From IMG/VR virus record IMGVR_UViG_3300021600_000017, positions 1 to 32,359 of that record: a stretch of 32,359 bases of DNA. One strand, 5' to 3'. Under the pieces are notes generated by a model that saw only the letters and a list, made by a program, of their open reading frames with translations, was not told the DNA's origin and ran no database searches. Shown in pieces: positions 1 to 32,359 of this stretch. Origin of the DNA: a virus. The translations under genes were made by a program, and so were the position numbers. Each line of letters opens with the position of its first letter. The first letter of the stretch is position 1.

Positions 1-317
1 TAACCCCAATACCTAATGTTGTCTATTCATTTAGTTCATCAACAGGTACAATCATTTGTGGTACCGCAACTTCAACAACCGCAACAACACCAACATATAC
101 CGCAATTACAGCTTATGATGATTGTTACGAATGTAGTATTTATAACATTGTATATAGTGCAAACACAGCTGAAAATATATGTGTTGAGGTTTGTACAACG
201 GGACATACGTCAACAGTATCCGTAGTACCACCACATCCAATATGGACTAATCAATATGGTATTGAGGTAATTCAAATGAACGCAGTTACACTAGGGGGTA
301 ACGGATTAAATAGTTAA
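1..317 (+). CDS. 3' end of a virion/tail structural protein (partial)
   Basis: An open frame enters from the left edge (codons in phase with position 3) and stops with TAA at 315-317. The visible ~104 residues are rich in Thr, Ser and Cys and end with a motif of the form VPPHPIWTNQ-GIEVI-MNAVTLGG-GLNS. The small gene at 30763-31008 ends with a clearly related motif (APPHPVWTNN-GLDVI-MDAVALGG-NGLNN), so the two are paralogs. Family function is unknown. The position next to tail-fibre-like genes at the other end of the window makes a tail or baseplate decoration role the best guess. The start lies outside the window. Confidence 0.6.
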   Translation, partial: TPIPNVVYSFSSSTGTIICGTATSTTATTPTYTAITAYDDCYECSIYNIVYSANTAENICVEVCTTGHTSTVSVVPPHPIWTNQYGIEVIQMNAVTLGGNGLNS

Positions 318-321
318 TATT

Positions 322-786
322 ATGAGAAATTTAGATAGAATTATAAAAAAAGTTATTAGAGAGACCCACGAAGAAAACTCTCAAAGATATATGTTCTTTT
401 CAAATTTAGAACAAATGAGAAGACAATGTGATATATTATTAGATATGGACCACGATATGATTGAGTCTATATTAGATAATGGTCACGATTGGGCTCAAGA
501 CCATATTTCTGAATCTAAAAATAATATGGATCAGGTATTTGATTTTTTAATGAATGAAACCAAAAGAGATGGTATAGATATGTCAATGAATGTTGATGAT
601 GATATGGTTATGATGGAATCAAGAAAAAAAACAGGTACACCTCTTTGTGCAAGAGGTAAGGCATCTGCTAAGGCAAAATATGACGTGTACCCTTCGGCTT
701 ATGCTAATGGTCATGCCGTACAAGTTTGTAAAGGAAAAATTAAAGGTTTAGACGGTAAAAAACACTGTTCAGGTTCTTATTGTTAA
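322..786 (+). CDS. Putative internal virion protein with capsid-targeting-like N-terminus and C-terminal Cys module
   Basis: 154 residues, starting 4 nt after the previous stop. The N-terminus (MRNLDRIIKKVIRE) is an amphipathic basic helix ending in I12-R13-E14, which fits the [LI]xE cleavage rule of T4-type prohead proteases; similar leaders occur at 1290, 22721 and 31078. The middle is acidic and Met/Asp-rich. The last ~50 residues form a basic, Cys-containing module (PLCARGKASAKAKYD, YPSAYANGHAVQVCKG, CSGSYC). From memory this module recurs in hypothetical proteins of large marine phages; its function is not known. The virion role is inferred from the leader and from neighbours. Confidence 0.7.
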   Translation: MRNLDRIIKKVIRETHEENSQRYMFFSNLEQMRRQCDILLDMDHDMIESILDNGHDWAQDHISESKNNMDQVFDFLMNETKRDGIDMSMNVDDDMVMMESRKKTGTPLCARGKASAKAKYDVYPSAYANGHAVQVCKGKIKGLDGKKHCSGSYC

Positions 787-822
787 TTTTTTACTAAATT
801 TTATTGTTTCATTATTTATTTT

Positions 823-830
823 TATTTATA
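823..830 (+). promoter_or_regulatory. TATTTATA box upstream of the 855 gene
   Basis: TATTTATA reads in gene orientation, 24 nt before the ATG at 855. It is one of about 20 such boxes in the window. Confidence 0.45.
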
Positions 831-854
831 TTTGTTTAAATAAAACATTTATAA

Positions 855-1289
855 ATGGAAAAATTCTTTAAAAGATTTATTAAACGAACTAAACTACGAC
901 TTTTCTTAATGTCAAAAAGGGCACCCATACATACGTATGAGGAAGATGCAGCAACTTACGAAAAAACTTGTTTTAAAATTTGTCTAAAACTAATTTCAAA
1001 CTTAGGGTCTGAATTTATGATTGCACCTATGTCAGGTAAACGATACATACGTAATGAAGAATTAAATATGTTTATTACTTTAGACTATGGTCGTGTAGAG
1101 ATTACTAACCACGTGTTTAACTACAATGTTAAGTTGTTAAATAGAGATTGGGAACGTTTGGTTTATATCTACGACACTGAGACAGAGAAAAGACGTAATA
1201 ATATGGAAAAAGAAGTAAGTTCTAATATTAAAAACTCATTAGACCATGTATTACAAAGGTTAAATGAGATAACAGATAATAAGAAATAA
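855..1289 (+). CDS. Hypothetical protein
   Basis: 144 residues. The first 20 are strongly basic and aromatic (MEKFFKRFIKRTKLRLFLM), the rest is a mixed alpha/beta sequence ending in a charged helical tail (residues ~115-144). I do not recognise the family. An alternative start at Met19 (position 909) would remove the basic segment. The ATG at 855 is preferred because a TATTTATA box lies 24 nt upstream and nothing comparable precedes 909. The gene ends immediately before the stop codon of the convergent gene at 1290, with no intergenic space. Confidence 0.65.
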   Translation: MEKFFKRFIKRTKLRLFLMSKRAPIHTYEEDAATYEKTCFKICLKLISNLGSEFMIAPMSGKRYIRNEELNMFITLDYGRVEITNHVFNYNVKLLNRDWERLVYIYDTETEKRRNNMEKEVSSNIKNSLDHVLQRLNEITDNKK

Positions 1290-1997
1290 TTATTTTTTAG
1301 ACTTATAACTTGTCATAATTGGTTTTTGACCTTTACCTGTTTGAGTATCTTTTCTCTCAGCGGTTCTTTTTTGTTGACATGCAGATCTTTTTTGTGAATC
1401 ACTCATTTTACTCGCAACACCCGCAGCTCTACATTTAGGATACGCACCTTTACTTGTGTCTGTTCTTCCACAAGGTGGGTGTTTCCCATCCACCTTACTA
1501 CAAATGTTAACCCAGGGTCCTTTTGGTTGTGATGAACCTTTTGGTTTTTTCTTTTTACCAAACCAAACCGCCAAATCTTCATTTAAAACACCTTTATCTG
1601 CAACCTCAATCCATTCATTAACTTTAATTGTATAAGGTTCCATTTTTTCTTTATATGATGCTTTTTTTTGGTCTTGGGAATATTGGTTAATAATATTTCC
1701 ATCGTCATCAGAAAATGTGGAGTATGGGTTATGTTTGATGTAATTTTGTATTTTGGATGCAGTTCTTTCTAATTCTCTAATCTGCCTCAACCTTAAATCC
1801 CAACTGTCATCATAAGCATCATATTGTACTAATGGACTTTTCCATTTAGATACTGCGTCTGTATATGGTTGTAATGATTCAACACTAAAAGGTCTTAAAC
1901 CTGGTTGTAACGGTGCAATATATGAACCTCTACCACCAGAACTATCTCCTGTGGCTTCCTTAAGGACTCTTCTTACGATTTGATTTATTCTATTCAT
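1290..1997 (-). CDS. Putative internal virion protein with capsid-targeting-like leader and C-terminal Cys/basic module
   Basis: 235 residues from the ATG at 1997. A longer frame to 2075 exists but would overlap the TATTTATA box and the divergent gene at 2032, so I reject it. The leader MNRINQIVRRVLKE ends in L12-K13-E14 and is followed by ATG(DSS); the capsid protein has the same ATG residues directly after its own expected cleavage site (INE|ATGEG). The last ~75 residues are basic with spaced cysteines (VNICSKVDGKHPPCGR, KGAYPKCRAAGVASKMS). This module is familiar from many large phages but has no known function. A packaged, DNA-associated internal protein is plausible but inferred. Confidence 0.7.
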   Translation of the reverse strand: MNRINQIVRRVLKEATGDSSGGRGSYIAPLQPGLRPFSVESLQPYTDAVSKWKSPLVQYDAYDDSWDLRLRQIRELERTASKIQNYIKHNPYSTFSDDDGNIINQYSQDQKKASYKEKMEPYTIKVNEWIEVADKGVLNEDLAVWFGKKKKPKGSSQPKGPWVNICSKVDGKHPPCGRTDTSKGAYPKCRAAGVASKMSDSQKRSACQQKRTAERKDTQTGKGQKPIMTSYKSKK

Positions 1998-2007
1998 ATT
2001 ATTATAC

Positions 2008-2017
2008 TTATAAATAT
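2008..2017 (-). promoter_or_regulatory. TATTTATA box shared by divergent genes 1997(-) and 2032(+)
   Basis: On the minus strand this reads ATATTTATAA, 10 nt before the ATG at 1997. On the plus strand the same bases read TATAAATAT and lie 14 nt before the ATG at 2032, so one site could serve both genes. Confidence 0.45.
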
Positions 2018-2031
2018 CAACAAAAGTTAAA

Positions 2032-2241
2032 ATGGAAGAAAAACAAGGTAATTTTGGTAATCTATTTGGTACCATAGATTTAATTAATGAAGATCAGTTA
2101 GAATTAATGTTAGTAACAATGAATGAGGAACACGCATTATATTATTTAATTGAGGCAATTAAATCCGCACATTCTAAAGGTGCCTTTAGTATTGGGGAAT
2201 CTGAGGTTATATCAAAATCAATTAGAACTTTAATTAAATAA
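2032..2241 (+). CDS. Small hypothetical protein
   Basis: 69 residues, acidic and helical (MEEKQGNFGNLFGTIDLIN...). No family is recognised. The 3' end overlaps the convergent HNH gene by 12 nt. It is supported by the divergent box at 2008-2017 and by compact packing, but it is short and could be spurious. Confidence 0.5.
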   Translation: MEEKQGNFGNLFGTIDLINEDQLELMLVTMNEEHALYYLIEAIKSAHSKGAFSIGESEVISKSIRTLIK

Positions 2242-2913
2242 TTTATTAGATTTTTTAATATTTTCATCACCCCACATCGGTTGAAGGTTATCTAATGCCC
2301 AACATTTCATAAATTCACTGTCCCCCATTTCAGAGATATTAAAATGAGTTATAGGTAATTTATGGTCTACATGCCAATCACCATAATTATCCCAAGACAT
2401 TTTATCTGTAAATTTATTCTCTAAATGAGTTATTAGTTGTTCAGGTGTGTATTGTAATATGTCAAAATAGTGTTTGTTTTTTTCTACATTACTCTCCTTT
2501 AATACCTGATATATTGCGGTTCTGAAATTACTGATTAGTTTATAGAGGGGGTCTCTCGCTTTACGATTCCTTTCGTAGTCACGTTTTGTTTTTCTAATCT
2601 TATCAATATTGTTTTTATGGTATTCTTTAATATATTCTTTACGATGTTCTTTGTTTTGTTCGTACCAAGTTTTGGATTTATTAGACATATACTCTTTATT
2701 AGAATCTCTCCATTTTTTATCAGAAACTTTTTTACCACCAATATTTCTTCTACCTGATGGACCTAATTTAACTCCATTTTCTTTAAGTATTCTTAACACT
2801 TGTTGTTTATTTAATCCTATTTTTTCTGAAATTTTTTGACTCCCAATCAAATCCTTATTATACATCTTAAGGATAGTTTTAATTTCTTCTTCTGATGGGA
2901 TATATTTCTTCAT
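2230..2913 (-). CDS. HNH homing-type endonuclease
   Basis: 227 residues. The N-terminal ~50 residues look like a helix-turn-helix specificity segment (EEEIKTILKMYNKDL, SEKIGLNKQQVLRILKENG). A long Lys/Arg-rich linker follows. The C-terminal third holds the HNH core: WHVDHKLPI (first His pair), CWALDNLQPMW (Asn) and ENIKKSNKL. This layout is typical of free-standing phage homing endonucleases. It sits directly downstream of the capsid gene terminator, between virion genes, as such elements often do. DNA cleavage of an intron-less allele in competing phages is the expected role; the target cannot be read from sequence. Confidence 0.85.
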   Translation of the reverse strand: MKKYIPSEEEIKTILKMYNKDLIGSQKISEKIGLNKQQVLRILKENGVKLGPSGRRNIGGKKVSDKKWRDSNKEYMSNKSKTWYEQNKEHRKEYIKEYHKNNIDKIRKTKRDYERNRKARDPLYKLISNFRTAIYQVLKESNVEKNKHYFDILQYTPEQLITHLENKFTDKMSWDNYGDWHVDHKLPITHFNISEMGDSEFMKCWALDNLQPMWGDENIKKSNKLFN

Positions 2914-2916
2914 ATT

Positions 2917-2924
2917 TATAAATA
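2917..2924 (-). promoter_or_regulatory. TATTTATA box at the HNH gene
   Basis: Reads TATTTATA on the minus strand only 3 nt before the ATG at 2913. Confidence 0.4.
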
Positions 2925-2963
2925 TAAGATATTAATCCAAAAAACATATAGTTAACATAAAAA

Positions 2964-2994
2964 CATAAAAAAAGGGACAATAAATTGTCCCTTT
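2964..2994 (-). terminator. Rho-independent terminator after the capsid gene
   Basis: Perfect 11-bp stem (2971-2981 with 2984-2994) that reads AAAGGGACAAT on each arm, a very small loop, then a run of T on the minus strand. It isolates the capsid gene from the HNH gene. Confidence 0.85.
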
Positions 2995-3017
2995 AGTGTT
3001 ATTCTTTAAAGTTTTGA

Positions 3018-4925
3018 TTATCTCAATTCTCTTAAATCGAATGTTCTAACACCATCTACGGTAATGCGGCCATAAAAGCGATTATTTACCATCTTTTTTG
3101 CGTATCTCGTCATTATTCCTTTGATCGGAGTAAAGTTGAACGGATTGTACATTGTAGGTGTTAATTGTAATGGTACATACGGTGCGTAGATGTAACCTGT
3201 GTCTAACAATGATGTTCCTTTGTGTCCAATCAAAACTTGGTTTGCTGGGAAGTAAGGATCACGGTAAACTTGGTAACGTCCTGCAAGAGTACCAACTCTT
3301 TCAATACCCATGTTATACTGATCTTGTTCAGGAGCCGCGTTAGATACGTGGAAGTATTCTAAATCGTCAAAGATAGCAGAAACCTCAGAAGAAACAACGA
3401 TCCAGTTAGCACCACCTCTCAAAGTAGATTTGTGAATTTGTGCAGACAACTGATTGATTGCTGTAATTAATGTTTGGTTCCAGTCTTTCTGAGTGTAAGA
3501 TGTTGTAGAAGCAATTCTTCTCCATCCGTTGTAATCCCAACGTAAGTTCCATGCTGCACCTTTACGTAAGTCACGAAGGATCTCACGGTCGATTTCAGCT
3601 GCTACTTGTTCAGATAACAATGCTGTCAATTCAGCTTCAGCGTCAATGTTGTGGAATGCCGCAACGTCTTGAGCTAATTCAGGAGACCATTGTGCTCTTA
3701 GTTTTCTTTCTGTTACAGAAACTGTTACTGACTCAAGGTCAAAAGAAACCTCACCAATTTCGTCTTCAAACTCTAAGTTAGCATATCTTCTGAACCATGC
3801 AGTAAATGAAGTTGCAGATCCACCTGAGTACAATGTAGTACCTGTGTAACCATCTAAAGATGTTGAGTTACAATCAGCACATACTGGACAAGATAAATCA
3901 ACTTCTAACCAAATACAACCTTGTGAATCACAGATATCGTAGTAAGAACCACCGTTACCTGAATTTGTTGGCATATTATCTGTAGTTGTTGCAACATTGT
4001 TGAATACAGTTTTAGCTGTATTACCATATTTAACTAAACCTCTACCGTAAATTTGAGTAACACATCTAAACAATAAAGGAACATATTGTCCTGCACTGTT
4101 TTTGATAACGTCACATGGTGTTGTAGATGCTGATAAACCTGTGAAACCGTATAATCTCAAGTCAGACAAGAACGCCTCACTATCCATTTCATTTCCGTCA
4201 GGTCCAATCAATTTACCTTCACCTGCAGTTGCGAAACCACACATTTTAACGATAACTTTTCTTGTGTTACCAGCTGGAATGATTTGTCCTGCTCCAATGT
4301 TTGCGTCAACTAAATTACCACTAACCCAAGCTTGAACTGTAGTGTTAGCTGTAACTGCTGTCCATTTACCTTTAGAGTAATCAAACAATCCTGGAGGATC
4401 TAAACCTGCCTCATTTCCTTCGTAGAATAAATCATATAGATTTTTTTGGTAAGGGTAAGGAGAGCTAGCGTCTGTTGGAGGGTAACCTTGATTTGGTGAA
4501 TTTGTTCCGTCATTAACTGCGTTTGGTGAACCGATTGGCGGGTAGTGAATACCACCGTTAGCATTTGGTCCTTGTAATTCGTTTTGGTATCCTTGGATAC
4601 GAGGTACAAAGAAGAACAATTTACCGATAGGTAAGTTCATTGCTTGTACAGAAACGATGTCGTTAGCTAATAATTTAGAGAATACTCTTCTTACGATAGG
4701 GAAAACAACTGTCTCAAATGCTCCGTTAGAGCCTTCACCTGTTGCTTCGTTAATTAAGAAAGAAGCTTGGTTCTCATATAATTGAGCTACGTTTTCTTTT
4801 AGATGTCCTTTAAGACCATCAAGGAACCCTAATTTGTCCCATTTGTTAATTGTGTCTTCTTTGATAACTTTAAGGTGTTTTAACCCAATGTTACCAACAA
4901 GACCTGATTCTAATAATGCTCCCAT
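3018..4925 (-). CDS. Major capsid protein, T4 gp23-like, with Cys-rich insertion
   Basis: 635 residues, against about 520 for T4 gp23. The start region and core match the gp23 plan: an N-terminal propeptide, then FLINE|ATGEG with predicted prohead-protease cleavage after E60 (T4 gp23 is cut after E65), then the RRVFSKLLANDIVSVQAMN block, which corresponds to the T4 segment MVRRAIPNLIAFDICGVQPMN. C-terminal segments (EAELTALLSEQVAAEIDREIL, NNRFYGRITVDGVRTFDLRE split over the end) also fit. Extra length lies around residues 110-370, including cysteines at about 332, 337, 346, 349 and 352 (CDSQGC, CPVCADC). It forms the hexameric shell. It follows the scaffold gene by 37 nt and ends at a strong terminator. 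Confidence 0.93.
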   Translation of the reverse strand: MGALLESGLVGNIGLKHLKVIKEDTINKWDKLGFLDGLKGHLKENVAQLYENQASFLINEATGEGSNGAFETVVFPIVRRVFSKLLANDIVSVQAMNLPIGKLFFFVPRIQGYQNELQGPNANGGIHYPPIGSPNAVNDGTNSPNQGYPPTDASSPYPYQKNLYDLFYEGNEAGLDPPGLFDYSKGKWTAVTANTTVQAWVSGNLVDANIGAGQIIPAGNTRKVIVKMCGFATAGEGKLIGPDGNEMDSEAFLSDLRLYGFTGLSASTTPCDVIKNSAGQYVPLLFRCVTQIYGRGLVKYGNTAKTVFNNVATTTDNMPTNSGNGGSYYDICDSQGCIWLEVDLSCPVCADCNSTSLDGYTGTTLYSGGSATSFTAWFRRYANLEFEDEIGEVSFDLESVTVSVTERKLRAQWSPELAQDVAAFHNIDAEAELTALLSEQVAAEIDREILRDLRKGAAWNLRWDYNGWRRIASTTSYTQKDWNQTLITAINQLSAQIHKSTLRGGANWIVVSSEVSAIFDDLEYFHVSNAAPEQDQYNMGIERVGTLAGRYQVYRDPYFPANQVLIGHKGTSLLDTGYIYAPYVPLQLTPTMYNPFNFTPIKGIMTRYAKKMVNNRFYGRITVDGVRTFDLRELR

Positions 4926-4962
4926 TTTTTTTTGGTTTTTATTATTTTTGTTTATTTGTTTA

Positions 4963-6672
4963 TTAAAGTTTTGACATCAAATCCTTCATTCTTAAGAATT
5001 GTGGATTTTCGTACGTTTTTGATTCAATTAAATTTGCTGATGAACCTGTTGATACAGTTTTGTTAACAGTTCTTTCAATTGACTCGTTTAATTTTTCGTC
5101 AGTTTTAGATCCAGATGTCAATTCGTCTTTGATAGATCTATATAGACTTTTTGATTCCTTCAAAGTTTCAACATTGTCAAATCTTCTTAGTACATTTATT
5201 TTTTCTTGTTTTGTAGTTGAATGTTCTGTGAATAATCTTGTAGCGTAAGCCAAGTTTGAGTTAAAGATCGCAACTTCGTTAAGTTTTGTTCTAAACACAT
5301 CAAGTGCTTGTCTGTACTCTTCATTTTTCTCTCTTAGTAAGTTCACTTCATTTTGAGACTTTTCTTCAGAGATTTTTATAGGGTTATAACTAATGTTTCT
5401 ATTGTTAGTTCTTGCTTTTCTAAGTCCACGACTACCATCTCTAGACCCATTGCCTAATGTTCTTGCCGCTTCTTTAGTTTCTGCTTTCTTAACAGATGTG
5501 TTATTACCTTTTTCCATATTCTCACCTTCTTTGTATTCAAATTTTGCTTTACCTGTACCAACAGATTTTGGACCTTCTTTTTTCTTTACGTTGAATCCTC
5601 CATTCATATTAGGTTTTTGGTTATATTTGAATTTAGATTGGTTACCCATTCCAACTCCTTTTGGTTTCATAGCTTTCTTAACGGCTTCCATAACAGCGTC
5701 TAAATTATCCACTTCTTCTTCAGTAAACTCTTCACCTAAATCTAAGTCAATAGTATCCTGTTCATCCATTTCATAATCTTTGTAATGTCCATTAACATCA
5801 CCTTCTTTGTGACCGTTACTTCTTTTAAAGTCATGTTTGTTTTCACCGTACATTTCTTCCATTTCAGGGTAAACTCCTTCACTCATGTCATCTTCAACAT
5901 CTCTATTTCTGTCTTCACGAGATCTCATAGCCATAGAATCTCTCATAGGAGTTTCAAATCTACCTTTATGAGCTCTCATAGAATCTCTCATAGGAGTTTG
6001 AAATTTACCTTTATGAGCTCTCATAGAGTCTCTCATAGGAGTTTCAAAATCCATTTCGTCTTCTTCTTTCATATCCATGTCCATTTCTTCCATTTCGTCA
6101 TCGTCATCGTCATCATCTTCCATTTCAATTTCATAGATTGTTTCTTCTTCCATTTCAGGATAACCCATACCATCTTCTTCTTCATCTAAATAAGATTCAC
6201 CCAAGTGTATCATGTAATCGTTATCACCGTCTTTAAGGCGAATATTTTCACCTTCTTTTTTAACGATAATACCGTCTTCATCACTCATAGCTTTGAAGAC
6301 TTTTAAAACTTCGTCATCTGACGCATTTGTCAAATCAATAGTTTCATCATCTCCCATATCGTCACCAGTCATACCAAATTCCATTTCGTCATCATCTTCC
6401 ATGTCCATGTCCTCATCGTCCATATCCATTTCATCATCATCTTCCATGTCATCATCCATGTCATCGTCCTCAACTTCTGCTTCTTCGCCTGTTGCGGGTT
6501 CATCTGTGTCAATCTCTTCTTCATCTTGTTCTCTAAGAGATTCTTTTACTAATTGTCTGATTTCTTCTTTCATCGTAGATTGAAGTATTCCTTTTGCGTT
6601 CTCTTGTAGAGTCTCTTCCAAATTACGAATTTGAAATAGAGCATCTTCTACTACATTTTGGTTTTTTTCCAT
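4963..6672 (-). CDS. Prohead scaffold/core protein, T4 gp22-like
   Basis: 569 residues. The assignment rests on position between protease and capsid genes and on composition: long Asp/Glu/Met tracts (residues ~50-120 and ~180-205), helical ends and many potential [LI]xE protease sites (LQE, LRE, LKE), as expected for a core that is digested during maturation. Residues ~213-255 hold three tandem copies of a 15-residue unit (F-ET/QT-PMRDSMRAHKGK/R). The C-terminal ~160 residues are coiled-coil-like. It is longer than T4 gp22 (about 270 residues). A TATTTATA box lies 21 nt upstream. Confidence 0.75.
   Translation of the reverse strand: MEKNQNVVEDALFQIRNLEETLQENAKGILQSTMKEEIRQLVKESLREQDEEEIDTDEPATGEEAEVEDDDMDDDMEDDDEMDMDDEDMDMEDDDEMEFGMTGDDMGDDETIDLTNASDDEVLKVFKAMSDEDGIIVKKEGENIRLKDGDNDYMIHLGESYLDEEEDGMGYPEMEEETIYEIEMEDDDDDDDEMEEMDMDMKEEDEMDFETPMRDSMRAHKGKFQTPMRDSMRAHKGRFETPMRDSMAMRSREDRNRDVEDDMSEGVYPEMEEMYGENKHDFKRSNGHKEGDVNGHYKDYEMDEQDTIDLDLGEEFTEEEVDNLDAVMEAVKKAMKPKGVGMGNQSKFKYNQKPNMNGGFNVKKKEGPKSVGTGKAKFEYKEGENMEKGNNTSVKKAETKEAARTLGNGSRDGSRGLRKARTNNRNISYNPIKISEEKSQNEVNLLREKNEEYRQALDVFRTKLNEVAIFNSNLAYATRLFTEHSTTKQEKINVLRRFDNVETLKESKSLYRSIKDELTSGSKTDEKLNESIERTVNKTVSTGSSANLIESKTYENPQFLRMKDLMSKL
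5930..6050 (-). repeat. Three tandem 45-bp coding repeats in the scaffold gene
   Basis: Each unit encodes F[EQ]TPMRDSMRAHKG[KR]; the third copy diverges after PMRDSM. Repeats are visible at DNA level as recurrent TCTCATAGGAGTTT with 45-bp spacing. Confidence 0.8.
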
Positions 6673-6693
6673 ACTTTTTTTATAGAGTTTTCA

Positions 6694-6703
6694 AATAAAT
6701 ATC
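6694..6703 (-). promoter_or_regulatory. TATTTAT-type box upstream of the scaffold gene
   Basis: Minus strand GATATTTATT, 21 nt before the ATG at 6672 and just past the terminator at 6744-6778, so it is well placed to start a scaffold-capsid transcript. Confidence 0.5.
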
Positions 6704-6743
6704 TACAATATTCAAAAAATTTTAATTTTAGATACTTTAAGAC

Positions 6744-6778
6744 AAAAAAAAATGGGAAAAGACTATTGTCAATTCCCA
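6744..6778 (-). terminator. Terminator between the protease operon and the scaffold gene
   Basis: Minus strand TGGGAA...TTCCCA stem (6773-6778 with 6753-6758) followed by nine T. It ends the transcript carrying the protease and the 70-residue gene. Confidence 0.75.
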
Positions 6779-6801
6779 CTTTTTATTTAATTTTTTAAAT
6801 C

Positions 6802-7014
6802 TTAATCCTCAATCACCTCATCAATTTTACTTTCACTGATAGATGTGATTCTCCATTCCATAGAATAGTTTTCGTAAACTTTGGTTACTTTTGCCTCAAC
6901 ATCAGTTGGTGAATAACCTTTTACTAATTTTTCTTCTCTTTGTTTTTTAACCTTTCCGGTTTCAGTATCAACCATATCAGTGGTGATCTTAGCAACAAAA
7001 TACTTTTCTTCCAT
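6802..7014 (-). CDS. Small conserved phage protein, DUF4494-like
   Basis: 70 residues: beta-strand-rich, with the pattern YFVAKITT-x-KQREEKLVKGYSPTDVEAKV-x-SMEWRITSISES. This resembles DUF4494 proteins of Bacteroidota and their phages (a short strand, a charged hairpin with E-Y/K-L-V, an alanine/glutamate helix, a final strand). The assignment is from memory of the family pattern. It starts 7 nt after the protease stop and ends at a terminator, so it is the last gene of that transcript. A core-protein role (like T4 gp67/68) is possible from position only. Confidence 0.6.
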   Translation of the reverse strand: MEEKYFVAKITTDMVDTETGKVKKQREEKLVKGYSPTDVEAKVTKVYENYSMEWRITSISESKIDEVIED

Positions 7015-7021
7015 AATTTTT

Positions 7022-7750
7022 TTATTTTCCTAAATAATCGGATAATCTTTTCATTAAGTCAAGTGATTTAGATCCAGATTCACCAACATTTCTTTCAACG
7101 GCTATTTTTCTATCCTCTTCTAAGTTTTCTTCGTACTTCATTCTGTCATCTTTGTTTTGGAACAAATACGCTCCTGGTGTAGATGGTGACGATACAAGGT
7201 CAAAACAGATAAGTTCAAAATCATCTTGTACTTCGTTCTGTTCACCCACTTTTTTAAGTGACCCAACACCACGAGAAGATATACCTAAAGTAACTCCCTG
7301 ACGTAGGTAGTTTGCCGCCAAATCTCCTTTGGTAGAAACAATCCCTCTTTCGTGGAAACCTGGACTTGTTAATAACTTTAACTTACCTAGTAATACAGGT
7401 CCCTCCCACCATATATCCGTAATAATGTGTGAAGCTCTGTCTAAGTCAATTAAAGACGACTCGGGGTGGTTTAACTCAGAAAGAGAAGTACCTTTATCAA
7501 TCATCTTTCTGTAGTTATCCGCTTCTCTTTTTAAAATCCTTTCAGGGTATACACGACCATTTCTATTTGGTGTGTCATATTTTTGAAGAACCGCATAAAA
7601 TTCAAATGGTTTTGAGTGATCCAACATATTCTTATTTTCATTGATCATTTCTAAGTTTTTACCCTCTCTTGGATTGATATACCCAGCATCATACTCAATA
7701 AGAATACCTTTACCCGAATCTCTCGGCCCTAATACTTTAAAATTTTCCAT
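7022..7750 (-). CDS. Prohead core protease, T4 gp21-like (peptidase S80)
   Basis: 242 residues. Family signatures are clear: the substrate-strand segment FYAVLQKYDTPNRNGRVYP (~51-69), the catalytic His in ELNHPE (H95), and the catalytic Ser in GISSRG (S158 or S159). It digests the scaffold and trims capsid and internal proteins, after [LI]xE in T4. Order protease - scaffold - capsid is the T4 order. The C-terminal ~60 residues are charged and could be self-cleaved. It lies 21 nt downstream of the 155-residue gene and has its own TATTTATA box. Confidence 0.92.
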   Translation of the reverse strand: MENFKVLGPRDSGKGILIEYDAGYINPREGKNLEMINENKNMLDHSKPFEFYAVLQKYDTPNRNGRVYPERILKREADNYRKMIDKGTSLSELNHPESSLIDLDRASHIITDIWWEGPVLLGKLKLLTSPGFHERGIVSTKGDLAANYLRQGVTLGISSRGVGSLKKVGEQNEVQDDFELICFDLVSSPSTPGAYLFQNKDDRMKYEENLEEDRKIAVERNVGESGSKSLDLMKRLSDYLGK

Positions 7751-7763
7751 TTAATATTTTCTA

Positions 7764-7772
7764 TATAAATAC
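7764..7772 (-). promoter_or_regulatory. TATTTATA box upstream of the protease gene
   Basis: Minus strand GTATTTATA, 13 nt before the ATG at 7750, overlapping the end of the upstream gene. Confidence 0.45.
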
Positions 7773-8239
7773 TAAATAGTTTCAGTTTCTTGTTTAATAG
7801 GTTTTGAATTTCCTGTTTTGGTTAAATAAAATTTAAAATATTTGTTTTTATTTATCACATCCCCATATAGAGATTTAATTAAAGCCCTAACATGTTTCTT
7901 TAATTTTGGAGATTTGAAGTCCATTGGTTCGTGTAAGAAAAGATTAACCTCTAAGTTCATAAATGATTTTTTCTTTAGATGTAAACCACTTGTACGAAGA
8001 TCTAAATCAACAATAAATTTGTTGTCAAAAACTTCTTTGTTTATGTTTTCAAAAACCGAATGTTTAACGGATCTTGACATGTTTAGAACTACTCTGTTCC
8101 AATTTTCTACTTCATCTTTGGGTTCTACCCAAGTTTGTAGGTTAACGTAAATTGATTTAAGGTTTTGTGCATCAATGGTTCCATAGTGCGATTTAAACGT
8201 TCTGTAACCAGTTAATTTGGTTGTTTTCCCTTTTTTCAT
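7772..8239 (-). CDS. Hypothetical protein in the prohead gene cluster
   Basis: 155 residues, basic (MKKGKTTKLTGYRTFKSHYG...), strand-rich in the middle (FIVDLDLRTSGLHLKKKSFMNLEVNLFLHE) and without signal peptide or membrane segment. I do not recognise the family. Position directly before the protease gene parallels the small core proteins gp67/gp68 of T4, but the basic, strand-rich sequence does not resemble them. It is divergent from the bS21 gene at 8319. Confidence 0.65.
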   Translation of the reverse strand: MKKGKTTKLTGYRTFKSHYGTIDAQNLKSIYVNLQTWVEPKDEVENWNRVVLNMSRSVKHSVFENINKEVFDNKFIVDLDLRTSGLHLKKKSFMNLEVNLFLHEPMDFKSPKLKKHVRALIKSLYGDVINKNKYFKFYLTKTGNSKPIKQETETI

Positions 8240-8292
8240 AAAAATTTTTCATACTCTGAGGTTTATTTTTACTTAAAGGTAAATGATTATTA

Positions 8293-8300
8293 TATTTATA
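8293..8300 (+). promoter_or_regulatory. TATTTATA box upstream of the bS21 gene
   Basis: Plus-strand TATTTATA, 18 nt before the ATG at 8319. It lies inside the longer frame that begins at 8283, which argues that 8319 is the true start. Confidence 0.5.
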
Positions 8301-8318
8301 TCAACAAACCAAAAAAAT

Positions 8319-8504
8319 ATGTTATTTGTAGAAGTAAAAAAAGGCAATATTGAAAAAGCCTTAAAGGATCTTAAAAAGAAAGTGATAAAAACAAAACAAA
8401 ATAGTAAATTGTTTGATGGAAAAGAATTTACTAAAAAGTCTGTTAAGAAAAGAAATGAGATTCAGAGAGCGACCTATGTCCAAAAATTAAGATCTGAAGA
8501 TTAA
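8319..8504 (+). CDS. rpsU: Phage-encoded ribosomal protein bS21
   Basis: 61 residues from the ATG at 8319 (the longer frame from 8283 adds 12 residues that no bS21 has and contains the promoter box). Family pattern is complete: MLFVEVKKGNIEKALKDLKKK (start strand plus first helix), then KTKQNSKLFDGKEFTKKSVKKR and the C-terminal ATYVQKLRSED, which matches the Bacteroidota type (KAQYIQKLR) rather than the Arg-rich proteobacterial tail. Tyr53 falls at the conserved aromatic position that, in Flavobacterium ribosomes, helps hold the 16S anti-Shine-Dalgarno tail. It would replace or compete with host bS21 on 30S subunits. It is the only plus-strand gene inside the minus-strand virion cluster. Confidence 0.9.
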   Translation: MLFVEVKKGNIEKALKDLKKKVIKTKQNSKLFDGKEFTKKSVKKRNEIQRATYVQKLRSED

Positions 8505-9217
8505 AGAGATTCGGATAATTTAATTAACTTATAATAATTAAGTTCGTTAAAAGATTCTGTTTGTAATTTACCTAAGACTTTGTCAATAGTATTAACAGTT
8601 TCATCATCTGATTCTGTTAATTTTGTATTGCCTAATTTTTTGGTAATCTCACCTTTAATTTTATTATAGTTTTCAACTAAAGTTTCTTTTGGTATAGATA
8701 AAATTTTATTTAATTCTTTTTGTTCTGATTCTGTTAAACTTGAAAGGAAGTTTTTAACGGTTTTGTTAGCCACGTTAACCATAGCCTTTAATGGAACATT
8801 AATAACTTCTTTTGATTCTTTTTCTGTTTGTTTTAAAGTTTCAGAAATAAGTTTTTTACTTTTAATTTTATCCTCCATAACCAATAGATTTTTTGAGAAT
8901 AAATTATCAATATTTTTATATTCGTTTTCACATGTGATATGACCTACCCATGCTTTTAATTCTTTAATTTCTTTTGGTGTGATTTTCTTAATTGTTTTTT
9001 CGTATGCTGAAATAGATTCATTTATGTATTCGTTTGCAACGGACTCAGATATCCCCTTATTTTTTGATAGTTCGTCATAAAGAAAAAACACTTTTGATAT
9101 GTTTTTATTTTTTAAGACAATTTGTTCAAATACAAAAAGATTATCTTTTAAGGTGTTAGTCTTATAAGATTCTGACATACACGTCTCTATTTTTGATTTT
9201 ATTTCACCGAAATTCAT
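8501..9217 (-). CDS. Hypothetical protein between portal and prohead genes
   Basis: 238 residues, almost entirely helical and Lys/Glu/Ser-rich (for example KTIKKITPKEIKELKAWVGH, LTESEQKELNKILSIPKETL). No family recognised. It has many LxE/LTES-like sites and sits where T4 keeps its small prohead core genes, so a core or internal protein is plausible. The stop overlaps the convergent bS21 stop by a few bases. Confidence 0.65.
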   Translation of the reverse strand: MNFGEIKSKIETCMSESYKTNTLKDNLFVFEQIVLKNKNISKVFFLYDELSKNKGISESVANEYINESISAYEKTIKKITPKEIKELKAWVGHITCENEYKNIDNLFSKNLLVMEDKIKSKKLISETLKQTEKESKEVINVPLKAMVNVANKTVKNFLSSLTESEQKELNKILSIPKETLVENYNKIKGEITKKLGNTKLTESDDETVNTIDKVLGKLQTESFNELNYYKLIKLSESL

Positions 9218-9230
9218 AATTAGTTTTTAT

Positions 9231-9240
9231 TATAAATATT
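9231..9240 (-). promoter_or_regulatory. TATTTATA box upstream of the 9217 gene
   Basis: Minus strand AATATTTATA, 13 nt before the ATG at 9217, in the 24-nt gap after the portal gene. Confidence 0.45.
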
Positions 9241-9241
9241 G

Positions 9242-11038
9242 TTAGTCTTGTAATAATTTAAATAATTCATTTTCAATATCACCTAAAGAGTTGTTCATTT
9301 TATCAAAACTTAAGTATTCATCTTCTTTTCCCTCATTAAGAATGTTTAATTTATCACTAAGAGTAGATTCAGGTACTGTTGCAGCCTCAGGTGGTGGAGG
9401 TGGTCCTCCTGCTTCAGGTGGTGGAGCTCCCATATCTCCGGCTCCTCCCGCATCTCCTGCAGGTGCCGGTGCTGTTGATCCTGATGCCGGCGCTTTATAC
9501 AATCTATCTATGTTATCAAATAACCCTGTTTTTGTAATAATAGTTGCGGTATTATCAAGTTCCGCAGAAACGGCTCTTTCCATTCTAACTTGTTGTAACT
9601 CCAACTTAATTTCTTCATCTGAGAATCCGAAGATGTGTTTCTTAGCCCAAGTTGCGGATGTTGCTTGAAGTGATTTTGGAATCTCTGCAACCAAATCTTT
9701 ATATAACAATACTTTTTCTTTCCAAACATCAATCATTAACAAGTCAGCTTGTTTTGATGGATTTGTAAGACCTAATGTAAAATTTTGTAATTCATCCTCA
9801 AATCCCATTAAGAATAAGTGAATAATTGCAATCTTATTTAATTCGGCAATTACCGATTTTTGAATCCTATTAATTGTACGAGCAAAACGAATATCTAATA
9901 AAGATAAATTTTTACCGTCACCAAGAACTTCTTCAAAACCTAAATAAGCTTTAGGTATTCTTAATGCTGTAACTAATTTCTTTTGGATATACTCAATATC
10001 GGCAATCTCCGCCAAGTTTGTTGCTCCCGGTAAGGTATCAATTGGGCTAGCTGCAGCTGGATCACGTACAGGTATAAAGTAATCTTGATCTACCGCCATT
10101 TGGTTAAATCTTAAATCTACATTACCTGAGTTTTTATCTACAACTTGATCTCTTTTAAATTTGTTGGCAACTCTTTGTACGTAAGATTCTACATCTTTAT
10201 CATCCATGTTACCCACGAATACTTTAAACACACGTCTTTCAGGTGCTCTTGATGTACGATAGATTAACATTGCATCTTCAGCCAACACTAATTGTTTCCA
10301 AATACGTCTTGCTTTTTCCAACATAGAAGTACCATAAGGAAGTTTTCTGTCATCACCTAATAATCTGAAGTGACCAATCTCCCAAGTGTTAAACTCAACA
10401 TCTCTTGTTTTCCAAGTAAACGTTAATGCTTTCTTAGTAACGTCAATTGTTGCATTATATGTTCTTGCATCCATACCTCTTTCCAATCTTTCAATCTCAA
10501 TGTTAGGTAATTGTAATGCTCCTGTTACTCCCTTTTCAGGGTCTAATTTTAAATAAACAAAGTTATCACCGTACTTACACATGTTTCTAATCCACATTGG
10601 TAAGTTGGTGTTTATATCTAAATTATTAATGAATAAATCAATAAGAATTGATTTAATTCTTTTTGATTCTGAGTACACCTGAAGAACATAACCATCTTGA
10701 TTTGGTGTTGTTGATTCCTCAGCATATATATCTAAAGCCGCAGAAATTTCAGGGGTGTATTCCATTGATTCAAAATCATAAAAAGCCGCTAATCTTGTTG
10801 GTTCGTAATAAACTGCCTGAGTGTATAAGTTATTCTCAACCTTAGCCCAGTTAGTACTCAAATATAGAGATTGTTGGTTTTGTAATTTAGCTTTCTCGTA
10901 TTCTGCCTTATCTGTTGTTTTTAATAATTCTTCCTTATCTAACTTATAGTCAGGTTGAGACATTCCCAATGTAGAATCGGGACCAAAGGTTTTAGATAGC
11001 CTTTGCCAAACTGTAAGATTTTGCCTGTTATTTTCCAT
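9242..11038 (-). CDS. Portal vertex protein, T4 gp20-like
   Basis: 598 residues. It matches the gp20 family: an N-terminal wing with VYYEPTRLAAFYDFESMEYTPEISAALDIYAEE (in two blocks), the clip/stem region around DQDYFIPVRDPAAASPIDTLPGATN, and the KNLSLLDIRFARTINRIQKS segment. Twelve copies form the ring through which terminase packages DNA and to which the neck attaches. The C-terminal ~100 residues contain an unusual Pro/Ala/Gly stretch (roughly 510-555) before a helical end. It lies 29 nt downstream of the 102-residue gene. Confidence 0.92.
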   Translation of the reverse strand: MENNRQNLTVWQRLSKTFGPDSTLGMSQPDYKLDKEELLKTTDKAEYEKAKLQNQQSLYLSTNWAKVENNLYTQAVYYEPTRLAAFYDFESMEYTPEISAALDIYAEESTTPNQDGYVLQVYSESKRIKSILIDLFINNLDINTNLPMWIRNMCKYGDNFVYLKLDPEKGVTGALQLPNIEIERLERGMDARTYNATIDVTKKALTFTWKTRDVEFNTWEIGHFRLLGDDRKLPYGTSMLEKARRIWKQLVLAEDAMLIYRTSRAPERRVFKVFVGNMDDKDVESYVQRVANKFKRDQVVDKNSGNVDLRFNQMAVDQDYFIPVRDPAAASPIDTLPGATNLAEIADIEYIQKKLVTALRIPKAYLGFEEVLGDGKNLSLLDIRFARTINRIQKSVIAELNKIAIIHLFLMGFEDELQNFTLGLTNPSKQADLLMIDVWKEKVLLYKDLVAEIPKSLQATSATWAKKHIFGFSDEEIKLELQQVRMERAVSAELDNTATIITKTGLFDNIDRLYKAPASGSTAPAPAGDAGGAGDMGAPPPEAGGPPPPPEAATVPESTLSDKLNILNEGKEDEYLSFDKMNNSLGDIENELFKLLQD

Positions 11039-11059
11039 GTAAATAATTTAACTATAGTA

Positions 11060-11068
11060 ATAAATATC
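11060..11068 (-). promoter_or_regulatory. TATTTAT-type box upstream of the portal gene
   Basis: Minus strand GATATTTAT, 21 nt before the ATG at 11038. Confidence 0.4.
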
Positions 11069-11376
11069 TAAATAGTTGGTGTTGGGACAACAAACTCCAA
11101 ATATTCATTTTCACCAACATTAATATATTCGTCGTTTTCAGTTATTATTGGATTAACCAATTGTTCTGGTGTAGGTGTTGGTGTAGGAGTTGGTCTTGGA
11201 GTTCTTGATGGTGGTATAGGAATTGTTGGTTCCTTAGGTGCCGGAACATCATATGGGTTTCGTTTACCATTAAAAGTAATTTCAAATACCTTTTCTCCGG
11301 TCGTAATTTGACCAGGAACAATCAATCTTGATCCATTTGCTATTCTACCCGATCTTTTTCTAAAACTTAATCCCAT
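11068..11376 (-). CDS. Small Pro/Thr-rich protein between terminase and portal
   Basis: 102 residues. The first ~45 are basic and strand-rich (LSFRKRSGRIANGSRLIVPG); residues ~55-75 are a TP/PT repeat (RTPRPTPTPTPTPEQ) like a rigid linker, and the rest is acidic. No family recognised. It starts 5 nt after the terminase stop, so it is translated with it. In T4 the sheath and tube genes (18, 19) occupy this interval; neither is here. Confidence 0.65.
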   Translation of the reverse strand: MGLSFRKRSGRIANGSRLIVPGQITTGEKVFEITFNGKRNPYDVPAPKEPTIPIPPSRTPRPTPTPTPTPEQLVNPIITENDEYINVGENEYLEFVVPTPTI

Positions 11377-11381
11377 CTCTA

Positions 11382-13157
11382 TTATCTTCTCATACCGTTA
11401 AATAACCAACCATATTGTTCGTATTCTTTACGTGTTGCTCCTCTACTTAACCCTGCTCTCTCATTCAAAAAGTTTTGATTTGGAATTACCGGATTAAAGT
11501 GTGCTTCTTTGGCCACAGCATCATTACTTACAACCGCCCAAGAATCAATCATAGATTTTGTATGTTCGGTTACTTTCTCTAATTTGGAGAATGACGATTC
11601 TCCAACATATAACGCCATTGATATACCCATAATAAGGTCATCGTGTTGTCCTTTTTGGTGGTCAGGTCTACCATTTAAATATATGAATGTGTTCATTTCA
11701 TTATATAAACGAACACTTCTAATATGAAATTTGTGTCTAACTCCCTCTTCAAATGCGGCAATAATCTGAACCCTTTTATTGTTAAAGTTAATACCGGGTA
11801 TTTTATCAATCGCACTTTTATTTACCGCCCAAATATTCATAGAATCAACCCCATCAATATATAAATTTCTGTATCCAAGTTCCTGCATTTTTCTTACCGT
11901 AGTAATACCCATACCACCGGTGATATCCACAACAACAAATGCCGAATACATAATTCCCCACTTATAAGCAATCTCTGCCAAAGTATCAGGGGGTATTTTT
12001 CCCACATATTCAAAAACCTGTTCTCTTGCGTCAAAATCAATAATTTGTATTGATGAAAAATCTTCACTATCACCACGAGAAACGTCAACACCCATAATAT
12101 ACTTGTGACCTTCAACTGGTTCCTTCCATATCCAAACGGAATTACCCATTAATTTTGTTGTTGGTTCTAATAATGAGTTATTTTTAATATCCTCAAGTTG
12201 TTTGTTATCAAATACGTTATCACCTGAACCTAAGAACTCACAATTTAACTCTTGGTTAATTTTACGTTTATCGTATTTAAGTTTCTTAACCATTTTTTCA
12301 TACCAACTTGAGCACGGTTTGTACCCTTGTTTGAAAAAGTGGGACATTTCATCATAATCTCGTTCGTAAGGGTCAGTATGGGCTAATGAAATATTATTTG
12401 ATTCATCATATTCTTCTCTATTTAGTAGATAATGAACAATATCTTCTGTTGGAACCAAATAAAGATCTTTTGTATATCTTGGGTCTCTATACCAAAACAT
12501 CTCAGTGATTTTAAATTGATTCATCCCTTTTAACGCTTGATCATATATCTCATAATAAATTGGGTCGTATCCATTTGGTGTGGAAACCACAATTACCTTA
12601 CCCCCTGTGGATAAGGATGCCATACAAGCCGCCCAAAAATCACTATCAGCCTCAATAAAGGCTGCCTCATCAAATATGAGTATTGTTGGTGTAAACCCTC
12701 TCAAGGCATCTTTTGATGTTGCTACCGCTTTAACCTCAGACCCATTTACAAGTTTGTAGTGTTTTTGTGCATTTTTTTCAGATGCAAATCCAGTCCCAAC
12801 CCAAGAAGGCCATTGACTAACAAATGCTCTAATCTTATTTGCCATCTCTTGTGATGTATCAAGTTTGTTGGCAATAATTAATATTTTTTCAGGTTTTGTT
12901 TTTTTTGCAAATACCAATCTTTTTGATATCCAAGCTGCGGTTACCGTAGATACACCGGCCTGACGATATTTTAATGCAATATTCTCTTCAAAATCTTCAT
13001 AGTCTTTTAACAAAGAAACTTGATCCGGGAATAATTCCAATGGAACATATTGTGATACTGTATTGTCGTAAGTTTGTAGATATGTACGAAGTGCATATGG
13101 AGTGTCCTGTAGACATTTCACATATTCAATCATTACCTGTTCTTTAGTTAAAGCCAT
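11382..13157 (-). CDS. Large terminase subunit, T4 gp17-like
   Basis: 591 residues. ATPase: a Walker-A-like loop in RQAGVST (65-71), Walker B in ILIFDEAAF (159-167) with D163-E164, and a coupling motif VVSTPNGYDP (190-199). RNase H-like nuclease: GVDVSRGDSEDFS with D358, VVDITGGMG with D411, and HDDLIMGISMA with D506/D507. It cuts concatemeric DNA and drives it into the prohead through the portal. It heads the terminase - 102-residue protein - portal block. Confidence 0.95.
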   Translation of the reverse strand: MALTKEQVMIEYVKCLQDTPYALRTYLQTYDNTVSQYVPLELFPDQVSLLKDYEDFEENIALKYRQAGVSTVTAAWISKRLVFAKKTKPEKILIIANKLDTSQEMANKIRAFVSQWPSWVGTGFASEKNAQKHYKLVNGSEVKAVATSKDALRGFTPTILIFDEAAFIEADSDFWAACMASLSTGGKVIVVSTPNGYDPIYYEIYDQALKGMNQFKITEMFWYRDPRYTKDLYLVPTEDIVHYLLNREEYDESNNISLAHTDPYERDYDEMSHFFKQGYKPCSSWYEKMVKKLKYDKRKINQELNCEFLGSGDNVFDNKQLEDIKNNSLLEPTTKLMGNSVWIWKEPVEGHKYIMGVDVSRGDSEDFSSIQIIDFDAREQVFEYVGKIPPDTLAEIAYKWGIMYSAFVVVDITGGMGITTVRKMQELGYRNLYIDGVDSMNIWAVNKSAIDKIPGINFNNKRVQIIAAFEEGVRHKFHIRSVRLYNEMNTFIYLNGRPDHQKGQHDDLIMGISMALYVGESSFSKLEKVTEHTKSMIDSWAVVSNDAVAKEAHFNPVIPNQNFLNERAGLSRGATRKEYEQYGWLFNGMRR

Positions 13158-13161
13158 ATGA

Positions 13162-13170
13162 TATAAATAC
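13162..13170 (-). promoter_or_regulatory. TATTTATA box upstream of the terminase gene
   Basis: Minus strand GTATTTATA, 4 nt before the ATG at 13157. Confidence 0.45.
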
Positions 13171-13211
13171 TTAAACTAATTTTTTACGAAGTAATGGGTT
13201 TAAACAAAAAA

Positions 13212-14027
13212 CTACTTTGTTTTTCCGATTGAGAACATTCTACTAATTGGTAGATTCATTGGGGCCTCATCAGAAAACATTTCCATTTTTTTTGGTTTAC
13301 TAAGAATCATTGAGTTTTTATTTTTTCTTTTTTTAATTCCATCAATTAAATCTTTCTTAGACATTTTTGGTTGTATTTCTTTTTCAACCATTTCTGAGAT
13401 TTTTTTCTCCAGAAATTTTTCCAATTGTTCGTTTGTTTTTTCTTTTTTTACTTTTACCGTTTTTTCAGGGTGTAATTTTTCCGGCATTTTTTTGTAATCA
13501 TTTTTTGTTGTCTCATTAGAGAACTCTTTTGCTAATTGACACCATTTTTGTCTTTGAACACCTTTTGTTGTATTACATTTAGCCCAAAAGAAGTTTTGTT
13601 GTGCATGAGACTCAAATTTCTCAGATAATCCCATTGACGATCTATTATCGTCAGAATCATCATCCATACCATCAGGAGCTTCATCATTTGCGTCCTCTGG
13701 TGGTTCTTGTCCTGTATACGCTTGTAATTCTTCGTCACCTTGAGCGTTTGATGTTGTAACATCGTCCGTTTCTGTCTCAGAAAACTCAATCCTACCATCA
13801 GGTAATTCCTTTGCCATTGTTTTACCCTGTATTGCAACTCCTTTTTTTGTTTCCTCAGGGGTTGCAATAACCTTAGTTGTTGTTACTGTTTCAATTTCTT
13901 TAGTCTCTTCTTTTGAGTTTTTAAATTTCTCAACTAAAACTTTAATTTGAGACTCATTCATTTTAGAAAGAGTTTTAATGTGAAGACCATTCTCAATTAA
14001 ATAAATGATGTCTTTATTATTTTTCAT
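13212..14027 (-). CDS. Hypothetical acidic/basic protein with Cys motif
   Basis: 271 residues. A short N-terminal helix (LSKMNESQIKVLVEKFKNS, ~18-36) is followed by an acidic low-complexity middle (~95-135, EPPEDANDEAPDGMDDDSDD), a conserved-looking block FFWAKCNTTKGVQRQKWCQLA (in two halves; two cysteines), and a very Lys-rich C-terminal half. The CNTTKG-x-QKWC block is of a type I associate with structural proteins of large phages, but I cannot name it. It overlaps the upstream gene by 11 nt, so the two are translationally linked. Confidence 0.65.
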   Translation of the reverse strand: MKNNKDIIYLIENGLHIKTLSKMNESQIKVLVEKFKNSKEETKEIETVTTTKVIATPEETKKGVAIQGKTMAKELPDGRIEFSETETDDVTTSNAQGDEELQAYTGQEPPEDANDEAPDGMDDDSDDNRSSMGLSEKFESHAQQNFFWAKCNTTKGVQRQKWCQLAKEFSNETTKNDYKKMPEKLHPEKTVKVKKEKTNEQLEKFLEKKISEMVEKEIQPKMSKKDLIDGIKKRKNKNSMILSKPKKMEMFSDEAPMNLPISRMFSIGKTK

Positions 14028-14424
14028 AAACTACTTGTTTTTCAAATTCTAATACTATATCTCTTTCATATAGTTTATCTTTAACAATATCTTCAGTATC
14101 CCCAAATTGGAACACTAATCTTTTAACCAAAGAAAAATCAACGGTATCGTTTTCTTTTTCCCAACCTAAAGCCAAAACACCATCCATTGAGTCAATGACT
14201 GAAAAAACATCAGAATCTTGTACCAACTCCAAATTAACGTCTTCATTTATTAAAGTTCCAACTTTTTTTATATATTCTATATCAGGTGGACTAGGGTATC
14301 CATTTGCTGGTTTTGATTCCCAGTTTTCACCCCAAACCTCCAAAGTGTCAGAAAAGATAAACTCATAAATGTTATCTCCCTTATAATTCGGACCCATTCC
14401 ATTTATATATATCAGTCTATTCAT
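14017..14424 (-). CDS. Hypothetical protein
   Basis: 135 residues, acidic, strand-rich (MNRLIYINGMGPNYKGDNIYEFIFSD in two parts; VFSVIDSMDGVLALGWEKEND). No signal peptide or membrane segment. Its start overlaps the stop of the preceding gene in an ATGA arrangement and its end overlaps the next gene, so it is the middle of a tightly coupled three-gene set (15881 to 13212). A neck or head-completion protein is a guess from position. Confidence 0.65.
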   Translation of the reverse strand: MNRLIYINGMGPNYKGDNIYEFIFSDTLEVWGENWESKPANGYPSPPDIEYIKKVGTLINEDVNLELVQDSDVFSVIDSMDGVLALGWEKENDTVDFSLVKRLVFQFGDTEDIVKDKLYERDIVLEFEKQVVYEK

Positions 14425-15881
14425 AGAATGTCACCAAATTTTGTAATTTTAACCTCACTAATTCCTTGTTTGAAAATAAGATTTCCCTTATTTGAGATTC
14501 CAAATAATTTAGCTCTTGGGTATTCTTTAATATATTCGGTTGCCGCCTCAATTTGATCAATACTTTCAGATAACCTAATCACTTGTGATTTAGTGTCTTT
14601 ATATTGTTTTTGAGTTCTTTCTTGTTGTTTTATCTGATTTTCTTTTTCTTCACTTTCAGATATTGTAAAATATTTTGAAAGGACTTTATCAATAGATGAT
14701 TCTGTGTAAGTACCATTAGTGAATTGTGGTGGATTTACTAAGTGTTTTCTACCTTTTCTTCTTTCTCTATGGTATTCATCTTCGTCATCATCATCACCGT
14801 AGTGGTCTTCTTCTTCGTCAATTTCTTGACCTTCCATTTTTCTCATTGCGGTGTTAGCGTAAGCTGCTCCCATATAATTATTAAATGCATCTCCCAAATT
14901 ACTAAAACCTTCTTCCATCTCACCTTCAGGTTCTTCTGTTTCTTCAGGTGACATTGGTTCCTCAACATCTACATCAACATCAACGTCTTCATCATCTTCA
15001 TTCTCATCTTCGGATTTATCTAATTTAGAAATAATTTGTTCAATGTCTTTTTCGCTTAAAACATCAACATTAATTGCCGATAAAATTGAGTTGATAATGT
15101 ATTTTACATCTTTAGCAGAAAGTTCTTTACTCTCTTCGTACGATCTAATCTTTTGTGATAATTTTCCAACAAGTATTTGGATTCTTTTAAGGTCAGAAAC
15201 TTTTTTCTCTTTTGGTTCAACATCAACGTCAATATTTTCTTCCTCATCACCCATTGGTGGCATTCCCTCATCTTCTCCTGGTGACATTGGTGGCATTCCT
15301 TCATCTCCTATTGGTGGCATTCCTTCGTCTCCGATTGGTGGCATTCCTTCGTCTCCCATTGGTGGCATTGCCTCTTCAGGTGCCGGTGCGGGAGCAGGTT
15401 CAGGTGCGGGAGCAGGTTCAGGTGCGGCAACAGGTTCAGGTGCGGCAACAGGAGGGGCAGCTGCAGGTGCAGGTGTCTCTTCAGCCGCAGGTTTTCCTTT
15501 AGGAACCTTTAGTATGTACTTTTTTTTTTGCTCGTTAAATAACGAGGTACCTTCTACATTTTCGTGAAGTGCGTTGAACTCTCGCGCCATTAAGTTCAAT
15601 CTCTTCAAGGCTTGTGAGTAAGATGGATAATATTTTCTATTTTGCATTGGATCAATATAATCATTCTCAGATTCATTGATTGCTCTTTTCACAATATATC
15701 CTTGTCTTTCTTTTACAATTTCGTATGTGTTTCCGTCCGCCAAATCTAAGCTATACTCAGTAGATTTGCTTTCGTTGATAGATTCTGGTGTGTTTTCATT
15801 AAAACGAGCAATTTCCATTATTCGTCTAAGTTTATCCATACCCTCTAATTTCTCACTTCCTATAGGTCTTAGTCCTGACAT
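14421..15881 (-). CDS. Low-complexity structural protein with Gly-Met-Pro-Pro repeats
   Basis: 486 residues. A folded N-terminal domain (~1-120, with SEKLEGMDKLRRIMEIARFN) is followed by an Ala/Pro linker (~133-170), four DEGMPP[IM]G-type repeats, acidic tracts and a helical C-terminal domain that ends in a strand-rich KLFGISNKGNLIFKQGISEV segment. I do not recognise the family. The linker and acidic repeats resemble those in the scaffold and portal genes of this phage. First gene of a coupled three-gene set. Confidence 0.65.
   Translation of the reverse strand: MSGLRPIGSEKLEGMDKLRRIMEIARFNENTPESINESKSTEYSLDLADGNTYEIVKERQGYIVKRAINESENDYIDPMQNRKYYPSYSQALKRLNLMAREFNALHENVEGTSLFNEQKKKYILKVPKGKPAAEETPAPAAAPPVAAPEPVAAPEPAPAPEPAPAPAPEEAMPPMGDEGMPPIGDEGMPPIGDEGMPPMSPGEDEGMPPMGDEEENIDVDVEPKEKKVSDLKRIQILVGKLSQKIRSYEESKELSAKDVKYIINSILSAINVDVLSEKDIEQIISKLDKSEDENEDDEDVDVDVDVEEPMSPEETEEPEGEMEEGFSNLGDAFNNYMGAAYANTAMRKMEGQEIDEEEDHYGDDDDEDEYHRERRKGRKHLVNPPQFTNGTYTESSIDKVLSKYFTISESEEKENQIKQQERTQKQYKDTKSQVIRLSESIDQIEAATEYIKEYPRAKLFGISNKGNLIFKQGISEVKITKFGDIL
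15253..15470 (-). repeat. Tandem coding repeats (24-bp GMPP units and 18-bp Ala/Pro units)
   Basis: ATTGGTGGCATTCCTTC-type 24-bp units recur four to five times (15253-15370), followed by GGTGCGGGAGCAGGTTCA-type 18-bp units (15377-15470). Both keep the reading frame. Confidence 0.8.
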
Positions 15882-15914
15882 AGTTTTTTATGTTTTTAAA
15901 AATTATTTTTTCTT

Positions 15915-15924
15915 AATAAATATA
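15915..15924 (-). promoter_or_regulatory. TATTTAT-type box upstream of the 15881 gene
   Basis: Minus strand ATATATTTATT, 33 nt before the ATG at 15881; the longest spacing of the set. Confidence 0.4.
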
Positions 15925-15957
15925 TTGATAATTGGTAATATTTTCTTTTTTGTAACA

Positions 15958-16695
15958 TTATTGATTCATAGATAAACCTTTCTCAAGGATTTTGTGAGTT
16001 GCTCCCCTCAATTTTTCAAGATACCCATTTCTTCTTAAGATTTTAAAGACAAGATTCTCTGATGAAAACTCACCATTTTTTTGTAATCCACAGGTCCTAA
16101 ACTTCCTAAGTTTTTCTTTATATTTTTCAACAAGTTCTTTAGCTGTGTCAATATCTTCATCTTCAATATTGTCTAATACACCATCAATAATGTCCATCCA
16201 TTGATTAGCCTTTCTTTCAACCGTATCTTTATCAATCGTTACCTTTTCTTTTTTAGGTTCTTTTGCCCACTCATTAAAAAGTAATGAATAAACCCCACTT
16301 GAAAAATGAGCTTCAGCTTCATCCTCAACATATAACTCAACCTCATACCCAAATAATTTAATATCGTAATTTTTGTTGAATAAAGCTTTCTTTAACATAA
16401 AAAGTTCTTTGTAAAGTTCTAACTGACTTGGTGGAAATTGGTGATAGTTAGCAATAATGTGGACATCAAAGTCAGAATACTTTGACCAACTATAGTTTGA
16501 TAATGATCCGGTAAGAACAACATCGGTCACCACAATGTCAACACCCAAATAATCTATAAATTGGTATGCAATCTCTAACAACCTTTCTCTAACCTCTGGT
16601 TTCATAGTGTAGTTTTCACCACTACCTTTATCCCAAATCTTAGGGTTTAGTTCATTTTGTATATCAAAACTTTTTATTAGTTCTTTTGTACTCAT
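15958..16695 (-). CDS. Nucleotidyltransferase-fold protein
   Basis: 245 residues. The nucleotidyltransferase signature is clear: LTGSLSNYSWSKYSDFDVHI (~64-83), that is hhGS followed by S-D-x-D, with a later acidic strand EVELYVEDEAE (~125-135) as candidate third carboxylate. The remaining helical C-terminal half may bind the substrate. Such enzymes transfer nucleotidyl groups to proteins, RNA or small molecules; the substrate cannot be read here. Related proteins occur in many T4-type phages near structural genes. Confidence 0.75.
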   Translation of the reverse strand: MSTKELIKSFDIQNELNPKIWDKGSGENYTMKPEVRERLLEIAYQFIDYLGVDIVVTDVVLTGSLSNYSWSKYSDFDVHIIANYHQFPPSQLELYKELFMLKKALFNKNYDIKLFGYEVELYVEDEAEAHFSSGVYSLLFNEWAKEPKKEKVTIDKDTVERKANQWMDIIDGVLDNIEDEDIDTAKELVEKYKEKLRKFRTCGLQKNGEFSSENLVFKILRRNGYLEKLRGATHKILEKGLSMNQ

Positions 16696-16698
16696 ATA

Positions 16699-16706
16699 TA
16701 TAAATA
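16699..16706 (-). promoter_or_regulatory. TATTTATA box upstream of the nucleotidyltransferase gene
   Basis: Minus strand TATTTATA, 3 nt before the ATG at 16695. Confidence 0.4.
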
Positions 16707-16711
16707 CAAGA

Positions 16712-16957
16712 TTACCCTAGTTTCTTATGAGTATAGGTCTTAGAAATATTTTTGTTGAAGAAATTTCCTTGTGATTGTGATGATCTGAACTCCGTATATT
16801 TTTGGTGAGGTACGTCATCGTACTCATATCTAGATCCGTTTTTAAATTCTGCTATCATTTTTTTGGTAACCGTATCATACTCTGTTCTTACGATATTGGA
16901 TGACTCAATTTCATTTAAAATTTTTGTTCCTACAATTTGTTCTTTTGTGATTGCCAT
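16712..16957 (-). CDS. KTSC-domain protein
   Basis: 81 residues. It fits the KTSC domain: SSNIVRTEYD, then a strand ending in EFKNGSRYEYDDVP, then the FRSSQSQGNFFNKNISKTY block (Ser-x-Gly-x-Phe-Phe-Asn-x-x-Ile). The domain is common in phages and some nucleic-acid enzymes; its function is unsettled. Translated in a tight row with the genes on both sides. Confidence 0.8.
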   Translation of the reverse strand: MAITKEQIVGTKILNEIESSNIVRTEYDTVTKKMIAEFKNGSRYEYDDVPHQKYTEFRSSQSQGNFFNKNISKTYTHKKLG

Positions 16958-16964
16958 TTGGTTT

Positions 16965-17252
16965 TTATAATGGGGTTATGTCATCTATATGACGAAGTTT
17001 ATCCATAATATAATAATGAACTTCTGTTCCGTCAACATTAAAACCATAATCTCTAATTGTTTGAATGATTTCTTGGACTTTTGGCGCAAAATTAGAATGT
17101 AAACGCATTAACTCATCTGTATAATATGGTGGGTTTTTTAGGTCATATTCAGTCCAACCCTCCTTTTGAAAAAACTTCCTCAACTTAAGATAATTTTCCT
17201 CTAACTCTTTTGTTAGTTGTAAAACATTTGCGAATTTTTCCCACGACTCCAT
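16965..17252 (-). CDS. Hypothetical helical protein
   Basis: 95 residues, helical, with aromatic and acidic residues (MESWEKFANVLQLTKELEENY). No family recognised. It is the first gene of the leftward virion module; a TATTTATT box lies 3 nt upstream and the divergent ClpC-like gene starts 79 nt away. Confidence 0.6.
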   Translation of the reverse strand: MESWEKFANVLQLTKELEENYLKLRKFFQKEGWTEYDLKNPPYYTDELMRLHSNFAPKVQEIIQTIRDYGFNVDGTEVHYYIMDKLRHIDDITPL

Positions 17253-17255
17253 ACA

Positions 17256-17263
17256 AATAAATA
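17256..17263 (-). promoter_or_regulatory. TATTTATT box at the head of the leftward module
   Basis: Minus strand ATATTTATT, 3 nt before the ATG at 17252. Confidence 0.35.
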
Positions 17264-17330
17264 TAACACAAAAAATTACATTATGGACTTTTCACCTTTT
17301 TATCGTTAGTTTTAAAAAAAAGAAAAAGAT

Positions 17331-19388
17331 ATGTTAGAATTTGCAGAAGACGGAGGGGATAAAGGAAAGAAAAAATCAGATGGTGGAACACCAGTACTTG
17401 ATAACTTTAGTAAGGACTTAAATAAGTTAGCTGAAGAGGGTAAACTTGACCCTGTTATTGGAAGACAAAATGAAATCTTTAGGATTGCTCAAATTTTGTC
17501 TCGTAGAAAGAAAAATAACCCAATTATTATCGGTGAACCAGGTTGTGGTAAAACCGCCATAGTAGAAGGGTTGGCAATGATGATATATAATGGTGAATGT
17601 CCTAAGAATTTAGCTGATAAAAGAATTGTATCGTTAGATATGAACTCAATTGTTGCTGGTACAAAATATCGTGGTCAGTTTGAAGAAAGAATGAAAGTAA
17701 TTATTGAGGAACTTCAAGCAGCTCCAAACATAATCTTATTTATTGACGAGATTCATACTATCGTAGGTGCGGGTAATAGTTCAGGTTCGTTAGATGCGTC
17801 AAACATCTTTAAACCGGCTTTATCACGTGGTGAGATCCAATGTATTGGAGCAACTACTTTAGATGAGTATAGAACTAACTTTGAGAAAGATGGAGCGTTA
17901 GAAAGAAGATTCCAAAAAGTTATCGTTGACGCTTCAACAAAAGAAGAGACCTTTGAAATCCTTCAACAAAGTAAGGAGAAATATGAAGACCATCACAAGG
18001 TTAAGTATAGTGATGAAACACTTCGGATATTTGTTGAATTGGCGGATCGTTATATCACAGATCGTGAGTTTCCAGATAAAGCTTTTGATATCTTAGATGA
18101 GGTTGGAGCAAGAATGCAGATTGATATTAAACTTCCTGAGGTTATTGAGAAACTTAAACAAGAAGCGTCAGATATTAAGTTAGATAAAATTAACGTAATT
18201 AAACAACAGAATTACGAACAAGCGGCAGAACTTCGTGATAGAGAACGAAATGTGTTAAGTAGGTTGGATATTGAAAAAAAGAAGTTTGATGAAGAACTTA
18301 AGAACAGTAAAAGAATCATCCCTGAAGAATTGATCTATGAGGTTGTTTCTAATATGACTAAAATTCCAATCTCCAATATTAACTTGGACGAGAAGAACTC
18401 ACTTATCAATTTGGATAAGAATCTTAACTCAATCGTAATCGGTCAAGAAGAGGCAGTATTAAAAATCACCAAGGCTATTCGTAGAAATAGAATTGGTATT
18501 AAGGATCCAAACAAACCAATCGGATCATTCATCTTCTTGGGATCAACAGGTGTGGGTAAAACATTCTTGGCAAAACAATTGGCAAAAGAAATTTTTGGTA
18601 GTCCTGATAACCTTATCCGTGTTGATATGTCCGAATACCAAGAGAAACACACAATCTCAAGATTGATCGGTTCTCCTCCAGGATACGTTGGTCACGATGA
18701 TGGTGGACAATTAACAGAACAGGTTAAAAACAAACCTTACTCAGTTGTATTGTTTGATGAGATTGAGAAAGCACACAAAGATATTTTCTCAACGTTATTA
18801 CAACTTTTGGATGATGGTCACATTACAGATGCGTTAGGTAGAAAGATTAACTTCAAAAATTGTTTAATAATTATGACATCTAACATTGGTGTTAGAAAAT
18901 TACAAGACTTCGGTACAGGTGTTGGATTCAAAACTAATAACTCAAGTGATGTGGTTCAAGAAGAACAAAAAAGAGACATTCTTAAAAAAGAACTTAGTAA
19001 GTTCTTCGCACCTGAGTTCTTAAATCGTATTGATGATGTTGTCGTATTCAACTCACTTGAGAAAAAACATATTGATGTTATTACCAAGTTAGAGATTGAC
19101 AGATTGTTAAAACGTGTTGAGGGTAAAAAATATAACTTTACTTACGATCAATCGGTTATTGATTATATCTCAAAAGTTGGGTTTGATGAAACATTTGGAG
19201 CAAGACCAATTAAAAGAGCAATCCAAGATAAGATTGAGGATTTAATTTCTGAGAAGATTTTAATGTCCGAAATTAAAGAGGGTGAGAACTATAATCTAAC
19301 GGTTGTAGATGAAAATGTGGTGATTGACAATAAAGTTGATGAGGTTCTTGAGGAAAAACCTAAAAGAGGTAGAAAAAAGAAGGACTAA
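17331..19388 (+). CDS. ClpC-like AAA+ unfoldase lacking the N-terminal domain
   Basis: 685 residues with two AAA+ modules. D1: Walker A GEPGCGKT (68-75), Walker B ILFIDE (~135-140), the pore segment around TKYRG. A UVR-like middle segment NYEQAAELRDRE (~294-305) is typical of ClpC. D2: Walker A GSTGVGKT (404-411), Walker B VVLFDE (472-477), RLIGSPPGYVGHDDGG pore region. Residues 531-533 are VGF within GTGVGFKTN, exactly where ClpC carries its ClpP-docking tripeptide. The usual ~140-residue adaptor-binding N-domain is missing. ClpC unfolds tagged proteins and feeds them to ClpP; here host ClpP would be the partner since no ClpP is in the window. The start follows an A-rich leader. Confidence 0.93.
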   Translation: MLEFAEDGGDKGKKKSDGGTPVLDNFSKDLNKLAEEGKLDPVIGRQNEIFRIAQILSRRKKNNPIIIGEPGCGKTAIVEGLAMMIYNGECPKNLADKRIVSLDMNSIVAGTKYRGQFEERMKVIIEELQAAPNIILFIDEIHTIVGAGNSSGSLDASNIFKPALSRGEIQCIGATTLDEYRTNFEKDGALERRFQKVIVDASTKEETFEILQQSKEKYEDHHKVKYSDETLRIFVELADRYITDREFPDKAFDILDEVGARMQIDIKLPEVIEKLKQEASDIKLDKINVIKQQNYEQAAELRDRERNVLSRLDIEKKKFDEELKNSKRIIPEELIYEVVSNMTKIPISNINLDEKNSLINLDKNLNSIVIGQEEAVLKITKAIRRNRIGIKDPNKPIGSFIFLGSTGVGKTFLAKQLAKEIFGSPDNLIRVDMSEYQEKHTISRLIGSPPGYVGHDDGGQLTEQVKNKPYSVVLFDEIEKAHKDIFSTLLQLLDDGHITDALGRKINFKNCLIIMTSNIGVRKLQDFGTGVGFKTNNSSDVVQEEQKRDILKKELSKFFAPEFLNRIDDVVVFNSLEKKHIDVITKLEIDRLLKRVEGKKYNFTYDQSVIDYISKVGFDETFGARPIKRAIQDKIEDLISEKILMSEIKEGENYNLTVVDENVVIDNKVDEVLEEKPKRGRKKKD

Positions 19389-19433
19389 AATTTGTAAATG
19401 GGAGTTTTTATTAGTTATTGTTGAAAAATTACG

Positions 19434-19441
19434 TATCTTTG
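19434..19441 (+). promoter_or_regulatory. Host-type -7 box upstream of the M20 peptidase
   Basis: TATCTTTG, a perfect Bacteroidota -7 element, 12 nt before the ATG at 19454. The -33 element is weak. It shows that the longer frame from a TTG at 19418 is not the real start. Confidence 0.55.
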
Positions 19442-19453
19442 TGGAAACAATGT

Positions 19454-20491
19454 ATGATGAATCTAAATAAATTTAAAGAGTTACTTTCAGTTCCAACCAA
19501 AACTTACAAAGAAAGTAAGATGGTTGACTATATTATGTCAACAATTGGTGAGATGGATGGTGTCACACTTACTTGTGATGAACACAACAATATCTACGCA
19601 ACAAAAGGAACATTAGGTGAAGGTGAGTTTTACCCAATGTTTATTTCCCACACAGATACAGTACACGAACTTGTTGATGAAATTATCGTCAAAGAAGAAC
19701 ACCTTCTTCGTCCTTACACTTTTGGAAAAGACTTTGGTACAGAACAAGTATTATGTTTGAAGGCATATACCAAAGACGATAAACCAACAGGTATTGGTGG
19801 TGACGATAAATGTGGTATCTACATCTGTTTAGAATTACTTAACCAATTAGATAAGGTTAAGGTTGCATTCTTCGTGTCAGAAGAAACAGGTTGTCACGGA
19901 TCAAAAAAGGTAAATGAAGATTTCCTTAAAGATGTTGGGTATTGCACCCAATACGATGCACCAGGTGATCACCTTATCTCTTATAGTTGTTTTGGGACCG
20001 TATTATTTGATAAAGATGGTGAGTTCTTTCACACGGCTCTTAGATCTATCACCAAATCGTTTAAAAACGAGATGATGGTACAATCACACCCATACACTGA
20101 CATTATGATGATCAAACAAAAGTCAGACTTTTCTTGTATCAACATCTCTTGTGGTTATTACAACATGCACACAGCAAATGAACTTATCTGTATTGATGAT
20201 GTTGTTAGAGCAATTGAGGTTGGTAAAAACTTGGTTAAAGATCTTGGTTTAAAGAAATATGAGTTTGAATACAAACCTCAGGGATTCCAAACATTTAATA
20301 ACCATGAAGATGCTAACGTGGTTGAATACGAAGTTGATAACGTTCACTCATTGGATTCTTTGGATGTATTTGAGGAAGAGGATGGTATTATGATTTCAGA
20401 CATCTACGATGGTGCTGGTCTATTCATTGATAATAATGATTGTCTTAAACTATATGATATCTTACACGAAAGATTTTACGGATCTAACTAA
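19454..20491 (+). CDS. M20-type zinc peptidase (peptidase T / aminopeptidase-like)
   Basis: 345 residues from ATG 19454 (ATG 19457 is also possible). The M20 metal-site order is visible: HTDTV with H66 and D68, GGDDKCG with D117, SEETG with E143-E144, a downstream Asp in APGDH (D172), and the last His in NMHTANE (H239). These enzymes trim short peptides with a two-zinc centre. It lies 65 nt after the ClpC-like gene but has its own host-type -7 box. It could finish peptides made by ClpCP, or recycle amino acids; that link is inferred from adjacency. Confidence 0.85.
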   Translation: MMNLNKFKELLSVPTKTYKESKMVDYIMSTIGEMDGVTLTCDEHNNIYATKGTLGEGEFYPMFISHTDTVHELVDEIIVKEEHLLRPYTFGKDFGTEQVLCLKAYTKDDKPTGIGGDDKCGIYICLELLNQLDKVKVAFFVSEETGCHGSKKVNEDFLKDVGYCTQYDAPGDHLISYSCFGTVLFDKDGEFFHTALRSITKSFKNEMMVQSHPYTDIMMIKQKSDFSCINISCGYYNMHTANELICIDDVVRAIEVGKNLVKDLGLKKYEFEYKPQGFQTFNNHEDANVVEYEVDNVHSLDSLDVFEEEDGIMISDIYDGAGLFIDNNDCLKLYDILHERFYGSN

Positions 20492-21624
20492 CCCCTATAT
20501 TCATCAGGTTTAAATAAACCTGGTTGATTCATAAAATTTATAACATCTTTAATTGGTGCGTTACCTTGTTTAGCTTCAACACCCCACGCACCTTTCTTTC
20601 TAACAAGAAATGAAACCTTTAGGGTATCTTCGTCAATTGAATTAAATCTGATCTCATATTCACCATTAAAGGCTTTCATTGGGGTATAATTACCCAAACC
20701 ACCCATGTTTATTATTTGATTTAAAATCTTTAGGTATTCAGGGTTATAATCCTCTATTAAATTTTCCTCTAACTCTTCCAATTTACGGGTGACTCTATCA
20801 CAAAAATTGTCTTTGAATTTATCGTAATCCATGGCATTGTACTCAATCTCATAATAATCAGGGGTATGGTTTTTAAAATTCCTTTCAATGTAATCACGCA
20901 TGGTTTGAATTAGATTTCCGTCAAACTCACCGTTATTAATAAACATCATTGCCAAATTACCCCAACTTATAAAATAACTTCTAAAACAATTATCCAATCT
21001 ATGTGAAAAATTCTCAACACCAAATTGTTTTAACCCATCACAGTAAACATTTTTAACATATTCAGACGCAGCACCCTCAGTTGCCACTTGTCTTGCGTCA
21101 GACCATATCCATTGTATATTATCTGATATATTAGGGAGTGAGTCAAGAACATCACATATTTTATTTTGACAATCGTCATTTTTAAATGAGTATCTTTCAA
21201 AAGCATCTTTAACAAAACAAGGTAGTATATTTGGAGAAACGAGTTTAACAATATCATATAATACCGATATATTTTCACCACAAAGATCACCCATTATATA
21301 ACCCTCTTTCCATTCATCATAGGCTTTATCACTAAAACCAAAATCCCACCTTTCATTATACATTTGATCAAGATACGATGCCTCATAAGCTTCATATGCT
21401 TCTTCACCATATGTGTCAGGAAAAAAGAACTTTAAAAATTCTTCAAGACCATCAAAGTTAAAGTACATTCCTTTAGAATCAATCTCTATCTCCTCAGGTT
21501 TAACTCCATTTTCATCAACAAATACAACATCATCCGGAGATATTCTTTTTTTGTTTAATAATAGTAGTTTTTGAAAATCATCTAATTCTTTAGCCTCATC
21601 CTCAATAAGAAGTCTTTTTTTCAT
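20488..21624 (-). CDS. Large acidic hypothetical protein
   Basis: 378 residues, acidic and aromatic (many Tyr, Phe, Asp, Glu). The first ~25 residues (KKRLLIEDEAKELDDFQKLL) form a charged helix; the C-terminal ~100 residues look like a small alpha/beta domain ending with VINFMNQPGLFKPDEYRG. No family recognised, no membrane segment. It converges on the peptidase gene with a 4-nt overlap and is divergent from the tmRNA. Confidence 0.65.
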   Translation of the reverse strand: MKKRLLIEDEAKELDDFQKLLLLNKKRISPDDVVFVDENGVKPEEIEIDSKGMYFNFDGLEEFLKFFFPDTYGEEAYEAYEASYLDQMYNERWDFGFSDKAYDEWKEGYIMGDLCGENISVLYDIVKLVSPNILPCFVKDAFERYSFKNDDCQNKICDVLDSLPNISDNIQWIWSDARQVATEGAASEYVKNVYCDGLKQFGVENFSHRLDNCFRSYFISWGNLAMMFINNGEFDGNLIQTMRDYIERNFKNHTPDYYEIEYNAMDYDKFKDNFCDRVTRKLEELEENLIEDYNPEYLKILNQIINMGGLGNYTPMKAFNGEYEIRFNSIDEDTLKVSFLVRKKGAWGVEAKQGNAPIKDVINFMNQPGLFKPDEYRG

Positions 21625-21629
21625 ATATT

Positions 21630-21637
21630 TATAAATA
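21630..21637 (-). promoter_or_regulatory. TATTTATA box upstream of the 21624 gene
   Basis: Minus strand TATTTATA, 5 nt before the ATG at 21624; its far side abuts the -33 element of the divergent tmRNA promoter. Confidence 0.45.
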
Positions 21638-21639
21638 TA

Positions 21640-21670
21640 TTGGATTATAGAAAGAAATATACTATCTTTA
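21640..21670 (+). promoter_or_regulatory. Host-type promoter of the tmRNA
   Basis: TTG at 21640-21642, 20 nt spacer, TATCTTTA at 21663-21670, about 20 nt before the mature 5' end. Confidence 0.7.
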
Positions 21671-21689
21671 CAATAGTTATTTGAAATAT

Positions 21690-22089
21690 GGGGGTGTTTT
21701 TGGATTTGACAGGTATTGGCTGAGGATCAAGGGCACGTGGGGACTGAACTAATCTCCTTAAAAACTGGTTTACTTTTATAGACGGCAACGTTTTATCAAA
21801 AATGGAAACTCTTGGATTAGTAAGAGAATCTGAAGTTACTGTAGCTTAATTTAAGTACGGAAACGGGGGGTCGGTCAGACAGATAGCCTAGCAACAGAAG
21901 TCGTTGATGAGTTGGTTTTCACTCTAAAAGAAAACAAAACGGGCGTGGTTCCCCGCAAGAACTACCACCGTCGCTGAGTGGTGTGAGAACTTAGATATTT
22001 CGGAAGGTATGACAAACCTTGACCTAAACGTGTAGTCCTTATCTGACAGGATAGACTGGACCGGAGTTCGAGTCTCCGCACCTCCACCA
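21690..22089 (+). ncRNA. ssrA: Phage-encoded tmRNA (one-piece)
   Basis: About 400 nt. The acceptor stem pairs GGGGGUG (21690-21696) with CACCUCC just before the encoded ACCA (end 22089). The 5' side has the tmRNA hallmark UUUGGAUUUGACAGG; the 3' side has GGAGUUCGAGUCUCC as T-arm. The tag frame begins with GGC at 21784, right after the UAGAC element, and runs 21 codons to UAA at 21847-21849; the peptide starts GNVLSKMETL and ends RESEVTVA. A GC-rich pseudoknot region (ACGGGCGUGG...CCACCGU, ~21940-21972) follows. It rescues stalled ribosomes with SmpB and marks the product for proteolysis. A clean host-type promoter and terminator flank it. Confidence 0.95.
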
Positions 22090-22092
22090 ACT

Positions 22093-22120
22093 AAACCTCA
22101 TCTTAGGATGGGGTTTTTTT
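22093..22120 (+). terminator. Terminator of the tmRNA
   Basis: 10-bp stem (22093-22102 with 22107-22116, one G-U pair), UUAG loop, T-run to 22120. It begins four bases after the CCA end. Confidence 0.9.
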
Positions 22121-22172
22121 ATGAATTAAAATTATAGATTAGTGTTGTATGAATATTATATTTTAAACATTG

Positions 22173-22203
22173 TTTGGTATTCTCAATAAAAACACTAACT
22201 TTG
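22173..22203 (+). promoter_or_regulatory. Host-type promoter of the secreted-protein gene
   Basis: TTTG (22173-22176), 19-nt spacer, TAACTTTG (22196-22203); matches the Bacteroidota consensus exactly. About 40 nt before the ATG. Confidence 0.8.
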
Positions 22204-22242
22204 TATTGTAATCATTACTAACCCTTAAAAAATATAAACTAT

Positions 22243-22668
22243 ATGAAAAATTTAATTGTAGGTTTCTTGTTCTCAATTGTGAGTTTTGTATCTTTTTCTC
22301 AAACGTACACGTTTGATGTTAAAAATTATGACTTATATGTTGTAAATGATTTTCCAGAAAAAGACTCAATACTAAAAAATACCGAAGTATCAGTTCCTAT
22401 GGTTTGTAATAGAAAATACACCATAGATTTAGACAATAAGATATTAAAGTTTTATGAGAATGGTAAGTTTGTTGAAAATTTTAAAATTACAGACGTAATT
22501 GATTTTGACAATGAAACTTTAATTTTTGTTGAATCTTACTCAGAAAAATTAGGGTATACTACTACAATCCATATTTATTTCAAATTGGATGGTGACAAAG
22601 TTAAAAATGTTTGTTTTTTGTGGGCCGACTTTTTAAATAATAGAACTTTTCTTAAAGACATCAAATAA
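22243..22668 (+). CDS. Secreted hypothetical protein, single-gene cassette
   Basis: 141 residues. The first ~20 residues (MKNLIVGFLFSIVSFVSFSQ) are a signal peptide with likely cleavage before Gln20, a typical Bacteroidota Sec pattern; no lipobox Cys. The rest is strand-rich (YTIDLDNKILKFYENGKF, TTTIHIYFKLDGDKVKNV), like a small beta-barrel or sandwich; no family recognised. It has a private consensus promoter and a bidirectional terminator, a 'moron' layout. An action in the host periplasm or envelope during infection (for example exclusion of other phages) is inference from that layout. Confidence 0.75.
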   Translation: MKNLIVGFLFSIVSFVSFSQTYTFDVKNYDLYVVNDFPEKDSILKNTEVSVPMVCNRKYTIDLDNKILKFYENGKFVENFKITDVIDFDNETLIFVESYSEKLGYTTTIHIYFKLDGDKVKNVCFLWADFLNNRTFLKDIK

Positions 22669-22669
22669 C

Positions 22670-22704
22670 AAAAAACCCCCACTAAAAAGATGGGGGTTTT
22701 TTGT
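22670..22704 (+). terminator. Bidirectional terminator between 22243(+) and 22721(-)
   Basis: AAAAAACCCCCA ... TGGGGGTTTTTT, a 12-13-bp stem with 9-nt loop; A/T tracts on both sides allow use from both strands. Confidence 0.9.
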
Positions 22705-22720
22705 TATTATTATTTTTAAA

Positions 22721-23344
22721 TTAGAATCCTTTAGCTAGGTCAATAGGTTTCTCACAAGAACTATTACCAATCGTTAATGATTTAATATCTAAAGGAACAA
22801 TTAAAGAACCACCATTGTATCCAACATTAATATTAGCAACATCGAAAGGAGAAGCTGCTCTTGCCGCTCTAAATTGTGCCTCAAATTCGGCGCGTTTTGT
22901 TGGATTTCTCTCTGCTCTGGTTTTCTCCAATAAATTATTAATATTTGCAAGCCATTGAGATAATTGTGTCCTTACAATTACTGTAATTACTGCCGTTTGT
23001 CCTTTAGGAACAATAGCTTGTTCTGTACCATCATCATGGTTACTGTGTTGTGATATTTTATTAATAGTGACTTTATGGTCATTCTGTGCTTGATTGGATA
23101 TACCTTTTCCTCTTGAGGCAACCATAGTTAAATAAGCGGTTTCTGTTCCAGTATTTTTTACCACAAATTCAGCTGTAAATTGGTCGTTTCCTGTACTACA
23201 AACAGTTCTATTAACTGGTAAAGGACCCTTTACAAGTTGCAATACTGTATTATTTAGACCCTCAGTTAGAAGTGATCTTTCATTTATAACTCGTTTAACG
23301 ATTCTTGTTAAATCAGATTCTGTTAATCTTACGATTTTTTTCAT
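22721..23344 (-). CDS. Putative internal virion protein with LTESD capsid-targeting-like leader
   Basis: 207 residues. The leader MKKIVRLTESDLTRIVKRVINE ends in I20-N21-E22, a [LI]xE prohead-protease site; it is nearly the same leader as in the gene at 31078. The remaining ~185 residues look like a beta-sandwich (AEFVVKNTGTETAYLTMVASRG, TAVITVIVRTQL) with two cysteines. A packaged protein processed by the protease at 7022 is inferred. A TATTTATA box lies 13 nt upstream. Confidence 0.75.
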   Translation of the reverse strand: MKKIVRLTESDLTRIVKRVINERSLLTEGLNNTVLQLVKGPLPVNRTVCSTGNDQFTAEFVVKNTGTETAYLTMVASRGKGISNQAQNDHKVTINKISQHSNHDDGTEQAIVPKGQTAVITVIVRTQLSQWLANINNLLEKTRAERNPTKRAEFEAQFRAARAASPFDVANINVGYNGGSLIVPLDIKSLTIGNSSCEKPIDLAKGF

Positions 23345-23357
23345 AATTTTATTTTAT

Positions 23358-23365
23358 TATAAATA
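23358..23365 (-). promoter_or_regulatory. TATTTATA box upstream of the 23344 gene
   Basis: Minus strand TATTTATA, 13 nt before the ATG at 23344 and directly after the ncRNA terminator. Confidence 0.5.
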
Positions 23366-23386
23366 TATGGTATTTTAAAAAAAACC

Positions 23387-23417
23387 AAAAAAAAAAGGGA
23401 CCGATTCACATCGTCCC
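23387..23417 (-). terminator. Terminator of the giant ncRNA
   Basis: Minus strand GGGACGAT-GUGA-AUCGGUCCC (stem of 5 + 3 bp with one bulged base) followed by ten T. Its strand and place define the 3' end of the long non-coding transcript. Confidence 0.9.
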
Positions 23418-24307
23418 CAAATTTCTTCTTATAAGATAAGTTTTTTAAAAAAACGCTGAGATTATACGTTTATGTGAGGTATCTTTTGAAGGATTATTGT
23501 TTCCCTTCGTATCCACTTCCTTTTGAGAAGTAAACCTCAGTGACGATTATTTAGGTGAATCACTCCTTGAGATAATAGTTACTCTCTTATTACTTGACTC
23601 TCTCCGAGAATGCCTTCCCAGTTTGTCCTTGCGGGACTAGAGGTGTTTGGTAAGAATACGATCAGACTTGCGATCCTCTCGTGCAATGAACGGCTCATTA
23701 CTATGTAGTCACCTTTCACTATTATCTGACGGACACTTTTGCTTTATAGTTCTTAGTTTTACTTAATTTCTGTAAAGTTTTTGTGTTGTAGATTGTAGAA
23801 GTAGTGGTCCGTCTCGGGCTTCGTCATCTTTTGAACAACGAAATACTCAACTACTCCTTGAAATGTCCCCATTCCCATATTTTAAGATTACTTCGTGATT
23901 TACCCCTTGGTAGGTGATCGTCAAGGACAATGTCAGCACCACCTGTTTGTTGTCATACCTTTCGGTTTTAAGTACCCTTTAATATTGGGATCCGCAATAA
24001 CAATATTGGAAATACTGATTCTTGCATCATCCCTACGAGTTATTCCTATTGGAGTTCCCTCCTCAACAAGATGACCCACATCACCTCGTCACAAAATCAC
24101 TTTTCCTACACCGTTGGCCTCGGTACTAAAGATTTTGTGGTATCTCGCCTGTGTACTTGACCTCAATATTCCGAAGACTATTAAGACGCAAACCCGTTAC
24201 ACTTGGGGGTTCACTTTATCCTACTTTCGTAGTTTATTTTATGGACTATACACGGCCCAATATCTTTATCAGTTTCATTACTTACTCCTGAATGGATAAT
24301 ATTTAAA

Positions 24308-24319
24308 ATTTCAAAGAAC
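24308..24319 (-). promoter_or_regulatory. boxA-like antitermination site in the giant ncRNA leader
   Basis: Minus strand GTTCTTTGAAAT, about 21 nt into the transcript from the nearer promoter. It resembles the boxA of rRNA leaders (E. coli TGCTCTTTAACA), bound by NusB-S10. The same element precedes both tRNA transcripts. Confidence 0.6.
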
Positions 24320-24322
24320 GTT

Positions 24323-24338
24323 ATCGGACGTTTCCGAT
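24323..24338 (-). repeat. Palindrome ATCGGACGTTTCCGAT at the 5' end of the proximal ncRNA transcript
   Basis: 6-bp arms around CGTT (plus strand). It lies at about +3 to +18 of the promoter at 24347-24378. Second copy at 24397-24412. It could be a 5' RNA hairpin (AACG loop) or a repressor operator. Confidence 0.8.
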
Positions 24339-24346
24339 TTGTTTAA

Positions 24347-24378
24347 CAAAGATAAGTGATTTTTTTCAATCTGTCAAA
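24347..24378 (-). promoter_or_regulatory. Host-type promoter P1 of the giant ncRNA
   Basis: Minus strand TTTG (24378-24375), 20-nt spacer, TATCTTTG (24354-24347). Confidence 0.8.
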
Positions 24379-24396
24379 TCTTTTTTTGTTTTTTTT

Positions 24397-24412
24397 TTCG
24401 GACGTTTCCGAA
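24397..24412 (-). repeat. Palindrome TTCGGACGTTTCCGAA at the 5' end of the distal ncRNA transcript
   Basis: Same core as 24323-24338 at the same place relative to promoter P2, so promoter plus palindrome is duplicated as a unit of ~75 bp. Confidence 0.8.
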
Positions 24413-24421
24413 TTTGTTTTA

Positions 24422-24453
24422 CAAAGATAATGACTTTATTTTAATTTGTCAAG
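24422..24453 (-). promoter_or_regulatory. Host-type promoter P2 of the giant ncRNA
   Basis: Minus strand CTTG (24453-24450), 20-nt spacer, TATCTTTG (24429-24422). The -33 element lies inside the last codons of the 51-residue gene. Confidence 0.75.
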
Positions 24454-24596
24454 TTAACCGTTGATATTTTTTCAATATAAACATTTTTTGTTCCGTGATA
24501 CTCAGCTCTAATATGAGCGAATAACTCGTTTGATGTCCACATTTGTTTGCCGTCTACAATGTAGCAATACATTTCAATTTCTTTAGTTTCGTCCAT
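24441..24596 (-). CDS. Small hypothetical protein
   Basis: 51 residues from the ATG at 24596 (MDETKEIEMYCYIVDGKQMWTS...). A longer frame to 24725 would run through a good host-type promoter and into the hydrolase gene, so it is rejected. Two strands, a helix and a last strand are likely; no family recognised. It has a host-type promoter 22 nt upstream, unlike the adjacent hydrolase gene. Confidence 0.6.
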   Translation of the reverse strand: MDETKEIEMYCYIVDGKQMWTSNELFAHIRAEYHGTKNVYIEKISTVNLTN

Positions 24597-24618
24597 TTGT
24601 TTGATTTTTATTATAGTG

Positions 24619-24650
24619 AAAAGATATGTTAAATACTTGGATGAGTCAAA
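24619..24650 (-). promoter_or_regulatory. Host-type promoter of the 51-residue gene
   Basis: Minus strand TTTG (24650-24647), 20-nt spacer, TATCTTTT (24626-24619); last base off consensus. Confidence 0.65.
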
Positions 24651-24654
24651 CGAA

Positions 24655-26016
24655 TTAAAGAACTTTTTTAATAATATCTTTAATTCTGTCGGATTCTTCT
24701 TTAATGGTGAGTTTATTCCTACCACTAAGTACGTTAAATAGATCTTTAAAATCTTTAAACTTATCTACTGTGTCATCCACATTTTTTTCTTCTGTTCCTG
24801 GTTCAGTTGAAATGTCTGTTGCTAACTCTGTATCACTTGAATCTGTTCCACCCTCAACCGTACCAACCTTAAATTTTGACAATACTTCTCTTGCCTTACT
24901 TTCACCTTTACTAGTTTTTCTACCACCAGCATTTCTGGTTACAAAGAACTCTAATGCGTCATCCTGACTATTAAATCTATTATTTAATGCGGATCCTTCT
25001 CTTGCTAAAAAGTTAATCATCGCATCTGCAGCACCATCAGGGTTATTAAGTTCATCTGGATTACCATCATAACCAAATTTTGCATAGTTTCCTCTACCTG
25101 TAATTTGATTAAAACCTCTTCCCCTATATTTGTATCCATCTTCAGGACTTGTATTACCTAAACCAGGTCCCGCACCTTTTGGTCCATAAACATAGTTAAA
25201 GAAGTCTTTATCACTACTTTTTAAGATGTTTAATTCACTATCACTTAATTTCTTGGTAGATGAGAAGGTACTTCTAATTGATGCGTTTGGTGTTGATCCA
25301 TACCCAATTTCATTTTGTGGAATAAATGCACTTTCTTTACCAATGGTTGCCAAAATGGTCGCTTGTACCATTGGGTTAGTTATACCTTTTTGTTTTAACT
25401 TACTTATTATCATTTTAATGTTTTCTGCTGCTTTCCCACTATAGTACGATTGGGTTAAACCAACAGATGACAATGGTTTTGAAATACTGTCTTTTGTTTT
25501 ACTTGTTGGTTGAATTTCTACACCACCCTTACATATACTACTACATAAACTAGACTTATTAGATCCAGGTCCACAAAATGTAAAATGCCAAGGTTCTGAT
25601 GGGGCTTCACCCCAACACCATCCGTATTTACTTCCATTATCTTTAATCCAACTTTGGGCTGTTTTACTTGAGAGATCTAAAGCTCTACCCCACCCATGAT
25701 TTGATGTTCCAGGTTTTGCAACAGGGGTACTTGCGGTTCCAATTTTTATTCTCTTACCTGTTTTTTCAAAAACATCAAAATTAAATATATTACATTGGAT
25801 TTTTAAAGCTCTATATGAATCCGAAATTTTTAAATCTTTTTTAACGTTTTCAGGCATGTCTTCATACATCTTTTCTAAAGCATCTCCAGCTTCAGAAACT
25901 AACGAATATTTATTTGATCCAACTTGACCGTTTTGTAGGTTTGTTAAACAACCATTATCTAATCCCCCATAATTTGAACAAGGGTTAGAAGCACTACATT
26001 GTTGTCTATTCAGCAT
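24655..26016 (-). CDS. Two-domain peptidoglycan hydrolase: M15 (VanY-like) peptidase + GH19-like
   Basis: 453 residues. N-terminal M15 D,D-carboxypeptidase fold: SNHGWGRALDLS with H107 and D114, and SEPWHF with E141 and H144, the zinc and catalytic residues. Second half (~195-350) is a GH19/lysozyme-like domain: ATIGKESAF with candidate acid E228 and the family block YRGRGFNQITGRGNY (297-311). It would cut both peptide and glycan parts of the wall. There is no signal peptide. The extreme C-terminus (NKLTIKEESDRIKDIIKKVL) resembles the LTESD capsid-targeting-like leaders found at the N-termini of other proteins. The location in a lysis region fits endolysin; a virion-borne role is possible given the tail motif. 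Confidence 0.88.
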   Translation of the reverse strand: MLNRQQCSASNPCSNYGGLDNGCLTNLQNGQVGSNKYSLVSEAGDALEKMYEDMPENVKKDLKISDSYRALKIQCNIFNFDVFEKTGKRIKIGTASTPVAKPGTSNHGWGRALDLSSKTAQSWIKDNGSKYGWCWGEAPSEPWHFTFCGPGSNKSSLCSSICKGGVEIQPTSKTKDSISKPLSSVGLTQSYYSGKAAENIKMIISKLKQKGITNPMVQATILATIGKESAFIPQNEIGYGSTPNASIRSTFSSTKKLSDSELNILKSSDKDFFNYVYGPKGAGPGLGNTSPEDGYKYRGRGFNQITGRGNYAKFGYDGNPDELNNPDGAADAMINFLAREGSALNNRFNSQDDALEFFVTRNAGGRKTSKGESKAREVLSKFKVGTVEGGTDSSDTELATDISTEPGTEEKNVDDTVDKFKDFKDLFNVLSGRNKLTIKEESDRIKDIIKKVL

Positions 26017-26031
26017 TATTTTAAATGATTT

Positions 26032-26511
26032 CTATATAAATACCTCCGTATTTGAAAACCATTCAGGGACATCTCTATTTTTCCATACCGCAAAGTCTTT
26101 TTTGGCTCCCATATAGTAGTTTCTATATGACTCAACAACGTCCATTACTTTATATTCATCCGGCATTGCTTTAGGTGGTGTGGTAAAATCAATATCTTTA
26201 ATATTTGGTTTGTTAGTTACACACCATTCAATAACGTCCTGAGACTTATGTCTTCTACCGTAACGATACGTATATTCCTTACATAACTCCAAACCTAGAT
26301 CACATAGGTATAAATAATTAGATAAAGACTCTCTGGTCCAAATTGCACATGGGTGATTTTTGTGGGATAACTTATATTGGGCTTGTGAACCAACAACCCA
26401 ATGAGTACCACATAAAAGTTGTGCTGTCTCAAGGATCATTTTAACTACGTGCTTATCACAATGATATTGAGCACATTTTTGGGTATCAAAATCTAAAAAG
26501 AAAATATTCAT
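26032..26511 (-). CDS. Conserved phage protein with HCDKH motif
   Basis: 159 residues. Distinct conserved-looking blocks: MNIFFLDFDTQKCAQYHCDKHVVKMILE (in two parts), NHPCAIWTRESLSNYLYL, EYTYRYGRRHKS, MPDEYK and ESYRNYYMGAKK...WKNRDVPEW. I have seen this family in many phages and marine bacteria as a protein of unknown function; the His/Cys/Asp residues suggest an enzyme or metal site. It has a host-type -7 box 4 nt upstream. Its stop overlaps the box of the hydrolase gene. Confidence 0.75.
   Translation of the reverse strand: MNIFFLDFDTQKCAQYHCDKHVVKMILETAQLLCGTHWVVGSQAQYKLSHKNHPCAIWTRESLSNYLYLCDLGLELCKEYTYRYGRRHKSQDVIEWCVTNKPNIKDIDFTTPPKAMPDEYKVMDVVESYRNYYMGAKKDFAVWKNRDVPEWFSNTEVFI
26035..26042 (-). 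promoter_or_regulatory. TATTTATA box upstream of the hydrolase gene
   Basis: Minus strand TATTTATA, 18 nt before the ATG at 26016, inside the last codons of the previous gene. Confidence 0.5.
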
Positions 26512-26515
26512 ACCG

Positions 26516-26523
26516 TAAAGATA
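26516..26523 (-). promoter_or_regulatory. Host-type -7 box of the 26511 gene
   Basis: Minus strand TATCTTTA, 4 nt before the ATG at 26511, so the transcript would be leaderless or nearly so. The -33 part is poor. Confidence 0.4.
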
Positions 26524-26547
26524 TGAATTAAACTGAAAAATAAAAAA

Positions 26548-27159
26548 TTATTGTTGTAGATGTGACATAAGGACTCCACCTAATGCCGATGCGTGAACTT
26601 GAAGATGGTTAATAGACTCCATATCCAACTTTTTCTTACGTTTAGTATAATCTAAACCTAAGGTACCAATAAACTTATCGTCAATTGTTTTAATTGCAAA
26701 TAAATAACCTGATTTACAATTGGTGTCCTCAGCAATATATTTTAAACCAAATGTTGCAATTGAATCATCTTTATAATCAAAGATCTGAATAACATCATTA
26801 CTTAATAATTCGTTGATTGATTTTGAAAATAAATTAACAGGTATATTGTAAAAATTACTTTGTACTGATGCAACACCGGGGTGTACTGTTTCATACATTA
26901 TTGAGAACTTAGCCATTGATTTACCTGTGGGATAAAAATTTCCACCATTATGGAACTGTGTGATCCACACTCTATCGGCATCAAACTCCTCCTTAATGTG
27001 TTCTATTTTTGTTGTTACCAATTCACTTACCCTAAGTGTTTCTTTAACCATATCAGGTTTAACCTTCTTCTTATCCAATAAGTGTTTGATGTATAATAAC
27101 AAGATGGGACCTAAAACCCCAGAGATAAATGCTACCGCAATAGACGCAAAATTTTCCAT
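26548..27159 (-). CDS. Membrane-anchored GAF-like domain protein
   Basis: 203 residues from the ATG at 27159; the longer frame to 27198 covers the TATTTATA box and is rejected. Residues 2-24 are one membrane segment (SIAVAFISGVLGPILLLYI), followed by a short coil and a GAF-like domain: ADRVWITQFHNGGNFYPTGK, then KYIAEDTNCKSGYLFAIK and FIGTLGLDY. GAF domains bind small ligands; similar membrane-GAF proteins are frequent in phages, without known role. It lies between the holin candidate and the hydrolase, so involvement in lysis timing is possible but inferred. Confidence 0.7.
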   Translation of the reverse strand: MENFASIAVAFISGVLGPILLLYIKHLLDKKKVKPDMVKETLRVSELVTTKIEHIKEEFDADRVWITQFHNGGNFYPTGKSMAKFSIMYETVHPGVASVQSNFYNIPVNLFSKSINELLSNDVIQIFDYKDDSIATFGLKYIAEDTNCKSGYLFAIKTIDDKFIGTLGLDYTKRKKKLDMESINHLQVHASALGGVLMSHLQQ

Positions 27160-27165
27160 ATAAAC

Positions 27166-27173
27166 TATAAATA
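27166..27173 (-). promoter_or_regulatory. TATTTATA box upstream of the GAF-like gene
   Basis: Minus strand TATTTATA, 6 nt before the ATG at 27159. Confidence 0.45.
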
Positions 27174-27184
27174 TTACATATAAT

Positions 27185-27210
27185 AAAAAAGGACCCACAA
27201 AAGTGAGCCC
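27185..27210 (-). terminator. Terminator after the holin candidate
   Basis: Minus strand GGGCTCAC-TTTT-GTGGGTCC (8 bp with G-U pairs) followed by six T. Confidence 0.8.
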
Positions 27211-27232
27211 TTATCAATTTAATTTAAATAAA

Positions 27233-27406
27233 TTAAGCTTTGTTTTTAGCTATAATTGACCAAATGGCACCTGCCAATGCGACTGCACCACCCATAACTT
27301 CAGTTAACATTGAGTCGTCAATAAAACCTTTAGTTACAAAGATACCACCAATAAATGTGATCCCGTGTCTAACTATACCCAATAATTGTTCTTTTGTTAA
27401 TTTCAT
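27233..27406 (-). CDS. Pam3-gp28-like putative holin
   Basis: 57 residues: MKLTKEQLLGIVRHG..., a first hydrophobic segment (ITFIGGIFVTKGFI), a short polar turn, a second (VMGGAVALAGAIWSIIA) and the basic tail KNKA. The pattern IVRHxxTxxGG...KG...G(A)xxALxGxxWS fits the short Pam3-gp28 type putative phage holins. It would let the hydrolase reach the wall. The start is at 27406, with a TATTTATA box 26 nt upstream and a terminator 22 nt after the stop, so it is a single-gene unit. Confidence 0.78.
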   Translation of the reverse strand: MKLTKEQLLGIVRHGITFIGGIFVTKGFIDDSMLTEVMGGAVALAGAIWSIIAKNKA

Positions 27407-27432
27407 ACTAAAATATTTAACGTTTATTTTAT

Positions 27433-27440
27433 TATAAATA
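27433..27440 (-). promoter_or_regulatory. TATTTATA box upstream of the holin candidate
   Basis: Minus strand TATTTATA, 26 nt before the ATG at 27406. Confidence 0.5.
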
Positions 27441-27460
27441 TCAACAAATTGGTCAAATTA

Positions 27461-27550
27461 TTATTTACCCTTATAAGTTAAATACATATATCCTAAGATT
27501 ACAAAGAATAAAATTGGTGTTAGGACTGCGACTAAAATTTCTGATTTCAT
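27461..27550 (-). CDS. 29-residue single-span membrane protein
   Basis: MKSEILVAVLTPILF followed by FVILGYMYLTYKGK: one membrane helix with a basic end. Too short for family assignment. Its place between the holin candidate and another small membrane protein suggests a lysis accessory (antiholin- or spanin-like), which is inference. Confidence 0.5.
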   Translation of the reverse strand: MKSEILVAVLTPILFFVILGYMYLTYKGK

Positions 27551-27626
27551 GTTATGTGTTTATTAATATATACGTAAAAAATTGTGTTTGGTGGGTGTAT
27601 TATGACTGATAATTAGCGTGTCAGGT

Positions 27627-27839
27627 CTATTGGTTAGCATCCACGTCTTTGTTCGTTGAATCAAACAATTCTGAGAAGTATTTCTTCCAAGATTCAAACG
27701 CCGGATTAATAATAATAATACCCAACATCCCTATAATTGCCGAACCGATAGTTATTTCACTTTGAATGTAGATTGAACAACAAACCACACCAATAAAGGT
27801 AACTATAAAACCTAAAACACTTGCGATAATTTTCTTCAT
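27627..27839 (-). CDS. Small two-span membrane protein
   Basis: 70 residues. Two hydrophobic segments, ~4-24 (IIASVLGFIVTFIGVVCCSIY) written as IIASVLGFIV plus TFIGVVCCSIY, and ~30-46 (IGSAIIGMLGIIIINPA), then a soluble acidic tail. No family recognised. It follows tRNA-Met by 20 nt and is likely on the transcript from the promoter at 28208-28238. Lysis or envelope role possible. Confidence 0.6.
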   Translation of the reverse strand: MKKIIASVLGFIVTFIGVVCCSIYIQSEITIGSAIIGMLGIIIINPAFESWKKYFSELFDSTNKDVDANQ

Positions 27840-27859
27840 ATAAACTTTTTTTAAATTAG

Positions 27860-27933
27860 TGGTCCATCCTGGGCTCGAACCAGGGACTTCAACATTATGA
27901 GTGTTGCACTCTAACCAACTGAGTTAAAAGACC
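27860..27933 (-). tRNA. tRNA-CAU (elongator Met or Ile2)
   Basis: 74 nt cloverleaf: acceptor GGTCTTT/ATGGACC (one T-T mismatch, one G-U), anticodon arm CAACA-CTCATAA-TGTTG with CAU, T-arm CCTGG-TTCGAGC-CCAGG. No initiator features. CCA not encoded. It lies 9 nt after the stop of the 76-residue gene, so it is probably cut from its mRNA. Confidence 0.9.
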
Positions 27934-27942
27934 GGATTGGAG

Positions 27943-28173
27943 TTAGGCCTTAGCCATGTGTTTCCCCATCATCTCAGTAGCTTTTGCCACGGCAAGATCT
28001 TTAGTTTTGAAACCTTTCTCCATCATTTTTTTAGAATGAAATACGTTATAAACCGTACTCGCAACTTGTGTTTTACCACCTCTTTCCGTACTTTTTTTCA
28101 TTGAGTCTTTTGCGTAGATGTCGTAAAAACCTACTTTACAAATGTAACGTCCTTTGTCTGATCCTTTTGCCAT
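27943..28173 (-). CDS. Small basic hypothetical protein
   Basis: 76 residues, Lys- and Met-rich (MAKGSDKGRYICKVGFYDIY..., ending KATEMMGKHMAKA). Two or three strands then a helix; no family recognised. It has a consensus host-type promoter 34 nt upstream and is followed directly by tRNA-CAU and a small membrane protein, forming a short operon. Confidence 0.65.
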   Translation of the reverse strand: MAKGSDKGRYICKVGFYDIYAKDSMKKSTERGGKTQVASTVYNVFHSKKMMEKGFKTKDLAVAKATEMMGKHMAKA

Positions 28174-28207
28174 TTTCTTATTGTTTTTTTTTAAGTGAAT
28201 ACTTTTA

Positions 28208-28238
28208 CAAATATAGGTAATTTATTCTAACCACCAAA
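28208..28238 (-). promoter_or_regulatory. Host-type promoter of the 28173 operon
   Basis: Minus strand TTTG (28238-28235), 19-nt spacer, TATATTTG (28215-28208); full Bacteroidota consensus. Confidence 0.8.
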
Positions 28239-28254
28239 TCTTTTTAATGATTTA

Positions 28255-28527
28255 TTATTTTAATTCTTGAACTTGTTTCATAACGTCCGTTACATCATCA
28301 GGACTCAAGTAACCGATCACATCGTTTGTTACTGAAGTATCGTAAGTTAAATCACCATCTTTACCCAAAACAGCAACTTCAAACAAACCATCTTTACCCC
28401 CATATGAATAGGTGTGAGACACAACAGACACTCCGTATCCATTTTCAAACATCATACGAGACTTCACACCAATTTGGTACGGAGCATCTTCAATTTTTTC
28501 AAACTCTAAATCTTCAAATTTTTTCAT
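28255..28527 (-). CDS. Hypothetical protein downstream of the tRNA cluster
   Basis: 90 residues from the ATG at 28527 (the frame to 28611 runs through tRNA-Asp and is rejected). Strand-rich: YQIGVKSRMMFENGYGVSVV, LFEVAVLGKDGDLTYD, ending with a helix VTDVMKQVQELK. No family recognised. It starts 25 nt after tRNA-Asp and is probably on the tRNA transcript. Confidence 0.6.
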   Translation of the reverse strand: MKKFEDLEFEKIEDAPYQIGVKSRMMFENGYGVSVVSHTYSYGGKDGLFEVAVLGKDGDLTYDTSVTNDVIGYLSPDDVTDVMKQVQELK

Positions 28528-28552
28528 AATAGTTATTTTTATAATGTTTTTG

Positions 28553-28625
28553 CGGTCCCGACGGGATTCGAACCCGTATCTCGCACCGTGACAGGGTGGA
28601 ATTGTAACCATTCAACCACGGGACC
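28553..28625 (-). tRNA. tRNA-Asp (GTC)
   Basis: 73 nt: acceptor GGTCCCG/CGGGACC, anticodon loop CTGTCAC, T-arm ACGGG-TTCGAAT-CCCGT. Discriminator G, as usual for Asp. CCA not encoded. Confidence 0.95.
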
Positions 28626-28627
28626 AA

Positions 28628-28696
28628 GTTTATCAGTCTTTCCTGATCGTCACCCCTAATCCACAGGTATAAACCCGTATCGTAGTAAAGCTTGGT
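28628..28696 (-). other. Structured spacer RNA A between tRNA-Asp and tRNA-Glu
   Basis: No tRNA and no frame. Two competing closures are visible: AAGTTTA (28626-28632) with TAAA-G-CTT (28686-28693), and GTTTAT/ATAAAC (28628-28633 with 28669-28674), plus an inner ATCAG/CTGAT hairpin. It carries TCAGGAAAG, also seen in spacers B and C. Confidence 0.45.
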
Positions 28697-28705
28697 TGGC
28701 TATAG

Positions 28706-28777
28706 TAGTCCCACCGGGAATCGAACCCGACTTTCCAGGATGAAAACCTGACGACCTAACCGATAGTCGATGGGACC
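28706..28777 (-). tRNA. tRNA-Glu (TTC)
   Basis: 72 nt: acceptor GGTCCCA/TGGGACT (G1-U72), anticodon loop TTTTCAT, T-arm TCGGG-TTCGATT-CCCGG, discriminator A. CCA not encoded. Confidence 0.93.
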
Positions 28778-28781
28778 ATAT

Positions 28782-28858
28782 TGGAGCGGGTGGTGGGACT
28801 CAAACCCACAACATTCGCCTTGGAAGGGCGATGCTCTAATCAATTGAGCTACACCCGC
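28782..28858 (-). tRNA. tRNA-Gly (TCC)
   Basis: 77 nt with CCA: acceptor GCGGGTG/CACCCGC, anticodon loop CTTCCAA, T-arm GTGGG-TTTGAGT-CCCAC, then TCCA. The only tRNA in the window with an encoded CCA end. Confidence 0.95.
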
Positions 28859-28889
28859 AGTAATCGTCAAATGGTACATCAGTATAATC

Positions 28890-28954
28890 AAAGGGTAGAC
28901 ACGGGCCTAGCTAGCCATCTTTCAGGAAAGGCCCTTACTAATATTCTACCCTTT
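28890..28954. other. Structured spacer RNA B: perfect 10-bp closed stem
   Basis: AAAGGGTAGA (28890-28899) pairs perfectly with TCTACCCTTT (28945-28954), enclosing GGGCC/GGCCC (28903-28907 with 28930-28934). It fills the space between tRNA-Gly and tRNA-fMet. No tRNA features. Transcribed strand by context: minus. Confidence 0.6.
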
Positions 28955-28957
28955 TAG

Positions 28958-29029
28958 TTGCGGGAGAGGGATTCGAACCCCCGACCTCAAGGTTATGAGC
29001 CTTGCGAGCTACCACTGCTCTATCCCGCG
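28958..29029 (-). tRNA. Initiator-type tRNA-Met (CAT)
   Basis: 72 nt. CGCGGGA at the 5' end and TCCCGCA at the 3' end leave a C1-A72 mismatch, the bacterial initiator mark. The D-arm GAGCAGTGGTAGCTCG and the loop CTCATAA fit Bacteroidota fMet tRNAs. The anticodon stem is CAAGG/CCTTG, so only two of the three usual G-C pairs are present. CCA not encoded. Confidence 0.85.
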
Positions 29030-29040
29030 ATATATCTTAT

Positions 29041-29130
29041 ATTACCACTTCAGCCACATCGTGAAAGCCGCCCCTCACGCGTTGTTTAAAGGAATCCGAT
29101 TGCGGCCTCATCCTACTGAGTTATGGTAAC
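29041..29130 (-). ncRNA. tRNA-like structured RNA D (90 nt, no T-loop)
   Basis: Minus strand GTTACCA pairs with terminal TGGTAAT (7 bp, G1-U like other tRNAs here). A D-arm-like CTCAGTAGGATGAG follows, then a long arm closed by GCCGC/GCGGC around ~30 nt. The usual TTCGA T-loop is absent; a CAC-GAT-GTG hairpin stands in its place. Confidence 0.5.
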
Positions 29131-29134
29131 ATTG

Positions 29135-29209
29135 TGGTGAGGGGATGGAATCGAACCACCGGCACAAGGGGTTTCCGTCCCTTTGCTCTACCTACTGAGC
29201 TACCGCACC
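29135..29209 (-). tRNA. Unusual tRNA-Phe-like gene with 8-nt anticodon loop
   Basis: 75 nt. It aligns with Bacteroidota tRNA-Phe (GAGCAAAGG...CCTTGTG), but the anticodon stem AAGGG/CCCTT closes an eight-base loop ACGGAAAC, with no U33. If read as Phe the anticodon is GAA; GGA or CGG are other readings. The acceptor GGTGCGG/CCTCACC has a C-T mismatch, and there is one extra C between T-arm and acceptor. It may be a frameshift-suppressor-like tRNA or a decaying gene. Confidence 0.7.
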
Positions 29210-29217
29210 AAATTAGA

Positions 29218-29351
29218 GATAGTGTTGGAGTACCCGTCTCGCTCCAATCTTAACAGCTTTCCTGAGTTTTATGAGGCCTCGGCTGAAAGGGTGATGAATT
29301 CCGATTCCATCCTGGATTGTCGACATCCGTTGGGTGGGGAAAACCACTATC
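29218..29351. ncRNA. Structured spacer RNA C (134 nt)
   Basis: Closed by GATAGTG/CACTATC (29218-29224 with 29345-29351). Inside: TTGGAG/CTCCAA (29225-29230 with 29242-29247), a long hairpin CTTTC-CTGAG...CTCGG-CT-GAAAG, and GGAT/ATCC. No frame or tRNA. It lies just downstream (minus strand) of the boxA-like site at 29364. Confidence 0.55.
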
Positions 29352-29363
29352 AAAATCATTAAT

Positions 29364-29375
29364 ATTTCAAAGAAC
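29364..29375 (-). promoter_or_regulatory. boxA-like site of the tRNA cluster transcript
   Basis: Minus strand GTTCTTTGAAAT, same as at 24308-24319. About 215 nt after promoter P3. Confidence 0.6.
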
Positions 29376-29392
29376 TTACTTGTAGTTTAGTA

Positions 29393-29429
29393 GTTGACTC
29401 AAACTCTCGTTTCACCATCTTGAGTCAAC
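29393..29429. other. Hairpin F in the tRNA leader
   Basis: GTTGACTC (29393-29400) pairs perfectly with GAGTCAAC (29422-29429); 21-nt loop. Confidence 0.6.
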
Positions 29430-29483
29430 AGGTTAATGCACTTTACGAGTTTCCCGTTTCTTACCACCACAATATTTTTAAAC

Positions 29484-29564
29484 GAACAAGGTAGGACTTA
29501 CACTCTGTCTTGCTTTCCATCTCAAGAGAAGCCTATTACCAGTGGGTTGGTGGTTACCTTGTTC
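29484..29564. ncRNA. Structured RNA E (81 nt) at the start of the tRNA transcript
   Basis: GAACAAGGTA (29484-29493) pairs perfectly with TACCTTGTTC (29555-29564), 10 bp, enclosing ~61 nt. It is the first element after promoter P3. No frame and no T-arm. Confidence 0.6.
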
Positions 29565-29596
29565 AAACTTTTTCCTAACCCCCGTTGTTTCTCTTA

Positions 29597-29628
29597 CAAA
29601 GATATGTAATCACTTTTGATTTACCAAA
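29597..29628 (-). promoter_or_regulatory. Host-type promoter P3 of the tRNA cluster
   Basis: Minus strand TTTG (29628-29625), 20-nt spacer, TATCTTTG (29604-29597). Confidence 0.8.
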
Positions 29629-29685
29629 CACTTTGTAAATTATTTTTTATTTTTTTTTAAGGTCGTTTTTTTCGTCCTTAAAGAG

Positions 29686-29765
29686 TAGTCCGGGTGGGAC
29701 TCGAACCCACAACCATATGGACTGCGGCTTAAACACAGCGTGTATACCAATTCCACCACCGGACC
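29686..29765 (-). tRNA. tRNA-Leu (TAA)
   Basis: 80 nt: acceptor GGTCCGG/CCGGACT (G1-U72), anticodon arm CTGTG-TTTAAGC-CGCAG with TAA, variable region TCCATATGG, T-arm GTGGG-TTCGAGT-CCCAC. CCA not encoded. Confidence 0.93.
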
Positions 29766-29777
29766 ATTTTAACCATT

Positions 29778-29789
29778 ATGTCAAAGAAC
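29778..29789 (-). promoter_or_regulatory. boxA-like site before tRNA-Leu(TAA)
   Basis: Minus strand GTTCTTTGACAT between promoter P4 and the tRNA; third copy of this element. Confidence 0.6.
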
Positions 29790-29806
29790 CTTTCTCTTTT
29801 GTCTTA

Positions 29807-29836
29807 CAAAGATACTAATCTTTTTGAGACTACAAA
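29807..29836 (-). promoter_or_regulatory. Host-type promoter P4 of tRNA-Leu(TAA)
   Basis: Minus strand TTTG (29836-29833), 18-nt spacer, TATCTTTG (29814-29807). Confidence 0.75.
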
Positions 29837-29848
29837 ACTATTAAACAC

Positions 29849-29878
29849 AAAAAAACCCCTCTTTTTTGGAGAGGGGTT
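29849..29878 (-). terminator. Terminator after the 22-residue frame
   Basis: Minus strand AACCCCTC / GAGGGGTT 8-bp stem with a T-run; separates the fibre genes from tRNA-Leu. Confidence 0.85.
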
Positions 29879-29901
29879 CTAAATGTTATATGTATATAAT
29901 A

Positions 29902-29970
29902 TTACACCCTCTCCTTGAAAGTTGCTTCAGCTAAATCGCCTCCTAACAATGATATGTGTAAATTTTTCAT
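29902..29970 (-). CDS. Very small frame with promoter box and terminator
   Basis: 22 residues: MKNLHISLLGGDLAEATFKE plus RV. It has a TATTTATA box 23 nt upstream and a terminator 23 nt downstream, i.e. a complete unit. It could be a functional micropeptide or only the leader of an RNA. Confidence 0.4.
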   Translation of the reverse strand: MKNLHISLLGGDLAEATFKERV

Positions 29971-29993
29971 TTGCGTTTTTTAATGTTTGTTGT

Positions 29994-30001
29994 TATAAAT
30001 A
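29994..30001 (-). promoter_or_regulatory. TATTTATA box upstream of the 22-residue frame
   Basis: Minus strand TATTTATA, 23 nt before the ATG at 29970. Confidence 0.45.
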
Positions 30002-30045
30002 TAAGGTAATTTATTTTATTGTAAATAAAAATATGAACTGATTAC

Positions 30046-30747
30046 TTAAACTCTAAGCCTACCACCTGAAAACACCCAATAACCATCGGTAAAAATTGCT
30101 GTACAAATTGCAAAGTCAGGTTGTCCTGAACCATATTGAAAAGGTGACCAAGACCCGTTAATGAGCTGAGTACCTAATCCGTTATTATTATATCTTAAGT
30201 GATTAACCGTTAAATAAGAATCTTCAGCACTTCCACCATTATCCAAAGTAAAATACATTATTTGACCCTCAACACCGTCAGGAAGAATCCAAGTTCCATC
30301 ACTCATAACCAATACTTGTTTGGTCAAATCAACAGTTGCCCCAATATTACCATCAATATAACTTGTAAGTAAAACATCAGATGAGTGTGTTTGAGTGGAA
30401 TTATTCCCCGAAAATGTAAGATTTGTAACTGTAAGGTCAGGTAATTGAGCTTGTGCAATCCCGTCAATGAAAAATACTCCATCAGATATTGTTAACCCCG
30501 CTTCATTACCAGTCACCGCATCAGTGATAAAAATTGTTCCTTCACCGATAGAAATTGATTTCCATCTAAAACTTTCACTACCCAACGTATAAACATTATC
30601 TATACTTGGGAGGATATTTCCCCCACCAATAAATGTTTCTCTAGTGGTTTTGTAAGTTATTGTTTCACCACTATTATTAATTATTGTGTAAATACCACCA
30701 GTATTTCCGGAGTATAAAGGTAATTCCGATATTAATAAATCTTCCAT
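30046..30747 (-). CDS. Tail fibre / virion surface protein
   Basis: 233 residues. It has the fibre repeat signature NVYTLGSESFRWKSISIG (~50-67), i.e. 'YxLGSxxxRWKxI', followed by strand-rich, Gly/Asn/Thr-rich sequence and a C-terminal domain ending VFSGGRLRV. It is short compared with T4 long-tail-fibre proteins; it may be a short fibre or a fibre tip. It follows the 81-residue gene by 15 nt in the same transcript. Receptor binding is inferred from family type. Confidence 0.75.
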   Translation of the reverse strand: MEDLLISELPLYSGNTGGIYTIINNSGETITYKTTRETFIGGGNILPSIDNVYTLGSESFRWKSISIGEGTIFITDAVTGNEAGLTISDGVFFIDGIAQAQLPDLTVTNLTFSGNNSTQTHSSDVLLTSYIDGNIGATVDLTKQVLVMSDGTWILPDGVEGQIMYFTLDNGGSAEDSYLTVNHLRYNNNGLGTQLINGSWSPFQYGSGQPDFAICTAIFTDGYWVFSGGRLRV

Positions 30748-30762
30748 ATTATTTTAATTATT

Positions 30763-31008
30763 TTAATTATTTAAACCATTAGGACCACCCAACGCAACCG
30801 CATCCATTAGAATAACGTCCAACCCTTGATTATTTGTCCAAACCGGATGAGGAGGTGCCACTTGGGTTGCAACACCATCACAAATAGTACAAAAAAAATA
30901 TTCCGTACCCGCACTAATTGGGGATAAAGGTCTACCATAAACTAAATAGTATAAATCATTTTGTGTTATAATACTATTACCACTTTGTGTTAAAATTCTA
31001 AACGCCAT
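30763..31008 (-). CDS. Small structural paralog of the 1-317 protein
   Basis: 81 residues from the ATG at 31008 (MAFRILTQSGNSIITQNDLYY split after 20). The longer frame to 31068 runs through a terminator hairpin and is rejected. The C-terminal half has CTICDG then APPHPVWTNN-GLDVI-MDAVALGG-NGLNN, matching the end of the gene at 1-317. The two cysteines (CTIC) are kept as CVEVC in the paralog. First gene of a two-gene unit with the fibre-like protein, so likely virion-associated. Confidence 0.7.
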   Translation of the reverse strand: MAFRILTQSGNSIITQNDLYYLVYGRPLSPISAGTEYFFCTICDGVATQVAPPHPVWTNNQGLDVILMDAVALGGPNGLNN

Positions 31009-31011
31009 ACA

Positions 31012-31019
31012 TATAAGTA
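31012..31019 (-). promoter_or_regulatory. Variant TACTTATA box upstream of the 31008 gene
   Basis: Minus strand TACTTATA, 3 nt before the ATG at 31008; one base off the common box. Confidence 0.3.
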
Positions 31020-31030
31020 TCTCAATAAAC

Positions 31031-31065
31031 AAAAAAACCCTCAAGTTTCCTTGAAGGTTTTTTTT
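31031..31065 (-). terminator. Terminator after the 31078 gene
   Basis: Minus strand ACCTTCAAG-GAAA-CTTGAGGGT stem with GAAA loop, A tract before and T tract after. Confidence 0.88.
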
Positions 31066-31077
31066 CATATTGGTTTT

Positions 31078-32127
31078 TTATGTTATTGGTCTTACAGTTG
31101 GTTTTATTTTATTAGTTGTAATATAACCAGTTGGTTTTACACTTGGTTTTGGTTTTACACTTGGTTTTGTTTGGTGATGTGGATCTCCCGCAACAGAATG
31201 AGCAAATTTGTGCGCAGCTTTTTCTTTTGCGTAGTCCTTTAATACATCAGCACCATACTCAGCACCTTTTATAACCTCCGCACCAAAAGCAAATTCAATC
31301 TCTTTTATCATAATTTTTGCATTTCCTATTGATTTAGTTAATTTAATTAAAGAATTATACAATGGACTACCATTCATTTTTCTACCTATCACCTCAATTA
31401 TCCCATTAACTCGTGTTAATATTTTTTCACCAATACTGGTTATTGTACTTAATATTGGTTTTAAATATTTATACATTTTCGGTGCGTATTTTGCTATCGC
31501 CTCTACAAAGACATTTATTTTTCCTGTTGCAAATTTTGATAATTTTGATAATCCCGCTTTAACTCCCGGTGCTCCCATACCTGTTGTAATAACCCCAATT
31601 AAATCAACAATAATATTGATCCAATTAGGTTTTCCGGTGTTTATAGCTTTAATTATATCATATAAAGCCAATAATGACCAAGCCCCAAGATTAAACGCCG
31701 GACCAATAGGTTCTAAAAACTCAAGTAAAACTTGTATTGCAATTCCGGCAAAACTACCCATTCCTTCTCTTGCGGCTTCAACCATCTGTCCTATTGTTAC
31801 GGTTGGTTTTGCTTCTAAGTTTTCTCTTCTATCACTTCTACAAATGATACCGTTTTTTAATGTCATATATCCGTGATCACCAGATCTTGTGTCCCTCCAA
31901 GGTGGTGTTGTAATAGAATTTTCATATCTAGCGATCTCCTGTGGTGAAACTGGTTTATAATTTAACGGACATTTAGTTGCATTAATATTAGATAGTTTTG
32001 ATCCCGCCTGTATATTTTTTTTAATATCAGACGCAAAATCTTCTTTAAGATTATAACCTCTTTCTTTAAGGACTTTCTCGGCAATTCTCTGAATATCAGA
32101 TTCAGTAAGTTTTATAATTCTATTCAT
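31078..32127 (-). CDS. Putative internal/injected virion protein with LTESD leader and hydrophobic core
   Basis: 349 residues. The leader MNRIIKLTESDIQRIAEKVL-KE ends in L20-K21-E22, a prohead-protease type site, and matches the leader at 22721. Residues ~125-185 are strongly hydrophobic (FAGIAIQVLLEFLEPIG, NIIVDLIGVITTGMGAPG), and ~190-290 are amphipathic helices. The tail has KPSVKPKPSVKPT repeats. The order leader - membrane-active core - basic tail suggests a protein packed in the head and ejected with DNA; this is inferred. A TATTTATA box lies 4 nt upstream. Confidence 0.7.
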   Translation of the reverse strand: MNRIIKLTESDIQRIAEKVLKERGYNLKEDFASDIKKNIQAGSKLSNINATKCPLNYKPVSPQEIARYENSITTPPWRDTRSGDHGYMTLKNGIICRSDRRENLEAKPTVTIGQMVEAAREGMGSFAGIAIQVLLEFLEPIGPAFNLGAWSLLALYDIIKAINTGKPNWINIIVDLIGVITTGMGAPGVKAGLSKLSKFATGKINVFVEAIAKYAPKMYKYLKPILSTITSIGEKILTRVNGIIEVIGRKMNGSPLYNSLIKLTKSIGNAKIMIKEIEFAFGAEVIKGAEYGADVLKDYAKEKAAHKFAHSVAGDPHHQTKPSVKPKPSVKPTGYITTNKIKPTVRPIT

Positions 32128-32131
32128 ACCA

Positions 32132-32139
32132 TATAAATA
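32132..32139 (-). promoter_or_regulatory. TATTTATA box upstream of the 32127 gene
   Basis: Minus strand TATTTATA, 4 nt before the ATG at 32127. Confidence 0.45.
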
Positions 32140-32161
32140 TATGGTTAAACAGAAAGTTTTG

Positions 32162-32235
32162 TACCCCCAGCAGGACTCGAACCTGCAAGATTGTGATCCT
32201 AAATCACACGCGTATACCTATTCCGCCATGAGGGC
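32162..32235 (-). tRNA. tRNA-Leu (TAG)
   Basis: 74 nt: acceptor GCCCTCA/TGGGGGT (G1-U72), anticodon arm TGTGA-TTTAGGA-TCACA with TAG, T-arm GCAGG-TTCGAGT-CCTGC. Short variable region for a Leu tRNA. CCA not encoded. Confidence 0.92.
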
Positions 32236-32244
32236 ATTTTGTTG

Positions 32245-32316
32245 AGGTCCCGATTGGATTCGAACCAACGTAAACGGTTTTGCAGACCGCCCCCTAAACC
32301 ACTCGGGCACAGGACC
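32245..32316 (-). tRNA. tRNA-Cys (GCA)
   Basis: 72 nt: acceptor GGTCCTG/CGGGACC (one T-G pair), anticodon arm GCGGT-CTGCAAA-ACCGT, T-arm TTGG-TTCGAAT-CCAA. Discriminator T as usual for Cys. Confidence 0.93.
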
Positions 32317-32326
32317 TTAATATTAT

Positions 32327-32345
32327 CGGCAGTGATGATCTGCCG
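32327..32345. other. Hairpin at the right edge, next tRNA spacer
   Basis: CGGCAG/CTGCCG 6-bp stem with TGATGAT loop. It continues the pattern of structured spacers between tRNAs; the rest is outside the window. Confidence 0.5.
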
Positions 32346-32359
32346 CTCTTGTTGCAATT

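What the first reader, a model, noticed from the sequence alone, without database searches (positions are those of the whole stretch)
28626..29596. tRNA cluster in which the spacers are themselves closed structured RNAs
Between tRNAs, spacers of 60-140 nt are each closed by a stem: 10 bp perfect (28890-28954), 7 bp (29218-29351), 7 bp tRNA-like (29041-29130), 10 bp perfect (29484-29564), 8 bp (29393-29429), and a further hairpin at 32327-32345. T4 also has two stable RNAs of unknown function in its tRNA cluster. The regular alternation tRNA - structured unit suggests processed small RNAs with a role, not filler.
Basis: partly seen in the sequence, partly recalled or inferred. Interest (0 to 1): 0.78.

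Follow-up and report, generated by a model that had tools for sequence, protein, structure and literature searches.

The report
Conserved small RNAs between phage tRNAs
The gaps between tRNA genes in this uncultured virus hold several previously uncatalogued small structured RNA genes that dozens of related phages have preserved, which makes them real genes of unknown function rather than filler.

Summary
The tRNA array (window 28552-29765, minus strand) has spacers filled by compact closed RNAs. The best evidence is comparative, because single-sequence folding is weak (z +0.3 to -2.6). The units sA, sB, sD, sE and sF recur in related uncultured phages, always on the tRNA strand (238:0 for sA, sB, sE). 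sE, sB and sA are more conserved than third codon positions of the flanking gene in every phage pair tested (384/384). Their helices show compensatory changes: sE includes an H-type pseudoknot; sB's closing stem is 7/7 paired in 24 variants; sD has 14 of 23 pairs changed on both sides. Units swap tRNA neighbours, are patchily distributed and occur at most once in each of 23 long records checked. None matches Rfam, isolated phages or (sE only) GTDB genomes. Relatives carry further families; one contains Rfam's orphan freshwater-1 RNA. Corrections: the alternation is not regular; the 32327-32345 hairpin is the end of a protein gene; a neighbour at 29135-29209 is a tRNA-Phe homologue with an 8-nt anticodon loop. 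Best reading: trans-acting stable RNAs co-transcribed with tRNAs and trimmed by tRNA-processing enzymes. Their targets, and the processing itself, remain inferred.

The parts
29807..29836 (-). Bacteroidota-type promoter-like site (TTTG-N-TAnnTTTG) upstream of tRNA-Leu
   Evidence: pattern scan; consensus match only
29685..29765 (-). tRNA-Leu (UAA)
29597..29628 (-). Bacteroidota-type promoter-like site heading the sF-sE-sD...Asp array; the same kind of site precedes sE in 62 of 65 distinct relatives, median 82 nt upstream
29484..29564 (-). sF: structured RNA, 10-bp closing stem; 5 distinct sequences, closing stem GAACAAGG/CCTTGTTC -> GAATAAGG/CCTTATTC -> GGACAAGG/CCTTGTCC -> GGATAAGG/CCTTATCC
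29378..29476 (-). sE: about 95-nt RNA with outer stem (29466-29472/29380-29386), hairpin stem (29393-29402/29420-29429) and pseudoknot stem (29445-29449/29406-29410); 93 stretches in viral contigs
29367..29375 (-). GTTCTTTGA motif (boxA-like) between sE and sD; the same motif lies 18-23 nt upstream of sE in 40 of 65 distinct relatives
   Evidence: the boxA reading is inference
29218..29351 (-). sD: 134-nt structured RNA with 7-bp covarying closing stem; 56 stretches in viral contigs
29135..29209 (-). tRNA-Phe homologue with an 8-nt anticodon loop (ACGGAAAC); missed by ARAGORN
29041..29130 (-). sC: closed unit, D-arm-like 5' part; relatives found only as identical copies, so structure untested
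28957..29029 (-). tRNA-Met (CAU)
28890..28954 (-). sB: 65-nt RNA, closing stem 28890-28899/28945-28954, inner stem GGGCC/GGCCC, nearly invariant UUUCCUGAAAGA
28782..28858 (-). tRNA-Gly (UCC)
28705..28777 (-). tRNA-Glu (UUC)
28626..28704 (-). sA: about 72-nt RNA filling the whole Glu-Asp spacer; hairpin 28632-28647 with compensatory changes; possible loop-GGUU pseudoknot
28552..28625 (-). tRNA-Asp (GUC)

Best explanation
The array is a stable-RNA operon of a Bacteroidota-type phage. Besides tRNAs it encodes at least four comparatively supported small structured RNAs (sA, sB, sD, sE) and a fifth with thinner support (sF), read on the tRNA strand from a promoter-like site at about 29600. The linkers between a unit and the nearest tRNA are often 0-13 nt, so RNase Z at the upstream tRNA 3' end and RNase P at the downstream tRNA 5' end would free many units (tRNA punctuation), and the closing stem would protect them from exonucleases. 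The free RNAs then act in trans: each occurs at most once per long record, is exchanged between phages like a module, moves between tRNA neighbours, and keeps its loops as well as its stems. The most likely role is binding a host or phage protein or the translation machinery during infection (decoy or regulator, possibly against RNA-targeting defences). Shown: strand linkage, conservation, covarying structure, promoter-like sites, patchy single-copy distribution. Inferred: processing, abundance, trans action and target.
For: Homologues found in relatives and in 93 (sE), 39 (sB), 54 (sA) and 56 (sD) stretches of viral contigs. sE structure with pseudoknot: 95.5% of cells paired, 50 both-side changes against 17.5 in shuffles, all slid controls below 50% paired. 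sA: 99.2% paired, 10 against 2.2. sB closing stem paired 7/7 in all 24 variants, three positions compensatory. sD: 14 of 23 predicted pairs have both-side changes. Element identity above third-position identity of the flanking ORF in 205/205 (sE), 103/103 (sB) and 76/76 (sA) phage pairs; same strand as tRNAs within 300 nt 238:0. Changing neighbours and tight gaps. At most one copy per long record, patchy presence. Promoter-like site before sE in 62/65.
Against: No RNA-seq, so expression, ends and abundance are unknown. sE lies within 15 nt of a downstream tRNA in only 30 of 61 cases and never within 15 nt of an upstream one, so tRNA punctuation cannot make both its ends. The sE block also carries a hairpin and a boxA-like motif, which fits a cis role in transcription. 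No partner protein or target was identified. Phage pairs and sequences are related, so counts are not independent.
Confidence: 0.58

Rival explanations
1. The units are cis-acting parts of the precursor: antitermination, folding or processing elements that help the tRNA transcript (like boxB/boxA in ribosomal RNA leaders or put-like RNAs), with no life of their own.
For: A conserved promoter - hairpin - GTTCWTTGA - sE block heads many arrays; GTTCTTTGACATATTG also precedes 23S rRNA in some Bacteroidota; all units lie on the tRNA strand.
Against: At most one copy of each per long record, different units in different phages, changing tRNA neighbours, sE also present with no ARAGORN tRNA within 3 kb in a few loci, and conservation of sequence beyond the helices. 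Only 11 of 112 places of the 16-nt rRNA-spacer pattern precede 23S, so the boxA reading is weak.
Confidence: 0.22
2. The units are tRNA-derived: decayed tRNAs or deliberate tRNA-like decoys for host tRNA-cutting enzymes.
For: sC has a D-arm-like start; the neighbouring tRNA-Phe homologue has altered anticodon loops; relatives carry RNAs with a tRNA acceptor and T arm around odd internal parts.
Against: sA, sB, sD, sE and sF do not score as tRNA even at E up to 10, and their conserved folds (pseudoknot, nested hairpins) are not cloverleafs.
Confidence: 0.1
3. The units are self-cleaving ribozymes that trim the tRNA 3' ends, like the HDV-like theta ribozymes of gut phages (PMC10879173).
For: sB starts 0-3 nt after a tRNA in many phages; theta ribozymes lie in just this position.
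Against: No Rfam ribozyme match; a home-made HDV-fold search found none (no positive control run); in sB, sD and sE the first strand pairs with the last, unlike HDV order; sE is never within 15 nt of an upstream tRNA.
Confidence: 0.05
4. Chance inverted repeats in filler.
For: Folding z-scores of single units are modest.
Against: Conservation above coding third positions and compensatory changes in relatives.
Confidence: 0.01

Closest known systems
freshwater-1 RNA (Rfam RF02979)
   Same: Short structured RNA of unknown function; in relatives of this phage (L174:1101-1162, L151:4650-4711) it is part of a conserved inter-tRNA unit of the same arrays.
   Different: No match in this window's array; no sequence relation to sA, sB, sD, sE seen.
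GOLLD RNA (Rfam RF02032) and ROOL
   Same: Phage RNAs of unknown function, often near tRNA islands (PMC12286853). GOLLD lies in this window about 5.5 kb downstream on the same strand and in 13 of 14 sE-bearing long records.
   Different: GOLLD is over 400 nt and forms a multimeric cage; the units here are 65-150 nt and do not match its model.
T4 stable RNAs of the tRNA cluster (species 1 and 2; from general knowledge)
   Same: Small RNAs of unknown function co-transcribed with phage tRNAs.
   Different: No sequence relation found: blastn of sA and sB against 50,697 phage records gave nothing, and sE gave only short chance-level matches.
Theta ribozymes (HDV-like, gut phages)
   Same: Structured RNA directly 3' of phage tRNAs.
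   Different: HDV-like double pseudoknot not found here.

Membership tests
tRNA (RF00005) | cloverleaf covariance score | tested here: not met
   sA, sB, sC, sD, sE, sF give no tRNA match at E up to 10; 29135-29209 does match, 43 bits
GOLLD (RF02032) | 416-position conserved 3' domain above 150 bits | tested here: not met
   only 23453-23858 matches, 325 bits; no unit in the array does
freshwater-1 (RF02979) | 62-position model above 72 bits | tested here: not met
   no match in the window; met in L174 and L151
HDV-like/theta ribozyme | nested double pseudoknot with the first strand pairing internally and a catalytic C before P2 | tested here: not met
   Rfam negative; home-made descriptor 0 hits, shuffles 0.3 on average
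HDV-like/theta ribozyme | self-cleavage activity | not testable with these tools
   needs in vitro transcription
T4 species 1/2 stable RNAs | location inside a phage tRNA transcription unit | tested here: met
   238 same-strand, 0 opposite-strand tRNA neighbours within 300 nt
T4 species 1/2 stable RNAs | sequence homology | tested here: not met
   no homologue in 50,697 phage records by blastn; presence of T4 in that set assumed, not checked
T4 species 1/2 stable RNAs | accumulation as a discrete stable RNA | not testable with these tools
   needs RNA from infected cells

The most novel reading that the evidence does not exclude
These phages carry an exchangeable cassette of a dozen or so unrelated small RNA genes, matured through tRNA processing, that act in trans as RNA decoys or inhibitors against host defence or to reprogram translation: an RNA counterpart of the accessory anti-defence protein islands of other phages.
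Probability: 0.25. Interest if true: 0.88.

Novelty: new variant of a known kind. Interest (0 to 1): 0.68.

Why it matters
Phage tRNA arrays are usually annotated as tRNAs plus empty spacers. Here the spacers hold at least four, probably many more, conserved RNA families absent from Rfam 15, with patchy, single-copy, mix-and-match distribution in phages up to about 300 kb. It gives orphan RNAs such as freshwater-1 a genomic home, supplies ready covariance models and size predictions, and makes the old question of what small stable RNAs in phage tRNA clusters do testable.

Tried and rejected
Rfam at permissive E-value: nothing but tRNA for the units. Sixth hairpin as RNA: it is coding. HDV-like ribozyme fold: none (descriptor not validated on a positive control). 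sA:sB pairing (UCAGGAAAG with CUUUCCUGA, both nearly invariant; p about 0.01 for one pair): not obligatory, since sA occurs without sB and the reverse; kept only as a lead. sD complementary to the tRNA-Phe T arm (11 nt): not kept in sD relatives. Mimicry of or antisense to Bacteroidota rRNA: four hits with p up to 0.05 in 44 tests, not significant after correction. boxA claim: the motif is enriched before sE (40/65) but the related 16-nt rRNA-spacer pattern is not specific (11 of 112 precede 23S), so only a lead. A closing stem ACCAAG/CUUGGU for sA: it borrows the first bases of tRNA-Asp and is lost where another tRNA follows. GTDB genomes: no sE. Weinberg 2017 paper not held; whether other published but uncurated motifs cover these units could not be checked.

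Full report
WHAT IS THERE. The window is a 32-kb IMG/VR virus record with tailed-phage head genes, a tmRNA and a GOLLD RNA. Terminase homologues in isolated phages are distant (25-30% identity), Flavobacterium phages among them; together with promoter-like sites of Bacteroidota type this points to a Bacteroidota host, which is inference. The tRNA array runs on the minus strand.

RELATIVES. Two small proteins next to the array fetched 119 related loci. blastn of each spacer against them found sE in 41 loci, sB in 31, sA in 25, and sC, sD and sF in few. Pattern scans of 2.9 million viral contigs then gave 93 stretches with sE, 39 with sB, 56 with sD and 54 with sA. Isolated phage genomes (for sA, sB and sE) and, for sE, GTDB genomes held none.

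STRUCTURE. sE (37 distinct sequences): outer stem, long hairpin and an H-type pseudoknot in which CUCGU pairs with ACGAG and, in two sequences, CUUGU with ACAAG. With the pseudoknot written in, 95.5% of cells pair, there are 50 both-side changes against 17.5 in shuffles, and sliding the partner drops pairing below 50%. sA (20 sequences): 99.2% paired, 10 both-side changes against 2.2, mostly in one hairpin; the rest is nearly invariant, so its fold is less tested. sB (24): closing stem GGGUAGA/UCUACCC, GGGUGAA/UUCACCC, GGGUGGA/UCCACCC, GGAUGAA/UUCAUCC, always 7/7 paired; inner stem GGGCC/GGCCC or GGGCU/AGCCC; tetraloop closing pair C-G or U-A. For sB the register of the 5' arm was chosen per sequence between offsets, because a one-base indel shifts it; two registers account for all 24. 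sD (43): 14 of 23 predicted pairs carry both-side changes; closing stem GAUAGUG/CACUAUC, GAUAAUG/CAUUAUC, GACAAUG/CAUUGUC. sF (5 distinct): closing stem covaries. sC has only identical relatives, so nothing can be said. Sequences are related, so these counts overstate independence; the slid and shuffled controls partly address this.

SELECTION AND CONTEXT. Between phages, sE, sB and sA are more alike than third codon positions of the flanking 90-aa gene in 205/205, 103/103 and 76/76 pairs (means 0.89, 0.88, 0.95 against 0.60, 0.63, 0.72). They lie on the strand of neighbouring tRNAs 238 times to none. Many gaps to tRNAs are 0-13 nt, and neighbours change: sA precedes Asp, Ile, Met, Gly or Glu tRNAs; sB follows Met or Ile; sE precedes Phe, His, Met or Ile. 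In 23 long records (92-304 kb) sE is present in 13, sB in 8, sA in 9 (two partial) and sD in 12 (two partial), each at most once. One shorter contig, L180, carries a second, divergent sE. GOLLD accompanies sE in 13 of 14 records of the first set.

MORE FAMILIES. Clustering the spacers of all loci revealed further recurrent candidates (sJ, sK, sL, sM, sN, sO). sM contains Rfam's freshwater-1 RNA. These were not tested for covariation here. The candidate sI proved to be coding.

MECHANISM. A promoter-like site lies upstream of sE in 62 of 65 distinct relatives (about 6 expected from its background rate), often followed by a hairpin and a boxA-like motif. I infer co-transcription with the tRNAs, release by RNase Z and RNase P where tRNAs abut, and action in trans. 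The trans reading rests on single copy, exchangeability and loop conservation; it is not proven, and the cis reading remains the main rival, above all for sE.

NOVELTY. Phage RNAs of unknown function near tRNA islands are a known kind (GOLLD, ROOL, PMC12286853; theta ribozymes, PMC10879173; T4 stable RNAs, from general knowledge). New here is a dense, modular set of unrelated small RNA genes filling the spacers. The main catalogue paper for orphan RNAs was not held, so prior description outside Rfam cannot be excluded.

Noticed in passing
window 29135-29209 and homologues (L086, L095, L026, L046, L088): tRNA-Phe homologues with an 8-nt anticodon loop (ACGGAAAC, CCGGAAAA, ACGGAAAA, CCCGAAAA), U33 replaced by C, and 5-bp stems that co-vary; other phages have the normal 7-nt UUGAAAN loop and some a shortened arm. 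Could be frameshifting tRNAs or escape from an anticodon nuclease.
   Followed up: partly
L008:3602-, L086:635-, L160:6831- and 7186-, L199:11819- (loci oriented with the array): RNAs with a tRNA-like acceptor stem and T arm (AGUCAGG...CCUGACU) but with odd internal domains, one with two T-arm-like hairpins and one seemingly without an anticodon arm.
   Followed up: no
window 23453-23858 (-): GOLLD RNA, 325 bits, downstream of the array on the same strand; in 14 of 18 long related records, 13 of them also with sE.
   Followed up: partly
window 21690-22089 (+): tmRNA above the Rfam threshold (94.8 bits) in a phage fragment; ARAGORN did not report it.
   Followed up: no
L174:1101-1162, L151:4650-4711: Rfam orphan freshwater-1 RNA found inside the larger conserved unit sM of about 157 nt in phage tRNA arrays, so the Rfam model seems to cover only its 3' part.
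   Followed up: partly
upstream of sE in most relatives; window 29367-29375 and 29781-29789: GTTCTTTGA/GTTCATTGA motif 18-23 nt before sE in 40 of 65 distinct cases, resembling a spacer motif before 23S rRNA in some Bacteroidota; perhaps an antitermination boxA.
   Followed up: partly
window 28626-28704 (sA) and 28890-28954 (sB): Nearly invariant 9-nt complementarity UCAGGAAAG / CUUUCCUGA between two RNAs of the same array; not obligatory in relatives.
   Followed up: partly
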